Source: Bacteroidota bacterium (lineage in GTDB: Bacteria; Bacteroidota; Bacteroidia; AKYH767-A; 2013-40CM-41-45). Taken from it: a stretch of DNA of 64,000 bases. A model generated the notes under the pieces. The model ran no database searches, was not told the origin of the DNA, and saw nothing but the letters and a program-made list of their open reading frames with translations. Position 1 is the stretch's first letter. Every line of letters starts with the position of its first letter. The translations under genes and the position numbers were made by a program. Positions 1 through 64,000 of this stretch are shown one piece after another. The stretch covers positions 1-64,000 of the forward strand of contig SHNE01000025.1 of assembly GCA_004295015.1 (NCBI GenBank), read 5' to 3'.

Positions 1-93
1 ATGTATAAAGAACAAAAAATTCGGAAATTGAAATCAACAGCTTCAAGACTGGGTTTCAATGTAATAGAACGAGAGCGAACTCAAGTTACTTAA
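1..93 (+). CDS. C-terminal part of an unrecognised ORF (5' end possibly outside window)
   Basis: Frame 1 is open from the first base to a TAA at 91-93 and reads a basic 30-residue peptide with a core RKLKSTASRLGFNVIERE. It begins with an ATG at base 1, but this may simply be an internal Met of a longer gene that starts upstream. Short basic tails of the form 'xLKxxAxxLGFxxx' occur at the ends of some IS transposases, and the 77-bp repeat starts 3 bp after the stop, so a mobile-element remnant is possible. This is inference; the family is not recognised. Confidence 0.25.
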   Translation: MYKEQKIRKLKSTASRLGFNVIERERTQVT

Positions 94-95
94 GA

Positions 96-172
96 GGAAA
101 AAAGTGAGAAGGGTTTAGTGAACAGTAAGGGCACGTGTGAAATGGTAGTCTGGAACTAGACGGCTAAACCTA
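96..172 (+). repeat. 77-bp dispersed repeat, copy 1
   Basis: The reverse complement of these 77 bases recurs at 24065-24141 with 74 of 77 identities by eye (differences in a 'GGC/GTC' triplet, one neighbouring C/T and one central A/T). Within the element GGTTTAG (112-118) pairs with CTAAACC (164-170), and an inner stem GTCT (148-151) pairs with AGAC (158-161) around a 6-base loop. CACGTG (132-137) is a further palindrome. One of the changes in the other copy turns a G-C pair of the inner stem into G-U when read on this strand. The element may be a mobile-element end or a structured RNA repeat. Confidence 0.7.
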
Positions 173-260
173 TTAATTAAATAACAAGGTTATGATCGGA
201 AATCCTTCATTTGTATGAAACAAAATAAAAACAACTTATCCTAAGTGATATATTCTGTCA

Positions 261-293
261 ATTTTTGAGTGCCATATTCCGGCATTCAAAAAT
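261..293. terminator. Strong hairpin upstream of recQ, possible terminator
   Basis: A 13-bp stem (261-273 with 281-293, one G-T pair) surrounds a 7-base loop. The stem is flanked by A/T-rich sequence and followed by ATTTCTTTC rather than a clean T-run. It could end transcription from the upstream ORF or repeat. The remaining bases up to 380 show nothing else I can name. Confidence 0.4.
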
Positions 294-403
294 ATTTCTT
301 TCAAAGCTTATCTTAATAATTGCTGCATAAAATAATTCACAGCATTTATGAGTGAATCTTTTCTGTAATTGGGCTAAGCGTAATTTTGAACTACCTTGCA
401 GGC

Positions 404-2587
404 ATGAATTCTCATGACTTACTAAAAAAATATTTTGGATACGATTCCTTTCGACCCGGACAGGAAAACGTTATTGACCACGTCCTGGCTAAAAAGGATT
501 GCCTTGTATTGATGCCAACCGGTGGAGGGAAATCATTATGCTTTCAAATTCCTGCACTGATAAAAGATGGCACGGCAATAGTGATTTCTCCCTTGATTGC
601 GCTAATGAAAGATCAGGTAGATGCACTTTGCCTGAATGGAGTACCTGCTGCCTATTTAAATTCATCACAAAGTTCGGCAGAACAACAAGTGGTTTTGCAA
701 AGGCTGGAATCGGGTGAACTGAAATTACTTTATTTAGCACCCGAAAGACTGAGTGCACAGAATAATTCTCTTTTACACCTCTTTAAAGACTTAAAGATTT
801 CTCTGTTCGCCATAGATGAATCGCATTGCATAAGTCATTGGGGACATGATTTCCGACCTGACTATCTTACCTTGGGAAAGCTAAAAGAATTATTCCCGGG
901 CGTCCCCTTGATTGCATTAACCGCTACGGCTGACAATCAAACACGTGCCGACATTTTGCATCAACTTGGAATCAATAATGCGAAAACATTTGTGTCAAGC
1001 TTCAACAGAACAAATCTGCGATATATTGTCGAGCCAAAAGATGATTATTATAATAAACTAACAGACTTTCTGAATCAAAGAAAAAATGAAAGTGGAATCA
1101 TCTATTGTTTATCAAGACAAAATACGGAAGACCTTGCCGAAAAACTGAGGCAGGAAGGATTTCAAGCCGAGGCTTATCACGCAGGTTTGGAAAACAAATT
1201 ACGCGCCAAACGTCAGGAACAGTTTAAGCTTAACGATGCAGGAATTATGGTAGCCACTATTGCATTTGGTATGGGAATAGACAAATCAAATGTGCGATTT
1301 GTTGTGCATACACATTTGCCTAAAAATATAGAAAGCTATTATCAGGAAACAGGCAGGGCGGGCAGAGACGGCTTGGCAAGTGATGTTGTTTTGTATTATT
1401 CATCGGGGGATGTAGGAAAACTGAGAAAGTTCATTGATGTCGAAGGGAATTCGAAGCAGACAAAAATAATGACTAAAAAGCTTCAACAAATGTCTGACTA
1501 TTGTGAAAGCAAGGTCTGCAGAAGAAGTTTTTTGTTAGGCTATTTTGATGAAACACTGAACGAGCCTTGCAACAATTGTGATGTTTGTTTAAATACCTCG
1601 GAGACTCCAACCTTTGACGGTACAATCATTGCGCAGAAATTACTAAGTGCAGTAATCCGACTAAAGGAAAAATACGGCACAGGATACCTTATAGATTTTT
1701 TGAAAGGGTCAGAATCAAAAAAAATAAAGGAAGAACATCGCAGGCTTCCAACCTTTGGAAAAGGCACTGAGCATAGCAGAGACGAATGGAAAGAATGGAT
1801 AAGGCATCTGATAAACCTGGGATACCTGCAACAAAGTCAGGGTGAATACACCTTACTGCAACTTACATCAAAGTCAAGGTCTGTGCTCTATGATGGAGAA
1901 AAAATTCAACTTCCTATAATTGCAAGCAAGAAAGAAGCCAGAGAAAAAAGAGCAAGCAAGGATTCCGGCATATCCGTTAACTATGACAAAGAGTTATTCG
2001 ATATTCTTCGTGCATGCCGCTTAGAGCTGGCAAGTAGTCTGCAACTCCCTCCCTACATTATTTTCCCTGACTCAACACTTGCGGAATTAAGTACCTTTTA
2101 TCCTCAGAATACAGAAGAACTTGCCGGTATCTCAGGATTTGGACAAGTAAAACTGGAAAAGTACGGGGCGGTGTTTTTGAAAGTACTTGTTGATTACTGT
2201 AAGCCGAAAGGAATACAATCGAAAATGAGTGAGAAAAAATCAAAATCATCCATTTCGCCGGAGAAAAAAAGAGAAAAAACAAATGCTACCAAACTTGAAA
2301 CACTTGCACTCTTTCAACATGGTAAAAGTATTGAAAGTATTGCCGAAGAGAGAAAGCTGGCAGTATCAACCGTAGCCTCTCACCTGACACATTTCGTATT
2401 AACCGGTGAATTAAATGTGTTAAAATTTATTTCGAAAGAAAAACTAAAGATCGTTCAGGAAACAATTCAGGAACACGGAACAGAATCTGCCGGGTTAATT
2501 AAAGTAAAACTTGGTGAAGACTTTTCCTATCTTGAAATTAATGCTGCCATTAATTATTACCTGAAGAACCGGGTAAAGGCAGACTAA
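404..2587 (+). CDS. recQ: ATP-dependent DNA helicase RecQ
   Basis: 3'-5' DNA helicase of recombination and fork repair, acting in the cytoplasm. From the ATG at 404 the protein has 727 residues. Visible motifs are Walker A GGGKS (about 40-44), DESH box (138-141), motif VI QETGRAGRDG (314-323), the zinc-binding cysteines of the RQC region (C372, C389, C392, C395), an HRDC domain (about 519-605) and a C-terminal helix-turn-helix segment (about 635-727) with 'SIESIAEERKLAVSTVASHL', as in long Bacteroidota RecQ proteins. An in-frame TTG at 386 gives a longer frame, but it overlaps a TAATTTTG (381-388) that resembles the Bacteroidota -7 element, so the ATG at 404 is preferred. The gene is complete and appears monocistronic, convergent with the DUF493 gene. 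Confidence 0.96.
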   Translation: MNSHDLLKKYFGYDSFRPGQENVIDHVLAKKDCLVLMPTGGGKSLCFQIPALIKDGTAIVISPLIALMKDQVDALCLNGVPAAYLNSSQSSAEQQVVLQRLESGELKLLYLAPERLSAQNNSLLHLFKDLKISLFAIDESHCISHWGHDFRPDYLTLGKLKELFPGVPLIALTATADNQTRADILHQLGINNAKTFVSSFNRTNLRYIVEPKDDYYNKLTDFLNQRKNESGIIYCLSRQNTEDLAEKLRQEGFQAEAYHAGLENKLRAKRQEQFKLNDAGIMVATIAFGMGIDKSNVRFVVHTHLPKNIESYYQETGRAGRDGLASDVVLYYSSGDVGKLRKFIDVEGNSKQTKIMTKKLQQMSDYCESKVCRRSFLLGYFDETLNEPCNNCDVCLNTSETPTFDGTIIAQKLLSAVIRLKEKYGTGYLIDFLKGSESKKIKEEHRRLPTFGKGTEHSRDEWKEWIRHLINLGYLQQSQGEYTLLQLTSKSRSVLYDGEKIQLPIIASKKEAREKRASKDSGISVNYDKELFDILRACRLELASSLQLPPYIIFPDSTLAELSTFYPQNTEELAGISGFGQVKLEKYGAVFLKVLVDYCKPKGIQSKMSEKKSKSSISPEKKREKTNATKLETLALFQHGKSIESIAEERKLAVSTVASHLTHFVLTGELNVLKFISKEKLKIVQETIQEHGTESAGLIKVKLGEDFSYLEINAAINYYLKNRVKAD

Positions 2588-2622
2588 ATGGGCTTTGAAA
2601 TTAATAACAAGGAGAAAAACAC

Positions 2623-2898
2623 TTAGAAAGCCATTAAGCCTTCGATAGTTTCCATTTCCTTATACTTATCAATAATGGAATCGGCACTCAGCATCACCTC
2701 TTTGGCAGTAATGCTTATATATTTGCCGTTAGCAGATTCTTTTTGAGTTATTACAGATTGATCCGTAAATTTGGATCTAACCAAAGCGAGATTTTTATTG
2801 TCTGCCGGGATAATAAACTTGAACATGTAAACAAGAGGCCAGACTTCATTCTTCTCAAGCTCGGCTTTTAAATTCTTGTATTTATCTTCGTTATTCAT
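2623..2898 (-). CDS. DUF493 family protein (YbeD-like)
   Basis: A protein of 91 residues from the ATG at 2898; an upstream ATG at 2922 would add eight residues and is less likely. The pattern 'EVWPLVYMFKFIIP' followed by 'KYISITAKEVMLSADSIIDKY' is the usual form of Bacteroidota DUF493 proteins, small ferredoxin-like alpha/beta folds related to E. coli YbeD. The molecular role of the family is not established; an allosteric/regulatory binding role has been suggested from the fold. It is transcribed divergently from the S4-domain gene, with 51 bp between the starts. Confidence 0.82.
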   Translation of the reverse strand: MNNEDKYKNLKAELEKNEVWPLVYMFKFIIPADNKNLALVRSKFTDQSVITQKESANGKYISITAKEVMLSADSIIDKYKEMETIEGLMAF

Positions 2899-2949
2899 CG
2901 CATCAAGATAAATAATATTCATCTTGTTCTAAAATTTATCAGTAAAAAA

Positions 2950-3156
2950 ATGGAGCTCTTCAAAATTAAAGGTGAGTATATTCACCTCAACCAATTACTA
3001 AAGATGATGGGATGGGCCCATAGTGGTGCAGAGTCAAATGCAATTATTGAGAGTGGTGAAGTAAAAGTAAACGGGGAAGTGGAATTACGAAAAAGAAATA
3101 AAATAAAAGTTGGTTTTGAAATTGAATTCAAGGGAGAAATGGTTAAAATAGAATGA
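2950..3156 (+). CDS. Small S4-domain RNA-binding protein (YbcJ-like)
   Basis: A protein of 68 residues made almost entirely of one S4 RNA-binding domain. 'YIHLNQLLKMMGWAHSGAES' followed by 'AIIESGEVKVNGEVELRKRNKI' is the typical alpha-L motif in which the 'GEVKVNGE' turn contacts RNA. Stand-alone S4 proteins of this size (YbcJ/YaaA type) are thought to bind structured RNA, probably ribosomal, but no enzymatic domain is present. The ATG at 2950 is the only reasonable start. It precedes the AraC-type gene by 87 bp on the same strand. Confidence 0.88.
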   Translation: MELFKIKGEYIHLNQLLKMMGWAHSGAESNAIIESGEVKVNGEVELRKRNKIKVGFEIEFKGEMVKIE

Positions 3157-3243
3157 ATTATACACTTTGAAAAACACTATCTATATTAATTGCAAATTCA
3201 GGACTTTCACTAATCAAACAATACAAACAATCCGACTTCTGTC

Positions 3244-4125
3244 TTGACAAAACTAATCCCTTCATTCAATTTCACCAAGCAACTCAAAGAGAGCCTGGGA
3301 TTTTCATTGACTAATCTCGAGGAAAGCTATTCGGGCTACAATGCGGCACTTCCCCACAGGCATAAATACTATGAGATTTTATTTTTTAATCACAGCGGAG
3401 GAGTTCACGAAATTGATTTTAACACATATCCGATAAAGGCAAAATCAATACACTTTGTTTCGCCGGAACAAGTACACTTGTTGCAAAGAGATAAAAGAGT
3501 AACAGGCTATGTACTTTCATTCACCAATGATTTTCTCCTGGAATCTGATTCAGGTATATTATTTTTAGACCAACTGGGGTTTTTCAATAATCCCTATTCA
3601 AGTCCTGTTTCCCAATTAAAAGAAAAGCAGGATATAAAAGACTGTGAGTTTCTGATCAATAAAATACAGACTGAATATTTTTCAAAGAATCCGGACAAGA
3701 AACCGGCACTTCAATCCTGGTTGAAACTATTTTTGATACACTGTAAAAGACTTCACAAGGAACCCGGGCAAAAAGAAGGCTATGTAAAAACAAAGTCCGA
3801 TATCACTCTTAACTTTAAAAAGCTTTTAGAAATACACTTTCGAAATGTCAAAAGCGTCAGCGAATATGCAGGCAAACTCAGCATCACAGCCGGACATCTT
3901 AGTGAGACGATTCAAAAGGATACAGGAAAAACAGCGGGTGAGTTTATTCACGATCGGATAATACTGGAAGCAAAAAGACTATTGTACCACTCGAAAAAAA
4001 GCATAAAAGAAATTGCAGCAGAACTCAATTACGAGGACCCGTCTTATTTCAGCAAGTTTTTTAAAACACATTCCGGCAGTAGTCCTGAACAGTTCAGAAA
4101 AGATATCCGTGAAAAGTACCATTGA
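3244..4125 (+). CDS. AraC family transcriptional regulator
   Basis: A 293-residue DNA-binding regulator. The N-terminal half looks like a cupin sensor: 'LPHRHKYYEILFF' (about 37-48) with H38 and H40, followed by beta-rich sequence. The C-terminal 100 residues form the double helix-turn-helix of the family: 'SVSEYAGKLSITAGHLSETI' and 'SIKEIAAELNYEDPSYFSKF', ending 'GSSPEQFRK'. The frame is closed by a stop at 3211 and has no early ATG, so the start is the TTG at 3244. The effector is unknown. The following gene begins 68 bp downstream, so it may be a target or part of the same transcript. Confidence 0.92.
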   Translation: MTKLIPSFNFTKQLKESLGFSLTNLEESYSGYNAALPHRHKYYEILFFNHSGGVHEIDFNTYPIKAKSIHFVSPEQVHLLQRDKRVTGYVLSFTNDFLLESDSGILFLDQLGFFNNPYSSPVSQLKEKQDIKDCEFLINKIQTEYFSKNPDKKPALQSWLKLFLIHCKRLHKEPGQKEGYVKTKSDITLNFKKLLEIHFRNVKSVSEYAGKLSITAGHLSETIQKDTGKTAGEFIHDRIILEAKRLLYHSKKSIKEIAAELNYEDPSYFSKFFKTHSGSSPEQFRKDIREKYH

Positions 4126-4193
4126 TGCCATCATATTTCCGTTTACAGATAGAATTGTATACCGATCTTGCATCAGAATTAAAAAAAATTGTC

Positions 4194-5963
4194 ATGAAAA
4201 AAATTTACAATTCTATTCTACTGCTTATCGCAGTGCTGTCAAATTTATCGTCTTCAGCTCAACAGAATCCGGTTTGGATTCAAAATTTAAACACCCTTCC
4301 GGATTCCGCATACTTATTCCCTGTAAAAACAATGACGGATCTTAACGACAATGTGATTACGCTGAGCACCTATTACAAACTCATTCCACCCTCCGCATAT
4401 ATTTATAAAGTAGTCATGAATAAATTTGACTCATCAGGAAATTTATTATGGACCCTGGATTTTGATAATGGCGGCAGTGGGAAGCCACGGGGATTCGATA
4501 TGGTTGTGGACTATTCAGGAAACTCTTACATCGCAGGGGGATTTACGGATAATCAATACCTCAAACCCATGCTATTAAAAGTAAGTGATGCCGGCTCAGT
4601 CATATGGATGCGCGATTCGGCAAACAATTTTAATACCAGTGAGTTTGAACAAATACTTATTAAAAACGACTTCCTATACCTAAGATGTAATTCGGGGGTA
4701 GCAGTCTTCGACAACAATGGCAACGAACAATGGTCCGAAGCCAGAACTTCTGTTAGCATGGCTGTCGACAATTTAGGCAGAATGCTGGTATCTACATTTC
4801 CGAATCCAACAGAAACTATTATCCGCTATAACACAAATGGAACAATTGATTTTTCAGACAGCAGTATTGTAGCAGACCGTATAACGATTGATTACAATAA
4901 CAATATATATCTGCTTGCGCAATGGTCAAATTATAATCTTGCAAAGCACGACAGCAGCGGAGTATTTCAATGGTGGACTGATGCATTTCCACAAAATCTA
5001 AGCTTTGGTGATCAGGGATTAAAATTGCTTGTTGATTATGAAAATAACATTCTATTGGTTGGCCTAGCAGATACCATGTACAAATATCGTCCGGATGGTT
5101 CCCGTATATGGATGAAGCCTATGAATGGACTTGACAGTTATATTATTGATGCCCAAATTGTAAATTCCAACTTTCTTTGTGTTGTCGGTTCTCCTCCAAC
5201 ATTTGTTCCATCAATCAAAGTTTCAATGTTTGATCTAAATGGAACAGAGGTTTGGTCCGGCGTTCATCAGGCAAATGTAAATCAGGAGTTTGCTGTCAGT
5301 CTTGCAGCGAGTGGTGAGGGCATTTATATTCTTGAAGACAGTATGTCCGGCAGCTCCTTATTAAAATTCGACGCCCCATGGAATTCCGGCAATATTGACT
5401 ATAATTTATTATGTGTTGATAGTGTATGGTATGAGCCGGGAAATCCTCAATTGGTTAATATCCGGGTCTTCAATGGAAATTTCGCTCACCTAAACTACCC
5501 CTCAATTCAAATGGTCTCTGCAAACGGTGACACGATTAGCAATCTCTCAAACATGGTAAATTTCTTTGCACATATTGGCAATCATTATTTAATTTATCAG
5601 GACAGCATTATCCAATCCGGAATAACTGATTTTAGTAATCACAGCTTTGCCATGAGTGAAGGATTCGGTGATACCATAGTTGGTATCGGATGGTGTGCAA
5701 CTGTTGATGTCAATAATCCGGATGCTAACAAGGCCATTCTTTATCCCAATCCGGCATCCAATAATTTAACAATAAAATTTCGAGAAAACTGTCAGAATTG
5801 CGAATTGGAGATTTTTTCACGCGAAGGAAAGCTTTACGTCGAAGAAAAAATGACCAATGAAATAAATGTCAACATGAATATCGAATCATTACCGGCGGGA
5901 TTGTATATTCTTAAGATTAAAAACCAAAAGGGCTTACACTATTTTCGTTTTGTAAAAATCTAG
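4194..5963 (+). CDS. T9SS type A cargo with propeller-like repeats
   Basis: A secreted protein of 589 residues from the ATG at 4194, where a clear signal peptide begins (MKKIYNSILLLIAV, ending SSSAQ). The frame extends to 4122 but the extra 24 residues lack signal character. The body contains recurring strands such as 'KFDSSGNLLWTLDF', 'DYSGNSYIAGGFT' and 'KYRPDGSRIWMK', as in Bacteroidota SBBP/PQQ-like beta-propellers. The last 75 residues (YPNPASNNLTIKF to 'YFRFVKI') are a T9SS type A sorting domain, so export and surface attachment or release through T9SS are expected. The same plan is seen in the 55910-57415 gene. No catalytic site was recognised. Confidence 0.85.
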   Translation: MKKIYNSILLLIAVLSNLSSSAQQNPVWIQNLNTLPDSAYLFPVKTMTDLNDNVITLSTYYKLIPPSAYIYKVVMNKFDSSGNLLWTLDFDNGGSGKPRGFDMVVDYSGNSYIAGGFTDNQYLKPMLLKVSDAGSVIWMRDSANNFNTSEFEQILIKNDFLYLRCNSGVAVFDNNGNEQWSEARTSVSMAVDNLGRMLVSTFPNPTETIIRYNTNGTIDFSDSSIVADRITIDYNNNIYLLAQWSNYNLAKHDSSGVFQWWTDAFPQNLSFGDQGLKLLVDYENNILLVGLADTMYKYRPDGSRIWMKPMNGLDSYIIDAQIVNSNFLCVVGSPPTFVPSIKVSMFDLNGTEVWSGVHQANVNQEFAVSLAASGEGIYILEDSMSGSSLLKFDAPWNSGNIDYNLLCVDSVWYEPGNPQLVNIRVFNGNFAHLNYPSIQMVSANGDTISNLSNMVNFFAHIGNHYLIYQDSIIQSGITDFSNHSFAMSEGFGDTIVGIGWCATVDVNNPDANKAILYPNPASNNLTIKFRENCQNCELEIFSREGKLYVEEKMTNEINVNMNIESLPAGLYILKIKNQKGLHYFRFVKI

Positions 5964-6030
5964 TTTACTGAAAGCTATTGGGGTTTAAAATCAGACCGAT
6001 CAGCTGCCGGAAAATTCAGAGATTCGGATA

Positions 6031-6079
6031 AAATGCCATCTTGTTCAATCCGCTGTTAAGGATTGTCAGGATGGCATTT
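6031..6079. other. Two-step hairpin in the 300-bp gap 5964-6263
   Basis: AAATGCCATC (6031-6040) is the exact reverse complement of GATGGCATTT (6070-6079). Inside it CAATCC (6046-6051) pairs with GGATTG (6060-6065). No T-run follows, so this is not a typical intrinsic terminator; it may still separate the two flanking cargo genes or act in the leader. The rest of the gap is A/T-rich with no gene. Confidence 0.45.
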
Positions 6080-6263
6080 AACATAGGCCACACTCGATTT
6101 TTGCTTTAATGTCCCTATTCTCACTTGGCATTAACATTGGATTGAATCTTTCTAACATATTACTTGACTATTAAGCAATAAGAGTCGACCTTGTTCTAAA
6201 ATCCGGAATTATTTCTTATCTTATTTTTTCTTCAATACTAAGAGCACATTTTTTTCTCGCAAT

Positions 6264-9200
6264 ATGAAAATACGCATTCTTCTGTTTTTCTATTTGTTGC
6301 TTAACCTCTCAAGCTCGAGAGGTCAGATTGTTATAAATGAAATTATGAGCAATAATATCAGCGTGATTCTCGATGAGGACGAGGATTATTCCGATTGGAT
6401 CGAATTATACAATGCAGGGAGTTCCGCCGTCAATTTGAACAACTACGCTTTATCCGATGATATTGATTCACTTTCGAAGTGGACATTTCCTAGCAGAACC
6501 CTGAATGCAGGAAGCTTTCTTACCATATGGTGTTCAGGTAAAAATAAAAAAGGCAGCATTTTACACAGTAATTTTTCGATCAAGGCCTCAGGAGAAACAA
6601 TTTTTCTTTCAGACAATAACGGCACCGTTATTGAAAACATTGCATTGGGATTTCTTCCTGCCGATCAAAGCTTTGGTCGGATTACCGATGGCAATTCAAC
6701 ATTGGCATATCTATCCCACCCGACATTTTCAGTAAGCAATAATTCAACAAGCATCATTAGCGGTGCTATATCTTCTCTTCCCGAATTTAGTATTCCAGGA
6801 GGGATGTACGCGAATCCACAAATCATAAGCTTATCATGTACGGATCCCGGTTGTGTAGTTCGCTATACGACAGATGGATCTGAACCAACAGAAAATAGCC
6901 CGGCATATACAAACCCAATTTTGGTTCAGAGCCGTGTAGGAGAAGCGAATTATTATTCAGCAATTCGTACAACTTATGCTTTGCACAGTTACATTCCTCC
7001 CTGGAATCCACCATTAGGAGAAGTATACAAATGCAATATTATAAGAGCACGCATTTTTAAAAACGGATATTTTCCGGGACCTATACAAACCTATTCATAC
7101 TTCATAGATCCGGGCATTTTTACCCGTTACGGAAATCTGCCTGTTTTGTCATTGGTTTCGGATCCAAAGCATTTGTTTAATGACACAAGCGGAATCTATG
7201 TGCCCGGTCTGACTTATCAGACAACTCAATATTATGGTAACTATTACAAAGGGTGGAAGAAACCGGTAAATATTGAAATGTATAATCCGGGAGGTCATAC
7301 AGCTTTCAATGGAAATTTTAAATTAAGCATTGCGGGAGAAAGCACACAATCAAGTCCTCAAAAAGGATTGAACATAAATGCCTCTTCAGATTATGGTATG
7401 TCTAAAATCACGTATCCGATTTTTGAAAATACGGAAGGCAAGGCAAAATACCTTCAGGAGTTTGACAAAATAAAAATCCGATCCTGGGGATCAGTTCGAG
7501 GTAAGACATTAATTCAAGACGCATTCTGCAATTCCTTCATGACGGAGACGAACCTTGATTATGCGGCATACCGTCCTTGTGTTGTTTTTATTAATGGAGA
7601 ATACTGGGGATTTCATGAGATTCGTGAAAGAAATCGAAACGAAGACTATTACGAGTCACATTATTTTGTAGATAAAAACAATCCCGGATTTGATATTCTA
7701 AATGGTGGCTCAAATGCTGTAGCTGTTGGAGATGCTGTTCATTGGGATAACATGATGAATTTTATGAATACAAATCCCATAAACGATTCAGCGAATTATG
7801 CCTATGTGAAAACTCAGATGGATATGGAAAACTTCATGCTGTATTATATGTTCAGCATCTATTTTTCGCGTGGCGACTGGCCGGATCAGAACGAAGCAAA
7901 GTGGCGTATAAAAACTCCCGGATCAAAATGGAAATGGATTCAATGGGACATGGACAATACGGTTGCCGACTACCTCAATCCATGGTTTGACACCTTCGAA
8001 CAAGCATTAGTAGGGAATGCTTTTTATGGACCTTCAGATATCCTGGTCAAACTAATTCAAAATCAGGAATTCGAAAACAATTTTATTAATCTGTTTGCGG
8101 ATTATATGAATAGCGCCTTTCTCCCTCCTGTCGCCAAAGGAAATCTGAATAAAATAACAGGGGAGCTTCTACCCTATATGCAGGAGTATCAGGATCGCTG
8201 GCAGCTAAACTACAGAATACTATTTCAATTAGACAGTATGGCCTGGTGGCTTGAACAAAGGCCAGGGTTTGTAAAAGAAGATATCCTTAATGATTTTGGA
8301 ATAAGTGACACTCTGCACATCACCTTAAATGTTTCAGACACAAGCCATGGCAATATTAAAATCAACACTCTACTCCTTGACTACAAAACAAAGAGAGTTA
8401 CGGCATCTACTTATCCATGGAGAGGAACTTATTTCGAGAATGTGCCTTTCCCCTTAACTGCCATAGCCAAGCCTGGTTATCGTTTTATTAAATGGCTTCC
8501 GGGCAATGACACATCCACAACTATTTTCTGCAATCTGACGCAAGACACTTCACTGGTAGCCCTGTTTGACATTGACACGAATTATATTCCGAAGACAAAA
8601 CCGGTCATCAATGAATTAATGTCAAATAATACTTCAACTATTGCCGACAACTATTCAAATTATGACGACTGGCTTGAAATTTATAATCCGGGGAATGACA
8701 CGATTGATCTTGCAGGTTATTTTTTGACAGATAATTTAGTCATGCCTGCACGGTTTATGATTGGCGCCGGAAGCGACAGTACAAAGATCGGCCCTCAACA
8801 GCATTTATTGATATGGTTAGATAATGATACGGAGCAAGGACGCCTCCATGCTTCATTTAAACTAAATTCTTCAGGTGATTTTATCGCCTTGATTGACCCG
8901 GATGGAGAAACTGTCGTTGATTCAGTACGATTCGGTCCTCTTGGGGCAAATGTATCTTTTGGTCGACGATACGATGGTGCGCCACAGTATATTAATTTTA
9001 ACGTATCCACACCCGAGGCAACAAATTGGATATATACCTTTGACAGAATTGTGATCAATGAATTGCAGACAGGCAATTCATCTACTGTGCAGGACAACTT
9101 TGGCGAGTACGAACAATGGATCGAACTTTACAACATTAATTCAGACACAATCGATATAGCAGGTTGGAGAATAACGAATGATCCCGCCGGACAATGGAGT

Positions 9201-9710
9201 TATTTTTTTCCACAAGACAATGATTCTACAAAAATTCCTCCATACGGCTTTGCAATGTTGTGGGCCGATAGTCAGGTACATCAGGGGTTTAATCATTTGA
9301 ATTTTACTTTATCCTCTTCCGGATGCCTGTCACTGATAAAACCGAACAACCAATTAGATGACTCCGTTTGTTATTCTGGTATAACACTAAACCAATCTCA
9401 TGGACGCATCACTGATGGAGATCCATTGTGGATGAATTTCTCAATTCCAACTCCAGATAGTAACAATGTAGATTTGAGTATAGGAATACAACAAATTGCA
9501 GGGAATAAAAATTTGATTTGTTACCCCAATCCGGTCGGCAAAGGAAAAATATATTTCAACAGGTCCATTACATTCAATCTGTATGATGCATTGGGAAGAA
9601 ATCTTGCATTTATTCAAAACAGCCGCAACTTTGATTTCTCAGGCCTGGAAAACGGAGTATATTTCCTGCGAACAATTGACGGGGAATTTGTAAAGATTAT
9701 CAGACAATAA
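6264..9710 (+). CDS. T9SS cargo: lamin-tail domains plus CotH-type kinase fold
   Basis: An exported protein of 1,148 residues. Order: signal peptide (1-21), lamin-tail domain 1 (about 22-160, 'VINEIMSNN' and 'DWIELYNAG'), chitobiase C-terminal-like beta domain (about 170-285, 'VRYTTDGSEPT'), CotH kinase-like region (about 290-560, with 'VFINGEYWGFHEIRERN' and the acidic 'KWIQWDMDNTVADY'), a repeat-like segment, lamin-tail domains 2 and 3 (from about 777 and 929) and a type A sorting domain (about 1085-1148). CotH-fold proteins of spore coats are atypical kinases; here the role is inferred to be extracellular phosphotransfer or simply adhesion. The 45660-52328 product has the same first three domains. 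Confidence 0.87.
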   Translation: MKIRILLFFYLLLNLSSSRGQIVINEIMSNNISVILDEDEDYSDWIELYNAGSSAVNLNNYALSDDIDSLSKWTFPSRTLNAGSFLTIWCSGKNKKGSILHSNFSIKASGETIFLSDNNGTVIENIALGFLPADQSFGRITDGNSTLAYLSHPTFSVSNNSTSIISGAISSLPEFSIPGGMYANPQIISLSCTDPGCVVRYTTDGSEPTENSPAYTNPILVQSRVGEANYYSAIRTTYALHSYIPPWNPPLGEVYKCNIIRARIFKNGYFPGPIQTYSYFIDPGIFTRYGNLPVLSLVSDPKHLFNDTSGIYVPGLTYQTTQYYGNYYKGWKKPVNIEMYNPGGHTAFNGNFKLSIAGESTQSSPQKGLNINASSDYGMSKITYPIFENTEGKAKYLQEFDKIKIRSWGSVRGKTLIQDAFCNSFMTETNLDYAAYRPCVVFINGEYWGFHEIRERNRNEDYYESHYFVDKNNPGFDILNGGSNAVAVGDAVHWDNMMNFMNTNPINDSANYAYVKTQMDMENFMLYYMFSIYFSRGDWPDQNEAKWRIKTPGSKWKWIQWDMDNTVADYLNPWFDTFEQALVGNAFYGPSDILVKLIQNQEFENNFINLFADYMNSAFLPPVAKGNLNKITGELLPYMQEYQDRWQLNYRILFQLDSMAWWLEQRPGFVKEDILNDFGISDTLHITLNVSDTSHGNIKINTLLLDYKTKRVTASTYPWRGTYFENVPFPLTAIAKPGYRFIKWLPGNDTSTTIFCNLTQDTSLVALFDIDTNYIPKTKPVINELMSNNTSTIADNYSNYDDWLEIYNPGNDTIDLAGYFLTDNLVMPARFMIGAGSDSTKIGPQQHLLIWLDNDTEQGRLHASFKLNSSGDFIALIDPDGETVVDSVRFGPLGANVSFGRRYDGAPQYINFNVSTPEATNWIYTFDRIVINELQTGNSSTVQDNFGEYEQWIELYNINSDTIDIAGWRITNDPAGQWSYFFPQDNDSTKIPPYGFAMLWADSQVHQGFNHLNFTLSSSGCLSLIKPNNQLDDSVCYSGITLNQSHGRITDGDPLWMNFSIPTPDSNNVDLSIGIQQIAGNKNLICYPNPVGKGKIYFNRSITFNLYDALGRNLAFIQNSRNFDFSGLENGVYFLRTIDGEFVKIIRQ

Positions 9711-9961
9711 TCGGTTTTCATCGCGCAGCCTTTTCAAATAAGTGAAGAATTGAATGATCCCGGGCATTTATAGCTGCCTTTTAAAGCCCACTCCTTCTTA
9801 TTCATGTGTGACGATGGTCATATTAAAGGCTACAAAATATCATGATCACGAATAAAAATAAATATTTCTAAAATCTTTAAATTTGCCTACAGCTTCTGCG
9901 TTATGCAATCAGGAAGGTTAGCGAGCTATTTTAGAATTAAGAAAACCAAAACACAAACAAA

Positions 9962-10936
9962 ATGAAAACAAAAAATCTTGCGTGGACAATTGCCATTGGC
10001 CTCTTTGTCACATTTACTGCATGTAAAAAGGAAAATAATGACCCCGACAATGCTGCGAAATTGGATTCAAAAGTATCGCAGCATAATTCTGATGCAAACG
10101 ATTATAAGGCAGAATCTGATCAGACAGACAATGACATCAATAGTTCTTTAAGCGATATTCCGTCATTTGGCAGAGTCTCAAGTGCAGCTTCCATTCTTTC
10201 CAGCCCACTATGCGGAGTGATTATTGACTCATCTCAAATTGCAAATAAAATTCTATTCTACAATTTTGACGGAGTTACTCCATGTTTCAGTCCTACACGC
10301 ACAAGATCCGGACAGATCAAGGTTCAACTTACAAGTGGAAATCTCTGGAGTGATCCCGGTTCAGTACTCACGATTACCTACATTAATTTTAAAGTAACCC
10401 GATTGAGCAATAATAAATCTATTATGTTTAACGGGGTAAAAACTTTGAAAAACATCAATGGGAATGACTGGCTCGGATTTATTTCCAGCACAAGCACCTT
10501 ACGCTATCAGGAGAGAGCATTAAATATTGCCGTGACATTTGATAATAACCTTTCTGCAACATGGAACAGTGCAAGAATGACGGAGTGGACTTTCATCCAA
10601 GCAACTACTAACCCGAATATTCCTTATGCACATATCAGCTTCTCAGCATCAGGTGACACAACATTAAATGGTCAGACAAATACAGATAGCTGGGGAATAA
10701 ACAGATTTGGCGATGCTTTCGTTACACATTATAATACGCCAATAGTTTCAAATAATTATTGCGGATTATGGAGATTTAATTCAGGTGAGTTGGTACATAA
10801 TGTAAATGCAAATAATTTCACACTGACGCTTGGAGTCGATCAAAATGGAAATCCAACTCCTTACACATGTGCTTATGGATACAAAGTGAGCTGGAATATA
10901 AACGGGAATTCTAACAGTGTTGTCCTGAGTTATTAA
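9962..10936 (+). CDS. Lipoprotein of unknown function
   Basis: A protein of 324 residues with a lipoprotein signal: basic start, hydrophobic run, then 'TFTAC' with the Cys at residue 20, followed by a charged linker rich in D, N and S. The remainder is beta-rich, with repeated mention of T/N/S and a late 'GLWRFNSGE' stretch; no known domain was recognised. It probably resides on the outer membrane. A TAAATTTG at 9878-9885 may be its -7 element, although no good TTG was seen at the correct distance. A strong terminator follows at 10955, so the gene is transcribed alone. Confidence 0.8.
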   Translation: MKTKNLAWTIAIGLFVTFTACKKENNDPDNAAKLDSKVSQHNSDANDYKAESDQTDNDINSSLSDIPSFGRVSSAASILSSPLCGVIIDSSQIANKILFYNFDGVTPCFSPTRTRSGQIKVQLTSGNLWSDPGSVLTITYINFKVTRLSNNKSIMFNGVKTLKNINGNDWLGFISSTSTLRYQERALNIAVTFDNNLSATWNSARMTEWTFIQATTNPNIPYAHISFSASGDTTLNGQTNTDSWGINRFGDAFVTHYNTPIVSNNYCGLWRFNSGELVHNVNANNFTLTLGVDQNGNPTPYTCAYGYKVSWNINGNSNSVVLSY

Positions 10937-10954
10937 ATAAAATATTTTTAATTG

Positions 10955-10989
10955 AAAAAACGTCCGAAAATTTCCGGGCGTTTTTTTTT
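10955..10989 (+). terminator. Intrinsic terminator after the lipoprotein gene
   Basis: AAAAAACGTCCG pairs with CGGGCGTTTTTT around a short AAAATTTC loop, and a run of nine T follows. It lies 19 bp beyond the stop codon. Confidence 0.9.
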
Positions 10990-11111
10990 GATCCTGACTT
11001 CAAGAATCAAAAGCAATTTTCAGAAACATGCTTTCTTTCGAATCGCTTATTTCGCCAAACAGAACACAATGCCCATCATAAATGCAGATCAGGCTTATTG
11101 AACTCATGAAG

Positions 11112-11132
11112 AAGCCTCAAATGGCTTTTTTT
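11112..11132 (+). terminator. Short hairpin with T-run, possible second terminator
   Basis: AAGCC (11112-11116) and GGCTT (11123-11127) enclose TCAAAT, followed by T-rich sequence. The stem is only 5 bp. It sits within the 399-bp gap 10937-11335, which otherwise holds the first terminator and the promoter/inverted repeat of the next gene. Confidence 0.4.
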
Positions 11133-11242
11133 AAAAAAAAGACGAATCTGTCCCAAAAACCTTGATTTTGAAATAAAAATGAGTTTTATTTGGAAATAGT
11201 GGTTTTTTTTCGTATATTAAGGCATAACAAAGATTTTTCGTA

Positions 11243-11303
11243 TTGTTTCCATGTGTTTTAATGTAGCATTGTTGAACATACCCAAATCCAAGCACACATG
11301 GAA
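11243..11303 (+). promoter_or_regulatory. Candidate promoter with a 10-bp inverted repeat, upstream of the DUF4332 gene
   Basis: A TTG (11243-11245) and TAGCATTG (11264-11271), separated by 18 bp, approximate the Bacteroidota -33 and -7 elements (one mismatch to TAnnTTTG). A perfect inverted repeat overlaps them: TTCCATGTGT (11247-11256) in the spacer and ACACATGGAA (11294-11303) in the presumed leader, about 47 bp centre to centre. It may be a looping operator or a leader hairpin. Confidence 0.4.
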
Positions 11304-11335
11304 GAAGGAAGCGGGTACCAAAATTTATTAATGAT

Positions 11336-11746
11336 ATGACTGATATGAAAATTCAAGAGTTTCGTGGAATTGGGATGATGTATGGAGAAAAATTTATGAA
11401 TATAGGTGTCCTGATGTTGAGTGATCTTTTAAAAATGGGTAAAACACCTGCCGGAAGAAGGGATCTCGCATTAAAAACAATGATTGACGAATCTTTAATA
11501 TTGAAATGGGTAAATCAGGCTGACCTTACCAGAGTGAATGGCGTTGGCCCTGTGTATGCCGAATTACTCGAAGAAAGTGGAGTTGACACGGTGAATGAAT
11601 TGAAAAACCGTAATCCCGAAAATCTGACTAATAAACTCGTAGAAGTGAATAACATGAAGAAGATTGCTCAATCACTTCCAACTGCTCAACAAATTGAGAC
11701 TTTTGTGAACGAGGCAAAAGTGTTGGAGCCAATGGTTGAGTATTAA
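11336..11746 (+). CDS. DUF4332 domain protein (helix-hairpin-helix type)
   Basis: A small cytoplasmic protein of 136 residues. 'EFRGIGMMYGEKFMNIGVL' and 'LTRVNGVGPVYAELLEESGV' are two helix-hairpin-helix-like motifs with the G-[IV]-G turn, the signature of DUF4332. Such motifs commonly bind DNA non-specifically, but the role of the family is unknown. The ATG at 11336 is used; a second ATG at 11345 is possible. The gene stands alone between its own candidate promoter and inverted repeat (11243-11303) and a strong terminator (11786). Confidence 0.85.
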   Translation: MTDMKIQEFRGIGMMYGEKFMNIGVLMLSDLLKMGKTPAGRRDLALKTMIDESLILKWVNQADLTRVNGVGPVYAELLEESGVDTVNELKNRNPENLTNKLVEVNNMKKIAQSLPTAQQIETFVNEAKVLEPMVEY

Positions 11747-11785
11747 TTCCAACCACTAGTACTCATGGATAAATATCATCCGTGT

Positions 11786-11819
11786 AAAAACGCCCCGGAA
11801 TATTGGGGCGTTTTTTTTT
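11786..11819 (+). terminator. Intrinsic terminator after the DUF4332 gene
   Basis: AAAAACGCCCC and GGGGCGTTTTT form a perfect 11-bp stem around GGAATATT, followed by a T-run. Confidence 0.93.
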
Positions 11820-11864
11820 AATAAAGCCAATTTTTCCCTCAAAGAAGAGTACTCGCCGAATTTT

Positions 11865-11896
11865 TTTGTCTTAAAGGTGAATTTTATCTATTTTTA
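11865..11896 (+). promoter_or_regulatory. Candidate Bacteroidota promoter for the 11956 gene
   Basis: TTTG (11865-11868) and TATTTTTA (11889-11896) are 20 bp apart and resemble the -33 and -7 elements, with the final G replaced by A. The start codon lies 60 bp downstream. Confidence 0.3.
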
Positions 11897-11955
11897 AAGG
11901 GTAGAGCAATCTCCTACTGCGCCTTTGTTTCAGGAGTAAAAGCTACCCATAATTA

Positions 11956-14900
11956 ATGCTATCAAGACTAGTCGGAATTTGCATTTTTATTTTCACTGTA
12001 GGTTTCCATAATCATTTATGTGCACAGTCATTCGAGCCTTCCTCGACGAAGCAAAATAATGACACATTATCTTTTACTGAAAAGATAAACGATAACTATT
12101 TGGATGAAGACGAAGACAAAAAAGAGAAGGGCATGAAGCCTGATCGTCCGGATCTTGCGCATGAACAAGAGATCGAACTAACCAAGGATCCTGTCTCAGG
12201 TATTGTACCGCGCGAAAGGCTTAGATCAGTATTTACTTTAGTCAAACAACAAAGAAACCAACGATTATCTCAAGCCCCGGCAGCGAGCATGGCAACGGCT
12301 TCCTGGACAGAAAGAGGTCCCAGCAATGTTGGAGGACGAACAAGGGCTTTGATGTACGATCCAAATGATGTGACAAATAAAAAAGTATGGGCCGGTGGGG
12401 TTGGTGGAGGTTTATGGTATACTAACGATATTTCTGTTGCGTCACCTGTTTGGATTAATGTAGATGACTTCTGGGCCAACATTGCAATCTCATGCATTGC
12501 ATATAATCCGGCGAATACTCAGGAACTATATGTCGGAACCGGTGAAGGCTGGTACAATTCCGATGCAATCAGTGGACTTGGAATTTGGAAATCCGTTGAT
12601 GGTGGAAATTCCTGGACACAGTTGTCAAGCACAAACAGTTCTACTTACTATCAAATTCAAAAAATTGTTATCAGTTCAACGGGCATTGTCTATGCTGCTA
12701 CAAGAAGTGGTGGAGTAAGAAGATCTGTTGATGGAGGTAATAACTGGACACAGGTTTTATCCGGGCGTGCTGCTGATCTTGAAATTGGCGCAGATGGCAC
12801 TTTATATGCATCCATCGGAATTTTTACAACCGACGGTATTTATAGTTCCACGAACGGAACAACATGGACAAAAAGGAATACCGGAACAAATGGCTTTCCA
12901 ACTACAGGGTTTGAGCGAATTGAAATTGCCTGTGCTCCCTCAGACCCTAACATCTTATATGCACTCACCCAACATGATATTGATAATACCATTGAGAATA
13001 TATACATGTCATCCAACAAGGGAATCACCTGGGTAACAGTGAACAAACCTACAGATGCAGACCTTGGTATAGGTTCAGATTTTACCCGATCACAAGCCTG
13101 GTATGATTTAATTGCTGCTGTTGATCCTGCGAATTCACAAAACCTTATCATAGGTGGCGTTAATTTATTTTATTCAACAAATGCAGGAAGCAGCTGGACT
13201 CAAATTTCAAAATGGTCGAACAATGCTGCAATGAATTTACTTAGTTGCTCTATTGTACATGCTGATCAACATGCAATTGCCTTTCAACCGGGAAGTTCTT
13301 CAGTTTTTCTATCCGGAAATGATGGAGGTGTGTATCTCTGCGCAAATGTCAGCACCGCCGGAAGCTCCAGTCAGTTTTCGAATAAAAATACAGGCTATAA
13401 TGTCACTCAATTTTATGCTGCTGCTATGCATCCCGGTGCAGGTTCAAACAATTTTATTGCAGGAGCACAGGATAATGGTACACAAAAATTTACGACTGCC
13501 GGGATGAATAGCACTACTTCGCCTACAGGTGGAGACGGAGCATTTTGTTTCATTGATCAAACTAACGGGAACTACCAGATCAGCTCCTACGTTTACAATA
13601 CTTATTACCGAACAACAAACAACTGGTCAACTAAAACAACCATATCCAATTCCTCTACCACAGGATCTTTTATTAATCCGGCAGATTATGATGATGCAAA
13701 CGGAATTTTATACTCTTCATACTCAACAACCGAGATTCAACGCATATCCGGCATCAGAAGCACTCCGGCCAATCCGGTCCAATTTACTGTTACAGGAATG
13801 TCGGCAAAGGCTACTCATCTTAGGGTTAGTCCTTACTCTCCAGTTGGTACTACCACACTATTTGTTGGAACAGGAAATGCAAAATTGTACAAAGTAACAA
13901 ACGCACAGGGAGCCTCCCCGAGCACAAGCAGCATTGGTTCATCTTCATTCCCATCAGGAAGTATTTCATGTGTTGAGGTAGGAACCTCAGAGAATGAATT
14001 GCTTGTTACTTTTTCAAACTATGGTGTTACATCTGTGTGGATGACTAGTAACGGCGGAAGCACCTGGACAAGTAAAGAAGGAAACCTTCCCGATATGCCG
14101 GTGCGCTGGGCTTTATTTAACCCAAACAATTTCAATGAAGTTTTGCTTGCAACCGAAGTTGGAGTATGGAGCACTTCTGACATTACAGCTTCCTCTCCTG
14201 CCTGGCTTGCTAACAATGGCAATCTTGCGAATGTTCGGATAGATATGCTACAAGTCAGAAGCAGCGACAAAACAGTCATAGCAGCTACACATGGAAGGGG
14301 TGTTTTTAGCACAAACTATTTTAGTTCACCTGTAGCAGATTTTACTGCTTTCAATACTTCTGTTTGTGCAGGTTCAAGTGTAAGTTTTTCAGATCAATCT
14401 ACCAATGGCCCAACAAACTGGTCCTGGTCTTTTCCCGGAGGTAACCCGGGATCATCGACCTTACAAAATCCGCTTGTCAGCTATCCTACCGCAGGCACCT
14501 ATTCTGTAAGTCTTACTGCAGGCAACTCAAGTGGGAGTAATGCAATCACTAAGACAAACTATATTAGTATTTATTCAGGGCCGCTGGTAAGTGTATCTGT
14601 CTCTGCTGCACCTTCCGGTTCAATCTGTCCGGGAACCAATGTCACCTTTACAGCAATCCCTTCTTTCGGTGGCACAAATCCTGTTTACCAGTGGAAACGA
14701 AACGGCACAAATGTCGGAACGAATTCAACGGGCTATTCGACTAACTCCCTTGTACACGGCGATCAAATTACATGCGTAATGACAAGCAGTGAAAGTTGTG
14801 TTAGTGGCAACCCCGCAACTTCCAACACAGTCAATATGGTTGTGAATCCGAATGTAACTGCAGGCATAAGTATTTCTGTGAGTCCGTCAACCACCATTTG

Positions 14901-17046
14901 TTCCGGTGCTTCAGTAAGCTTTACAGCCAATCCGGTAAATGGAGGTTCGAGCCCTGTTTATCAATGGAAAAAAAACGGAACGAATGTTGGGACGAACACT
15001 TCAGTATACAGTTCAAGCTCCTTTAGTGATCAGGATCAAATTAGCTGTATTATGACCAGCAATGCACCTTGTATTAGTGGTAACCCGGCAAGCTCAAATA
15101 CAATTACCCTAAGTGTTATACAAAACAGCACTGCCAGCATTTCTATTTCAGCAAGTCCATCAACCGGCATTTGTGCCGGTGAAAACATCGTGTTCAGTTC
15201 AACCAGCACCAATGCAGGGTCCGGACCTTCGTTTCAATGGAGGGTAAACGGAAATAATACAGGAATCAACAGTTCAACATTTTCGAGTAGCACATTAAAT
15301 GACGGAGATATTGTACGCTGTCAACTGACGAGTAGCGAAACCTGTCTGGTCAGTAATCCTGTTAACTCAAACAGTATTCCTGTAAGTGTTATTGCAAGTG
15401 TCTCGCCTTCTGTTGTTATCAGCAGCACAACAAGTGGAGCTATCTGTGAAGGAACAAGCGTAACATTCTCAGCGAGTGTATCAGGAGCCGGATCATCGCC
15501 TTCCTTCCAGTGGAAAGTAAATGGAAATAACGCCGGCGGCGACAGCTCCGGTTTTACAAGCAATAATTTCACGAATGGAGATCAGATTACTTGTGAAGTT
15601 ACAGGTAATGCCAATTGCACTGTTGGAAATCCGGCCATCTCCAATGTTATTACCATGGCAGTAAATCCCTTACTCAGCGCAAGTATCAATGTAACAATTA
15701 GTCCATCCAGTACAATTTGTTCCGGAACATCTGTTACACTAACGGCACATCCAACAAATGGAGGAAGCAATCCTGTTTACCAATGGAAAAGAAACGGTGC
15801 GAATATTGGAGGTAACACCGTCACTTTTACCGCTGCTTCCTTTGCAAACGGGAATCAGCTCAGCTGTGTTATGACAAGCAATGCAAGCTGTGTAACCGGC
15901 AGCCCTGCCAATTCGAATGTTATCGTAATGACAGTCTATCCAAACGTGACAGCAAGTGTCGGTATAAGCAGTAGCCCTTCAACAACAATTTGCCAAGGGG
16001 AAGAAGTAACAGTCAGTGCAAGTCCTGTTAATGGCGGAAGCTCCCCTTCATATCAATGGAAAATAAACGGCACCTATAACGGAGTTACCGGTCCGACCTT
16101 TACGACTAGCGCCCTCAGCAATGGAAATCAGGTTCGCTGTGAAATGACGAGTAATGCTCCTTGTGTTTCAGGAAATCCTGCAACTTCCAATTCACAATTT
16201 TTTACAGTAAACCAAACAGTAAATCCCTCTGTGATTATCAATGCTACTCCTTCCGATACTGTTTGTGAAGGAACAAATCCAAGCTATACGGCAATTCCGA
16301 ACAATGGAGGTCCTACACCCTCATATCAATGGAAGCTTAATGGAACAAATGTTGGGATGAACAGTTCTACTTACCAGGCAGGTTCCGGTATCAGCGGCGA
16401 CCAGGTATATGTTGAAATGACAAGTTCAGTAAACTGCCCGGCTGTAAATCCGGTTTCTTCCAATACCCTTACCACAATTAATTGCCAATCTGTTCTTGCT
16501 CTCAAATTATTTATTGAAGGTTATTATACCGGAAGCGGGTTGATGCGAGCGGTAGCAGACCCCTATAATTATCCTTCGTTGTGTGACAGCATCAAAGTTT
16601 CACTGGCAAATACATTTTCTCCCAATACTATTTATCAGTCTGTAACCGGTACACTCAACACTTCGGGAGTCGGATCATTTGAGTTTAGCTCTTATCCCGG
16701 AACAAACTATTACATAGTTGTTCAACATAGAAACAGTCTGGAAAGCTGGAGCAGTATCCCTGTGAGTACGGGTCCGTCAATGAATTATGATTTCAGCACA
16801 TCGGCAGCCAAGGTTTATGGAAGCAATCAAAAAAATATGGGCGACGGGAATTTTGCCATAATCAGTGGTGACATAAATCAAGATATGATCATAGACATGA
16901 ATGATAATATGCTGATAGAATTGAGTCTTCAAAATTTAATGTCAGGTTATTTAGAAGAAGATTTAAACGGAGATGGACTTGTTGAAAGCAGTGACTTTAG
17001 TTTGCTTGAAAATAATATCGGGCTATTTATAACACAAAGACCCTGA
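11956..17046 (+). CDS. Secreted propeller/PKD/Ig-repeat protein with a dockerin-like tail
   Basis: An exported protein of 1,696 residues. A signal peptide (1-24, ending LCAQ) is followed by an acidic linker, then a long sortilin/sialidase-like beta-propeller (about 110-785) with many 'W.S.DGG.SWT' type strands (for example 'IWKSVDGGNSWTQL'). One PKD domain (about 791-870, 'PTNWSWSFPGG') and seven Ig-like repeats of about 90 residues follow. The C-terminus lacks the usual YPNP sorting domain. It has two EF-hand-like loops, 'DINQDMIIDMND' and 'DLNGDGLVESSD' (about 1637-1685), and ends 'LLENNIGLFITQRP'. This resembles a dockerin repeat and may serve as an alternative sorting or attachment signal. 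Likely binds a surface or polymer; no enzymatic residues were assigned. Confidence 0.86.
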   Translation: MLSRLVGICIFIFTVGFHNHLCAQSFEPSSTKQNNDTLSFTEKINDNYLDEDEDKKEKGMKPDRPDLAHEQEIELTKDPVSGIVPRERLRSVFTLVKQQRNQRLSQAPAASMATASWTERGPSNVGGRTRALMYDPNDVTNKKVWAGGVGGGLWYTNDISVASPVWINVDDFWANIAISCIAYNPANTQELYVGTGEGWYNSDAISGLGIWKSVDGGNSWTQLSSTNSSTYYQIQKIVISSTGIVYAATRSGGVRRSVDGGNNWTQVLSGRAADLEIGADGTLYASIGIFTTDGIYSSTNGTTWTKRNTGTNGFPTTGFERIEIACAPSDPNILYALTQHDIDNTIENIYMSSNKGITWVTVNKPTDADLGIGSDFTRSQAWYDLIAAVDPANSQNLIIGGVNLFYSTNAGSSWTQISKWSNNAAMNLLSCSIVHADQHAIAFQPGSSSVFLSGNDGGVYLCANVSTAGSSSQFSNKNTGYNVTQFYAAAMHPGAGSNNFIAGAQDNGTQKFTTAGMNSTTSPTGGDGAFCFIDQTNGNYQISSYVYNTYYRTTNNWSTKTTISNSSTTGSFINPADYDDANGILYSSYSTTEIQRISGIRSTPANPVQFTVTGMSAKATHLRVSPYSPVGTTTLFVGTGNAKLYKVTNAQGASPSTSSIGSSSFPSGSISCVEVGTSENELLVTFSNYGVTSVWMTSNGGSTWTSKEGNLPDMPVRWALFNPNNFNEVLLATEVGVWSTSDITASSPAWLANNGNLANVRIDMLQVRSSDKTVIAATHGRGVFSTNYFSSPVADFTAFNTSVCAGSSVSFSDQSTNGPTNWSWSFPGGNPGSSTLQNPLVSYPTAGTYSVSLTAGNSSGSNAITKTNYISIYSGPLVSVSVSAAPSGSICPGTNVTFTAIPSFGGTNPVYQWKRNGTNVGTNSTGYSTNSLVHGDQITCVMTSSESCVSGNPATSNTVNMVVNPNVTAGISISVSPSTTICSGASVSFTANPVNGGSSPVYQWKKNGTNVGTNTSVYSSSSFSDQDQISCIMTSNAPCISGNPASSNTITLSVIQNSTASISISASPSTGICAGENIVFSSTSTNAGSGPSFQWRVNGNNTGINSSTFSSSTLNDGDIVRCQLTSSETCLVSNPVNSNSIPVSVIASVSPSVVISSTTSGAICEGTSVTFSASVSGAGSSPSFQWKVNGNNAGGDSSGFTSNNFTNGDQITCEVTGNANCTVGNPAISNVITMAVNPLLSASINVTISPSSTICSGTSVTLTAHPTNGGSNPVYQWKRNGANIGGNTVTFTAASFANGNQLSCVMTSNASCVTGSPANSNVIVMTVYPNVTASVGISSSPSTTICQGEEVTVSASPVNGGSSPSYQWKINGTYNGVTGPTFTTSALSNGNQVRCEMTSNAPCVSGNPATSNSQFFTVNQTVNPSVIINATPSDTVCEGTNPSYTAIPNNGGPTPSYQWKLNGTNVGMNSSTYQAGSGISGDQVYVEMTSSVNCPAVNPVSSNTLTTINCQSVLALKLFIEGYYTGSGLMRAVADPYNYPSLCDSIKVSLANTFSPNTIYQSVTGTLNTSGVGSFEFSSYPGTNYYIVVQHRNSLESWSSIPVSTGPSMNYDFSTSAAKVYGSNQKNMGDGNFAIISGDINQDMIIDMNDNMLIELSLQNLMSGYLEEDLNGDGLVESSDFSLLENNIGLFITQRP
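14586..16488 (+). repeat. Seven tandem Ig-like repeats, about 272 bp each
   Basis: Each unit starts near 'SVSxSPSxTICxG', contains 'YQWKxNGTNVG' and ends 'SNxCVxGNPATSNT'. One Cys pair per unit is conserved. Units 3 and 4 share 'SFQWxVNGNN', while 1, 2, 5, 6 and 7 share the 'NGGxxPxYQWK' form. The repeats are coding and diverged at the DNA level. Confidence 0.9.
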
Positions 17047-17135
17047 TTGCCGAAACATTGATTTTTATAGCTGAGAATTTTTCTACCTTTCAATTGAAGA
17101 GTAAATCCCTAACTTAGCCGGAACATATTTGTACT

Positions 17136-18404
17136 ATGATCAGCAATGCCTCCATCAAATCGCTCCTACAAGAAGTTGAAATTTTCAAAGGTATTCCTGC
17201 TGAATTGATTGATGCTTTTTCGAACAGACTTGAATCAAGTTTCTACCGGGCGGGGACAGAATTAATCCACAAAGGCGACGAAGGAAATTCAATGTTTGTA
17301 ATTGCTGAAGGCATTGTGAAAATTCATGATGGAGAACACGTGATTGCAAAAATGGCCGCCGGAAATTTTTTCGGCGAGTTTTCCCTTTTAGATGAAGCAC
17401 CACGATCGATGTCTGTTTCTGCTGAAGGCGACATCCGTGTAATTAAAATAAGTCGTGAGTTGTTCTTTGAATTACTGCAAAGTCAGCCTGAAGTTGCCAA
17501 GAAAATTATCAGTGGGCTTACAAGGAGATTAAGAAATCAGAACGAGTCAATCATACGACAATTAAAATCCCGTGAAGAGGAACTTACCCGACTTGTAGAC
17601 GAACGAACAAGGGAGCTCAAGTTAAGAAATGAAGAAATTAGCATTAAAAACCGGGAGATTACTGATAATGTTAATTACGCAAAACGAATTCAAACTGCCA
17701 TTTTACCTGATACGAATGCAATTCAAAAAGCATTTAATGAGTCGTTCATTCTGTACCTTCCTAAAGATATCGTGAGCGGAGACTTCTATGCTTTTTTCCC
17801 AAAGCAAGACAGTGCGATTATTATTGCTGCAGATTGCACAGGACATGGAGTCACCGGAGCCTTTTTAAGTGTTGTTGGAAATTCGTTGCTCACACAAATT
17901 ATCAATGAAAAAAAAGTTTCTGATCCGGGAAAAATATTAGACCAATTGAACGAGGCCGTAATTGACACGCTAAACCAAAGACAGGGTGAGTCAACAGACG
18001 GAATGGACATATCTATTTGCTCTCTGAACTTTAAAACAAAAAAGTTAAAATTCTCCGGAGCCAACCGACCTCTATGGATAATAAGGAATAATGAACTCAG
18101 TTCGTATACCGCAAATAAATTTCCAGTTGGCGGCATGCAAATTCTCCATGAAGAAAATTTTCAGAGTCACGAGATCCAAATGGAGAAGGGCGACACTTTT
18201 TACATTTTCAGCGATGGCTATGCGGATCAATTTGGTGGCGAGAGCGGGAAAAAGTTTATGACTAAAAAACTCAAAGAAGTTCTACTGTCCATTCAAAAGC
18301 TTAGTATGAAAGAACAACAAGTTTTTTTACTAGATGCTTTTAACAAATGGAGGGGAGATCAGGAGCAGGTGGATGATGTGTTGGTAATTGGGGTAAAAAT
18401 ATAA
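17136..18404 (+). CDS. cNMP-binding domain / SpoIIE-type PP2C phosphatase
   Basis: A 422-residue signalling protein, apparently cytoplasmic. Residues 10-125 form a cyclic nucleotide-binding domain with the phosphate cassette 'FFGEFSLLDEAPRSMSV' (about 78-93). A coiled coil (about 135-180) leads to a SpoIIE/RsbU-like serine phosphatase domain (about 185-422) with the expected acidic metal ligands in 'IVSGDFY' (D216), 'ADCTGHGVTGAF' (D233), 'DGMDIS', 'SDGYADQ' (D360) and 'DDVLVIGV'. The family dephosphorylates anti-anti-sigma-like partners; no such partner or kinase lies nearby. Binding of cAMP or a related nucleotide would tune activity, but the ligand is not known. It is convergent with the next gene, 16 bp apart. 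Confidence 0.93.
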   Translation: MISNASIKSLLQEVEIFKGIPAELIDAFSNRLESSFYRAGTELIHKGDEGNSMFVIAEGIVKIHDGEHVIAKMAAGNFFGEFSLLDEAPRSMSVSAEGDIRVIKISRELFFELLQSQPEVAKKIISGLTRRLRNQNESIIRQLKSREEELTRLVDERTRELKLRNEEISIKNREITDNVNYAKRIQTAILPDTNAIQKAFNESFILYLPKDIVSGDFYAFFPKQDSAIIIAADCTGHGVTGAFLSVVGNSLLTQIINEKKVSDPGKILDQLNEAVIDTLNQRQGESTDGMDISICSLNFKTKKLKFSGANRPLWIIRNNELSSYTANKFPVGGMQILHEENFQSHEIQMEKGDTFYIFSDGYADQFGGESGKKFMTKKLKEVLLSIQKLSMKEQQVFLLDAFNKWRGDQEQVDDVLVIGVKI

Positions 18405-18420
18405 TTCAAGGCAGGATGAT

Positions 18421-21228
18421 TTATTTCACGACAGCCACAGACCCAATGTATTTATGCAATTCTTTGAATTTGTCAACGACAACTATTTTATATACAAAGA
18501 CTTCATTCTGCACCACACTTTTTACTCTTCCATCCCAAGGTTTCGAATATTCGTTAGACTCAAATACTTTTTCGCCCCACCGATCATAAATTATCATTTG
18601 ATAAGACGTAAAATTAATCCCGTAGCCCTGAAAGAAATCGTTGACACCATCTCCATTCGGAGTAAATGAATTGGGGACAAAAAAACTAAGGCCTTCATTT
18701 ATTTCGACACTCCCGTAGGACGTGTCAATACAACCTGAATAGTTATAAGCAATCAGCATCACCTGATAAATTCCTGTACTTGGATACAGATGTGTTGCAT
18801 TTACAGTTTGAGCAAAACTGCTGTCACCAAAATCCCAATGATAAAAATCTGCCTGAGATGAATTGTTAGCAAAATTAATAAGCGGGGATTCTATCGTAGA
18901 AATTGGAGGGTCAGAAATAAATGATGAAACAGGATTTGGGAATACTGTAAAATACTTTAATTTACTTGAAGTTTTTGAACAACCATTTGAATTGGTTGCA
19001 GTCAGGCTTACATCGTAAGTACCCGGAGCGATTAAAGTAAAATCCGGATCGCTATCTGACGAAGTCGAACCATTTTCAAGTATCCAAAAATAATTAGTCG
19101 ATGTGTCAGGAACAAGGCTGGCCAGACTCACATCCAAAGGAGAACAACCTCTTAAGCTTAGCGAAAAGAAATCTGCATCAGGTTCTGAAAAGACTTCAAT
19201 AGTATGGCTTACTGGTTGCATCACACAGCTTTCATAGGATGCATTAAGTGTTATTCCGTGAATACCGGGAACATTAAAATGTACGTTTCGCTCGTTTGCA
19301 GAAGAGGACGAGGGTGGGAATGCAGCTGAAGTAAAATCCCAATTAAAGACAGAACCAACAGGATAGTTACCCTGCACTGAGAAATCGAAACTATTATTAG
19401 TCATACACTGAGCAGGAGGAGCAACAAAACTTACGTTCACCGATGGATTGACAGTTACCTGCACATCATCAATTGCATCACAACCTACAGAGGATGTGAC
19501 TGTCAATTGATAAATATAGTTTTGTGCTACTAAGCCGGTATTATCTAAAAGAGCAGATGGATTTGAACGGCTGGCATCATCCAATCCTGTTGATGGAGAC
19601 CATGAATAAATGTTTCCCGCCTGACTAACTTCTCCTAGTTGAACAGGATCACCCGGACAGGTAGTTATATTATTGCCGGCAAATACTACAGGATCCGGAT
19701 GAACAGCGATGGAAAGAGATGCAGGAACTGAGACACATCCATCCTCGCTTGTTACGAGGCTTATAGTCCTGACTCCCGGTGTCATCCAACTTAAGCTATA
19801 AGGGCCAATGTTATTGCCGGAAAGAACCAAGGCATTGTCAAAATTCCAAGCACAAATTACAGGTCCGGTATTTGTCCCGGTAAACTGAACAGCAACCGTA
19901 TCGCCCAAACAAGCTTGCGTAGCGATGCTGAAGCTTGCAATTGGAGTTGGTTTAATCAATATATTCTTCGTCATAGAACCCAGGCAACCTGTTGCTCCGG
20001 CCGTAACTTTTACGGAATCCTGTCCCGATGCTGAATAAGTGAGCTGATAAGGTCCTGCACCACTACCGGACAAGACAGTGGCTGAGCCAAAGTTCCACAA
20101 ATAGGGACCGGAAGCAATTCCATTATACACTACAGTCACTGTATCGCCTTTACAAGCCTGAGCCGGCGATACGGTGAAATTTGCCGATGGTGCCGGATTG
20201 ACTGTGACGTTCACTGAATCAGAAAAAACACAGGTGCCTGTACTTGCATTCAATATATATGTATAAGTAATCGGGGAAGCAGAATTATTCACAAGTTGAA
20301 CCGATGGGTTAGCTGCAAAGGGATTACTCAATCCGGTCGCCGGAGTCCATTGATAAATAAATGATGAACTGCCCGGCGAACCCAGAACTACTGAATCGCC
20401 ACTACAAAATTGTTGATCGGGTCCTGCGCTTACTACTGGTGTAGAGAAAAGACTGCCTGCTTCAATGAATACACCGGAATCATATGCCCCATCACCAACA
20501 TCAGCAATTAAAATTCGCAGGTGGTAAGTTTGGCAAGGTTGTACAATGGCCTGAGCAGTCATACGCACAGTGAAACCATCGAGCTCAAGGGTTGAGCCTC
20601 CGCTGTTATCTACATATAGAGAAGGATTGGAAAGAATGCAATGTGGCCCGGCGAAACCGCTAGATCCCACAAGACCACCGTTCACAACATTAATTGCGAC
20701 TGATGTAGATGTTCCCGGAACAATAGCCATGTTGAGGGAACCAAAAATACCCGGACCGGATATTAGAAAGGCGAAGACATCATTAAAACCGGAGCAAACA
20801 AATTCAGGGTACTCTTCTGAACCAAAAACATATTTAAAACTAACTGCAGAACTTTGAGGAACAAAATCAAACTCCAGCACACAGGCATCGAAAGTTATGT
20901 CATTGGCAATTGAATCCAAGTAGAGGTTTCCTGCAAGACCCATGTTAATTCCTGCACCGGGATCAGAATTTGGACCGACAGCAAATGACGCATCACCTGT
21001 GGCCAGCAAAACACCGGCAGGAATTCCAAGATTAGTTCCGGCAGCAGTGAATGCAGCAGTCATGCTTGTCGCACCTGTTAATGTTACATTCGAAACAGAA
21101 ACTCCGGGACCGGCAATAGTATTCGCAAGTTGTTGAGGTGTTAAACCTCCGCTAAGAACGAGTTGTGCCTTTAGTGTAAAGGAAAGGAAGCAGAAAAAAA
21201 GACAAAGAGAAAATATTTTCAGTTTCAT
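18421..21228 (-). CDS. Choice-of-anchor L protein with PKD repeats and T9SS type B tail
   Basis: An exported protein of 935 residues. The signal peptide ends FTLKAQ. Residues about 22-255 are a choice-of-anchor L domain ('LTPQQLANTIAGPGV', 'FKYVFGSEEYPEF', 'NDVFAFLISGPG'). The middle contains SprB/PKD-like beta domains with regular Cys-containing openings such as 'FCSGDSVVLG' and 'TCPGDPVQLG', and a PKD unit 'FYHWDFGDSS'. The last 90 residues, from 'FFVPNSFTPNGDGVNDFF' with 'YDRWGEKVFESN', form the gliding-type (type B) T9SS sorting domain. Likely an adhesin or surface-layer component; type B domains usually pair with PorP/SprF-like partners, none of which is in this window. Confidence 0.9.
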   Translation of the reverse strand: MKLKIFSLCLFFCFLSFTLKAQLVLSGGLTPQQLANTIAGPGVSVSNVTLTGATSMTAAFTAAGTNLGIPAGVLLATGDASFAVGPNSDPGAGINMGLAGNLYLDSIANDITFDACVLEFDFVPQSSAVSFKYVFGSEEYPEFVCSGFNDVFAFLISGPGIFGSLNMAIVPGTSTSVAINVVNGGLVGSSGFAGPHCILSNPSLYVDNSGGSTLELDGFTVRMTAQAIVQPCQTYHLRILIADVGDGAYDSGVFIEAGSLFSTPVVSAGPDQQFCSGDSVVLGSPGSSSFIYQWTPATGLSNPFAANPSVQLVNNSASPITYTYILNASTGTCVFSDSVNVTVNPAPSANFTVSPAQACKGDTVTVVYNGIASGPYLWNFGSATVLSGSGAGPYQLTYSASGQDSVKVTAGATGCLGSMTKNILIKPTPIASFSIATQACLGDTVAVQFTGTNTGPVICAWNFDNALVLSGNNIGPYSLSWMTPGVRTISLVTSEDGCVSVPASLSIAVHPDPVVFAGNNITTCPGDPVQLGEVSQAGNIYSWSPSTGLDDASRSNPSALLDNTGLVAQNYIYQLTVTSSVGCDAIDDVQVTVNPSVNVSFVAPPAQCMTNNSFDFSVQGNYPVGSVFNWDFTSAAFPPSSSSANERNVHFNVPGIHGITLNASYESCVMQPVSHTIEVFSEPDADFFSLSLRGCSPLDVSLASLVPDTSTNYFWILENGSTSSDSDPDFTLIAPGTYDVSLTATNSNGCSKTSSKLKYFTVFPNPVSSFISDPPISTIESPLINFANNSSQADFYHWDFGDSSFAQTVNATHLYPSTGIYQVMLIAYNYSGCIDTSYGSVEINEGLSFFVPNSFTPNGDGVNDFFQGYGINFTSYQMIIYDRWGEKVFESNEYSKPWDGRVKSVVQNEVFVYKIVVVDKFKELHKYIGSVAVVK

Positions 21229-21647
21229 AAAAAAATAAATAGAACTGTTTAAACTATTTTTAATCCATCAAAGCTCATCTGATATCGGTAAAAAAAAATT
21301 AATAAATCAGAATTCAGGCAAATCCAAAATAAAACCGGATTTCAATGAATCGAATATACAATAAAGTCTCTGAATAAAAAACCGGATTTTGGTCAGCTAA
21401 TAACCGTATGCTTACCCAAAATAAAATGGATGAAAACCATGTCAAAGGAATTATTTAATATTTCAATTTTAGTAAAAAATGAGGATTGTTTTAAAGCCCA
21501 AGCCCTTTGGGCGGGTTTTAGGCTATTAAAGATGGCGGGAGATCAATTCAAAAGAATCATGAATTTAGACCGGAGGTTAAATTTGACTACTTTTAAGGGA
21601 GCAAGAAGAGCCTTTAAGTAGAAATTTATTATTTTAATAAATAATTA
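21229..21647. other. Divergent intergenic region (419 bp) with a small hairpin
   Basis: The starts of the type B cargo (minus) and the 21648 cargo (plus) face away from each other across this gap. A GCCCAA/TTGGGC stem with a 5-base loop lies at 21496-21512, followed by GGGTTTT; it could be an attenuator or terminator of a short leader. A 63-codon frame at 21430 is not convincing as a gene. No other structure was seen. Confidence 0.4.
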
Positions 21648-22589
21648 ATGAAAATTTTTCTAATCATCTTCGTTCTGTTTTTTCCGTATAAAAATACTGC
21701 TCAGACTTTAATCTACCATCCCTTCCCGGATTCAAATGCAAGCTGGTGTGTGGAACAATTTGCCGGAGGTGGTTCATGTAATTTTACAAATATTATTTAC
21801 AGGCTGGATGGAGACAGTATGATAAACGGATTGCTCTACCAGCGCATGTCGCACTATGAATATACAGAAAGGAGAGATTGCATAACAAACCAATTAACTT
21901 TCTGGTTAGACAACTCTTTAACATACTATATCCGACAGGATTCAAGCCTTAAGAAAATCCGGATAATAAATCCTTATACTCATCAAGACACCATCATGTA
22001 TGATTTTAATCTCCAGGTTGGCGATACGATCAATGCAACAAATACATATTGGGGTGAACAGTGTTTTGATTGCGTTGTAAGTAGCATTGACTCTATTTTA
22101 ATCGGTACCGGGTATCGAAAACGATTCAATTACCAATCTATGTGTCCCGGCTTTTATCCCACCGATACCTCTGTTGTGGAAGGAATTGGAGCGCTGCACG
22201 GCTTACTGTCCGGTCCGTCTTGTTTTGAGGCAGATTCAAGACTTAGAGAATTCTCCAAAAACAATATTACACTTTATAACAACAACTTGCCCAACTATCA
22301 TTACGGTGGCTGCCAGACATTTGTTAATTTGGAAGAGTTGACTTTAAAATTTCAAACAAGGATTTATCCCAATCCATTCAGTGAAAAAGCAATGCTGGAA
22401 ATTTTCGGATTTACAGGGTCAGCAACTCAACTCAAAGTCTATAATTTGCTGGGAACTCTGGTGAGAAGTGAATCGCTGTTAAGTTCCATAAATCAACTGG
22501 AGAGAAATGAACTAAGCACCGGAATTTATTTCTACCGGTTAACAAATGAAAACGGTAAAACAGGCTCAGGAAAATTTATTATTGATTGA
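21648..22589 (+). CDS. Small T9SS type A cargo of unknown function
   Basis: A protein of 313 residues with a signal peptide (1-19, ending KNTAQ). The mature part begins with a Cys-containing region ('SWCVEQFAGGGSCNFTN') and short strands such as 'YRLDGDSMINGLLYQRM', a pattern often seen in Bacteroidota cargo annotated only as hypothetical. The last 75 residues, from 'IYPNPFSEKAMLEIF' to 'GSGKFIID', are a type A sorting domain. Several Cys residues suggest disulfides after export. It is convergent with the PNGase F-like gene, 12 bp apart. Confidence 0.82.
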   Translation: MKIFLIIFVLFFPYKNTAQTLIYHPFPDSNASWCVEQFAGGGSCNFTNIIYRLDGDSMINGLLYQRMSHYEYTERRDCITNQLTFWLDNSLTYYIRQDSSLKKIRIINPYTHQDTIMYDFNLQVGDTINATNTYWGEQCFDCVVSSIDSILIGTGYRKRFNYQSMCPGFYPTDTSVVEGIGALHGLLSGPSCFEADSRLREFSKNNITLYNNNLPNYHYGGCQTFVNLEELTLKFQTRIYPNPFSEKAMLEIFGFTGSATQLKVYNLLGTLVRSESLLSSINQLERNELSTGIYFYRLTNENGKTGSGKFIID

Positions 22590-22601
22590 GGTATAAAACT
22601 A

Positions 22602-23867
22602 TCATTGAAGCAAGACCCTTTTTACTGTTGAACCCAAGGAAGAATAGTATTTCAGAACATATGTTCCTTTAGCCAGGCCGCTTAAATCGACTGATTGAAT
22701 CTCTGAAGTCATCTGACACTTGAAAACAATGTTGCCAATGACATCAAATATTTCTATTGTTCCGCTCAGCACATTTGTTCCCGACTGAACTTTAAATATT
22801 CCATTGGAAGGATTTGGAGATATTAGGACCGGGTTTTCATTGTTCAAACTTTTAATTCCTACGTTACTGCTTTTATAAGTAATTAATTGTCCAGATATTT
22901 TATAATGTGGTTCTGTATGTCCATTGTAATTATAATTGCAGTCTGCACATGTTGAACCGGTAACACATCCCGGATTAGCAGGGCTACAAGCATTCACATA
23001 ATTCTGCAAGCGGTAATCAAGATCAATTGTTTGACCGGGAGATACGACAGAAGTCAGATCAAAATATACAGGTAAGGCATCGGCACCCGGGCACCATCCG
23101 GCGCGGTTGTACTGCCAGGTACCGGATTGAGGAGAGCAAGGATTCGTTGCACAATCTGCTCTCCATAATAAATGTGTGTTGGCAAGAAAGCCATCAATGT
23201 AAAGCGAGTGCGTCTTCTGAGAAAATTCAGCAGCATTATCAGTATTACCTTGTCCATGTCCGGTGTTAACCATTTTAAACTTCACAGCAAGCGCATCCAC
23301 ATCGATAGTCTTTGAAATCACCGGTAATACGGAAGGGTTATTTGCATCACCATAAACAAGATTCTCGGTATACCATAAATTTTCAATCTGAATGTTTTCA
23401 TATACTGGAATACCAAGGGTAAATTCAAAATCGAGTTTTACCAACCATCCGGGATTTGTCCAGGTATCAATGAATGATTTAATGATTACAGTATCCGTCA
23501 ACATCAATCGGTAGTCGCTCACATCAAGTAACCATCCGCAGGCTTTGCCATATGGTGTGATGTAGCGACCAATTTCATACCATTCAGCCTCATGAAAAAC
23601 ACTGACATTGGCAAAGCGATCCCATGGATCACAACCACCGGTCGGGCAACTCAAAGTCACGCGTAATTTTATTTCACTGTACATTGAAATATCTTCAGGG
23701 AAAAAGAAGGTGTCAACAACAGTACGGGTGCCAAGTCCGCTTCCATTTCCCTGATGAACATTATTTAAAGTAGTTATTGTTGTGTCAGCCGGCGCCGCAA
23801 GCGAGACTTTGGAGAATGAAAATAAAATACCGAAACATAAAACCAGAAGGTGTCTTGAACTATTCAT
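22602..23867 (-). CDS. PNGase F-like peptide-N-glycosidase with T9SS tail
   Basis: A secreted protein of 421 residues, likely cleaving N-glycans from glycoproteins at the Asn amide. After a signal peptide (about 1-24), it aligns over its length with Elizabethkingia PNGase F as I recall that sequence: 'GCDPWDRFANVSV' with D83 at the place of catalytic D60, 'WYEIGRYITPYG', 'AAEFSQKTHSLYI' with E214 at the place of E206, and 'RAGWCPGADALP'. The position of E118 is occupied by D134 in 'FIDTWTNPG'. A type A sorting domain (about 350-421, 'LISPNPSNGIF') is added, which classical PNGase F lacks. Activity is inferred; the E-to-D change may alter it. The candidate promoter lies just upstream at 23887-23918. 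Confidence 0.85.
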   Translation of the reverse strand: MNSSRHLLVLCFGILFSFSKVSLAAPADTTITTLNNVHQGNGSGLGTRTVVDTFFFPEDISMYSEIKLRVTLSCPTGGCDPWDRFANVSVFHEAEWYEIGRYITPYGKACGWLLDVSDYRLMLTDTVIIKSFIDTWTNPGWLVKLDFEFTLGIPVYENIQIENLWYTENLVYGDANNPSVLPVISKTIDVDALAVKFKMVNTGHGQGNTDNAAEFSQKTHSLYIDGFLANTHLLWRADCATNPCSPQSGTWQYNRAGWCPGADALPVYFDLTSVVSPGQTIDLDYRLQNYVNACSPANPGCVTGSTCADCNYNYNGHTEPHYKISGQLITYKSSNVGIKSLNNENPVLISPNPSNGIFKVQSGTNVLSGTIEIFDVIGNIVFKCQMTSEIQSVDLSGLAKGTYVLKYYSSLGSTVKRVLLQ

Positions 23868-23886
23868 TATGGATGATTTTTAAGGA

Positions 23887-23918
23887 ATAAATGTAAGAAA
23901 AATTCGGTTCTGCTTTCA
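23887..23918 (-). promoter_or_regulatory. Candidate promoter for the PNGase F-like gene
   Basis: On the minus strand a TTG (23916-23918) and TACATTTA (23887-23894) are 21 bp apart, similar to the Bacteroidota -33/-7 elements. The start codon is 20 bp downstream. Confidence 0.3.
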
Positions 23919-24064
23919 ATCAATCGAAAAGACATGAGATTCCAATAAAATGGAGAATAGCGTCAATAGTCAATTTAAACCAAACATTTTTACTCACTGT
24001 TGATGAAAACCAAATCAGGATATACAATCATGCATAAGCAAAAAACGATCAACAAATAATTTTT

Positions 24065-24141
24065 TAGGTTTAGACATCTAGTTCCAGACTACCATTTCAC
24101 ACGTGCCCATACTGTTCACTAAACCCTTCTCACTTTTTTCC
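24065..24141 (-). repeat. 77-bp dispersed repeat, copy 2 (inverted)
   Basis: Reverse complement of 96-172 with about 74 of 77 bases identical. The similarity ends abruptly on both sides, so these are the true borders of the shared unit. The closing GGTTTAG/CTAAACC stem is retained. Together the two copies form inverted repeats flanking about 24 kb. Confidence 0.7.
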
Positions 24142-24221
24142 TTGATGAAAAAAGTAAGCAAAAAAATCAAGACCAATTGACCCTGCCAGCCGCACATGCT
24201 GACGCTTCCCGGCAATTGGTC
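24141..24221. repeat. Structured non-coding repeat DNA in the 558-bp gap 23868-24425
   Basis: Directly after copy 2, CTTGAT (24141-24146) pairs with ATCAAG (24166-24171) around an A-rich loop, and GACCAATTG (24171-24179) pairs with CAATTGGTC (24213-24221). The GC-rich centre ('CCGCACATGCTGACGC') contrasts with the A/T-rich surroundings. From memory, similar sequences are frequent between Bacteroidota genes. No ORF is present in the gap; its right end carries the ECF promoter. Confidence 0.5.
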
Positions 24222-24368
24222 GGGCATACGCGCCCATCGAAATATGGTATTCCAATAGAAAATTAAAGCTAAATATTGTTATGCAGCAGCTATATTAGAT
24301 TATCAATCCTTGGATGTTGGCTGTTTTACGAAAAAATGATTAAACCTATAATTTTTAAAAACTCAATG

Positions 24369-24397
24369 GGGGTTATTAGGCTTTCAGTTGTCTTATA
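24369..24397 (+). promoter_or_regulatory. ECF-type promoter A, upstream of the sigma operon
   Basis: GGGG (24369-24372), 16 bases, then TGTCTTATA (24389-24397), with TTTCA shortly before TGTC. The same layout occurs at 27841 and 28729. The spacing and the GTC core agree with -35/-10 elements of ECF sigma promoters. The ATG is 29 bp beyond the motif. Confidence 0.75.
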
Positions 24398-24425
24398 TAA
24401 TGTAAGGCTGTAACTTGCCCGGCGA

Positions 24426-25007
24426 ATGGCAGAATTGTTTACAGACGAAAGTGCATTATTAACAGCCTTAAAGAACGGAGATCAAGCAGCTCTGGAAACG
24501 CTGTTTCGAACCTATTATGAAGGATTATGCAAGTATGCCCATACTATACTCAATGATATGGATGAGTCGGAAGAGACAGTACAACAACTCTTCATCCAAT
24601 TATGGGAAAAAAGGAGTTCAATGAAAATAAGTAACTCGGCTCAGGCTTATCTGCAAAAAGCTGTCCGAAATTCTTGTCTGAATAAAATTAAACATAAGAA
24701 AGTCAGGAGGCAATATGTTGAAGAAGCCACCGCATTGGCAAATCATAGTGAACCGAGCACTTCAATCTCCTTGCAGAATGAGCTCCGTGATCAAATCAAC
24801 ATAGCAATTGAAAGCCTGCCTGAACAATGCCGAATAATATTCAAACTGAGTCGCTTTGAAGAATTAAAATATTCGGAGATCGCAGAACAAATGGGCCTTT
24901 CTATAAAAACCGTCGAAAATCAAATGGGTAAAGCCCTAAGAATAATGAGAGAAAAACTAAAAGACTATCTGGTCATATTAATAATGCTGACTCCATATTA
25001 CTTCTAG
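24426..25007 (+). CDS. ECF-type RNA polymerase sigma factor
   Basis: A sigma-70 family factor of 193 residues. Region 2 (about 15-65) contains 'FRTYYEGLCKYAHTILND' and 'ETVQQLFIQLWEKR'; region 4 (about 125-180) contains 'LPEQCRIIFKLSRFEELKYS' and the recognition helix 'LSIKTVENQMGKALRIMREK'. The hydrophobic end 'YLVILIMLTPYYF' is common in Bacteroidota FecI-like factors. It is the first gene of an operon with FecR (6 bp gap) and the STN protein, and is preceded by a site that also occurs before the 27900 and 28775 genes, which argues for self-activation and defines its likely targets. Confidence 0.95.
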   Translation: MAELFTDESALLTALKNGDQAALETLFRTYYEGLCKYAHTILNDMDESEETVQQLFIQLWEKRSSMKISNSAQAYLQKAVRNSCLNKIKHKKVRRQYVEEATALANHSEPSTSISLQNELRDQINIAIESLPEQCRIIFKLSRFEELKYSEIAEQMGLSIKTVENQMGKALRIMREKLKDYLVILIMLTPYYF

Positions 25008-25013
25008 ACTATA

Positions 25014-26024
25014 ATGGAAAATCGTTTCGAAAATATAGAAGAAATTATCGCTAAATATTTGGCAGGAGAAGCAAATGCCCACGATAGAGCTATACTGGAA
25101 GAGTGGAAATCTCAGAGCGCATCTAAGCTCCGCGAATTTGAACAGTTTAGCAAACTATTCGAAGAGAGCAGCACATTAAAAAATTCAATTCCTGTTAATA
25201 CTGATAAAGCCTGGAACCGGGTGAAAGAGGCTATATCCCGGGAAAAAAAGTCAACTCTTATATCGATTAAATTTAACCCTTATCAATCTTTCTTCCTGCG
25301 TATTGCCGCATCCTTAATTCTAATTGCCGGTATTGCTTTTACCATCTTTCAACTGACTTCTAATCCGGAAGATATACTGTATTCTGTCTCAACAGACGAT
25401 TCTGTAAAAGTTGAATTAATGCCGGATGGGAGTTCGATTAGTATAAATCGAAATAGCACATTGGTATATTCCATTAATCGTTTTAACAAGGGGAGAGTTG
25501 TGAAATTAAAAGGAGAAGCATTTTTCGATGTAATACACGATGAAACAAGGCCCTTTATTGTAGAGGCTTCCGATTTAAAAATCGAAGACGTTGGAACATC
25601 ATTCAATGTGAAAGCATTTGAAGGGTCGGAAACGGTTCTTGTTTCGGTGCTTACAGGCGAGGTCAAAATCACCAGTATAAACAATCAATCTATCTTTCTT
25701 ATGGCCGGTGAAGAAGCCTCTTATAATGTGCAGTCAAAAGTGATCAGTAAAATGGCCATGATCAGTCCAAATATTTCTTCCTATGCAAACAGGGTATTTG
25801 TTTTTGAAAATACAGAATTAAACATCGTGATGAGTGTTTTGAATGAAGTCTATGACGTTAAACTAGGCTCCGAAAATGACTCTTTATTGAAATGTCGGAT
25901 TACGGTCACTTTTGATAATGAATCGATAGATGAAATCTCTGAAGTACTTGCTGAAACACTGGGACTGAAGATTAAAAAAGAACACAACAAAATTATTCTT
26001 ATTGGAAATGAATGTAAACAGTAG
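25014..26024 (+). CDS. FecR-type anti-sigma factor with DUF4974 domain
   Basis: A membrane regulator of 336 residues that is expected to hold the adjacent sigma factor until a signal arrives from the outer membrane. The cytoplasmic N-terminus ('IEEIIAKYLAGEANAHDRAI', about 8-27) is the sigma-binding part. One membrane helix spans about 93-113. The periplasmic FecR domain (about 125-225) shows 'LMPDGSSISINRNSTLVYS' and 'GEAFFDVIHDETRPFIV'. The C-terminal DUF4974 segment (about 265-332, 'ENTELNIVMSVLNEVY') is an STN-like fold that typically meets the STN domain of the receptor. The STN gene begins before this stop codon (17-bp overlap), so the two are probably translationally coupled. Confidence 0.95.
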   Translation: MENRFENIEEIIAKYLAGEANAHDRAILEEWKSQSASKLREFEQFSKLFEESSTLKNSIPVNTDKAWNRVKEAISREKKSTLISIKFNPYQSFFLRIAASLILIAGIAFTIFQLTSNPEDILYSVSTDDSVKVELMPDGSSISINRNSTLVYSINRFNKGRVVKLKGEAFFDVIHDETRPFIVEASDLKIEDVGTSFNVKAFEGSETVLVSVLTGEVKITSINNQSIFLMAGEEASYNVQSKVISKMAMISPNISSYANRVFVFENTELNIVMSVLNEVYDVKLGSENDSLLKCRITVTFDNESIDEISEVLAETLGLKIKKEHNKIILIGNECKQ

Positions 26025-27828
26025 AATATTTTTCGTTTCATCTATTTTTTTGTTGCTTTCAATATTTAATTCTTCGGCACAAAACAAAACACCCTTGCTC
26101 GAGCGCAAGGTGAGTATTCGTGCTGACAAGGCAGCGGTTGAGGCTATCCTCCAGCAAATCGCAGAAGAAGGTAATTTTACATTTTCGTATGCTCCTCAGG
26201 TACTATCAGGAATGGAAGCTACGTCCATTGTTGCCGGAAACCAATCTGTAAGAGATGTACTTAACAAGCTATTTAATGGAAATATAAATTATAAAGAAAA
26301 AGGGAGTCATATTATTCTTACTAGAAAAGAAATAAAAAAACAAAAGGAGGAAACAGGTTGGTTTGTAATTTCAGGCTATATCAAAGCTGATGACGGTTCA
26401 GAAATTCCGGAAGTAAGCATATTCGATAAGAAGAGCAGGGAGTCAACGATTAGCAATAAATATGGCTTCTTCAATTTGAAAATAGATGGGAAACATAAAA
26501 ATCAGGATCTTATACTTTCTGTCAACAAAGTACAATATAAAGACACGATCGTTTTTGTGAAACAGACCGGAAATTCGATCATCAATATTACCCTCTACCC
26601 GGAAGAAGTTACACCGGCAGCAGTAGACTCCTCAGCCAGACTTGACAGTATTTTAAAGGCAGATCAAATGGCATTCATTAATTTTTTACTGAGTCAGGAA
26701 TCGCAGGTAAATACACGGAATATCAAAGACACTATTTATCAAAAATATCAGGTATCACTGATTCCCTACATCGGAACAAACTTACGGTTAAGCGGAAATA
26801 CCATAAACGATTATTCATTGAATATTCTTGGCGGATACTCAATGGGTACGCGTAAAATTGAACTTGGCGGACTTTTCAATATCAATCGCGATTCAGTAAA
26901 GTATTTACAAATGGCAGGCTTGTTTAATTTCGACGGCGGCCATGTAGAAGGTGTACAATTAGCAGGACTTGCCAATGTAAATTTGAAATCGGTAAATGGT
27001 GCAGAACTTTCAGGCTTATTGAATGTGAATTTGGATTCCTTGCAGGGAGTACAGCTGGCAGGTTTACTTAATGTGAATATTGAACATGTGAATGGAATTC
27101 AGGGAGCGGGTTTATTGAATGCTAATCTCGCTAAAAACTCATCAGCCATTCAGGTGTCAGGACTTCTGAATGTAGCTACCGGAAATCTCTCCGGTTTACA
27201 GGTAGCAAGCCTTATGAATGTAGGAGTTAAAAAAGTAAAAGGGGTTCAAATTAGTAGTTTGCTAAATTATGCACGCAGCATAGAAGGAACGCAAATTGGA
27301 TTCTTAAATATTTCAGACAGCTGTTCAGGTATTCCTTTTGGAATACTAAGTTATGTGCATAGAGGTTATCATCAATTCGAAATTTCTACTGACGAATTCT
27401 ACCCTCTAAATATTTCTCTACGTACCGGAGTTCGGGCCTTGTACAATATCGTATCAGTCGGCATGAAACTGGATTCGCTGGAAGAAATACAATGGTATTT
27501 TGGATACGGGCTTGGTTCAGCAGTAAATCTTGGAAAAAAATGGCAATTGAATGTTGATGTAACAGTGAATCAACCAATACACGGGAATACATTGAATTAT
27601 TTTTCTCCACTGTCAAAACTCAATCTTAGCGTTGAAAAACGATTTTCAAAATATTTTTCAATTGCTGCAGGACCATCATTAAATTATTTTGTGTACAAAT
27701 CCACGGATGATTATCTGCAATCACTTTCGGAAGATGTTCCATCCACCTTCATTTCAAGCACAGAGCGCCCGAACAATTACGCCGAAAAGATCTGGCTTGG
27801 CGGGAAAGTAGCTTTAAGATTTTTTTAA
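26008..27828 (+). CDS. STN-domain protein with LA_2272-like surface repeats
   Basis: A protein of 606 residues from the ATG at 26008, where a signal peptide begins (ends FNSSAQ). Residues about 30-105 form an STN domain ('VSIRADKAAVEAILQQIAEE', 'SVRDVLNKLFNG'), normally found at the N-terminus of FecA/SusC receptors. A carboxypeptidase regulatory-like domain (about 115-195, 'SGYIKADDGSEIPEV') follows. Instead of a TonB plug and barrel it then has about ten 'GxQLAGLLNVNxxxVx' repeats (about 283-446) of the LA_2272 surface-repeat type, then a beta-rich end ('YFGYGLGSAVNLGKKWQLNV'), perhaps a small outer-membrane barrel. It likely contacts FecR through STN. It is third in the sigma operon. The ligand is unknown. 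Confidence 0.85.
   Translation: MNVNSRIFFVSSIFLLLSIFNSSAQNKTPLLERKVSIRADKAAVEAILQQIAEEGNFTFSYAPQVLSGMEATSIVAGNQSVRDVLNKLFNGNINYKEKGSHIILTRKEIKKQKEETGWFVISGYIKADDGSEIPEVSIFDKKSRESTISNKYGFFNLKIDGKHKNQDLILSVNKVQYKDTIVFVKQTGNSIINITLYPEEVTPAAVDSSARLDSILKADQMAFINFLLSQESQVNTRNIKDTIYQKYQVSLIPYIGTNLRLSGNTINDYSLNILGGYSMGTRKIELGGLFNINRDSVKYLQMAGLFNFDGGHVEGVQLAGLANVNLKSVNGAELSGLLNVNLDSLQGVQLAGLLNVNIEHVNGIQGAGLLNANLAKNSSAIQVSGLLNVATGNLSGLQVASLMNVGVKKVKGVQISSLLNYARSIEGTQIGFLNISDSCSGIPFGILSYVHRGYHQFEISTDEFYPLNISLRTGVRALYNIVSVGMKLDSLEEIQWYFGYGLGSAVNLGKKWQLNVDVTVNQPIHGNTLNYFSPLSKLNLSVEKRFSKYFSIAAGPSLNYFVYKSTDDYLQSLSEDVPSTFISSTERPNNYAEKIWLGGKVALRFF
26856..27345 (+). repeat. About ten 'AGLLNVN' repeats of some 20-21 residues
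   Basis: Successive units read LGGLFNIN, MAGLFNFD, LAGLANVN, LSGLLNVN, LAGLLNVN, GAGLLNAN, VSGLLNVA, VASLMNVG, ISSLLNYA and IGFLNIS, each preceded by 'G(V/A/I)Q'. The regular hydrophobic pattern fits stacked strands. The units are coding and clearly diverged in DNA. Confidence 0.85.
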
Positions 27829-27840
27829 CATTTATTGATA

Positions 27841-27869
27841 GGGGTAAATGCTTTTTCAGGTGTCTACTG
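27841..27869 (+). promoter_or_regulatory. ECF-type promoter B, upstream of the DUF2807 lipoprotein
   Basis: GGGG (27841-27844), 16 bases, then TGTC (27861-27864), with TTTCAGG just before TGTC as at site A. The -10 extension (TACTG) matches less well than in A and C. The motif starts 13 bp after the preceding stop and lies 31 bp from the start codon, so the lipoprotein gene has its own promoter. Confidence 0.7.
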
Positions 27870-27899
27870 TATATAAAACAATTAAATATACAGTAAATC

Positions 27900-28619
27900 A
27901 TGAAAAATCAATCTTTAAAAATCTCATTTGCCTTATTCATTTTCATTATTTCATTTACGTCTTGCAGCAAGGACTGGCATGGCGTTGAAGGCCGCGGAGG
28001 CATTCATACTGAATCACGCAATTTCACAGAATTTACCGGAGTAGATTTTCAATTGGCGGGGAGAGTAATTATTGTACCCGATTCACAATATTCTGTGAGA
28101 GTGAGCACCTTTGAAAATTATCAATCTTTGATACACATCGCTGTGCACGGAGGTGTTCTTGTTATCAACTCAACTAAATCCCTGCATGATGACGATATCA
28201 ATATCGAAATCCATCTTCCATACCTTGACTATATCAATCTTGGTGGCTCAGGTTCGATTATAACACAAAACCACTTTAGTTCTACAAACATGAAAGTGAA
28301 AATTACCGGCTCCGGAACCATTGATTACAGCGGTGACGTCACTTCTTTAAATACAAATGTATCAGGCTCAGGGAAAATCACACTACTCGGGACGGCAGAC
28401 AGTTCAACTATGAAAATGAGTGGTTCAGGGAAGGTAAGAGGCTTTGCCATGCGCTGCAAACAAAATAATGTAAGCATAAGCGGCTCGGGAGAGATTGAGA
28501 CGTATGTTAACAATAGTTTAACAGTAAATATATCAGGAAGCGGAAAGGTCTACTACATGGGCAATCCGACTTTGTCACAACACATTTCAGGTTCAGGGAA
28601 AATTATTCATCAGCCCTGA
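27900..28619 (+). CDS. Lipoprotein with DUF2807 / head GIN domain
   Basis: A protein of 239 residues with lipobox 'SFTSCS' (Cys about 22). The rest is a right-handed beta-helix-like DUF2807 domain, recognised by the recurrent 'SGSGxI' turns: 'NLGGSGSIITQNHF', 'KITGSGTIDYSG', 'NVSGSGKITLLG', 'KMSGSGKVRGF', 'SISGSGEIETY', 'NISGSGKVYYMG' and 'HISGSGKIIHQ'. The domain is known as the putative autotransporter adhesin head GIN domain and is common in Bacteroidota envelope proteins, with unknown function. It carries its own copy of the ECF promoter and is closed by a strong terminator, so it is a probable member of the sigma regulon. Confidence 0.9.
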   Translation: MKNQSLKISFALFIFIISFTSCSKDWHGVEGRGGIHTESRNFTEFTGVDFQLAGRVIIVPDSQYSVRVSTFENYQSLIHIAVHGGVLVINSTKSLHDDDINIEIHLPYLDYINLGGSGSIITQNHFSSTNMKVKITGSGTIDYSGDVTSLNTNVSGSGKITLLGTADSSTMKMSGSGKVRGFAMRCKQNNVSISGSGEIETYVNNSLTVNISGSGKVYYMGNPTLSQHISGSGKIIHQP

Positions 28620-28642
28620 TTGCCTGATCTCCACGCGAGAGC

Positions 28643-28675
28643 AAAGGGCAGAGATAACTTCTCTGCCCTTTTATT
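28643..28675 (+). terminator. Intrinsic terminator after the DUF2807 gene
   Basis: AAAGGGCAGAG and CTCTGCCCTTT form a perfect 11-bp stem around ATAACTT, followed by TATTT. Confidence 0.9.
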
Positions 28676-28728
28676 TAATATCATGAAGAGGGAAATGAAA
28701 AAATAATTAAATATTTCAATTAAGCATA

Positions 28729-28757
28729 GGGGTATAATGCACTTCAAGTGTCTTATA
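28729..28757 (+). promoter_or_regulatory. ECF-type promoter C, upstream of the TonB-dependent receptor
   Basis: GGGG (28729-28732), 16 bases, then TGTCTTATA (28749-28757), with CTTCAAG just before TGTC. The TGTCTTATA stretch is identical to that at site A. The ATG is 17 bp beyond the motif. Confidence 0.75.
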
Positions 28758-28774
28758 ATAAACGACAATATTTC

Positions 28775-31141
28775 ATGAAAAATTACAGCTTCGTTCGCAT
28801 TGCATTAATCATTTTAAGTCTACTTTTCAACCAGGCAAAAGCTCAAAATTTTACACAAACTATCCGGGGAACTGTGACAGACATTATCTCTCAATCAGCG
28901 CTACCATTCTCAACAATTGTTTTGTTAAACTCAGAGCCGATAGTTGGAACAGTCGCAGATATCAATGGAGCATTTCAACTAAATGATATACCTGTAGGAA
29001 AACAAAGCCTGAAAATCAGCTGTGTCGGTTATAAAGATCAATTCATTCAAAACATAGTTGTGAGTTCAGGAAAAGAAGTGGTGCTAACTATTTCATTGGA
29101 AGAAAATATAATACAAGGGAAAGAAGTTGTCATAACTGGAAAGGTAGAAAAGAACAAGCCCTTGAATGAATTTACTACGGTCAGCGGACGGACTTTCTCT
29201 GTTGAGGAAACTCAAAAATATGCAGCTGCAGTGAATGATCCCGCTCGTATGTCCACAGCTTTTGCCGGTGTAATTTCTACCGATGACGGAAATAATACCA
29301 TTGCCATTCGAGGAAATTCACCTAATGGTCTATTATGGAGAATGGAAGGCGTGGAGATACCAAACCCAAATCACTTCAGTGGTGTAGCCACATCAGGTGG
29401 AGGGATATCAATTCTAAGTTCACAACTTCTGACTAATTCAGATTTTCTCACAGGAGCATTTGCTGCAGAATACGGAAATGCTCTTAGTGGAGTCTTTGAT
29501 ATGAAACTAAGAAAAGGGAACAACCAAAAAACAGAAAGAACAATTCAATTGGGTGTACTCGGTACTGACGTAGCCATTGAAGGGCCATTTAAAAAAGATT
29601 ATAAGGGATCATACCTATTCAATTACAGGTACTCGACGCTTTCGGTAATTGAAAAACTCGGAGTTAAGCTAGGAGGAGCAACTACGACATTTCAGGATCT
29701 GTCATTTAATGTCTTTCTTCCAACCACAAAATCGGGCAACTTTTCTCTCTTTGGGTTTGGAGGACTGAGTAAACAATACTATGATGCTGAACGAGATTCT
29801 CTGAAGTGGGAGAATAATTATGATCGTTATAACTGGGATTTTAAATCAAACACCGGAGCTGTCGGATTATCACATTTCATTCAATTAAATAAACAAGCAT
29901 ATCTAAAGACCACCCTTTTGGGTTCAGGAACCTGGAAATATTACGAAGAAGAATTAATAGATAATGATTACAAGTCAAAATCTCAAGGTTTCCATAAGGA
30001 TGATCAGAATAAAATAGCTTTGAGCAGCATACTTACCAAAAAGTTCGACGCGCGCAACAGTATCAAGGCAGGAATAATTGCTAATTCACAATTCTACAAT
30101 ATCGAGAAGACTTCAGCAAATGAAGTAACTGATATAATTGAAACAAATGTTCATGAAAATGGCAATGGGTTTACTCTGCAGTCATTCGTTCAATGGAATT
30201 TCAAAGCAACGGAAAAACTGACCTTGAATACAGGATTACATTCATTAGTCTATACCGACAACAACACCTACAGTCTTGAACCACGACTGTCCGTAAAATA
30301 TGATGTAACCAAAACACAATCAGTTAGTCTGGGCTATGGATTGCACCAGCAGACGCAGGCCCTGGGCGTATACAAAGGAAGGCAGCAAAACGGAGATGGC
30401 ACTTACACACAGGCAAATAAAAACCTGGGATTCTCAAAGGCACATCATTTAGTCTTAGGCTATGACCGTTCCATCACAGAATATCTGCGCATAAAACTTG
30501 AAGCTTACTATCAATCATTGTTTGACATACCGGTAAGCAGAGACAGCAGCGAAACATTCAGCATGTTAAATAACGAATCTGGATATTTCACCGACCCACT
30601 TGTTAATGAAGGGAGAGGTAGAAATTACGGGCTTGAACTAACCATTGAACAGTTCCTGCACCATGATTTTTATTTCCTGCTATCATCATCTTTGTATAAC
30701 TCTGAATACAAAGCATCAAATAATTATTGGTATGATACAAGGTTTAATGGAAACTTTGCATTTAGCCTGACAGCCGGGAAAGAATTCAAAACCGGAAAAG
30801 GGTTTGGAAATAGAATCCTTGGGTTTAACATCAAGTCTGTCTATGCAGGAGGATTGCGCAATACCCCAATAGATTATGAAGCATCAGTATTGAAAGGGGA
30901 AACACAGTATATCGAATCACGTCCTTTTGATATTCAGGCTCCGAATTATTTCCGTATTGATACTAAATTCTCTGTAAAAAGAAATCGTCCAAAGAGCACT
31001 ACTACATGGAGTCTTGATTTACAAAATGCAACAAACAGAAAAAATGTTTATGGAGAATACTATGATCCGCTTACAGGAAAAACGAAAACCTCTTATCAGG
31101 CACCTTTAATTCCGGTGCTGAGTTACAGGATTGATTTTTAA
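28775..31141 (+). CDS. TonB-dependent receptor (carboxypeptidase-regulatory-like plug type)
   Basis: An outer-membrane receptor of 788 residues from the ATG at 28775; the frame continues up to 28748 but there it overlaps promoter C. Signal peptide ends NQAKAQ. A carboxypeptidase D regulatory-like domain (about 30-110, 'RGTVTDIISQSALPF', 'DINGAFQLNDIPVG') precedes the plug (about 135-245, 'AIRGNSPNGLLWRMEGVEIP', 'FAAEYGNALSGVFD') and a 22-strand-type barrel, ending 'IPVLSYRIDF' with the usual terminal aromatic. It lacks an N-terminal STN domain, so it may not signal directly. The substrate is unknown; no SusD partner follows. Probably under sigma control through site C. Confidence 0.93.
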   Translation: MKNYSFVRIALIILSLLFNQAKAQNFTQTIRGTVTDIISQSALPFSTIVLLNSEPIVGTVADINGAFQLNDIPVGKQSLKISCVGYKDQFIQNIVVSSGKEVVLTISLEENIIQGKEVVITGKVEKNKPLNEFTTVSGRTFSVEETQKYAAAVNDPARMSTAFAGVISTDDGNNTIAIRGNSPNGLLWRMEGVEIPNPNHFSGVATSGGGISILSSQLLTNSDFLTGAFAAEYGNALSGVFDMKLRKGNNQKTERTIQLGVLGTDVAIEGPFKKDYKGSYLFNYRYSTLSVIEKLGVKLGGATTTFQDLSFNVFLPTTKSGNFSLFGFGGLSKQYYDAERDSLKWENNYDRYNWDFKSNTGAVGLSHFIQLNKQAYLKTTLLGSGTWKYYEEELIDNDYKSKSQGFHKDDQNKIALSSILTKKFDARNSIKAGIIANSQFYNIEKTSANEVTDIIETNVHENGNGFTLQSFVQWNFKATEKLTLNTGLHSLVYTDNNTYSLEPRLSVKYDVTKTQSVSLGYGLHQQTQALGVYKGRQQNGDGTYTQANKNLGFSKAHHLVLGYDRSITEYLRIKLEAYYQSLFDIPVSRDSSETFSMLNNESGYFTDPLVNEGRGRNYGLELTIEQFLHHDFYFLLSSSLYNSEYKASNNYWYDTRFNGNFAFSLTAGKEFKTGKGFGNRILGFNIKSVYAGGLRNTPIDYEASVLKGETQYIESRPFDIQAPNYFRIDTKFSVKRNRPKSTTTWSLDLQNATNRKNVYGEYYDPLTGKTKTSYQAPLIPVLSYRIDF

Positions 31142-31153
31142 AAAATGTCAAAC

Positions 31154-31197
31154 ATTCAACCAAAGTTTGATCGATTCAAATTTTGGTTGAATTTTTT
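31154..31197. terminator. Bidirectional terminator between convergent genes
   Basis: ATTCAACCAAA (31154-31164) and TTTGGTTGAAT (31182-31192) form an 11-bp stem; TTTGA and TCAAA extend it inwards. A T-run follows on the plus strand, and a run of T follows on the minus strand after 'TGTTTGACA'. It ends the receptor transcript and the sugar dehydrogenase transcript. Confidence 0.85.
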
Positions 31198-31210
31198 AAG
31201 AATCAATTTC

Positions 31211-32446
31211 CTATTTCCCCAACCTATACAAACGCCCCTCATCAGTCACAACATAAAGTGCCCCATCTTTCCCTTGAGTAATATCCCTATAACGTTGTCC
31301 TTCTTCTCTCAGTAATCTTTCTTCGCCAATCACTTTATTGTCTACAATGACCAGGCGTGCAACATGATTACTATTGAGACCACAGATGAATAAATTATTT
31401 TTCCATTCCGGAATTGCCTCCCCTTTGTAAAAAGTCATTCCACTTGGAGACAATACGGGATCCCAATAATAAACCGGTTGTTCCATCCCTTCTGCTTGTG
31501 TAAGCCCCTGCCCTATTTTGTCGCCACCATATTCTATTCCATAGGAAATTATTGGCCAGCCATAATTTTTCCCGGGTTTAATAAGGTTTAGTTCATCGCC
31601 GCCTCGTGGTCCAAACTCCGCCTCCCAAAGTTCACCGGTTTGCGGATGTAAAGCCAAGCTTTGAACATTTCTATGTCCATAGGAATAAATTTCCGGCCAG
31701 GCCTCCGACCTATTTAAAAATGGATTCCCGCTTGCAGGTTTGCCATCTGTTGTAATTCGAATTATTTTACCTAAAGCTGAATTTAAATATTGCGCCTGTG
31801 GTCTTGTCTCTATATCAGAACGCTCACCGGTGCTGACCAATAAATTTCCGGATCTATCAAAAAGTATTCGCGATCCATAGTGTAAAGTTCCGTCATAGGC
31901 CGGCTTTGCTCTATATATCACTACAGCGTTTTCAATTCGCTTCTCATCAGTAGACAATTTTCCTTTAGCGACTGAGGTAAGCGTTCCATCAGAAGTCGTT
32001 TCTGAAAAAGTCCAATACAACATTCTGTTCTCGGAAAATCCTGGATCCAAGACGAGACCAAGCAACCCTCCTTGTCCATTTGAATTTACTGCAGGAATGC
32101 CGCTAATCGGCTGACCAAGATTGCCATCACTGCCAACAATGCGCATTGTTCCTGCTTTTTCAGTAATCAAAAATCTCCCATCCGGAAGAGAAACAATTCC
32201 CCAGGGTCTGTTTAACTGATTTGTGAGCATGGAAACTTTGATCAGTGACCTTGTCTTGACACCACCTATTCTTGTTTGACCTTTAAATGCCGGCTTCAAG
32301 TCAGAATTTGGTTTTTTGCTTTCGACGGGGGCATTAATAGAATCAACCGGATTTGAATTATTGTCCTTGGCTGATTGTGATCCACACGATAGAATGAAGG
32401 AAAGCACTACTAAGACAGCCAGCGCCAGAATTTTAAAGTTTGCCAT
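31211..32446 (-). CDS. PQQ-dependent aldose dehydrogenase (GSDH family) lipoprotein
   Basis: A six-bladed propeller dehydrogenase oxidising sugars with pyrroloquinoline quinone, or a homologue of that fold. From the ATG at 32446 the protein has 411 residues, which places a lipobox 'SFILSC' directly after the hydrophobic run; upstream Met codons at 32455 and 32479 lengthen it without improving the signal. Family motifs: 'NRPWGIVSLPDGRFLITEK', 'GGLLGLVLDPGF', 'LHYGSRILFDRSGNLLVSTG', 'SYGHRNVQSLALHPQTGELW' and 'EFGPRGGDELNLI'. The His of 'LHYGSR' and Arg of 'GHRN' fit catalytic/PQQ residues of the Asd/YliI type. No pqq genes are in the window. It could also act on a non-sugar ligand. Confidence 0.9.
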   Translation of the reverse strand: MANFKILALAVLVVLSFILSCGSQSAKDNNSNPVDSINAPVESKKPNSDLKPAFKGQTRIGGVKTRSLIKVSMLTNQLNRPWGIVSLPDGRFLITEKAGTMRIVGSDGNLGQPISGIPAVNSNGQGGLLGLVLDPGFSENRMLYWTFSETTSDGTLTSVAKGKLSTDEKRIENAVVIYRAKPAYDGTLHYGSRILFDRSGNLLVSTGERSDIETRPQAQYLNSALGKIIRITTDGKPASGNPFLNRSEAWPEIYSYGHRNVQSLALHPQTGELWEAEFGPRGGDELNLIKPGKNYGWPIISYGIEYGGDKIGQGLTQAEGMEQPVYYWDPVLSPSGMTFYKGEAIPEWKNNLFICGLNSNHVARLVIVDNKVIGEERLLREEGQRYRDITQGKDGALYVVTDEGRLYRLGK

Positions 32447-32553
32447 ATTCAACATATTGAATATTTCATAAAAACACACACAGGAATACTTAACTTTAAT
32501 CTGTCAAGAAAATTAATTTCCTGAAGAAAAATGCTCTCTTGAGATTAACTCCA

Positions 32554-35475
32554 TCAATGCAAGCGTAACAATTTAGCTGCAGATCGGAATTTAGCATCCG
32601 AGGACGTGACCAATATAAAATAAATTCCTTCAGGCCATTCTTCCACATTAATTGACTCCAGATTTGAGCTTGAACTCAATGACCTAATGAGCTGTCCTTG
32701 TGAATTTACTATTCGAATACTGGCCTTGTCTCCAAATGATTTGCCCATCAAAATACTGAAGCTTTGCGAAGCAGGATTCGGATACAGGAGCAATTGATTG
32801 TACTGGTCGTTCAACACAGGAAACACTGCAACCGGCAATAAATCGGTGAGTGTATTGAAGGTAGTATTCGTTAATACCGGCAGATTAGTATCAAAATATA
32901 TACCTGCAGTATTCTCAACTGTCGTACCCACAGAAATATTTTGCTTTGCCCTGATTCTATACTTCACAAAACCGTGACTGGCAGGCTCATCAACGATACT
33001 ATCCGGGAGCATAATATTATTGAAACTGAATTCAACAACGTTTCCTTTTAAGTGAGTTTCTAGTGGATGACTATTTGCCAAAATGCTGAACGAAGACATG
33101 TCCATTGATCCGCTTATGGTATCAACGATTAATACATTATAGGCTGTGTCATTTCCGGTATTCTGGAATCGGATTAAATACTCAAGATATTCATTTATCA
33201 AAACGAACCCGTCTGTACCAACTCCAGGCGGGTCAACGGATTTATCATTTGGATCAAATGAACAACGAACCACTACCCATGAGCTTGTTTGATCATCAGC
33301 GACAACAGATCCATTTTCAATTGCAGTTGCTCCTGCATAATTACTGATTGTATCGCCGGGCAATCCAGGCATGGTGACAAGAACAAGTATTTGTCGGGAC
33401 TCATAAACTTGCAAGCTTGAATAATTCCAATACATAGTATCGTTACTGATATAATCATATGCAGGCGTAGAACTGCCATACTGAAGTCGAGGGTCATGCA
33501 CAAAATATACTTGACCATCGGTAGGAACTGTGCTTCGATTTGAATAGGCTAAGGTGTAAAATACACTAGTACCACAGCGCGGATTTCCTGCAGCAATCGT
33601 CATTGACATATCATACTCTTCAACAATTGGCTGCAATCCAAAATCAAGCAAGGAGTTGTCCGTCGTATCAACATGCAGACTATACTGGGTAGGTGATGTA
33701 GTAACAAACCAATTTGTATCATTATCCATTGTCACGGTATACTGTCCTGAATCAACACTAAAGTAGTAGTATCCGTTAGCGTTTGTAATGGAAATAATAC
33801 TATCCGGCAGGAGCATGACTCTTCTTCCATTGAGCGGCATGTCTCCAGCATTAAATGTTCCGCTTGAGTCCACATCAAATGTGACAGTTCCATCGAGAAG
33901 CACTCCTTTAATTTCAAATCCAGGATGCAATGTCCATCGGTCACCTGCATTTGTCTCAGTTGTAACATCATAAAATCCTGCAGGCATACTTAGTGGGACA
34001 GAGAAAGTCACTTCAACCTGATTAGAATCCAATACATTTATATCAGGAGGGAGAATGCTGAAATTATAATTACCCGGCATCTGCCCTTCAAAATCAACTT
34101 TTCGAATACCACCCGGGAATGTTCCGCTCATAAAAAATGTATGACTTCCCGTGATTAATGCAGTTAAACTTTGTCCACGATAAGCAGAAGCCGGATTTAT
34201 TGAGAGAAGCTCCCTTGGTTGTCCACCTGAAATTTGAACAGCTAGTGGCAAGGTATAACATCCTGTAGCAGAGTTTACTCTTAATTCATAAAAATCATTG
34301 TCAGCATAAACAGGTAAAGAGAATTCCATAGTTGCAGAGTCAACTGAAACGGAAAGAATATTCATGGCTGAAACACTAAAACCAGAGCTACTGACGATCT
34401 CAGCGCTAACAGGTCCTGCATTGATAATGTTATCCAAATTTACACCGGTTACGGTAGCGCTTAATAATGAATTAGCAAGTCCAGTCGAAGGAAAAAATGA
34501 CGATATATCTTTATCCAACCCGGCGGTAATTTCCACCGAAGAAGGAAGTAAATACGAAGTATTCATTCTTGTACTAAGGAAGACATCATAAAAACCATTT
34601 CGAGCTGTAGCAGGGATTTGAAAATCGGCTGCAGCCGATGTATCTGAATAAACGGTTATGTTAGTCCCAGTAATAATATTGCAATTTTGATCTCTTAATT
34701 CGATTATGTTTAATCCAGTCGGACTGCCGCTCATAAAATAAGTGTTCTCAGCTGAAATAGATGCCGTCAAAGTAGTCCCTGCAGTTATCTGGTTTGGAGA
34801 AACTGCAACCAATCGTTTAGGTGCTGTAGTATGAACTGTGACGGCCCCGGGCAAATCATAGCATGCGAAGCCTGCAGTTGTAAGTTTTACATCATACAAT
34901 CCGGAGTCGATGTAAGCAGGGACATAAGCAGTTACCAATAAATTATTAGGATCTATCACAGAAATCGCAATTGAATTAAAAGTGAAATTGCCCTTTCTGA
35001 AGGAAACATTAAAGCTACTATTGTACAATGAGCCAAGATTCTGGCCGTTTAACGTGAAATTCACAGTCTCGCTTTCATTCACATTAGATGGCAAAATTGA
35101 ACTCACAGTCATGGTTGAACCTCCAGTAATGGAGAAAGCAGAATTTAAAAACAGTGATCCTCCGGAAATACGCACAATCTCCAGGTCATAGATACCATTG
35201 AGTACACTGGGAGGAATGCTAAATAGACAAGATACAGAATCATTACCAAGTGTAAGAACATTAACTCCCGTCAAAACAGTACACTGATCCTTCTTTAACC
35301 TAACTTGACCTACTCCTTGAGAGCAACCAACCTGGAAAAAAGTATTTTGTCCGGTTATTACAGCTGAAATTATATTACCGGCAAGGCCTTGATTTGGAGT
35401 TATAGATGTAAGAGTCTGTGATTGGACAGCGTTAATACTAAAAAAGAAAAAAGTAAAGAGAACGAACTTTTTCAT
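32554..35475 (-). CDS. T9SS type A cargo with five beta repeats and a FDPNDK domain
   Basis: An exported protein of 973 residues. Signal peptide ends AVQSQ. Residues about 20-525 hold five IPT/TIG-like repeats of about 100 residues; units 1, 3 and 5 share 'TFFxxG' or 'TYFMSG' near the middle of the N-terminal half, while 2 and 4 share 'NLGSLYN/NLDNIIN' and 'CYDLP/CYTLP'. A prealbumin-like unit (about 528-600, 'GTVTFDVDSSGTFNAGDMPL') precedes the conserved Bacteroidota domain starting 'FDPNDKSVDPPG' (about 730-880). The type A sorting domain ('LLYPNPASQSFSI') ends the protein. Role probably adhesive or structural. The sugar dehydrogenase gene follows on the same strand after about 107 bp. Confidence 0.85.
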   Translation of the reverse strand: MKKFVLFTFFFFSINAVQSQTLTSITPNQGLAGNIISAVITGQNTFFQVGCSQGVGQVRLKKDQCTVLTGVNVLTLGNDSVSCLFSIPPSVLNGIYDLEIVRISGGSLFLNSAFSITGGSTMTVSSILPSNVNESETVNFTLNGQNLGSLYNSSFNVSFRKGNFTFNSIAISVIDPNNLLVTAYVPAYIDSGLYDVKLTTAGFACYDLPGAVTVHTTAPKRLVAVSPNQITAGTTLTASISAENTYFMSGSPTGLNIIELRDQNCNIITGTNITVYSDTSAAADFQIPATARNGFYDVFLSTRMNTSYLLPSSVEITAGLDKDISSFFPSTGLANSLLSATVTGVNLDNIINAGPVSAEIVSSSGFSVSAMNILSVSVDSATMEFSLPVYADNDFYELRVNSATGCYTLPLAVQISGGQPRELLSINPASAYRGQSLTALITGSHTFFMSGTFPGGIRKVDFEGQMPGNYNFSILPPDINVLDSNQVEVTFSVPLSMPAGFYDVTTETNAGDRWTLHPGFEIKGVLLDGTVTFDVDSSGTFNAGDMPLNGRRVMLLPDSIISITNANGYYYFSVDSGQYTVTMDNDTNWFVTTSPTQYSLHVDTTDNSLLDFGLQPIVEEYDMSMTIAAGNPRCGTSVFYTLAYSNRSTVPTDGQVYFVHDPRLQYGSSTPAYDYISNDTMYWNYSSLQVYESRQILVLVTMPGLPGDTISNYAGATAIENGSVVADDQTSSWVVVRCSFDPNDKSVDPPGVGTDGFVLINEYLEYLIRFQNTGNDTAYNVLIVDTISGSMDMSSFSILANSHPLETHLKGNVVEFSFNNIMLPDSIVDEPASHGFVKYRIRAKQNISVGTTVENTAGIYFDTNLPVLTNTTFNTLTDLLPVAVFPVLNDQYNQLLLYPNPASQSFSILMGKSFGDKASIRIVNSQGQLIRSLSSSSNLESINVEEWPEGIYFILVTSSDAKFRSAAKLLRLH

Positions 35476-35534
35476 AATGATGAAATTTTAATTACCTAAA
35501 TGTAATATATATTTTTTTATTCCCAAATAAGTAT

Positions 35535-35548
35535 TTCCTTGCAAGGAA
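35535..35548. promoter_or_regulatory. 14-bp perfect palindrome at the ligase start codon
   Basis: TTCCTTGCAAGGAA ends on the A of the ATG at 35548 and includes an AAGGA that resembles a Shine-Dalgarno core, which is unusual in Bacteroidota. The palindrome may be an operator or may hide the start in an RNA hairpin. The whole divergent gap (35476-35547) is only 72 bp. Confidence 0.45.
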
Positions 35549-37551
35549 TGAAAGCAGAAAACGTCAAAATTAATTCATTTGAAGAGAAAAGATCGTGGAT
35601 TTTTGCGGGCTTTATTTTTCTGCTTTTTCCATTCATCTTTAATCCCTTTTTACAAGACCAAGATTTCCTTCCTAAAAATATAGCCCTGTGTATATCTATA
35701 ATTATTGTTGGCCTCAGTCTTATTTTTGATAAGAATCCAATAGCTCTTAGTAAAAATGCTAAATACTTCTTTTTACTTTTTGTAGTTTTTATAATTAGTA
35801 CAATTTTGTCAAGTCATAAAATTGTAAATATTGATGAAGGGTACTCGGCTTTCTTCATGAATATATTACCCTTTCTCTTATTGTTTACCATGTTAAAATC
35901 AAAAGGACTAATTGATTTAAATAAATGGGCCATTCTTTCGTGTTATTCCATCTTCATTCTCTTTACAATTGTCCTTGGGCAAATAATATTTGGCTACATA
36001 ACGGAAGATGACTTTATCATTAACTTTTCCATCAGGGCAACATTAAGCAATAAGAATTTCATTTCTGAAGCTTTAATTCTTTATCTGCCATTCAATTTTT
36101 ACGGAATTGTTTTCGGAGACCATAAAAGAAAAAAAGTCGCCCTCATAGCATTAGTTCTGAACATAAGCCTAATCCTTATACTTCAAACTTCCAGTGCCTT
36201 GCTTGCACTTTTCATTCCATTGCTTCTGTTCTTTCCCATCTATCAAAAACTCTATTCTACGAGTTCTGTTCTTCCAAAAATTAAACTGAAATATATTCTC
36301 CCTGCAATTACATTAGGCATTGTTTTGTTCTTTATCACCGGTTCAAAAACACGGGTTGCAGGTAAAATTCAAATCGCACAAAACTACATCTCGACAGATT
36401 TCACAAAAATCATTGCCGAAGATGACTCATCCAATATGAACAGTGTGTACGAGCGATTTCTTCTATGGAATAATTCGTATAAACTATTTTTAGAAAACCC
36501 TATCACCGGAATGGGCTTGTCGAATTGGAGAATACTTTATTCGAAATACGGTATTGGAGGAGCGTATTACCTGAACTCCGGAGTGATGCATTTCGAGCAT
36601 CCACACAATGAACTTTTACTCCTCCTTTCAGAAAGCGGTATTATTTCCCTGTTGGCATTTCTTTCAATGTTTGGGTATATTATTTTAATAGCATGGAAAA
36701 AAAGAAAAACAGAAACAGGAAAGATAAATATCATATTTATCACAAGCATACTAGGATTTCTGATTATGGCACTATTTGGCTATCCTTATCACAGACCCCT
36801 TTCCATCACTCTGCTAATATTAATTTTCGCCTCGGTACTAAGTACGGGCGAGTCAAAAGGATCCAAGTGGCCTGTATATTTTGCTCTCTTACTTAGTATT
36901 GTTTTTCTCCGTTTTTTACTGATTAAATATTCAAATACAGAACATATGGCAAATGCCTTGCTGTTACAATCAAAGGGAAGATTTGAGCCGATGTTGAAAG
37001 AACTAAGACAAATTGATATTAAACACTACTCAATTGACGGAACAGGTACACCTATAAACTGGTACATCGGATTTGCTAATTTTTATTCTGGAGGAGATAG
37101 CGCCCTTCATTATTTTATGGAAGCAGAAAAACAAAACCCTTATCACGTTCAAATTCTTAGTGACATTGGAGCATCCTACGAAAACCTAGGAAATCATCAC
37201 AAAGCTCTCGAATATCTTAACCGTGCAATTGCTATCACTCCTCGTTTCAGAGAAGCCAGATTAAATTGCTCAATTGCCTATTTTAATATGGGAGAGCTAG
37301 AAAAGGCTCTTGAAAATATTAATGTAATTTCTATCAATCCGAGCAGTGAAAATGAATGTGTAATTCTTCAAACCATTTTCAGCAAATATGTTATTCAAGA
37401 GTCCAATTTCAAGCAGAATTCAGTTTATTTACAATGCCTGAACAGATTAACACAAAATAACGCCGAACTGCTCAAGCTGAATATCGAATGTTCCAAAAAC
37501 AACCTTAATTTTATTGCTCTTTTAAATTCACATTGCGGAAATTTAAATTAA
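35548..37551 (+). CDS. O-antigen ligase-like polysaccharide protein with TPR tail
   Basis: A multipass inner-membrane protein of 667 residues from the ATG at 35548. It has about ten to twelve hydrophobic helices, the Wzy_C/O-antigen ligase segment (about 300-365) with 'ERFLLWNNSYKLFLENPITG' and the periplasmic 'FEHPHNELLLLLSESG', whose His is conserved in the family. After the last helices come TPR units (about 530-610): 'VQILSDIGASYENLGNHHKA' and 'REARLNCSIAYFNMGELEKA'. Such proteins join or polymerise polysaccharide or glycans at the periplasmic face, and some act on proteins. The Wzz-like gene begins 4 bp after the stop, so the pair is an operon. No glycosyltransferases are adjacent. Confidence 0.9.
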   Translation: MKAENVKINSFEEKRSWIFAGFIFLLFPFIFNPFLQDQDFLPKNIALCISIIIVGLSLIFDKNPIALSKNAKYFFLLFVVFIISTILSSHKIVNIDEGYSAFFMNILPFLLLFTMLKSKGLIDLNKWAILSCYSIFILFTIVLGQIIFGYITEDDFIINFSIRATLSNKNFISEALILYLPFNFYGIVFGDHKRKKVALIALVLNISLILILQTSSALLALFIPLLLFFPIYQKLYSTSSVLPKIKLKYILPAITLGIVLFFITGSKTRVAGKIQIAQNYISTDFTKIIAEDDSSNMNSVYERFLLWNNSYKLFLENPITGMGLSNWRILYSKYGIGGAYYLNSGVMHFEHPHNELLLLLSESGIISLLAFLSMFGYIILIAWKKRKTETGKINIIFITSILGFLIMALFGYPYHRPLSITLLILIFASVLSTGESKGSKWPVYFALLLSIVFLRFLLIKYSNTEHMANALLLQSKGRFEPMLKELRQIDIKHYSIDGTGTPINWYIGFANFYSGGDSALHYFMEAEKQNPYHVQILSDIGASYENLGNHHKALEYLNRAIAITPRFREARLNCSIAYFNMGELEKALENINVISINPSSENECVILQTIFSKYVIQESNFKQNSVYLQCLNRLTQNNAELLKLNIECSKNNLNFIALLNSHCGNLN

Positions 37552-37554
37552 TTT

Positions 37555-38538
37555 ATGCACTATCAAAAGTCAACTGAAATTAAATCTCTTTATTTTAAAA
37601 AACAGTCGGACTCGATCCGTTCTCTGTACATATATATTAGGAAGCATTTTTTTGCCTACCTTATCGCAGTTTCAATATGTGCCTCACTCTGTATTTTGAT
37701 CTATCAAGACTTTCAATATTATGAAGGCAGTATTGAGCTAATTGTAAATCCTGCCCAGACAACTAAACTGTCAGAAGAAAGTAAGCTGCCTGTTCAGTCT
37801 GCCCTTCAACAGTCTTCTTCCTTAAAACGCATCGCACAACTGGTTTATTCAGAAGAAATGTTCCTAAAGCTGAATGAACAATTTGACCTGGAGAAAATTT
37901 ACGATATAGATAAATCTGAAAGTTCAGTCAATCTTCTTTACGATAATATTAAAAGCAAAACTTCTATCTCTATTAATCAATTTGATGTCATTACCATTAC
38001 TGTGAAAGACGATTTTAGTGCTCAGCGGTCCGCAGAGATGGCCAATTTCATTGCTGCTGAAGCCTTAAAAATGAACTTAAATTGGTATAGCAAGCAATTA
38101 ATTCAAAAACTGAAAATGGACAGTCTGATAAACGGACAATTGAGATCAATTATTTCTGAAGAAGAGCTGTTTTTTGAAAATTCACTCAAGGAAATCAATT
38201 CAATAATTTCCAAAAGCAGGGAGAATAACACTTATAAACTGGAACAAGCCTACCTCAATCTGAATCGAACGCTTTCAACTTTTGACGAACATTTAAGTAA
38301 ATACCTGGAAACTTCCATATCGAACAAGTTCATACTGACAACACTAAACGATCAATATTTTATCGAAATGATCGTATTACGGCAAGCTCTACCCGGCCTG
38401 AAAGTCAACAATCTCCATCCCATAATTTTAATTCCCTTAATTATTCTGCTTTCATTTCTCTTTTCTCTCATCATGTTTTATTTTATTCAACAAAGCGGAA
38501 AGTATATTATAGCTTTAAAAATGGACTGGAAAAATTAG
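37555..38538 (+). CDS. Wzz-like chain-length regulator / polysaccharide co-polymerase
   Basis: A protein of 327 residues with one membrane helix near each end (about 32-50, and about 290-312 'IPLIILLSFLFSLIMFYF'). Between them is a periplasmic domain rich in helices and coiled-coil-like runs ('NINSIISK'-type heptads). This is the topology of Wzz/chain-length determinants, with 'YYEGSIELIVNPAQ' after helix 1 as in the family. No C-terminal tyrosine kinase is fused. It is translated directly after the ligase-like gene and probably works with it in controlling polymer length or transfer. Confidence 0.82.
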   Translation: MHYQKSTEIKSLYFKKQSDSIRSLYIYIRKHFFAYLIAVSICASLCILIYQDFQYYEGSIELIVNPAQTTKLSEESKLPVQSALQQSSSLKRIAQLVYSEEMFLKLNEQFDLEKIYDIDKSESSVNLLYDNIKSKTSISINQFDVITITVKDDFSAQRSAEMANFIAAEALKMNLNWYSKQLIQKLKMDSLINGQLRSIISEEELFFENSLKEINSIISKSRENNTYKLEQAYLNLNRTLSTFDEHLSKYLETSISNKFILTTLNDQYFIEMIVLRQALPGLKVNNLHPIILIPLIILLSFLFSLIMFYFIQQSGKYIIALKMDWKN

Positions 38539-39145
38539 ACTTGAAAAAATAAGTTGCAATTTTCCCATAGATTAAACAAGCACTAAAACAGAATTAGCAT
38601 ACAGCTATTTTCAAAACGAAATCAGAATAAACTGAATTTTGTAATTATGAATTTTGCTGGGACATGGAATTTACCTTTCACGATTCATACTCAAACTCTG
38701 CCTTTAATTTAGCACAGGAAACATATTTTATTTTACTTATGGTCTCAATAGTCCTAAAAACTAGTTGCCGGTTTCTTTTTGATTCAATGACTCGATCAAC
38801 AGCACTTTCTTTTTACAAACCTACTCTGAAGTCTTCATTTTTCGCGCAATGATATCGTCATTGTAAAAATCCACTTTCGGCCTTTTAGAGATAGAGAAAT
38901 AGATTTCCATTAAACACACTTTTGTAATACAATCAGCGCTTTTGAGAAGAAATTTGTAGCCTGAAATGTGACAATTTCAACTAAACATTTCTTAGCAACT
39001 CATTTTCAACTAAATACAGACACAGTGCTTTTAACTGAATTTATATTCCCATGTAAGAATCCGGTACAAGCAGTTCTAACAAAGCAAGCAGAAACTTGTA
39101 ACAAGGACGATAATAAAATCCTACTTACGGGAAAAAACAAACTAT
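38539..39145. other. 607-bp intergenic region before the large cargo gene
   Basis: No convincing gene. A 62-codon frame at 38664 and an 89-codon frame at 38968 have no recognisable features and the latter overlaps the next gene. CAATGA and TCATTG (38847-38863) form a 6-bp inverted repeat around TATCG. A/T-rich sequence with TTTG and AAATTTG near 38921-38956 may contain the promoter of the cargo gene, with non-ideal spacing. Confidence 0.4.
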
Positions 39146-42100
39146 ATGAAGATTCTTACAAAAATGACAAAACCTGTGCTCTTGCTGACCTTGTTCATCT
39201 GTGGATTTCTATCTACCACACATGCAGGCTGGGTTAATGTGGGTACGCAAAATTTTACACCGGCCATGGCCGGAAGTCCGATAATCGTATTGGACAAAAC
39301 ATCAGGAACACCCTATGTCGCATTTTCTGATGGTAATAACGGAGATCGTTTATCAGTGATGACCTTCGATGGAAGCTCATGGAACACATTGGGATCTGCA
39401 GGAATTTCTGTTGGAGGTTCTTTCCAACATACTTTTGCTATAGACAAAACCGGTGTTCTTTATGTAGCTTATATTGATATCGGATTCACAAATGCTATCA
39501 GCGTTAAAAAATTTGATGGAAACGATTGGGTATCACTAGATGGACAAAATACATGTACCGGTAGCGGATGTTATAATCTTTCTTTTACAACTGATACAAG
39601 TGGAACTCCCTATTTAGCATATAATTCATACAACTCCCTTTTCTCTGCGAACACTTTAAATGTTCAGAAATTTAATGGAAGCAACTGGGTTCCGGTCGGT
39701 AGCCCTGATATTTCGACAAGCGATGCTGATTTTCCCTGTATAAAATTCAGTCCTAATAATATTCCTTATGTAGGATATAGAGATAAGTCAGCGGCTTATA
39801 AAGGAACAGTCAGAATGTTTGACGGAAGTGATTGGGTCGCAGTCGGATCAATTGGATTCACCCCTGAACAGGCAGATTGGACTTCTATTGCAATTGATAA
39901 CAGCGGGGCTGTATACTTTAGTTATAGTGACTATAGCCAGTATGGTACTGCAAGTGTCATGAAGTATGATGGAACAAGCTGGAATTTTGTTGGCGCACAA
40001 GGATTTTCAGCAGGAAGTACTGCCTTTAACAAAATTAGTTTTGACAATAATAACACTCCCTATGTAGTGTACTCTGACGGGGATGTGGGTTATGGAACCT
40101 CCGCAATGAAATTCAATGGGAATGCATGGGTCAGTTTTGGTTGTCCTGACATTATTGGAAGTCAGGCTTCGAATCCAACCCTAGCATTTGATGCTACAAA
40201 TACAGCATACATCGCAATTAGAGATGACGACAACAATAACAGAGCCAGGGTGGTAAAACTGGAAACGAACAATGTCGTTATTCAGAACCAGCCGTCCGAC
40301 CTGAGCTCGTGTGGATGGATGTGGCTTGCAGAATTCTCTGTTGATGCCAGCAATGTGAGTTCATACCAATGGCAAGAAGATGATGGAAACGGATTTGTTA
40401 ATATTCAAAATTCCTGGCCATTTTATGGAGCAAATGAGGAAGTACTCCAGGTTTATTATCCAACAAATTATAACAAGTCAGGCTATAAATATCGTTGCTT
40501 AATCACCGGTGATGACTGTGGGCAAACCGACACTTCAACCTTTGCAACATTTACAGCCCGTGCTATGTTTACGCAAAATCCGGAGGATGTAACACTTTGT
40601 GGTAATGACAGTCTTGTTGAATATTATGTAGAGAATGCTGATTCTGTTCTCAGCTATCAATGGAAATTGTATGATGAAGACCAGGATGAGTATTTAAACA
40701 TTTCGGATAACGCCGTCTATTCAGGAACAAATTCAAACACATTCAGCATTTCTAATGTAAATGCTTCAATGAACGAATCATACTTCGCTTGTGAGGTCAC
40801 AACTGCTACCGGGTGTGTTGTAAATACATATGCCGGTTTGTATGTTGATGAGAACCCTCAAATTACTGCCCGATCATCGAGTAGCACTATCTGCCTTGGA
40901 AATGAAGTGAGGCTCTGGGGAGAAGACGGTTATAACTTCCAATGGGATCATGGTGTGGAAGATGATGAATTATTCACGCCTGACAGCACGGCAATTTATA
41001 CTGTTACAGGTTATGATTGGTATGGTTGTCCGGCAACTACTACTATTGAAGTACTTGCTGCGGCAAATACATTACCTGTTCCTGCAATTGTTTCGAGTGG
41101 TCCGGTATCATTCTGTCCGGGTGATTCGGTAACACTTACAGCTACCAATACCTCCGGTTCATTCCAGTGGTCAAGCGGCGACAGCACATCTGCCATTACC
41201 GTAAACGCCATCGGTGAATATACCGTGATGAATTATGACAGTTACGGTTGTACTAAAACTTCGGCTGCTATAAATATATATACCCCAATCTTACCGGAAA
41301 TCCATTTGAGTCAGACTCTTGATTGTAACGGAAGCGCTGTAGAAATCTCTGCCATCAGAAATTACGATATTCCAAAGGATATGAACTCCATTTCAAGCTG
41401 CGATGACGGCTTTTATATCGATGGATTCTCATTTGCAGGTATTAACAATCAAAACTCCGGTTGTTCCCAAAACAGCAATATGAATTATGCATTTTACCCA
41501 TCGATGATGGCTGCAGTTAATCCGGGAAATAAATATGCCTTCACCTTCACTCCTCCATCAACTATATCTTCTGATGTCACACATGCCATCTGGCTTGACT
41601 TAAATCAAGATGGAGACTTCAGCGATGAACAGGAGATGGTTTATACATCATACAACTCAAGTGAAGACTGGTCTATGAATACATTCACCGACTCTCTTGA
41701 AATTCCATCCACTGCTTATGCCGGTATCACACGAATGAGAATTCGCACATCAGCACAAAGTAGTTTTTATCCATATAAAGACGGATCCAATCGCTTTGAT
41801 CAAGGAGAAACAGAAGATTACATGATTCAAATTGGAAATGCAGCTCCATTCATCTATTCCTGGACTTCCATCCCGGCCGGATTCACATCAAATGTGGCTG
41901 CACCCGGAATCAGTCCGTCCTTAGATACAACATATGTTTTAGAAGTTACTGACACAGTTTGGTCATGTACAAAGATTACCTCCTTCACTCTTGATTCAAC
42001 GATGATAATTACACCCGGATCATATGGAAAAAACCAGTGGAATGTTTTTGCATATGATGGCCCGGACACAGATGTGTTTGAGGGATACTATGTTGAAACC

Positions 42101-44815
42101 TCTGCCGATTTTTATTCAGGTAACAGATGGGGATGGGATTACAGCCCTTCTGACTATTCAGGCTACAAAGGTTGTGAAGTTACCCGCGATAATCACTTTA
42201 TTTCATACAGACGACAAGGTTTCGAGCCCGGTTATTACAGTCTTGACATACCGGGGCACGATGATAATGTCTATGTATATATAAATGATTCCTTGGTTTT
42301 CGAACACGATGGATGTTGCGATTCCCATCAGAATATCTGGACAGGATTACTTGATGAAACGACAAAAGTAAAATACGAATGGCTCGAGGGAGGCGGTGGT
42401 TCATATGGTGATCTTGAACTCAACTTACTGTATACAAAACCGGTCCTGGATGACATTACAGCAAAGACCAGTCTTTGTGAAAGTCCGACAGCAGTGATAT
42501 ACAGTGTAACACAAACTGCAGGAGCTGATTATTATGTATGGACAATTCCTTCGGGTGCAAGTATAGTTTCCGGAGACAGCACAAACTCAATAGTTGTGGA
42601 ATACGGAACCGGTAACTCACAAGGATTAGTGACAGTATACGGAGTCAACAGGTTTGGTGCAGGTGAAGCTGAATCATTCAATGGTCAAATCAACCCGCCC
42701 AACCATATACATCTTAGTGGATCTCCAAACCTTTGTGGAACTGATAGTATAACACTTACTGCAGCTGCAAGTGGCTCTGCACTTTTATTCACTAATTCAG
42801 GACAACAGTGGGTGCAAATTCCGTTTAACTCTCCGGAAACAGATTACACCTTTGAAATGAGTTTTAAGACAACACATTCTTATACTGCATTATCTTCCGT
42901 TCATGCATCAGATCTTGGCGGAGATCATGACAGAAATTTATACCTGGAAGATGGAAATATTTATCACCGTTTATATTCTGATGAAACCATCAATTCAACC
43001 GGTTTAAATCTTGCAGATGATGAATGGCATCACGTTGCAATTGTAGTTGAGTCGGGTGTAGGGCAGTTCATTTATATTGATGGTGTTGAAGTAGCATCAG
43101 GTACAAAAGGTGAGTCGGATTTCAATTGGGATAATACCATAGACATAGGTTATAATGGAAACACATTCAATGGTTCAATTGACAATGTGAGGCTCTGGAA
43201 CGTAGTATTAAGTCCTGGTCAGATTCAGCAAAATATGCATACAGATATTACGACTAATCTTCCGGGACTAATCGGTAACTGGAGATTCGACGAGGGGTCA
43301 GGTACAGGAACTGCCAATGCAGTGAATAATGATATGGCTATACTTCATAATACTTCGTGGATAGAGAAAAATTCCAATTCCTATTTATGGAGTACTGGTG
43401 CAACAACTCAGGCAATCACTGTCTCATCTGCCGGAACTTATAGTGTTTCGATTAGCAATTCACAAGGATGTTCCGACTCATCCAATGATATAATAGTTAC
43501 AGAAAATCCATTGCCTTCGGTATCTGTGAGTTCTTTAAATGATGTAGGAGAATGTCAAATTGCTTTCAACCTGAATATTGGCTCACCGGTCGGTGGAACT
43601 TATAGTGGTACAGGAGTAACTAACAATCAGTTTAATCCTGCTGTTGGTGCAGACACCTATACAATTGTATATACCTATACAGATGGAGTTGGTTGTAGCA
43701 ATTCAGACTCAACGAGTATTACAGTAGATGCTCTTCCTTCAGTTTCGATGAGCACAATGAGTCAGGTCGGAGAATGTCATTCTTCATTCACACTCACAAG
43801 TGGCGCTCCTTCGGGCGGATACTATTCAGGCTTAGGGGTAAATGCCGGAATCTTTGATCCTGCGACGGCAGGAAGTGGTACACATAATCTGAGCTACACG
43901 ATACAGGACAATCATGGTTGCGAAAATGTTGCCTTCGGTGATATAGTTGTAACTCAAACGCCTGAGATAAACTCCTCAGCATCGACAACTATTTGTGATG
44001 CAGGTTCAACGAGCATCACTGCCGGTTCGACTAATGGTACCATCACTTGGTATACAAGTCCAACAGGAGGTTCAAGCATAGCCAGCGGTTCAACCTATAC
44101 TACACCGACTATCAGCACAACAAGCACATATTATGTGGAGGCGACTGAGAACGGCTGTACCTCAGCAAGAATACCGGTCATGGTAACAGTAAGCAACTCA
44201 CATTCAACCTACCAATCACTCAGTCTGTGTGCAGGTGAAAGCGTGACAGTCGGAACCAGTGTCTATACAATCTCGGGAACTTATACAGACCACCTCAGTA
44301 CTCAAGAGGGCTGCGACAGCATCGTGACTACCATTCTTACGGTTAACTCTTCTATTGATAACAGCACTACTTTGCAAGGACCATCAATTACTGCAAATGC
44401 AACAGCTGCAACATATCAGTGGATAAACTGTAGCAACGGTAATGCAATAATTCCTGCCGCGACCAGTCAAACATACTCGCCTTCTTCAAATGGAGATTAC
44501 GCAGTGATTGTGACTCAAAACAGCTGTTCAGATACTTCAGCTTGTGTAAACTTTATAGTTACAGGTTTACAAGCGCATACAATGGAAAACAACATAAGTG
44601 TTTATCCTAACCCTAGTCAAGGTGTATTTACAATTAAATCCGCAACAGATTTAGAATACACAATTGTAAATAATATCGGACAAGTGGTGATAAATGGAAA
44701 CTTATCCAAATTAAACAATTTCACTCTTGACATTAAAGACCTGAGTCGTGGTGTATATTATGTCATTGGAAAAAATGATAAAGAATCGACAAAACAAAAG
44801 ATTGTCGTGATGTAA
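39146..44815 (+). CDS. Giant multidomain T9SS type A cargo (propeller, GEVED, PA14-like, LamG)
   Basis: An exported protein of 1,889 residues. After the signal peptide (about 1-27, ending THAG) there is a propeller-like array (about 28-385) of 'VxxFDGSxWVxxG' strands alternating with 'GTPYxAYxD'. Ig-like/SprB-like Cys units follow (about 390-720). A GEVED domain (about 805-900, 'AIWLDLNQDGDFSDEQE' and 'FDQGETEDYMIQI'), a PA14-like segment (about 950-1095, 'YSLDIPGHDDNVYVYINDSL') and a LamG/concanavalin-like domain (about 1211-1390, 'DDEWHHVAIVVESGVGQFIY') come next, then more SprB-like units and the type A sorting domain (about 1810-1889, 'VYPNPSQGVFTI'). Carbohydrate binding is plausible for PA14 and LamG. 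No catalytic domain seen. Confidence 0.87.
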   Translation: MKILTKMTKPVLLLTLFICGFLSTTHAGWVNVGTQNFTPAMAGSPIIVLDKTSGTPYVAFSDGNNGDRLSVMTFDGSSWNTLGSAGISVGGSFQHTFAIDKTGVLYVAYIDIGFTNAISVKKFDGNDWVSLDGQNTCTGSGCYNLSFTTDTSGTPYLAYNSYNSLFSANTLNVQKFNGSNWVPVGSPDISTSDADFPCIKFSPNNIPYVGYRDKSAAYKGTVRMFDGSDWVAVGSIGFTPEQADWTSIAIDNSGAVYFSYSDYSQYGTASVMKYDGTSWNFVGAQGFSAGSTAFNKISFDNNNTPYVVYSDGDVGYGTSAMKFNGNAWVSFGCPDIIGSQASNPTLAFDATNTAYIAIRDDDNNNRARVVKLETNNVVIQNQPSDLSSCGWMWLAEFSVDASNVSSYQWQEDDGNGFVNIQNSWPFYGANEEVLQVYYPTNYNKSGYKYRCLITGDDCGQTDTSTFATFTARAMFTQNPEDVTLCGNDSLVEYYVENADSVLSYQWKLYDEDQDEYLNISDNAVYSGTNSNTFSISNVNASMNESYFACEVTTATGCVVNTYAGLYVDENPQITARSSSSTICLGNEVRLWGEDGYNFQWDHGVEDDELFTPDSTAIYTVTGYDWYGCPATTTIEVLAAANTLPVPAIVSSGPVSFCPGDSVTLTATNTSGSFQWSSGDSTSAITVNAIGEYTVMNYDSYGCTKTSAAINIYTPILPEIHLSQTLDCNGSAVEISAIRNYDIPKDMNSISSCDDGFYIDGFSFAGINNQNSGCSQNSNMNYAFYPSMMAAVNPGNKYAFTFTPPSTISSDVTHAIWLDLNQDGDFSDEQEMVYTSYNSSEDWSMNTFTDSLEIPSTAYAGITRMRIRTSAQSSFYPYKDGSNRFDQGETEDYMIQIGNAAPFIYSWTSIPAGFTSNVAAPGISPSLDTTYVLEVTDTVWSCTKITSFTLDSTMIITPGSYGKNQWNVFAYDGPDTDVFEGYYVETSADFYSGNRWGWDYSPSDYSGYKGCEVTRDNHFISYRRQGFEPGYYSLDIPGHDDNVYVYINDSLVFEHDGCCDSHQNIWTGLLDETTKVKYEWLEGGGGSYGDLELNLLYTKPVLDDITAKTSLCESPTAVIYSVTQTAGADYYVWTIPSGASIVSGDSTNSIVVEYGTGNSQGLVTVYGVNRFGAGEAESFNGQINPPNHIHLSGSPNLCGTDSITLTAAASGSALLFTNSGQQWVQIPFNSPETDYTFEMSFKTTHSYTALSSVHASDLGGDHDRNLYLEDGNIYHRLYSDETINSTGLNLADDEWHHVAIVVESGVGQFIYIDGVEVASGTKGESDFNWDNTIDIGYNGNTFNGSIDNVRLWNVVLSPGQIQQNMHTDITTNLPGLIGNWRFDEGSGTGTANAVNNDMAILHNTSWIEKNSNSYLWSTGATTQAITVSSAGTYSVSISNSQGCSDSSNDIIVTENPLPSVSVSSLNDVGECQIAFNLNIGSPVGGTYSGTGVTNNQFNPAVGADTYTIVYTYTDGVGCSNSDSTSITVDALPSVSMSTMSQVGECHSSFTLTSGAPSGGYYSGLGVNAGIFDPATAGSGTHNLSYTIQDNHGCENVAFGDIVVTQTPEINSSASTTICDAGSTSITAGSTNGTITWYTSPTGGSSIASGSTYTTPTISTTSTYYVEATENGCTSARIPVMVTVSNSHSTYQSLSLCAGESVTVGTSVYTISGTYTDHLSTQEGCDSIVTTILTVNSSIDNSTTLQGPSITANATAATYQWINCSNGNAIIPAATSQTYSPSSNGDYAVIVTQNSCSDTSACVNFIVTGLQAHTMENNISVYPNPSQGVFTIKSATDLEYTIVNNIGQVVINGNLSKLNNFTLDIKDLSRGVYYVIGKNDKESTKQKIVVM

Positions 44816-44840
44816 AACTAAACACAAACATGAATACATA

Positions 44841-44898
44841 TTTAGGATTAGCCGATGGCTTACGAAAGTAATCTATTGACTAATCCTAAATTTTTTTT
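44841..44898 (+). terminator. Intrinsic terminator after the large cargo gene
   Basis: TTTAGGATTAG (44841-44851) and CTAATCCTAAA (44880-44890) pair perfectly over 11 bp, with a 28-base loop and a run of eight T. Confidence 0.85.
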
Positions 44899-44966
44899 CT
44901 CTCCTCTCCCCTGTTTTTAAAACAGTCCCGGCACCCAGCGAGCTAAAGAAATTCTGTTCCCCGCCA

Positions 44967-44996
44967 AAATCGTATCTTTATAGCTAAATACGATTT
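44967..44996 (+). promoter_or_regulatory. 9-bp inverted repeat upstream of the MORN gene start
   Basis: AAATCGTAT (44967-44975) and ATACGATTT (44988-44996) are exact reverse complements around a 12-base spacer. TATCTTTA (44973-44980), a -7-like sequence, lies in the left arm, and the right arm ends one base before the TTG start at 44998. It could be an operator over the promoter or a hairpin at the start codon. Confidence 0.45.
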
Positions 44997-44997
44997 C

Positions 44998-45576
44998 TTG
45001 AAATTATTCAAATTGCTTTTCTTTTTACTGTTTCTATCCCCCTTCTTTTTGTTCAGTCAGACAGAAAGCCGGCCAACTTACGGCCCGCGGAAAGACAAAC
45101 ACAAAAACAAAACTGATGAGCTGGATCGCAAGCAGGGGCTATGGAAACACTATGATTATTACGGCACTCTCATCATGGAAATTGAGTATTTAAATGATAA
45201 GAGAAACGGTATGTACAGGCGATATTATACCAATGGAAGGCTAATGCGCGAAACAGAATATCTCGACGGAATCAAGGATGGAATTTTCAAAAAGTATTCT
45301 TTCGATGGCCTGGTTACTGAAGGTGAATATAGTGAAGGAAAGAAAGAAAACATTTGGACAAACTATTACAGTAACGGACAAATAAGAAGCACCGGAATAT
45401 ATAAAAAAGGGCTCAAGGAAGGTGAATGGAAATATTATAACCGCAAGGGAGAGCCTAACGGATCGATTATTTATAAGGGAGGAAGAGATATTAGAGAAAT
45501 CGAAGCATCTGCCAAAAAAGCGGCTGAGGAGAAAAAACTAATGGAAGCCAAAAAGAAAACAGTAAAGTATCGATAA
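44998..45576 (+). CDS. MORN-repeat (YwqK-like) exported protein
   Basis: A protein of 192 residues beginning with a TTG at 44998; the signal peptide (MKLFKLLFFLLFLSPFFLFSQ) supports that start. Residues about 45-160 consist of MORN-type repeats: 'GLWKHYDYYGTLIMEIEY', 'GMYRRYYTNGRLMRETEY', 'GIFKKYSFDG', 'NIWTNYYSNGQIRSTGIY' and 'GEWKYYNRKGEPNG'. The tail is Lys-rich and helical ('KKAAEEKKLMEAKKKTVK'). These repeats are often labelled 'YwqK antitoxin', but an exported single gene with no toxin partner argues against that. Probably a periplasmic or surface protein that binds partners through its repeats. It converges with the 45660 gene. Confidence 0.85.
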   Translation: MKLFKLLFFLLFLSPFFLFSQTESRPTYGPRKDKHKNKTDELDRKQGLWKHYDYYGTLIMEIEYLNDKRNGMYRRYYTNGRLMRETEYLDGIKDGIFKKYSFDGLVTEGEYSEGKKENIWTNYYSNGQIRSTGIYKKGLKEGEWKYYNRKGEPNGSIIYKGGRDIREIEASAKKAAEEKKLMEAKKKTVKYR

Positions 45577-45659
45577 GTTATTATGGAATACCAAAATAAA
45601 TCAAGTCAATAAGATTTAATTACAAGGAGCATCCACATTAAAATGGCGGCAGCCGGTGC

Positions 45660-48600
45660 TTAATTTGTTTTTACAAGTTTAATTGTTCGATTCGAAAAAT
45701 TCGTTTCCAGATTCAAGAAATAAATTCCGGCTGCAAGTATCGGCTCAATGAGTGTCTTTGAACCAGAGACATTTTTACTTAAGACCTTCTTCCCCATCAC
45801 ATCAAACATAGTGATCTTAAAATTTCCTGCATCCGAGACAATAAATATTTTGTCATTGAAAGGGTTCGGGAATACCAGTATAGAACCAAAATCAGTGTTG
45901 GAATTAATATCTGTGCAAACATCATATGTAATCCTGATCTCTTCAATGGCAACACAACCAAAAGAGTCTAATACACTCACCTGATAAGATACCGTTGTTA
46001 ATCCATATCCCGTACTATCGACTACTATACTTGATGTGGTTTCACCGGTGGACCATACATATGAATTAAATCCACTTCCTGCGTCAAGTAAAATGGAGTT
46101 TTGTGCACAAATAGTTGTGTCATTGCCGAGTGAAATAAGCGGTAAGGCATGAACTTTTATGCTTGAGCTGTCTGTATTGCTGCATCCCAGACTATCTACA
46201 ATTGTATAAGAAATATAATGCAATCCATTTCCTGCTACTGAGGGGTAAAAATTCGTTCCACTTACTCCCGAACCGCTATATACCCCACCTGCAGGCATCC
46301 CACCGGTCATCAAGACAGGATTCGAATCAAAGCACACATCATTAAATGCATCAATACTAACCAGAGGTGCCGAAACAACCACAATACTTGCAGTATCAGA
46401 GACAACACAACCGGAATTATATGTATAAGTTATAAGATGAGTTCCGGCTCCTGCAATAGATGGATCAAAAGAAGAACCTGTTACACCTGTTCCGCTGTAA
46501 ACTCCACCGGAAGGATCTCCGCCTGTCAGAAGCAATGGAAAAGACGTTGAGCAGAGGTCAGAAAAAGGTGCAAGCGTAACAACGGGAATAGTACTTACAA
46601 AAATGGACGAAGTGTCTGCAGCAGAACAACCGGAAGTATCGGTATAACTATAACTGATAATATGACTTCCGGTTCCGGCTATTGATGGATCAAAGAAACC
46701 ATTGCTAACTCCATTACCACTGTAAAGCCCTCCAACCGGCGTACCACCACTCAATAAAAATGCTGAATCGTTTATACAAATGCTTGTCAGGTTGCTCAAA
46801 ACTACAGCAGGTGCATTCACAGAAATGTCGCCTATATCTGTTCCGGCACATCCCTCAGAATTGGTGTATGTATATGTAATAGTATGAACTCCTGTACCGG
46901 CGAGAGCAGGGCTAAAGTTTCCATTGCTAACACCTGCACCGCTATATACTCCACCGGAAGGATTACCGCCACTAAGTGCAAAAGGTGCAGCGTCAGAGCA
47001 CACATCACCAAAAGAATTCAGATTTACATTCGGCGCTGCATTTACCAAAATACCGGCGGTATCAGTAGCTGCGCATCCGGGATTATATGAATAGGTTATC
47101 ACATGACGTCCGATGCCCGCCTGTGCGGGATTAAAACCGGAACCACTTACACCATTGCCACTATATACTCCTCCGACCGGAGAACCACCTGACAATATAA
47201 AAACGGGAGAGTTTACACAAACGTCATTAAACGCATCAAGATTAACAACCGGAATTTCACTAACATAAATATGGGCTGTATCTGATGCTGTACATCCTGA
47301 CAAATCGGTGAAAGAATAAGTGATAACGTGATTGCCTGCCCCTGCAACAGCAGGATCAAACATTCCACTATTGACTCCGGTACCACTATATATTCCGCCT
47401 GCAGGCATTCCTCCGCTTAATGTTATTGAGGGTGAATTTATACATAGATTACTAAAAGAATTCAGATTCACAGAAGGCGCCTTTACAAATATTGTGGAAC
47501 TGTCAGAACCTGAACAACCGGAACCATTAGTATATGAGTAGGTAATAACATGATAGCCGGGGCCGGCGACCGATGGGTTAAAACTGTTTCCACTTACGCC
47601 TGTTCCACTATATATTCCACCTGCAGGGGTTCCTCCGCTCAAAGCTAATGAAGATGAGTTTATACATATATCACTAAATGAATTCAGGTTGACGTTCGCG
47701 ACAGTATTTACAAGTATGCCTGATGTATCCGAAGCTGAACATCCGGAATTGTATGTATATGTAATTATATGATATCCTGCACCGGCAAGAGACGGATTGA
47801 AATAATTTCCACTCACCCCCGGTCCGGTATAGCTCCCGCCCGTTGGAGTTCCTCCATTCAATAAGAAAGCCGGAGAATTTAAACAGACGCTGTTTAAAGA
47901 AGGAAGATTTACGGAAGGAATTGTACTCACATATATTCCTGAAGTATCAGAAGCAGAGCATCCTGAAGCATTCGTGTATGAATAAGTAATAAGATGCGTA
48001 CCAAGACCGGCAACTGAAGGATTAAAGGAGCCGCCACTCACTCCGTTTCCCGTATATACACCCCCTGAAGGTGTTCCACCTGTCAAGGTAATTGGTGATG
48101 AATTGATGCAGGTATTACTGTATGAATTTAAATTAACAGAAGGAAGTGCTTTCACTATAATCCCGGAAGTGTCCGATCCGGAGCATCCAAACCCATCTGT
48201 ATAGGAATAGGTAATAATTTTATTTCCAATACCCGCTGCCGAAGGATTAAAATATCCGGCGCTCACTCCAGGTCCGGAGTATGTTCCGCCACCGGGAGAT
48301 CCACCATTTAATAATATCGGAGAGGCATTCAGACAGACGTCACTAAATGTATTTAGATTTACTGCAGGTAAATTATTTACAAAAATTCCTGATGTGTCAG
48401 AGGCAGAACAGCCGGAACTAAAAGTATATGTGATCAAATGATGTCCGGAACCCGCGACAGAAGGGTTAAAATAATTTCCGCTTACACCCGGTCCGCTATA
48501 AGTTCCGCCTGTTGGTGTTCCTCCATTCAGTAAAAGTGGTACTGAATTTAAACAGACACTGTTAAATACCGGAAGATTTACGGAAGGAATTGTTGTCACA

Positions 48601-51600
48601 GTTATTCCTGAAGTGGCAGATGATGAACAACCAAAAGCATTCGTGTATGAATAAGTAATAATATGCGAACCGATTCCGGCAACTGAAGGATTAAAGGATC
48701 CGGCACTTACACCGGTACCGGTATACACACCACCTGAAGGTGTCCCGCCGGTTAATGTAAGAGGTGCTGCATTGATGCAAATATTATTGAATGCACTTAA
48801 ACTGACAGCAGGCAGTGCTTTAACTAATATTCCCGAAGTATCTGATCCCAAACAACCTGATGCATCCGTGTAGGAATAGGTAATTATTTTGTTTCCTATT
48901 CCGGCTAGCGATGGATTAAAATAAGATCCACTCACTCCGGATCCTGAATAGGTTCCTCCTGCGGGTGTTCCTCCGCTCAACAGCACCGGTGCTGCATTCA
49001 AACAAACATCACTAAACGTGTTTAAATTAACAGCCGGAGCTGAGACTACTCTTATTGTTGAAGTGTCAGATGCAGTACATCCGGAGGTATATGTGTAAGT
49101 GATAACATGTATTCCGGGGCCTGCAATACCGGGATTAAAATATCCTCCACTTACACCCGTGCCACTATATGTTCCACCGGAAGGCGTCCCTCCGCTTAAC
49201 AACATAGGAGAAGCACCCATGCATATATCATTAAATGTATTTACCTCCACTGCAGGTAGTGCAGTAACTGTGATTGTTTTTGATGCAGAATTTGAACAGC
49301 CATTTGCATTTGTATAAGAATATAAGATCGTGTGATTACCAGTACCGGCAAGAGATGGATTAAAAGTAGTTCCTGAAACTCCGGTTCCAGAATAGGTCCC
49401 TCCGGAAGGAGAGCCGCCGGTTAAATTGACCGGTGAAGATGTCACACAAACATTCGAAAAATTATTCAGTGTTACAGTTGGGAGAGGATAAACAATCACT
49501 GAAACAACAGAAGTCGCCTGACATCCGCCGGCATCTGTAGCCACCACAGTATAATTAGTTGAGGAGGAAGGACTGGCTATGACGCTCGAACCGCTTGTAG
49601 AAGACAGTCCTGTTGAAGGTGACCATTGATAAGTCTGTGCACCATTTGCACTAAGTGTTGACGAAGCTCCGTTACAAATAGCATTAGGCGTAGCAGAAGT
49701 GCTGATAGATATACTGCTTGTTGTAACATCGCCTGACAAATAGGTACTCGTGTAATAATTGCTTGTTGAAGCAGAGCCATTAAATTCTATAATAGCAAAA
49801 TGATAGGTAACTCCACTGCTCAAACCGGAGATAGTACAGGTGTTTGAAGTTCCGGAATAGACAACAAAATTGGAACTTCCCAGATTTGCACCATTACCAA
49901 AAACAGAGTTTGCAGTGTATGATTGTTGGTCAACCGGAAATGCATTCACCGGAGAACCGGCTCTTGCAATTACTATTCTGGAAGAACCATTTCCGGATGT
50001 CCAGTTCAGTTGCACGTTCGAACAGGAAGTGAGAGAGGCTGAATAATCCGATGCAGGCACTGTGGGCTGTGTTGCAATGCTCGGACTAAAGTATGCTGTA
50101 ACGGTAGTATCACCATTGGGATTCCAGGTAAGTGGCAGGACACTTCCTCCGGAAGATAGCCATCCGGAAAAAACATACCCGGGATTTGCCACAGCCTTTA
50201 TGGTCACGGGGTATCCATCAAAATATACAAGACTACAAGGATTGGAAGGCACACGGAAAGTATCGACTTCAATTCTACCTCCCTGTATCGGGACTTTTGC
50301 AAGATTCAGCCGGGATGTGTCTGAAATACCAAATTGTTGCATGATAAATTTTCGCATATACCGCTGCCGGTTATGGAAAAATAATTTCATTGTATCTACC
50401 TCTGTGTTCCACTCTGCTCTGCTGTGGTAATAGCCTACAGTAAAATAATCAATTGTATCATTAGAATGCTCCCATCTTGCTATGTGTGCAGGTAACTCAT
50501 TATGAAGTCGGCTTCGAAACACATCAAGCACTGAATCAGTCCGGCTTGGACAAAAAGTGAAATTTATATGGTGTGCATACTGTTTAATGAACTGCGATTT
50601 GAATTCTGCATTGAGCAATAAATTATTCAACAGAAATTGGGCCCATGAGGCAACCGAACCACTGGTGGTTGCCCATGCAAGAGTATTATGCGTGTAATTG
50701 CAAGGGTGATTGGGACTGGTGCTCAAGAGGTCGGAACGATCAGTATCCCACATGATCCATCTCCACTTCATACTAAGATCTTTCGGTCTCCAGTAATAAA
50801 TATTCTTATTAGGCCAATCAGTAGATGCATAATAAATACGCGATTGAAAATAATTTACGTATTCCTGAATATCAATTTGATCCTTAATATAATTATAATT
50901 TGACTGCTGAGCCAATGAGTTATTGGTGATGAACGAAATCATTGCATTATAACCGGAAGCATCACCGTTTGCTACCTCTGCATTGCTAAACAATAAATCA
51001 ACACTGTCTTTATTGATAGAAGGATAGTGCCCTTTTAGATAATCTTCATCAATTTTTTCCGTCATACTTATTACTCCCCAATAGGCACCATTCATGTAAA
51101 GAATTACAGGACGATTCGCCTGATGATCTACATCCATAGCACCTTCCAAAAGTGTATGATTGTATGCATCCCTAATCCCGGTGCTACTCCAGTCTGACCC
51201 TCCGTTACGCACTTTGAATGCTTTATAGCTTGCAATCGGAAGCTGAGGAAAAAGTTGATATGGAATTGAGTTTTTCCCAAGTGCATCTTCAGCTTCAAAA
51301 TTTAATGACTTCTGTGCATACACTCTGCTTGTATTACCACTAAGGGATAATTTTAAATTCTGACTGATCACTTCTGCACCTGAAGCTTCAAAAAGTTCTA
51401 TATGCGCCGGCCTTTTCCAGCTCTTCCAAAAATTGGCGCCGTAGTATGGATAGAAATGATCATAGTCATCGACTCCAAAGCAATAGATACCGGTATTTTC
51501 ATCCCATAGATTTGCCGAATCGGTAACCACGGAAAGTATTGGAAGATCATGTGGCCGGTTAATGAAATAGGAAGCGGTTGTTACCTCGCCCGGAATATAG

Positions 51601-52328
51601 TTAGTCTTGTGCACACGGGCGCGCATTGCTTTTGTAGAACTCACAGTAATAGGACCTGTATATAAAATTCCCTTCGAGGGAGAAGGTTCGTTTCCATTCA
51701 AAGAATAATATATTGTAGAGGAAGGATCAGGTGTTGTAAGCGAAACCTGGATAGTGGATGGATAAAATCCCGCATCAATGCTAAATGCAGCTTTTCCGGC
51801 AATGCCAAGGTAGCCGCCACCCGTATTTGCTTTATCAGGTGTTGGGACAGGAAAATAACTCCATGCCGAACTACCATCGCTGGTCCGGCCATAGGTCACA
51901 TCATAACTAAGCTCAGAAAAAGTTATTGAATCTATAATAGTCGTACCATTGGAAGCCACCAGTGCCAAACGCTCACCTGTACCACTTAATTTGAAGCTGG
52001 CATGTATTGGCCCTTTGTAGGTTTCTTCGTCAAACCAAAACACCCTGTGATCATTTGCAGAAATTGTCGTTTGGGATGAGTTGGTAGATGGTATGCGGAA
52101 CTTGGTAAGATTCGAAAAATCGTCTGTCAGATACATCCCGGCCATATTAATACTCGAACTTCCGGCATTATAAAATTCTACCCAGTCACCCTTTTCATCA
52201 TAGTCATCTTCATATGAAATATAATTGTTGGAACAAATTTCATTGATCTTAATGTTTTGAGCAAGCAGGAGCGGGGCTGAAAACAACAAAAAGACGAAAA
52301 AACAAATCCCCCGGGTCAGAGTAGTCAT
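45660..52328 (-). CDS. Giant T9SS cargo: lamin-tail, CotH kinase fold, 15 tandem repeats
   Basis: An exported protein of 2,222 residues, the largest in the window. Order: signal peptide (1-23), lamin-tail domain (about 24-165, 'KINEICSNNY', 'WVEFYNAGSSSI'), chitobiase C-terminal-like unit (about 175-260, 'IYYSLNGNEPSPSKG'), CotH-fold region (about 265-530, 'ILYMNGAYWGVISMTEKID', 'KWRWIMWDTDRSD'), a linker and fibronectin-like unit (about 765-870), an SprB-like unit, 15 repeats of about 74 residues (950-2062), one further SprB-like unit and the type A sorting domain (about 2150-2222, 'VFPNPFNDKIFIV'). The first half parallels the 6264-9710 product. The repeats probably project the kinase-like part from the surface. 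Confidence 0.88.
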   Translation of the reverse strand: MTTLTRGICFFVFLLFSAPLLLAQNIKINEICSNNYISYEDDYDEKGDWVEFYNAGSSSINMAGMYLTDDFSNLTKFRIPSTNSSQTTISANDHRVFWFDEETYKGPIHASFKLSGTGERLALVASNGTTIIDSITFSELSYDVTYGRTSDGSSAWSYFPVPTPDKANTGGGYLGIAGKAAFSIDAGFYPSTIQVSLTTPDPSSTIYYSLNGNEPSPSKGILYTGPITVSSTKAMRARVHKTNYIPGEVTTASYFINRPHDLPILSVVTDSANLWDENTGIYCFGVDDYDHFYPYYGANFWKSWKRPAHIELFEASGAEVISQNLKLSLSGNTSRVYAQKSLNFEAEDALGKNSIPYQLFPQLPIASYKAFKVRNGGSDWSSTGIRDAYNHTLLEGAMDVDHQANRPVILYMNGAYWGVISMTEKIDEDYLKGHYPSINKDSVDLLFSNAEVANGDASGYNAMISFITNNSLAQQSNYNYIKDQIDIQEYVNYFQSRIYYASTDWPNKNIYYWRPKDLSMKWRWIMWDTDRSDLLSTSPNHPCNYTHNTLAWATTSGSVASWAQFLLNNLLLNAEFKSQFIKQYAHHINFTFCPSRTDSVLDVFRSRLHNELPAHIARWEHSNDTIDYFTVGYYHSRAEWNTEVDTMKLFFHNRQRYMRKFIMQQFGISDTSRLNLAKVPIQGGRIEVDTFRVPSNPCSLVYFDGYPVTIKAVANPGYVFSGWLSSGGSVLPLTWNPNGDTTVTAYFSPSIATQPTVPASDYSASLTSCSNVQLNWTSGNGSSRIVIARAGSPVNAFPVDQQSYTANSVFGNGANLGSSNFVVYSGTSNTCTISGLSSGVTYHFAIIEFNGSASTSNYYTSTYLSGDVTTSSISISTSATPNAICNGASSTLSANGAQTYQWSPSTGLSSTSGSSVIASPSSSTNYTVVATDAGGCQATSVVSVIVYPLPTVTLNNFSNVCVTSSPVNLTGGSPSGGTYSGTGVSGTTFNPSLAGTGNHTILYSYTNANGCSNSASKTITVTALPAVEVNTFNDICMGASPMLLSGGTPSGGTYSGTGVSGGYFNPGIAGPGIHVITYTYTSGCTASDTSTIRVVSAPAVNLNTFSDVCLNAAPVLLSGGTPAGGTYSGSGVSGSYFNPSLAGIGNKIITYSYTDASGCLGSDTSGILVKALPAVSLSAFNNICINAAPLTLTGGTPSGGVYTGTGVSAGSFNPSVAGIGSHIITYSYTNAFGCSSSATSGITVTTIPSVNLPVFNSVCLNSVPLLLNGGTPTGGTYSGPGVSGNYFNPSVAGSGHHLITYTFSSGCSASDTSGIFVNNLPAVNLNTFSDVCLNASPILLNGGSPGGGTYSGPGVSAGYFNPSAAGIGNKIITYSYTDGFGCSGSDTSGIIVKALPSVNLNSYSNTCINSSPITLTGGTPSGGVYTGNGVSGGSFNPSVAGLGTHLITYSYTNASGCSASDTSGIYVSTIPSVNLPSLNSVCLNSPAFLLNGGTPTGGSYTGPGVSGNYFNPSLAGAGYHIITYTYNSGCSASDTSGILVNTVANVNLNSFSDICINSSSLALSGGTPAGGIYSGTGVSGNSFNPSVAGPGYHVITYSYTNGSGCSGSDSSTIFVKAPSVNLNSFSNLCINSPSITLSGGMPAGGIYSGTGVNSGMFDPAVAGAGNHVITYSFTDLSGCTASDTAHIYVSEIPVVNLDAFNDVCVNSPVFILSGGSPVGGVYSGNGVSGSGFNPAQAGIGRHVITYSYNPGCAATDTAGILVNAAPNVNLNSFGDVCSDAAPFALSGGNPSGGVYSGAGVSNGNFSPALAGTGVHTITYTYTNSEGCAGTDIGDISVNAPAVVLSNLTSICINDSAFLLSGGTPVGGLYSGNGVSNGFFDPSIAGTGSHIISYSYTDTSGCSAADTSSIFVSTIPVVTLAPFSDLCSTSFPLLLTGGDPSGGVYSGTGVTGSSFDPSIAGAGTHLITYTYNSGCVVSDTASIVVVSAPLVSIDAFNDVCFDSNPVLMTGGMPAGGVYSGSGVSGTNFYPSVAGNGLHYISYTIVDSLGCSNTDSSSIKVHALPLISLGNDTTICAQNSILLDAGSGFNSYVWSTGETTSSIVVDSTGYGLTTVSYQVSVLDSFGCVAIEEIRITYDVCTDINSNTDFGSILVFPNPFNDKIFIVSDAGNFKITMFDVMGKKVLSKNVSGSKTLIEPILAAGIYFLNLETNFSNRTIKLVKTN
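46143..49481 (-). repeat. 15 tandem repeats of about 223 bp in a three-unit higher-order pattern
   Basis: Each unit follows 'PxVNLNxFxxVCxNxxPxxLxGG', 'P.GG.YSG.GVS', 'FNPS.AG.G.H.ITY', '..GC..SDTS.I.V'. Units 2, 5, 8, 11 and 14 are shortened by two to three residues before the second Cys ('YNSGC' in place of 'YTNASGC'). Units 4, 7, 10 and 13 end in 'VxxI', and units 3, 6, 9, 12 and 15 in 'VKA(L)' or close. The period is therefore three units, about 667 bp, which indicates growth by duplication of a triplet. Confidence 0.9.
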
Positions 52329-52783
52329 GGTTCGAGACAGGTAAAGTTTAAAATTCTAATCAATAATTAGACGGATTAAATATACAGTTCAATTAATAAA
52401 TTTCAAATTATATTCAGTAAATACACCCTATTACATGGCTAAATTGATAGCAAATCAATAAGATTTCATTGGCGGAATTAATTATATTATGCCTTTCAAG
52501 AATGACGCATTTAAAACTGTAATTATTGAGGTGCTCACGTGAAAACTGATAAATTAATCTTTTTTCTAAAAAGGATCTGGGTTATGGACGTTAAATTAAA
52601 GAATAATATTATTAAATCTAACCTCAATTATTCTAATGTTAACAAAATAATTTGCCTTACAAAAATACAGATGGCTCAGATTGGCCCCTTGAAATAACTC
52701 AGTAAAAACGTAAATATTAGCTTCGAAACACAAAAAGGATCGTCATTCTACCTTCAATAAACTCAGAAAATCATTCAGCTGTT
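52329..52783. other. 455-bp A/T-rich intergenic region
   Basis: It lies downstream of the 52784 gene and upstream of the 52328 start, both on the minus strand, so it should contain the promoter of the giant cargo gene. I see no clear -33/-7 pair, hairpin or small gene. Confidence 0.4.
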
Positions 52784-55612
52784 TTAGTTTGAAACAATAA
52801 ATAATTTCGAAAAAGCTCCAACTTTTAAATAATAGATGCCGGCTTCCCATTCTTCGGTTGAGATAGTTGCATTTTCTACATACAATCTATTGTAAACTAT
52901 TTTTCCGTTTGAATTAAAAATCTCAATATTTAGTCCGGCTTGAGTTTTTGATACAGCCGGGAGGCTCACTACTATATACTTCTCAGAAGGGTTTGGGAAG
53001 AGTTTAATCTTGTCATTTACATTCTCCGGAATAGAAACTGTATTTAATACTACATACACGCATGCAGAATCTGTGCAGGAGTTTTGATCAAGGACACTAA
53101 CGCAATAGAAGCCTTCAACATCCACCAGGATAGAATACGAAGTATCCATTGTCGACCAAAGAACAGAACTATAACTTGAATCTACATTCAAATTAAAGGT
53201 GATTGCGCTTGAAAATATGGTGTCTGCAGCAAAGCTGATTGATGGAGATGCGAAAGCAGATACTATTCCCGGGGAAGAGATGGTATCATTGATTCCAAAA
53301 ATTCCGGAAATTAAACTGACTGTGTAAGTTCCGTCAGAATTATACACATGGCTTGGAGAAATTAAATTAGAAGTAGTTCCGTCTCCAAAGTCCCACTGAA
53401 AATCTGTTGCTCCCTGTGATGCATTCGTAAAATTAACGGTGAATGGCACACAACCGCTGCTAACATCTGCGGTAAATGCAGCGACGGGAACCGGGTTATT
53501 GTTCAACTGAAAACTTGGGCTCCATGTCATGAAATTGCCTGTTCCATTTGGAATTCTTGCATGGGCTTCATCCGCTTGTTGAACTCCAAAATTCAGGTGA
53601 TTTATTAATTCCATGTTACTATTAAGAAACCATAATTCATCTCCATCTCCCGAAAGTTTAAAATTAGTATTCAGTCCACCAAACCCTTCATCATCATTGG
53701 CCCAAACAATCAGATACTCATCCGGTTGAATAATCGTTCCCGGAGGAAATGACCATTTTAGCAGATTCATAGGATTGTCGCTCAAATAGAATCCACTTAT
53801 ATCTTTTGGCTGGCCGGAAGTATTATATATTTCAATCCAATCCGAATAATTTCCAGCCGTGTCTGCGGCAGTCGAAACATTTTTAGCCATCAACTCATTA
53901 ATAACAACAGATGAGTCCGTTGCCGGCTCAGGCTTTACGAGATAAGTATAAATGTCATGTTCTGCTCCGGGAGGATCATAAGAAACTGTAGCCGCGCTGT
54001 TAGCTGAAACGGCCTCAATATAAAAGCGCATGCGTGTCACGCCGGGCATTCCAGGGATTAATCCGGTATATACACTGTCTCCTGCAATACTATCCTGATG
54101 TGTTCCATCATCATACATCAACACTTTTGAAAAATGCCCCGTCAATCCGGAAGCATAATAGAAAAAAACAGCATCTACCCCATCCTGACAAGTAACATTG
54201 CTAGTGACAAGGACATTCTCATTTGCACCGGGAGCCTCCCAGGCAGTTGTATCAGAATAAAAAACAGAATTAGAAATAAGCGGGAGATTCTTATTAATTT
54301 CTGAATTGCTAGTGATGTAAGCTTTCCTGTTTAATATGTAGTTCTTTAAAACAGATTTATGATTTAAAAAATCTGCATAAGTATAATTCTGAACCACATC
54401 ATTCTGAACAATAGGATCAATCTGACTGTAAAATGCATCGATCACAGGAAATATCTTGGCAGTATCCAATACTTCATTCACCATAGTTCTCATGTGAGCA
54501 AGATATCGTTGCCTGATTTGAGGATGATTCAGCAACTTATAAAGCAAGGCATAGTTTGGTTTATTCACATGCGAGAAGATGCTATAGTTATGTTTGTCCG
54601 GGTCGAAAGTATCATTTCCATCCATTTCAATTGGGACAATACGACCGGTTTCTGAATCCATATAGAGATAGTAATCCGATCTCCCTTTTTCAATATAGCT
54701 ATCGTCGTCACCAAAAATATTTTCACCGGCAAAAAACCAAAGAGTTCTGTCAATATCCAGATAGTTATCCAATATTGTTTCCATATTGCTCTGAGAAACT
54801 GTATCGAGTATTTTACAAAAGTCTCTCAGTCTTGTATATGGATCCGGGAAACCACTAAATTTCAAATCGTAGTTGTTTACATATTGCGTGGTGTCACTTC
54901 CTAAATAATAAAGAGTTCTCAAACTATCTCCTCTGACACCATGCGGCGCCGGGCTACCTTCAGGCCTTTTAGCTCTCCAAAGAGCACCGCCTTTACTTAG
55001 AAACCATTCTTCAACAAAATCTTTATTTAGTTGCTGGACATTTCCATAAATACCCCAATCGTTTCCATTGATAACAAGGTGCGCGAAATTTCCTTTAGCC
55101 GCCGGCATGTGCTTGCTCAACATGAACTCATAGAGGACTTCGCCCATAAATGATGGGTCGTTATAACCATTATTTAAATTAACGATATTATATCCTCCTA
55201 CATCCTGGCCCGGGATGTATGCATTAAGCGTGATATTGAAGGACTTTTTAAAATCATTACTGCTACTGTAAGAAGTTGCTCCTTTAAATCGCACTCCTAC
55301 ACTATCATAAACTACTCCATCAATCGTGAGAGTTGCCGGCATGTCAATCTGGTTAGAATAATTTGATTCAAGGTCATCCCAATAGTCGGGTTGCGAAAAA
55401 TCCAGAAAAATATCTCGAGTTGTCGACTGGTCATAAAAACCAGAATAAGGCAGGTTCCCCGTGATCAAACGTCTGCCATCCGGGCTATAATGCATAGCAT
55501 CAGGCAGACTTTGGCTGATTGAAAATAACGAAAGCAGACAAAGGCATAATAGAACGCAGATCCCTCTGAACTCAAAAAAGATATTGCGGCAAGTAAACAA
55601 ATTCAATTTCAT
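52784..55612 (-). CDS. CotH-family T9SS cargo with lamin-tail and PKD domains
   Basis: An exported protein of 942 residues. After the signal peptide (about 1-34, ending SISQ) the CotH kinase-like domain occupies about 65-420: 'GVRFKGATSYSSSNDFKKSF', 'HLVINGNDWGIYGNVQQLNK', 'DRTLWFFAGENIFGDDDSY' and the acidic 'IVPIEMDGNDTFD' (about 327-339). This is closer to the classical CotH form than the other two homologues in the window. A lamin-tail domain (about 565-685, 'VINELMAKNVS'), a PKD domain (about 690-775, 'DFQWDFGDGTT'), an SprB-like unit and the type A sorting domain ('LFPNPSEKYIVV') follow. A phosphotransfer activity outside the cell is possible; no substrate is evident. Confidence 0.9.
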   Translation of the reverse strand: MKLNLFTCRNIFFEFRGICVLLCLCLLSLFSISQSLPDAMHYSPDGRRLITGNLPYSGFYDQSTTRDIFLDFSQPDYWDDLESNYSNQIDMPATLTIDGVVYDSVGVRFKGATSYSSSNDFKKSFNITLNAYIPGQDVGGYNIVNLNNGYNDPSFMGEVLYEFMLSKHMPAAKGNFAHLVINGNDWGIYGNVQQLNKDFVEEWFLSKGGALWRAKRPEGSPAPHGVRGDSLRTLYYLGSDTTQYVNNYDLKFSGFPDPYTRLRDFCKILDTVSQSNMETILDNYLDIDRTLWFFAGENIFGDDDSYIEKGRSDYYLYMDSETGRIVPIEMDGNDTFDPDKHNYSIFSHVNKPNYALLYKLLNHPQIRQRYLAHMRTMVNEVLDTAKIFPVIDAFYSQIDPIVQNDVVQNYTYADFLNHKSVLKNYILNRKAYITSNSEINKNLPLISNSVFYSDTTAWEAPGANENVLVTSNVTCQDGVDAVFFYYASGLTGHFSKVLMYDDGTHQDSIAGDSVYTGLIPGMPGVTRMRFYIEAVSANSAATVSYDPPGAEHDIYTYLVKPEPATDSSVVINELMAKNVSTAADTAGNYSDWIEIYNTSGQPKDISGFYLSDNPMNLLKWSFPPGTIIQPDEYLIVWANDDEGFGGLNTNFKLSGDGDELWFLNSNMELINHLNFGVQQADEAHARIPNGTGNFMTWSPSFQLNNNPVPVAAFTADVSSGCVPFTVNFTNASQGATDFQWDFGDGTTSNLISPSHVYNSDGTYTVSLISGIFGINDTISSPGIVSAFASPSISFAADTIFSSAITFNLNVDSSYSSVLWSTMDTSYSILVDVEGFYCVSVLDQNSCTDSACVYVVLNTVSIPENVNDKIKLFPNPSEKYIVVSLPAVSKTQAGLNIEIFNSNGKIVYNRLYVENATISTEEWEAGIYYLKVGAFSKLFIVSN

Positions 55613-55909
55613 AAATTATAATATTGACAGAATTAAGAAATTATTGAATATTCTAACTATCAAATTCAGGGGGCAATACCAGTAATTATCATTATAATGC
55701 TATGTCCTTGAATTAAATACTTGTGATACCAACAAATATATTTTATTTGAGACAAGTGGCCAAATGATTAGCCAAATAAACTGAATTCCGAAGCACATTT
55801 ACTTCGCTTTATTGTTCTCATATGAAAGCAACTCGTATTATCCTTCAAAAGAATCAAAAACAGGTAAATATTAAATGCAAAAAAAACACCGATTCAGGAT
55901 GCTCCTATT

Positions 55910-57415
55910 TCAATTGCGTATCACGACAATTTTTTTTGAACTGAAATTGTTTCCGCTAATAACATTTACAAAATAGAAACCGGAAGGAACACTAAGGTTT
56001 AATGAAAGAAAATTTTCAGCAAATTTATTATGGTATTCTTCATATACAATCCTTCCCACCTGATCATAAATCTCAACTTTGAGAGATTCATTTAAAACGG
56101 ACTTAAACAATAAAGAAAAAGAATTCATTAGGGGATTAGGCACTGCTTGGAAATAATCAGACTTTACCCATTCGTTCTGAATGTCTGTTGTAGTGCAAAG
56201 CTGACTGCGTACACATCCCGAATAGATACTGGCAGTATCATTCACTAATTGCAGGGGAGAAACAGTAAACCAAGACAATGCAAACACAAAATATTGTGGC
56301 ATCTGGTTTGAGGCTGTCGTACTTCCGCTATCTGACTGAAGACATCTTGAGTATCCTACGGGACTATCCTTGATGAAATTTATCGTTCCATCAGTTACAG
56401 AATCGTTTAAAAATGTAATATACCCTCCATCCGAAGTAGTTTTAACCAGAGGGAGTTCATCAAAACAGCAAAAGATGTCAGTTTGAAATAAATTTCCTGT
56501 ACTATCGAATTTAGAGATATAAAATTCTGAAGGGACCGGGTACAAATTATCACTCCCGCAAATAATTATTCCCCCATCAGCCAAGGTATCAATGCTTGAT
56601 GGAGCACAATAAGGATTAAGATACTTAATCCATTTTATGTTTCCCGTTGTATCCATTCTTAGCACATTTGTACCTTGACTACTAGAGTACGCGACTACAA
56701 GGTCTTTGTCACTGGTCTCAATGCATTGCACAAATTCTCCTTCGATACTCAAGGTAGCTTTTACATTCAAATTTGAATCGGTAAATAATACATGTGCAAT
56801 AGCAAAGGCATGTGAATAGATTGCCGCAGATATAGCATAATCACCGTTTCTTAGTCTGCTTATCCGATACAACCAATTTTGAAGTCCGGCAGTCAGTTCA
56901 TGAAAGGATATTAAATTCCCTAAAGGATCTGTTTTCAAAATAAAGTTATCTCCAATCGATCCCTGAATAGCGGTGAGACAAAATATATAGCCCTCCGGAA
57001 TTGGCTCAATCCATTTTACTGATTTACCATTTATCAATTTTAGCCAATCTACATTCCCATTCCGATCTGCCTTCATAATAAAATTATCACCGGAGACTAC
57101 AAAACCTGAATCATCGGTAGCAATTATATGTCGTGGTATTTCTAAGGAAACAGACAAATCATAATATTTAGTCCAGAGAGTGTCTCCGTTTCTCTTCAAT
57201 TTAAGTATTAAGAGATTTGAATCCAGATTCGCCGGATTGTAGCCAAAGGCGGCAAGAAGATAATTTGAATCCTTTCCCTCTGTACATGAATAGGCCTTTA
57301 ATCCGACCGAGGCTATATCAATATACTGATTGATAAAACTATGCTGTGAATTTGCTTTATGATTATTCGCGATTATGAAAACAATTAAAAATAATAACCC
57401 TTTATAGGCCTTCAT
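55910..57415 (-). CDS. T9SS type A cargo with propeller-like repeats
   Basis: An exported protein of 501 residues, signal peptide ending KANSQ. The body has recurring 'KLKRNGDTLWTKYY', 'IATDDSGFVVSGDN', 'KADRNGNVDWLKL' and 'ADGGIIICGSDN' strands, the pattern of Bacteroidota propeller proteins and of the 4194-5963 product. A short Cys-rich segment ('FCCFDELP', 'SGCVRSQLC') precedes the type A sorting domain, which here lacks YPNP but keeps 'AVPNPLMNSFSLLF' and 'GFYFVNVISGNNF'. No catalytic motif was recognised. The intergenic stretch 55613-55909 upstream of the next gene downstream holds nothing I can name. Confidence 0.82.
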   Translation of the reverse strand: MKAYKGLLFLIVFIIANNHKANSQHSFINQYIDIASVGLKAYSCTEGKDSNYLLAAFGYNPANLDSNLLILKLKRNGDTLWTKYYDLSVSLEIPRHIIATDDSGFVVSGDNFIMKADRNGNVDWLKLINGKSVKWIEPIPEGYIFCLTAIQGSIGDNFILKTDPLGNLISFHELTAGLQNWLYRISRLRNGDYAISAAIYSHAFAIAHVLFTDSNLNVKATLSIEGEFVQCIETSDKDLVVAYSSSQGTNVLRMDTTGNIKWIKYLNPYCAPSSIDTLADGGIIICGSDNLYPVPSEFYISKFDSTGNLFQTDIFCCFDELPLVKTTSDGGYITFLNDSVTDGTINFIKDSPVGYSRCLQSDSGSTTASNQMPQYFVFALSWFTVSPLQLVNDTASIYSGCVRSQLCTTTDIQNEWVKSDYFQAVPNPLMNSFSLLFKSVLNESLKVEIYDQVGRIVYEEYHNKFAENFLSLNLSVPSGFYFVNVISGNNFSSKKIVVIRN

Positions 57416-57493
57416 AGGAACAAATTAAAAATTTGAATATTATCCTCTCAAAGATACATATAATAAAAGCACTAGGTCAGAATGGGTGAAACA

Positions 57494-59923
57494 CTACTCT
57501 CCCCCAATCCTCTTCTGCTCCGACTCACTGCCGGATTTACGCTGCTTCACACTCTGCATTTGTTTATTGCCAAAGCGCCAGGTGAAGCTTGCACGAAACT
57601 GTTGACTTTCCCAGTTTCCGTTCACGAGAATTTTAATACCTCCGTATACATTGCGGCTGTCCCAGGGTGCGGTGTTCAGAATATCAGAATAAGATAATTT
57701 CAAATTCGCTCTGTCACTAAAAAGCTTCTTTTGTAAACCGATATCAAGAGAGCCATTTGGTTTAGTAATATATGAACCACTCCATACCCCTGCACTGTTA
57801 TACCATCCGGATATTTCCAGTGTGAAATTCTTAGGAAGCTTAAAGGTATTTTGTGCAAAAAGATTAAAACTTGTCACCGACTCATTAATAGTTTTCCCGT
57901 TTCCAAAATCAGCTTCATACTTCTGGTTATTTACACCCATGTTGAAATACACGCTGTACCATTTAAGTGGCTGAAGAGAAGAAGCCAGACTGAGGTTTAA
58001 AATTTTCTCCGTTGCAAGATTCCGTGGACTCAGTCGACTCTTTCCGCCTTCAAGTGTATCGGTTATCTGTGCGAAAAAATCATCGGTATGACTGTATCCG
58101 ACACTAATCGTACTTGCATATTTATAGGTATGAGAAAGCTCTAATTTTTGTGAGTATTGAGGATTGAGAAATGGATTTCCTTTGCGTGAACTTAATTCGT
58201 CGAGCTTAAATTCGAATGGATTTAATTCCTGGTAATTAGGACGATTAATTCTTCTGCTATAAAGCAAGGCCGTTGAATTCATCTGGTTCCATGAATAAGT
58301 GATGCCGGCACTTGGAAATAAATCAGTGTAATCCCTTTTTACGTTTTTATCGTTAAGAGAATCGGCTGCATTCTTCAAATCACCTTCGCTAGCTGTAAGT
58401 TCAGCACGTAAGCCGGCCTGAACTTGAAACTTCTTAATCTTTATCTGGTAATTAATGTATGCTGCGTATACATTTTCGGAATAAGCAAACTGATTGCTCC
58501 TACTCAGATCTAAAATTTCAGAACCGTTGGCAATATCAAAGAAGTTATAATCATTATCAGTATTCACCATTGAAATCTTGTAGCCTGCTCCAAATTTCCC
58601 TTTCAATAAATTCTGTGAATAATCAGACTTTAAAGTATAGATGTTGATTGTGGTCGAGGTAATTGAACGATAGTAGGCGGAAGAAAGAATCGTAATATCA
58701 TCAGCAAGCGTATAAATATTAGGTTGAAAATTATTCCGGTATCCATCATAATAAGCAATATCGAAATCAGTAGCAAGCTCTCTACCTGTAGTGTCGGTAT
58801 AGCGGTGATTAAGATTTACTGCAATATTATTCGTATGCCCTTCTGTTGTCTGATCAGACTTCAGAATACTGTCAGCCAATTCGGAACTAAAGCTCCCAAT
58901 TCTATTTCGGCTGGTGTTGGTACTTTGAATATCCCTATAGTTCCCTGTAACCATCAGCCCCAGAGTGTGTTTTTTATTCACATAATAGTCAAGTCCGGCA
59001 TTGTAATTATGACTGAGTCCTGAATTTAGGAATACAGAACTGGCGTTATAAATATAGGGTGCCTGTTCTCGGTAAAAATTCATCTCCATCTTCCTGGTTC
59101 CCCAGTTATTTCCATAGCTGGAAAAGAAACCGAGTTTCTTTGATCTGCTATTCAGGGACAAGGCAGTATTATATTTTGAATAGGCACCTGATGCATAGCC
59201 CAGCGTGACTGATCCATTTGTTCCAAAACTTTTATTTCGCTTAAGTTTAATATTAATTATTCCTGCCGTTCCTTTTGCCTCGTATTTTGAGGATGGATTC
59301 GAGATAAGTTCAATAAGATCAACTTCGGTACTGTTTAGAGAACGCAGATAATCCATCAGTTCAGCTCCGGAAAGATGCATGTCTCTCCCATCCACTTGCA
59401 AGAGAACGCCACCTCTTCCTTTGAGAATAATATTATCATTATTGTCGACTACCACACCCGGTGATTTCTGAAGCAATTCAAAAGCAGTACTTCCTGAAGC
59501 ATTGATACTATTCTCCACATTAAAAACAGTTTTATCCGGCTTCACCTCAATGAGAGGACGGATGGCAGTTACCTGAGCCTCTTTCAATGATATCGAATTG
59601 CGGTTCAACTTAAAAACAGGAATTGACTTCTCCGTTCCCGTGTAATCAAATTTACTGCTGTATTGCGTTGCAAAACCTAGCATTGAAACTTTTACATAAT
59701 ACGAACCGCTCTCAAGTCCGGAGAAATTAAACTTCCCATCCAAATCGGTGACATTTGCTTTTGCAAGGAGAGAATCGCTCGCACGATTAAGTTCTACGAT
59801 TGCACCGGGAATAGCCTGGTTAAGCTCATCGTTAACTTGTCCGGAAATTAGTGAAGCTTGCGCACTTGCAAGAAAGGACATGAGTATTCCTGCAAAAAGG
59901 AGATAAATTTTTTTGTAAAACAA
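57494..59923 (-). CDS. Outer-membrane beta-barrel protein, TonB-receptor-like (PF14905 type)
   Basis: An outer-membrane protein of 809 residues from the TTG at 59923, which places a standard signal peptide ('FYKKIYLLFAGILMSFLASAQ') at the start; ATGs at 59974 and 59977 would add 17-18 residues before it. A carboxypeptidase regulatory-like domain (about 25-105, 'SGQVNDELNQAIPGAIVEL') leads to a plug (about 115-230, 'VFNVENSINASGSTAFELLQ', 'LLQVDGRDMHLSG') and an 'outer membrane beta-barrel family' barrel. There is no STN domain and no ECF site upstream. Function probably uptake or surface scaffolding; the substrate is unknown. Confidence 0.9.
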   Translation of the reverse strand: MFYKKIYLLFAGILMSFLASAQASLISGQVNDELNQAIPGAIVELNRASDSLLAKANVTDLDGKFNFSGLESGSYYVKVSMLGFATQYSSKFDYTGTEKSIPVFKLNRNSISLKEAQVTAIRPLIEVKPDKTVFNVENSINASGSTAFELLQKSPGVVVDNNDNIILKGRGGVLLQVDGRDMHLSGAELMDYLRSLNSTEVDLIELISNPSSKYEAKGTAGIINIKLKRNKSFGTNGSVTLGYASGAYSKYNTALSLNSRSKKLGFFSSYGNNWGTRKMEMNFYREQAPYIYNASSVFLNSGLSHNYNAGLDYYVNKKHTLGLMVTGNYRDIQSTNTSRNRIGSFSSELADSILKSDQTTEGHTNNIAVNLNHRYTDTTGRELATDFDIAYYDGYRNNFQPNIYTLADDITILSSAYYRSITSTTINIYTLKSDYSQNLLKGKFGAGYKISMVNTDNDYNFFDIANGSEILDLSRSNQFAYSENVYAAYINYQIKIKKFQVQAGLRAELTASEGDLKNAADSLNDKNVKRDYTDLFPSAGITYSWNQMNSTALLYSRRINRPNYQELNPFEFKLDELSSRKGNPFLNPQYSQKLELSHTYKYASTISVGYSHTDDFFAQITDTLEGGKSRLSPRNLATEKILNLSLASSLQPLKWYSVYFNMGVNNQKYEADFGNGKTINESVTSFNLFAQNTFKLPKNFTLEISGWYNSAGVWSGSYITKPNGSLDIGLQKKLFSDRANLKLSYSDILNTAPWDSRNVYGGIKILVNGNWESQQFRASFTWRFGNKQMQSVKQRKSGSESEQKRIGGE

Positions 59924-60226
59924 GGGAGTAGAATTTAACGACAAAGTAAATAATTTTTTTTCAATGCACCACATCATTCAGGAATGAAAATAAACAATAG
60001 TATTTCACAGTTTTGAAATCGACATAAATGATTCATTCGTTTCAGAAGCAGAATGCTTTTATTGTAGCATAATCGACACAATGGTGCAGATAGTGGTTTC
60101 TCATTTCACAAAGTTTCATTTTGAAAAAAATGCACTGACCGGTAAGCAAAAAAAATCTAAGTGTAAAATGGAAATGTGTACAAATCACTCTTCACAAACT
60201 CAAAAATGAACCCCTATTAAAGAATA

Positions 60227-62881
60227 CTAATTTATAAAAAGCTTCCTTCTACAGAGGTTATTCCCATTCATCACAGTAAGAAAATAGATCCCGGGTCTTT
60301 GGTATAACGATTCATAAACCGGAATATCAAATGTTGATCCATCCACATTTAAAGAGAACTCCTTTTCAAAGAGCAGCTGACCTGAAAGGCTATATAATTT
60401 AGCAGAATATGCTCCTGCATCTTCACCCCTTACCAGGACACTCAAGCTACCGGAATGTTGTGTAATAAGCAGAGACATTATGTGATCATCAACATGAGCA
60501 CTTAATTCCATCCCGGCATTTCTTAATCGGTTAATTTCATTGCTATGTTCAAATCCAATTTCTTCTTCCTTGCAATTATTGCAATTGAATGCCATTGGTG
60601 AAATTGCATTGTTCCCTATTAACTCAAGTTGAAAGGTCAGGTCACTTGAACCTATTGAGCGGTTATGAACTTCCGCAGCAATGACATTTGTTCCGCTCAC
60701 GAAATTCCCGGGAGACAAAGTAAAATTTAACAAGGCACTGCCATCATCGCTACAAGTGGATGAGGCTAGAGTTGTGTAAGCAATCGCCCCGGAAGGCATG
60801 TTATTGCGATAAACTTCAATTCCGTTCACGTACACTACAATTCCATCATCACGTTTCAAGTTCATGGTGAAATCCTGAAATACAGAAGGATTCGGAATGC
60901 TTACCGTCTTTCGGAAATAATAGGTTATATGTCCTCCTGCAAGCGGAGTAGTATGTGGATTTTCAAATCCCAGAGCAGCTGAACCCTCAGCCCATGAAGC
61001 ATCGTTAAAAGATATAGACCTCCAGTTAGTGCCTTGATTGCTTCCATTATCCAAATACTTGAAACGATCATTTGTTGTAATAATTACACTTGCTTGATTA
61101 GACTGATTCTCCGGCTGATCAAAGGGAGCAAATTGGCGGAGACAATCTTTTTTGTAGGTCGAAGATTCTGTACTTTCAATGTCGCGGCACAGCCAAACAC
61201 GAACATTCATACTGTCAGGATACCTGTTAGAAATTGCCAGTCCTTCGACGTTAATATTTCCTGAAGGATTTGATAGTTCAATCTCCTTCCTCGTGTTGAA
61301 TTTTCTTGATGACCCTGAAATAGCTGAAGAAAGGTCAGTAAGTTCAATTGAATTCAGACCTATATTATGCAGGATATACATCAGGCCCGTGCTTCGATCA
61401 AATGCCAGATCACAGCTCTCTGATTTATTAGTAAAATATCTTCCCACATATGAAAAATTATTGCTCACATTAGGGTTCACATCGAACACCCATATTTGTC
61501 CAAGGTTTTGATGTGCAATAAATAACAGTCCTCCCATTCCGTTCACCGAAGTATAAGGCTGGCCGGTTCGTTCGCTAATAAATCCGGCAGCAATTAAAAA
61601 ACTATCCGGTACGAAAGCTATTCCTTCGGGACCTGTATTGCCCGTGTTAGTCATAATTGATGGCAATGAAAGAATATTCCAGCTATTGACTAATGTTGCA
61701 CTTGTAAATCCGGGAGTGTGAGAATATTTTCTAATCTCATAATAATTCTCATCGATTGTATAAAACTCATCTGCATTCAGATTCACTTGTGTAATTCCCT
61801 CCGGTCCACCCGGGATACTTAAGTTTGCCATCTGTGAAAAAGAATTCGTTTGGGTATTGTGCTGCAAGACGCGCAATCTGCCATCTCCATGAGACACCAA
61901 CAAAGTGTTCCTTACTCCGTTCCAAAACAAGCCGCTAAGTTCGGTCAATCCATTCGCATCCATGAGAGCTGTCAAATTATCCGCTTGCGACCATGCCTCG
62001 GCAGGCCAGGCAGTGAGTGGAGTGTTTGCAGACAATGTCGTAAATATTCCGGCTGAAGAAAATAATCCTGTTCCGGATGCGCAGATAGCCCGAACAATAA
62101 ACTCATAGGTTGTTGCTGTCTGTAGCCCGGTCAAACTTAGACTTGTTGAAGATGATACCAGTGGACCTGAAAATGCTTGTCCACTATTGAGAATTCTATA
62201 AGAAACTTCATAGGAAGAAGCACCACTAACAGCAGCCCAGGCAACTTGAGCGGAGCTGATGCTTTGATTGGTTGCAGTAAAAAAATTTGGGTCGGGAATA
62301 CCACAAGGCACTGCACTCGTCCCGTTAGCGATTAATTCAAGCTCAAAGGTGACATCACTCGATGATGTTGAATTGTTATGCACTTCAGCAGCTATAATAT
62401 TATTTCCATTCAGAAACAAATTTCCGGACAAGACAATACTCAACATGGAAGCTCCATCATCCGAACAAGCAGAGGAGGCTTTGGTATTATATGCAATTGA
62501 TCCGGAAGGCATGTTATTTCTGTACACTTCCGTACCATTGATGTAAACTACGATACCATCATCCCGTCTTATATTCATTTTAAAATCAGTAAAGGAAGCG
62601 GGATTAAAACTTACTGTCTTTCTGAAATAATAAGTAAGGCGTCCGGCTGTAATGGTGGTGGTGTTGACATTTCCAAATCCCAAGGAAGCATTAGCCAATG
62701 GCCATGATGTATCATTAAAAGACAGCCCCCTCCAGGAAGTGCCTTGATTAGAGCCGTTGTCCAAATACCGAAATTGTGCTGACTTTGCAATGATAGTGCT
62801 TGACTGGGAAAAACAAATGGTCGGGATAGAAATAAAAATCTGCAAAAGAACAATACAAATTTTTCCGATGAATTTAGTCAT
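60227..62881 (-). CDS. T9SS cargo: SdiA-regulated-like propeller between duplicated beta-sandwich domains
   Basis: An exported protein of 884 residues from the ATG at 62881; a Met ten residues upstream weakens the signal peptide (ends TICFSQ). Residues about 30-190 and 635-795 are two copies of one beta-sandwich domain, sharing 'YLDNGSNQGTxWRxxSFND', 'YYFRKTVS', 'RRDDGIVVYINGTEVYRNNM' and 'AAEVHN'. Between them lie a fibronectin III unit (about 195-285) and an SdiA-regulated/phytase-like propeller (about 290-625, 'LLVSHGDGRLRVLQHN', 'GPEGIAFVPDSFLIAAG'). A degenerate type A sorting domain ends the protein ('GIYFLTVMNGNNL'). The flanking domain occurs with Bacteroidota phosphatases and peptidases and may bind sugar. 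Confidence 0.86.
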   Translation of the reverse strand: MTKFIGKICIVLLQIFISIPTICFSQSSTIIAKSAQFRYLDNGSNQGTSWRGLSFNDTSWPLANASLGFGNVNTTTITAGRLTYYFRKTVSFNPASFTDFKMNIRRDDGIVVYINGTEVYRNNMPSGSIAYNTKASSACSDDGASMLSIVLSGNLFLNGNNIIAAEVHNNSTSSSDVTFELELIANGTSAVPCGIPDPNFFTATNQSISSAQVAWAAVSGASSYEVSYRILNSGQAFSGPLVSSSTSLSLTGLQTATTYEFIVRAICASGTGLFSSAGIFTTLSANTPLTAWPAEAWSQADNLTALMDANGLTELSGLFWNGVRNTLLVSHGDGRLRVLQHNTQTNSFSQMANLSIPGGPEGITQVNLNADEFYTIDENYYEIRKYSHTPGFTSATLVNSWNILSLPSIMTNTGNTGPEGIAFVPDSFLIAAGFISERTGQPYTSVNGMGGLLFIAHQNLGQIWVFDVNPNVSNNFSYVGRYFTNKSESCDLAFDRSTGLMYILHNIGLNSIELTDLSSAISGSSRKFNTRKEIELSNPSGNINVEGLAISNRYPDSMNVRVWLCRDIESTESSTYKKDCLRQFAPFDQPENQSNQASVIITTNDRFKYLDNGSNQGTNWRSISFNDASWAEGSAALGFENPHTTPLAGGHITYYFRKTVSIPNPSVFQDFTMNLKRDDGIVVYVNGIEVYRNNMPSGAIAYTTLASSTCSDDGSALLNFTLSPGNFVSGTNVIAAEVHNRSIGSSDLTFQLELIGNNAISPMAFNCNNCKEEEIGFEHSNEINRLRNAGMELSAHVDDHIMSLLITQHSGSLSVLVRGEDAGAYSAKLYSLSGQLLFEKEFSLNVDGSTFDIPVYESLYQRPGIYFLTVMNGNNLCRRKLFIN

Positions 62882-63338
62882 GATATATATACATTGATAA
62901 AGTTGATACAATTAATAAATGCCGGTTATATTAATTTCGGATGCGTCTAAGAAATCCATTCAAAAACAAGAGTGCATTGAACTATTTAACATATGCTAAA
63001 CGGAAAATCATTAAACGACGGATAAAATTAAAATAATTAATTGAGCTACAAAATAAATTAATAAATTATCCCAAAACCCCCTATTTATAAGCATTTCAAG
63101 GGATTTACCTTGCATTGGTCGACTTCAGAAATAAAACTATTTGCATGGTTTATTATGTCATCATCTATGCTACTTATGTTGTCTTTTAGTTTCTATCACA
63201 CCGGCGAAATCACAAACGAAAAAAAAATAAATTCAGAAATATTCTATTCCCAAATTGGGAGAATAAGACCACAAACAATTTAAAGTGAAAATAAAATTAG
63301 GGAGAATGAATGATGCAGCAAAAAATCCAAATCAAAAA
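62882..63338. other. 457-bp intergenic region with a probable terminator hairpin
   Basis: TCCCAA (63248-63253) and TTGGGA (63255-63260), extended by TATT/AATA with one bulge, form a hairpin at 63246-63265. In the minus direction it is followed by a T-rich stretch and a run of nine T, which suits termination of the 63339 gene. The rest should contain the promoter of the 62881 gene; no gene was recognised. Confidence 0.45.
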
Positions 63339-64000
63339 TCAATAATGCACCGTCACCGTACCAATAAAAATATGTTGCTTGCCGAAGACATCTGCCACCC
63401 TCGCTCGCCAGACATAAACATCCTGCTGAACTTTTTCGCCATCGAGAGTGCCATCCCACTGACATGAAGAAGACATTCCTTCATTGCCATAAACATCCCA
63501 TGGAATGTTTGATCCTTCCTGATGACAAGTCCATATTTGCAATCCCCAGCGATCGTAAATCCACATGTCATAAGCCCGGATACCCATTCCTTTTGCATAG
63601 AACAAATCATTCCGGTGATTTCCATTAGGTGTGATGGCATTCGGAGTGAAGAAAGTGAACTCAGGATTAATTTCGACAGGCTTTCGGATTGAATCGACAC
63701 AACCATGTTCCGTCTTCACAACAAGGGATGCGACAAATTGGTAAAAATCATTCGATATCGAAGAAGCATAAGAATACGTTTCAACAGGCCCGCCATTAAA
63801 CGTAGCAGAACCATCACCAAAATTCCAAGTCCACTCAACAACACCGGCGGATGACTGATCCTTGAAGGTAATATTCGGTGAGTTATATCCAATGACCTCA
63901 GAACTCAGTTCAAAATCCGCTTTTGGAAGTGGATATACTTTAATATAATCCTTGAACGACCTGTGCCCTATGCAGCCATAGTCACTCACAACAGTAAGTA
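63339..64000 (-). CDS. C-terminal part of a PKD-containing T9SS type B cargo (truncated by window edge)
   Basis: The frame is open to the right edge of the window, so the gene begins outside it; the GTG at 63989 is an internal codon. The visible 220 residues show the end of an SprB-like unit, a PKD domain ('ADFELSSEVIGYN', 'VVEWTWNFGDGSA') and a gliding-type sorting domain ('FFTPNAITPNGNHRNDLFY', 'YDRWGLQIW', 'CQWDGTLDGEKVQQDVYVW', 'HIFIGTVTVHY'). The position normally read 'NGDGVND' is 'NGNHRND' here. Surface adhesin or gliding-associated function is likely. The stop TAA is at 63339-63341. Confidence 0.9.
   Translation of the reverse strand, partial: LTVVSDYGCIGHRSFKDYIKVYPLPKADFELSSEVIGYNSPNITFKDQSSAGVVEWTWNFGDGSATFNGGPVETYSYASSISNDFYQFVASLVVKTEHGCVDSIRKPVEINPEFTFFTPNAITPNGNHRNDLFYAKGMGIRAYDMWIYDRWGLQIWTCHQEGSNIPWDVYGNEGMSSSCQWDGTLDGEKVQQDVYVWRARVADVFGKQHIFIGTVTVHY

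Follow-up and report, generated by a model that had tools for sequence, protein, structure and literature searches.

The sigma factor, lipoprotein, and receptor genes of a Bacteroidota gene cluster are preceded by one shared promoter motif. The cluster lies in a window of 64,000 nucleotides, the whole stretch of DNA that we analyzed, and the motif, GGGG-N16-TGTC, occurs before a sigma-FecR-STN operon, a DUF2807 lipoprotein gene, and a TonB-dependent receptor gene. These sites are very probably promoters of the ECF sigma factor encoded at 24426-25007, which would use them to transcribe its own operon, the lipoprotein, and the receptor. Sequence comparison shows what the motif is, how conserved and specific it is, which genes make up the set, where the terminators lie, and how the protein domains are arranged. 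The system extends further and is more sharply defined than the first-pass annotation of this DNA had claimed.

All three sites are on the plus strand. Promoter A (24369-24392; 25.4 bits) ends 33 nt before the sigma ATG, promoter B (27841-27864; 26.6 bits) ends 35 nt before the DUF2807 ATG, and promoter C (28729-28752; 34.6 bits) ends 22 nt before the receptor ATG at 28775. A GTG at 28748 would fall within promoter C, and for this reason ATG 28775 is taken as the receptor start. The first-pass annotation had placed GGGG-N16-TGTC sites at 24369, 27841, and 28729 in front of these same transcription units, and both coordinates and placement hold. The TTCA that it noted a few bases 5' of TGTC lies exactly two bases away at all three sites, and sites A and C do share a sequence, TGTCTTATA. 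One detail is corrected: the GGGG of site A belongs to a five-G run, so that the site reads ATGGGGGT rather than ATAGGGGT.

The cluster encodes a sigma and anti-sigma pair together with envelope proteins. The sigma factor (193 aa; 24426-25007, plus strand) scores 168.6 bits against TIGR02985 (Sig70_bacteroi1; curated cut-off 126.4) and is the only protein in its own genome to pass that cut-off. Its gene adjoins that of a FecR-type anti-sigma factor/regulator (336 aa; 25014-26024, plus strand), in which the FecR (56.9 bits) and FecR_C (50.8 bits) domains are both above cut-off. The third gene (26008-27828, plus strand) encodes a 606-aa STN-domain outer-membrane protein. It is followed by the DUF2807 (head GIN/Toastrack) lipoprotein gene (239 aa; 27900-28619, plus strand), whose product has the lipobox FTSC, matches PF10988 at 137 bits (gathering score 24.2), and has solved relatives in 3jx8, 3lyc, and 3pet. 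The TonB-dependent receptor (788 aa; 28775-31141, plus strand) comprises CarboxypepD_reg, plug, and barrel.

Strong intrinsic terminators lie between the DUF2807 and receptor units (28643-28671, plus strand; -20.9 kcal/mol, z -6.1) and 3' of the receptor (31154-31192, plus strand; -20.7 kcal/mol, z -5.5), which fits separate transcription units. No terminator was found between the STN gene and the DUF2807 gene. Thus, promoter B may be an internal promoter, and DUF2807 may also be transcribed by read-through from promoter A. Among the genes tested at the locus, none matches SusD; the receptor is followed by its terminator, not by a SusD gene, and then by a glucose/sorbosone dehydrogenase gene on the opposite strand. 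Directly upstream of the cluster, also on the opposite strand, is a gene for a Peptide-N-glycosidase F-like protein with a type IX secretion tail (22602-23867, minus strand), before which the matrix scan of the window found no promoter motif.

For the STN protein, the prediction is an 8-stranded outer-membrane barrel that carries an STN domain, an NTE domain, and a beta-helix in the periplasm. Its STN domain is above cut-off (35.7 bits), and its CarboxypepD_reg domain is a weak match. The structural model (pLDDT 87) has a signal peptide, STN at residues 34-106, an NTE-like domain at 117-203 matching 9hfj, a beta-helix at about 243-453 formed from LA_2272-like repeats, and an 8-stranded barrel at 453-606 that is like OprF and OmpA and has phenylalanine as its terminal residue. 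The STN fold resembles the signaling domains of PupA and PupB. The whole protein has no Foldseek match at E < 0.001, and the domain assignments therefore rest on per-domain structure comparison. The LA_2272 repeat model NF047436 gives no match for the window protein and is above cut-off in three relatives (L098, L107, and L165).

The receptor has a different architecture. Its plug scores 22.1 bits, just below the cut-off of 23.9, and the plug is matched in all 23 relatives. Its model is a large TonB-receptor barrel with matches to FptA, FpvA, and BtuB (pLDDT 72, with the plug poorly modeled). None of the 23 receptors matches STN, whereas 35 of the 40 separate barrel proteins encoded by the operons do. 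The signaling domain is therefore on a separate protein.

By analogy, the signal is likely to be transduced here by the STN barrel protein. We infer that the motif is recognized by this sigma factor, which FecR would keep inactive, and that sensing falls to the STN protein. FecR probably holds the sigma factor at the inner membrane and has an STN-like C-terminal domain, which is most likely the part that the periplasmic STN domain of the outer-membrane protein touches. If the state of the outer membrane changed, this contact would change with it and release the sigma factor, turning on the regulon with positive feedback. Such positive autoregulation is predicted because the sigma operon carries the target promoter.

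The signal could instead be transduced by the receptor, the STN protein having some other role, such as stabilizing FecR only. In known cell-surface signaling, it is a receptor with STN that contacts the anti-sigma factor (PMC11637429, PMC9249621), and here the receptor is part of the regulon. The distribution of STN between receptors and operon barrel proteins makes this unlikely, as does the constancy of the STN gene, which keeps its place as the third gene behind sigma and FecR; the receptor gene is sometimes apart or outside the fetched stretch. With the STN barrel protein as transducer, a wider reading can be put forward tentatively. It is possible that this is a class-wide Bacteroidota system in which STN has moved off the receptor to a dedicated outer-membrane sensor (an 8-stranded barrel with a periplasmic beta-helix). 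This sensor would report the state of the outer membrane, not receptor import, to FecR and sigma, and the conserved outputs, the DUF2807 lipoprotein and the receptor, would share one promoter.

The promoter motif is conserved before sigma operons across Bacteroidota. Within the same family, two other genera have the identical five genes in identical order, with ATAGGGG-N16-TGTC 5' of sigma and of DUF2807 in both, so that promoter B has an orthologous site in each, and 5' of the receptor in one. Orthologous receptor-upstream sites corresponding to promoter C occur in other genera. Ten genomes of the order have a full-length STN protein, and the motif lies 5' of sigma in the nine other than our own. 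A scan of species-representative genomes with a 10-sequence alignment gave 78 loci in Algoriphagus, Dyadobacter, Emticicia, Chryseolinea, Flammeovirga, Mucilaginibacter, and many uncultured Bacteroidota; a single-sequence scan of contigs gave nothing. The sigma-FecR-STN order is conserved in every locus with a complete stretch. At the level of the class, the STN/repeat protein was detected at E < 1e-40 in 87 of 395 sampled genomes.

GGGG-N16-TGTC is found 5' of sigma in 61 of 77 related operons (shuffles: mean 0.3, maximum 3). Seven further sigma promoters have TTTC instead of TGTC at the -10 position, which brings the count to 68/77. The consensus from sigma promoters is ATAGGGGTAA-N9-TTTSRGTTGTC-N-TA, with ATAGGGGTAA-N9-TTTSRGTTGTC as its conserved core. 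TTCA is not an essential block; relatives have TTCG, TTGA, TTGG, and others there, and TTCA is one form of the looser TTTSRG. At least one promoter site is present in 74/77 loci and in 37/40 sigma clusters (80% identity), and the signal is therefore not that of one overcounted lineage. Three of the 77 loci have no promoter site at all, and in one relative (L037) the receptor lacks a site of its own. Of a further 18 loci from across the class, none of them used in training, 16 have sites at the known gene kinds. A layout of two blocks 16 nt apart, with TGTC at the -10 position, fits what is established for ECF promoters. Conserved -35 and -10 blocks with about this spacing are present before the sigma factor's own operon, and across Bacteroidota the motif keeps both its sequence and its spacing in front of orthologous sigma operons, receptor genes, and DUF2807 genes. 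Phylogenetic footprinting thus supports both the description of the motif as an ECF promoter and the proposal that the sigma factor drives itself, the lipoprotein, and the receptor, with dependence on this sigma factor as the probable basis.

Some lineages depart from this arrangement. In a Cyclobacteriaceae group (L115, L116, L118, L120, L123, L139, and L155), the -10 of the sigma promoter is TTTC while TGTC is retained in the target promoters of the same loci, as though feedback on sigma had weakened compared with expression of the targets. In five distant loci (L256, L257, L263, L264, and L265), the promoter is 5' of fecR and not 5' of sigma; judging from this position, feedback would act on the anti-sigma and STN genes, not on sigma.

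A matrix trained on sigma promoters also finds the target genes. We trained a position matrix on 59 sigma promoters only, with non-sigma sites absent from the training, and applied it to 1.46 Mb of sequence at a threshold of 14 bits. It returned 146 sites; the reversed sequence gave 1, and permuting the matrix columns gave 0.6. Nearly all lie just 5' of genes for sigma, receptor, DUF2807, LA_2272-repeat protein, or a small outer-membrane protein. When 145 sites were placed against genes, all but three were within 130 nt of a start codon. These three, all from Dyadobacter, are oriented divergently from sigma, and gene calling gave no intact DUF2807 reading frame there; in one Dyadobacter locus (L148), DUF2807 remains only as a fragment.

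The Algoriphagus-group loci (L107, L109, L115, L121, and others) have a second LA_2272-repeat protein, without STN, under the same promoter, which also precedes the gene of a small outer-membrane protein (weak PagL/OmpW match). From their upstream sequences, both are candidate further members of the regulon. One locus has near-identical promoter copies at L248:8738 and L248:8867, 129 nt apart, flanking the start of one LA_2272-repeat gene.

The motif is specific to this group of sigma factors. In one Dyadobacter and one Algoriphagus genome, 28 other TIGR02985-like sigmas have nearby scores of at most 10.7 bits, compared with 34 and 39 for the orthologues. A motif general to all Bacteroidota FecI-like sigmas is thus not supported. 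A few of the 28 paralogues have a faintly similar AGGG/GGGGA...TTGTC 30-70 nt upstream. The other ECF genes of our own genome score at most 7.8 bits. That value belongs to an element near the gene of a sigma paralogue (L041, C16:37994), a faintly related AGGATAA-N-TTGTCTTTA, possibly a promoter used by a related group of sigma factors.

The regulon is also small. After sites A to C, the next best score in the window scan with the family-wide matrix is 2.9 bits. Among the 30 closest retrievable near-matches in our own genome, to which the matrix was applied, the best scored 10.8 bits, and these gave no sign of a larger hidden regulon. Within the order, 32 genomes have no such operon, and in them exact TAGGGG-N16-TGTC occurs 25 times (0.8 each; reversed control 86). 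Operon-bearing genomes have about 0.8 per genome away from the cluster, which is background, and extra sites only at the cluster. Thus, the regulon in this order is small and local. A random genome-wide frequency of the motif, which the first-pass annotation had named as grounds for abandoning its proposal, is excluded.

Conservation by itself cannot separate a promoter from an operator, and the motif could be the binding site of a separate activator or repressor with which sigma is merely co-regulated. The extra TTTSRG element 5' of TGTC is not known from other ECF promoters. Several features make a separate factor improbable, however. The motif consists of two blocks at a fixed 16-nt spacing and is neither a palindrome nor a direct repeat. 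With few exceptions, it lies within 130 nt upstream of a start codon and in a single orientation. Furthermore, it travels with sigma and is absent where the operon is absent, and sigma is the only recognized transcription-factor gene among the conserved operon genes.

On its own, GGGG-N16-TGTC is weak evidence, with modest enrichment in the window (4 versus 1.07 expected; 3 of 100 shuffles reach 4). The fourth copy (63524-63547, minus strand) falls within an open reading frame, and the earlier statement that the window has no other intergenic copy is therefore right. The three-block pattern GGGGT-N9-TTCA-N2-TGTC has exactly three matches in the 3.86 Mb genome, all at this cluster, and its reversed-pattern control has none. 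Chance similarity of the three upstream regions, which only the modest enrichment would favor, is refuted by this uniqueness, by conservation in dozens of species including 61/77 sigma promoters, and by the matrix scan (146 versus 1), and its probability is negligible.

DUF2807 genes are recurrent partners of the operon. The first-pass annotation had regarded a DUF2807 lipoprotein beside a receptor as a nonstandard pairing. The pairing recurs and is not a one-off. A DUF2807 gene adjoins the operon in 29 of 80 loci, with its own motif in 19, and several of the remaining ones are just 3' of a motif-driven gene. DUF2807 is also present in 10/18 loci of the further class-wide set, and the distant cases were confirmed by Pfam. 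Its position varies. In four loci, DUF2807 lies 5' of sigma and takes over its promoter, so that sigma has none there; in Dyadobacter and Emticicia, it points away from sigma and has its own site on the other strand.

The system resembles several known ones without matching any. It shares with FecI-FecR-FecA (E. coli; Fox, Pup, and Fpv of Pseudomonas) an ECF sigma adjoining a FecR-type regulator, a periplasmic STN domain, and a TonB-dependent receptor as target. It differs in that a separate protein, predicted to combine an 8-stranded barrel with a beta-helix, carries STN in place of the receptor, in that a DUF2807 lipoprotein is a target, and in that a copy of the target promoter precedes the sigma operon itself; fecIR of E. 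coli is transcribed by sigma-70 (PMC9249621). The ECF/anti-sigma pairs of Bacteroides polysaccharide utilization also combine a FecR-type anti-sigma in Bacteroidota with a nearby TonB-dependent receptor and a CarboxypepD_reg/NTE domain (9hfj is a SusC homologue). Here, however, no SusD partner or glycan enzymes were found as operon members, and sensor and receptor are separate proteins. Prediction of Bacteroidota ECF promoters has been called a challenge that needs start-site data (PMC3878776).

DUF2807-type beta-helix proteins are genetically linked to membrane-stress regulators in other settings. The Toastrack/DUF2807 group has been connected with envelope stress (lia, Psp), with a sigma factor in some neighborhoods (PMC11237479). 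There, it is a sub-membrane domain of a Lia/Psp operon, whereas the DUF2807 protein of this cluster is predicted to be a secreted lipoprotein, and its gene has a FecR-linked ECF promoter. P. gingivalis PGN_1547, also a DUF2807/head GIN protein of Bacteroidota, was reported as an adhesin with its own promoter, and we found no description of a linked sigma regulon in that report (PMC10949514). No known GGGG/TGTC Bacteroidota ECF motif, nor this regulon, was found in the literature searched, which was mostly non-subscription and did not include the ECF reclassification work. The surface-sensing system is real and widely conserved, and it appears to be undescribed. It would be a variant of FecI/FecR cell-surface signaling with STN off the receptor.

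Bacteroidota have many ECF sigma factors whose promoters are largely unknown. For one such group, the present analysis gives a promoter that is conserved in many genera and a small, defined set of targets. Sigma-promoter pairing, autoregulation, and target choice are therefore directly testable. Uncharacterized DUF2807 lipoproteins and LA_2272-repeat proteins gain a shared regulatory context. This also suggests that STN signaling can run from an outer-membrane protein other than a TonB receptor.
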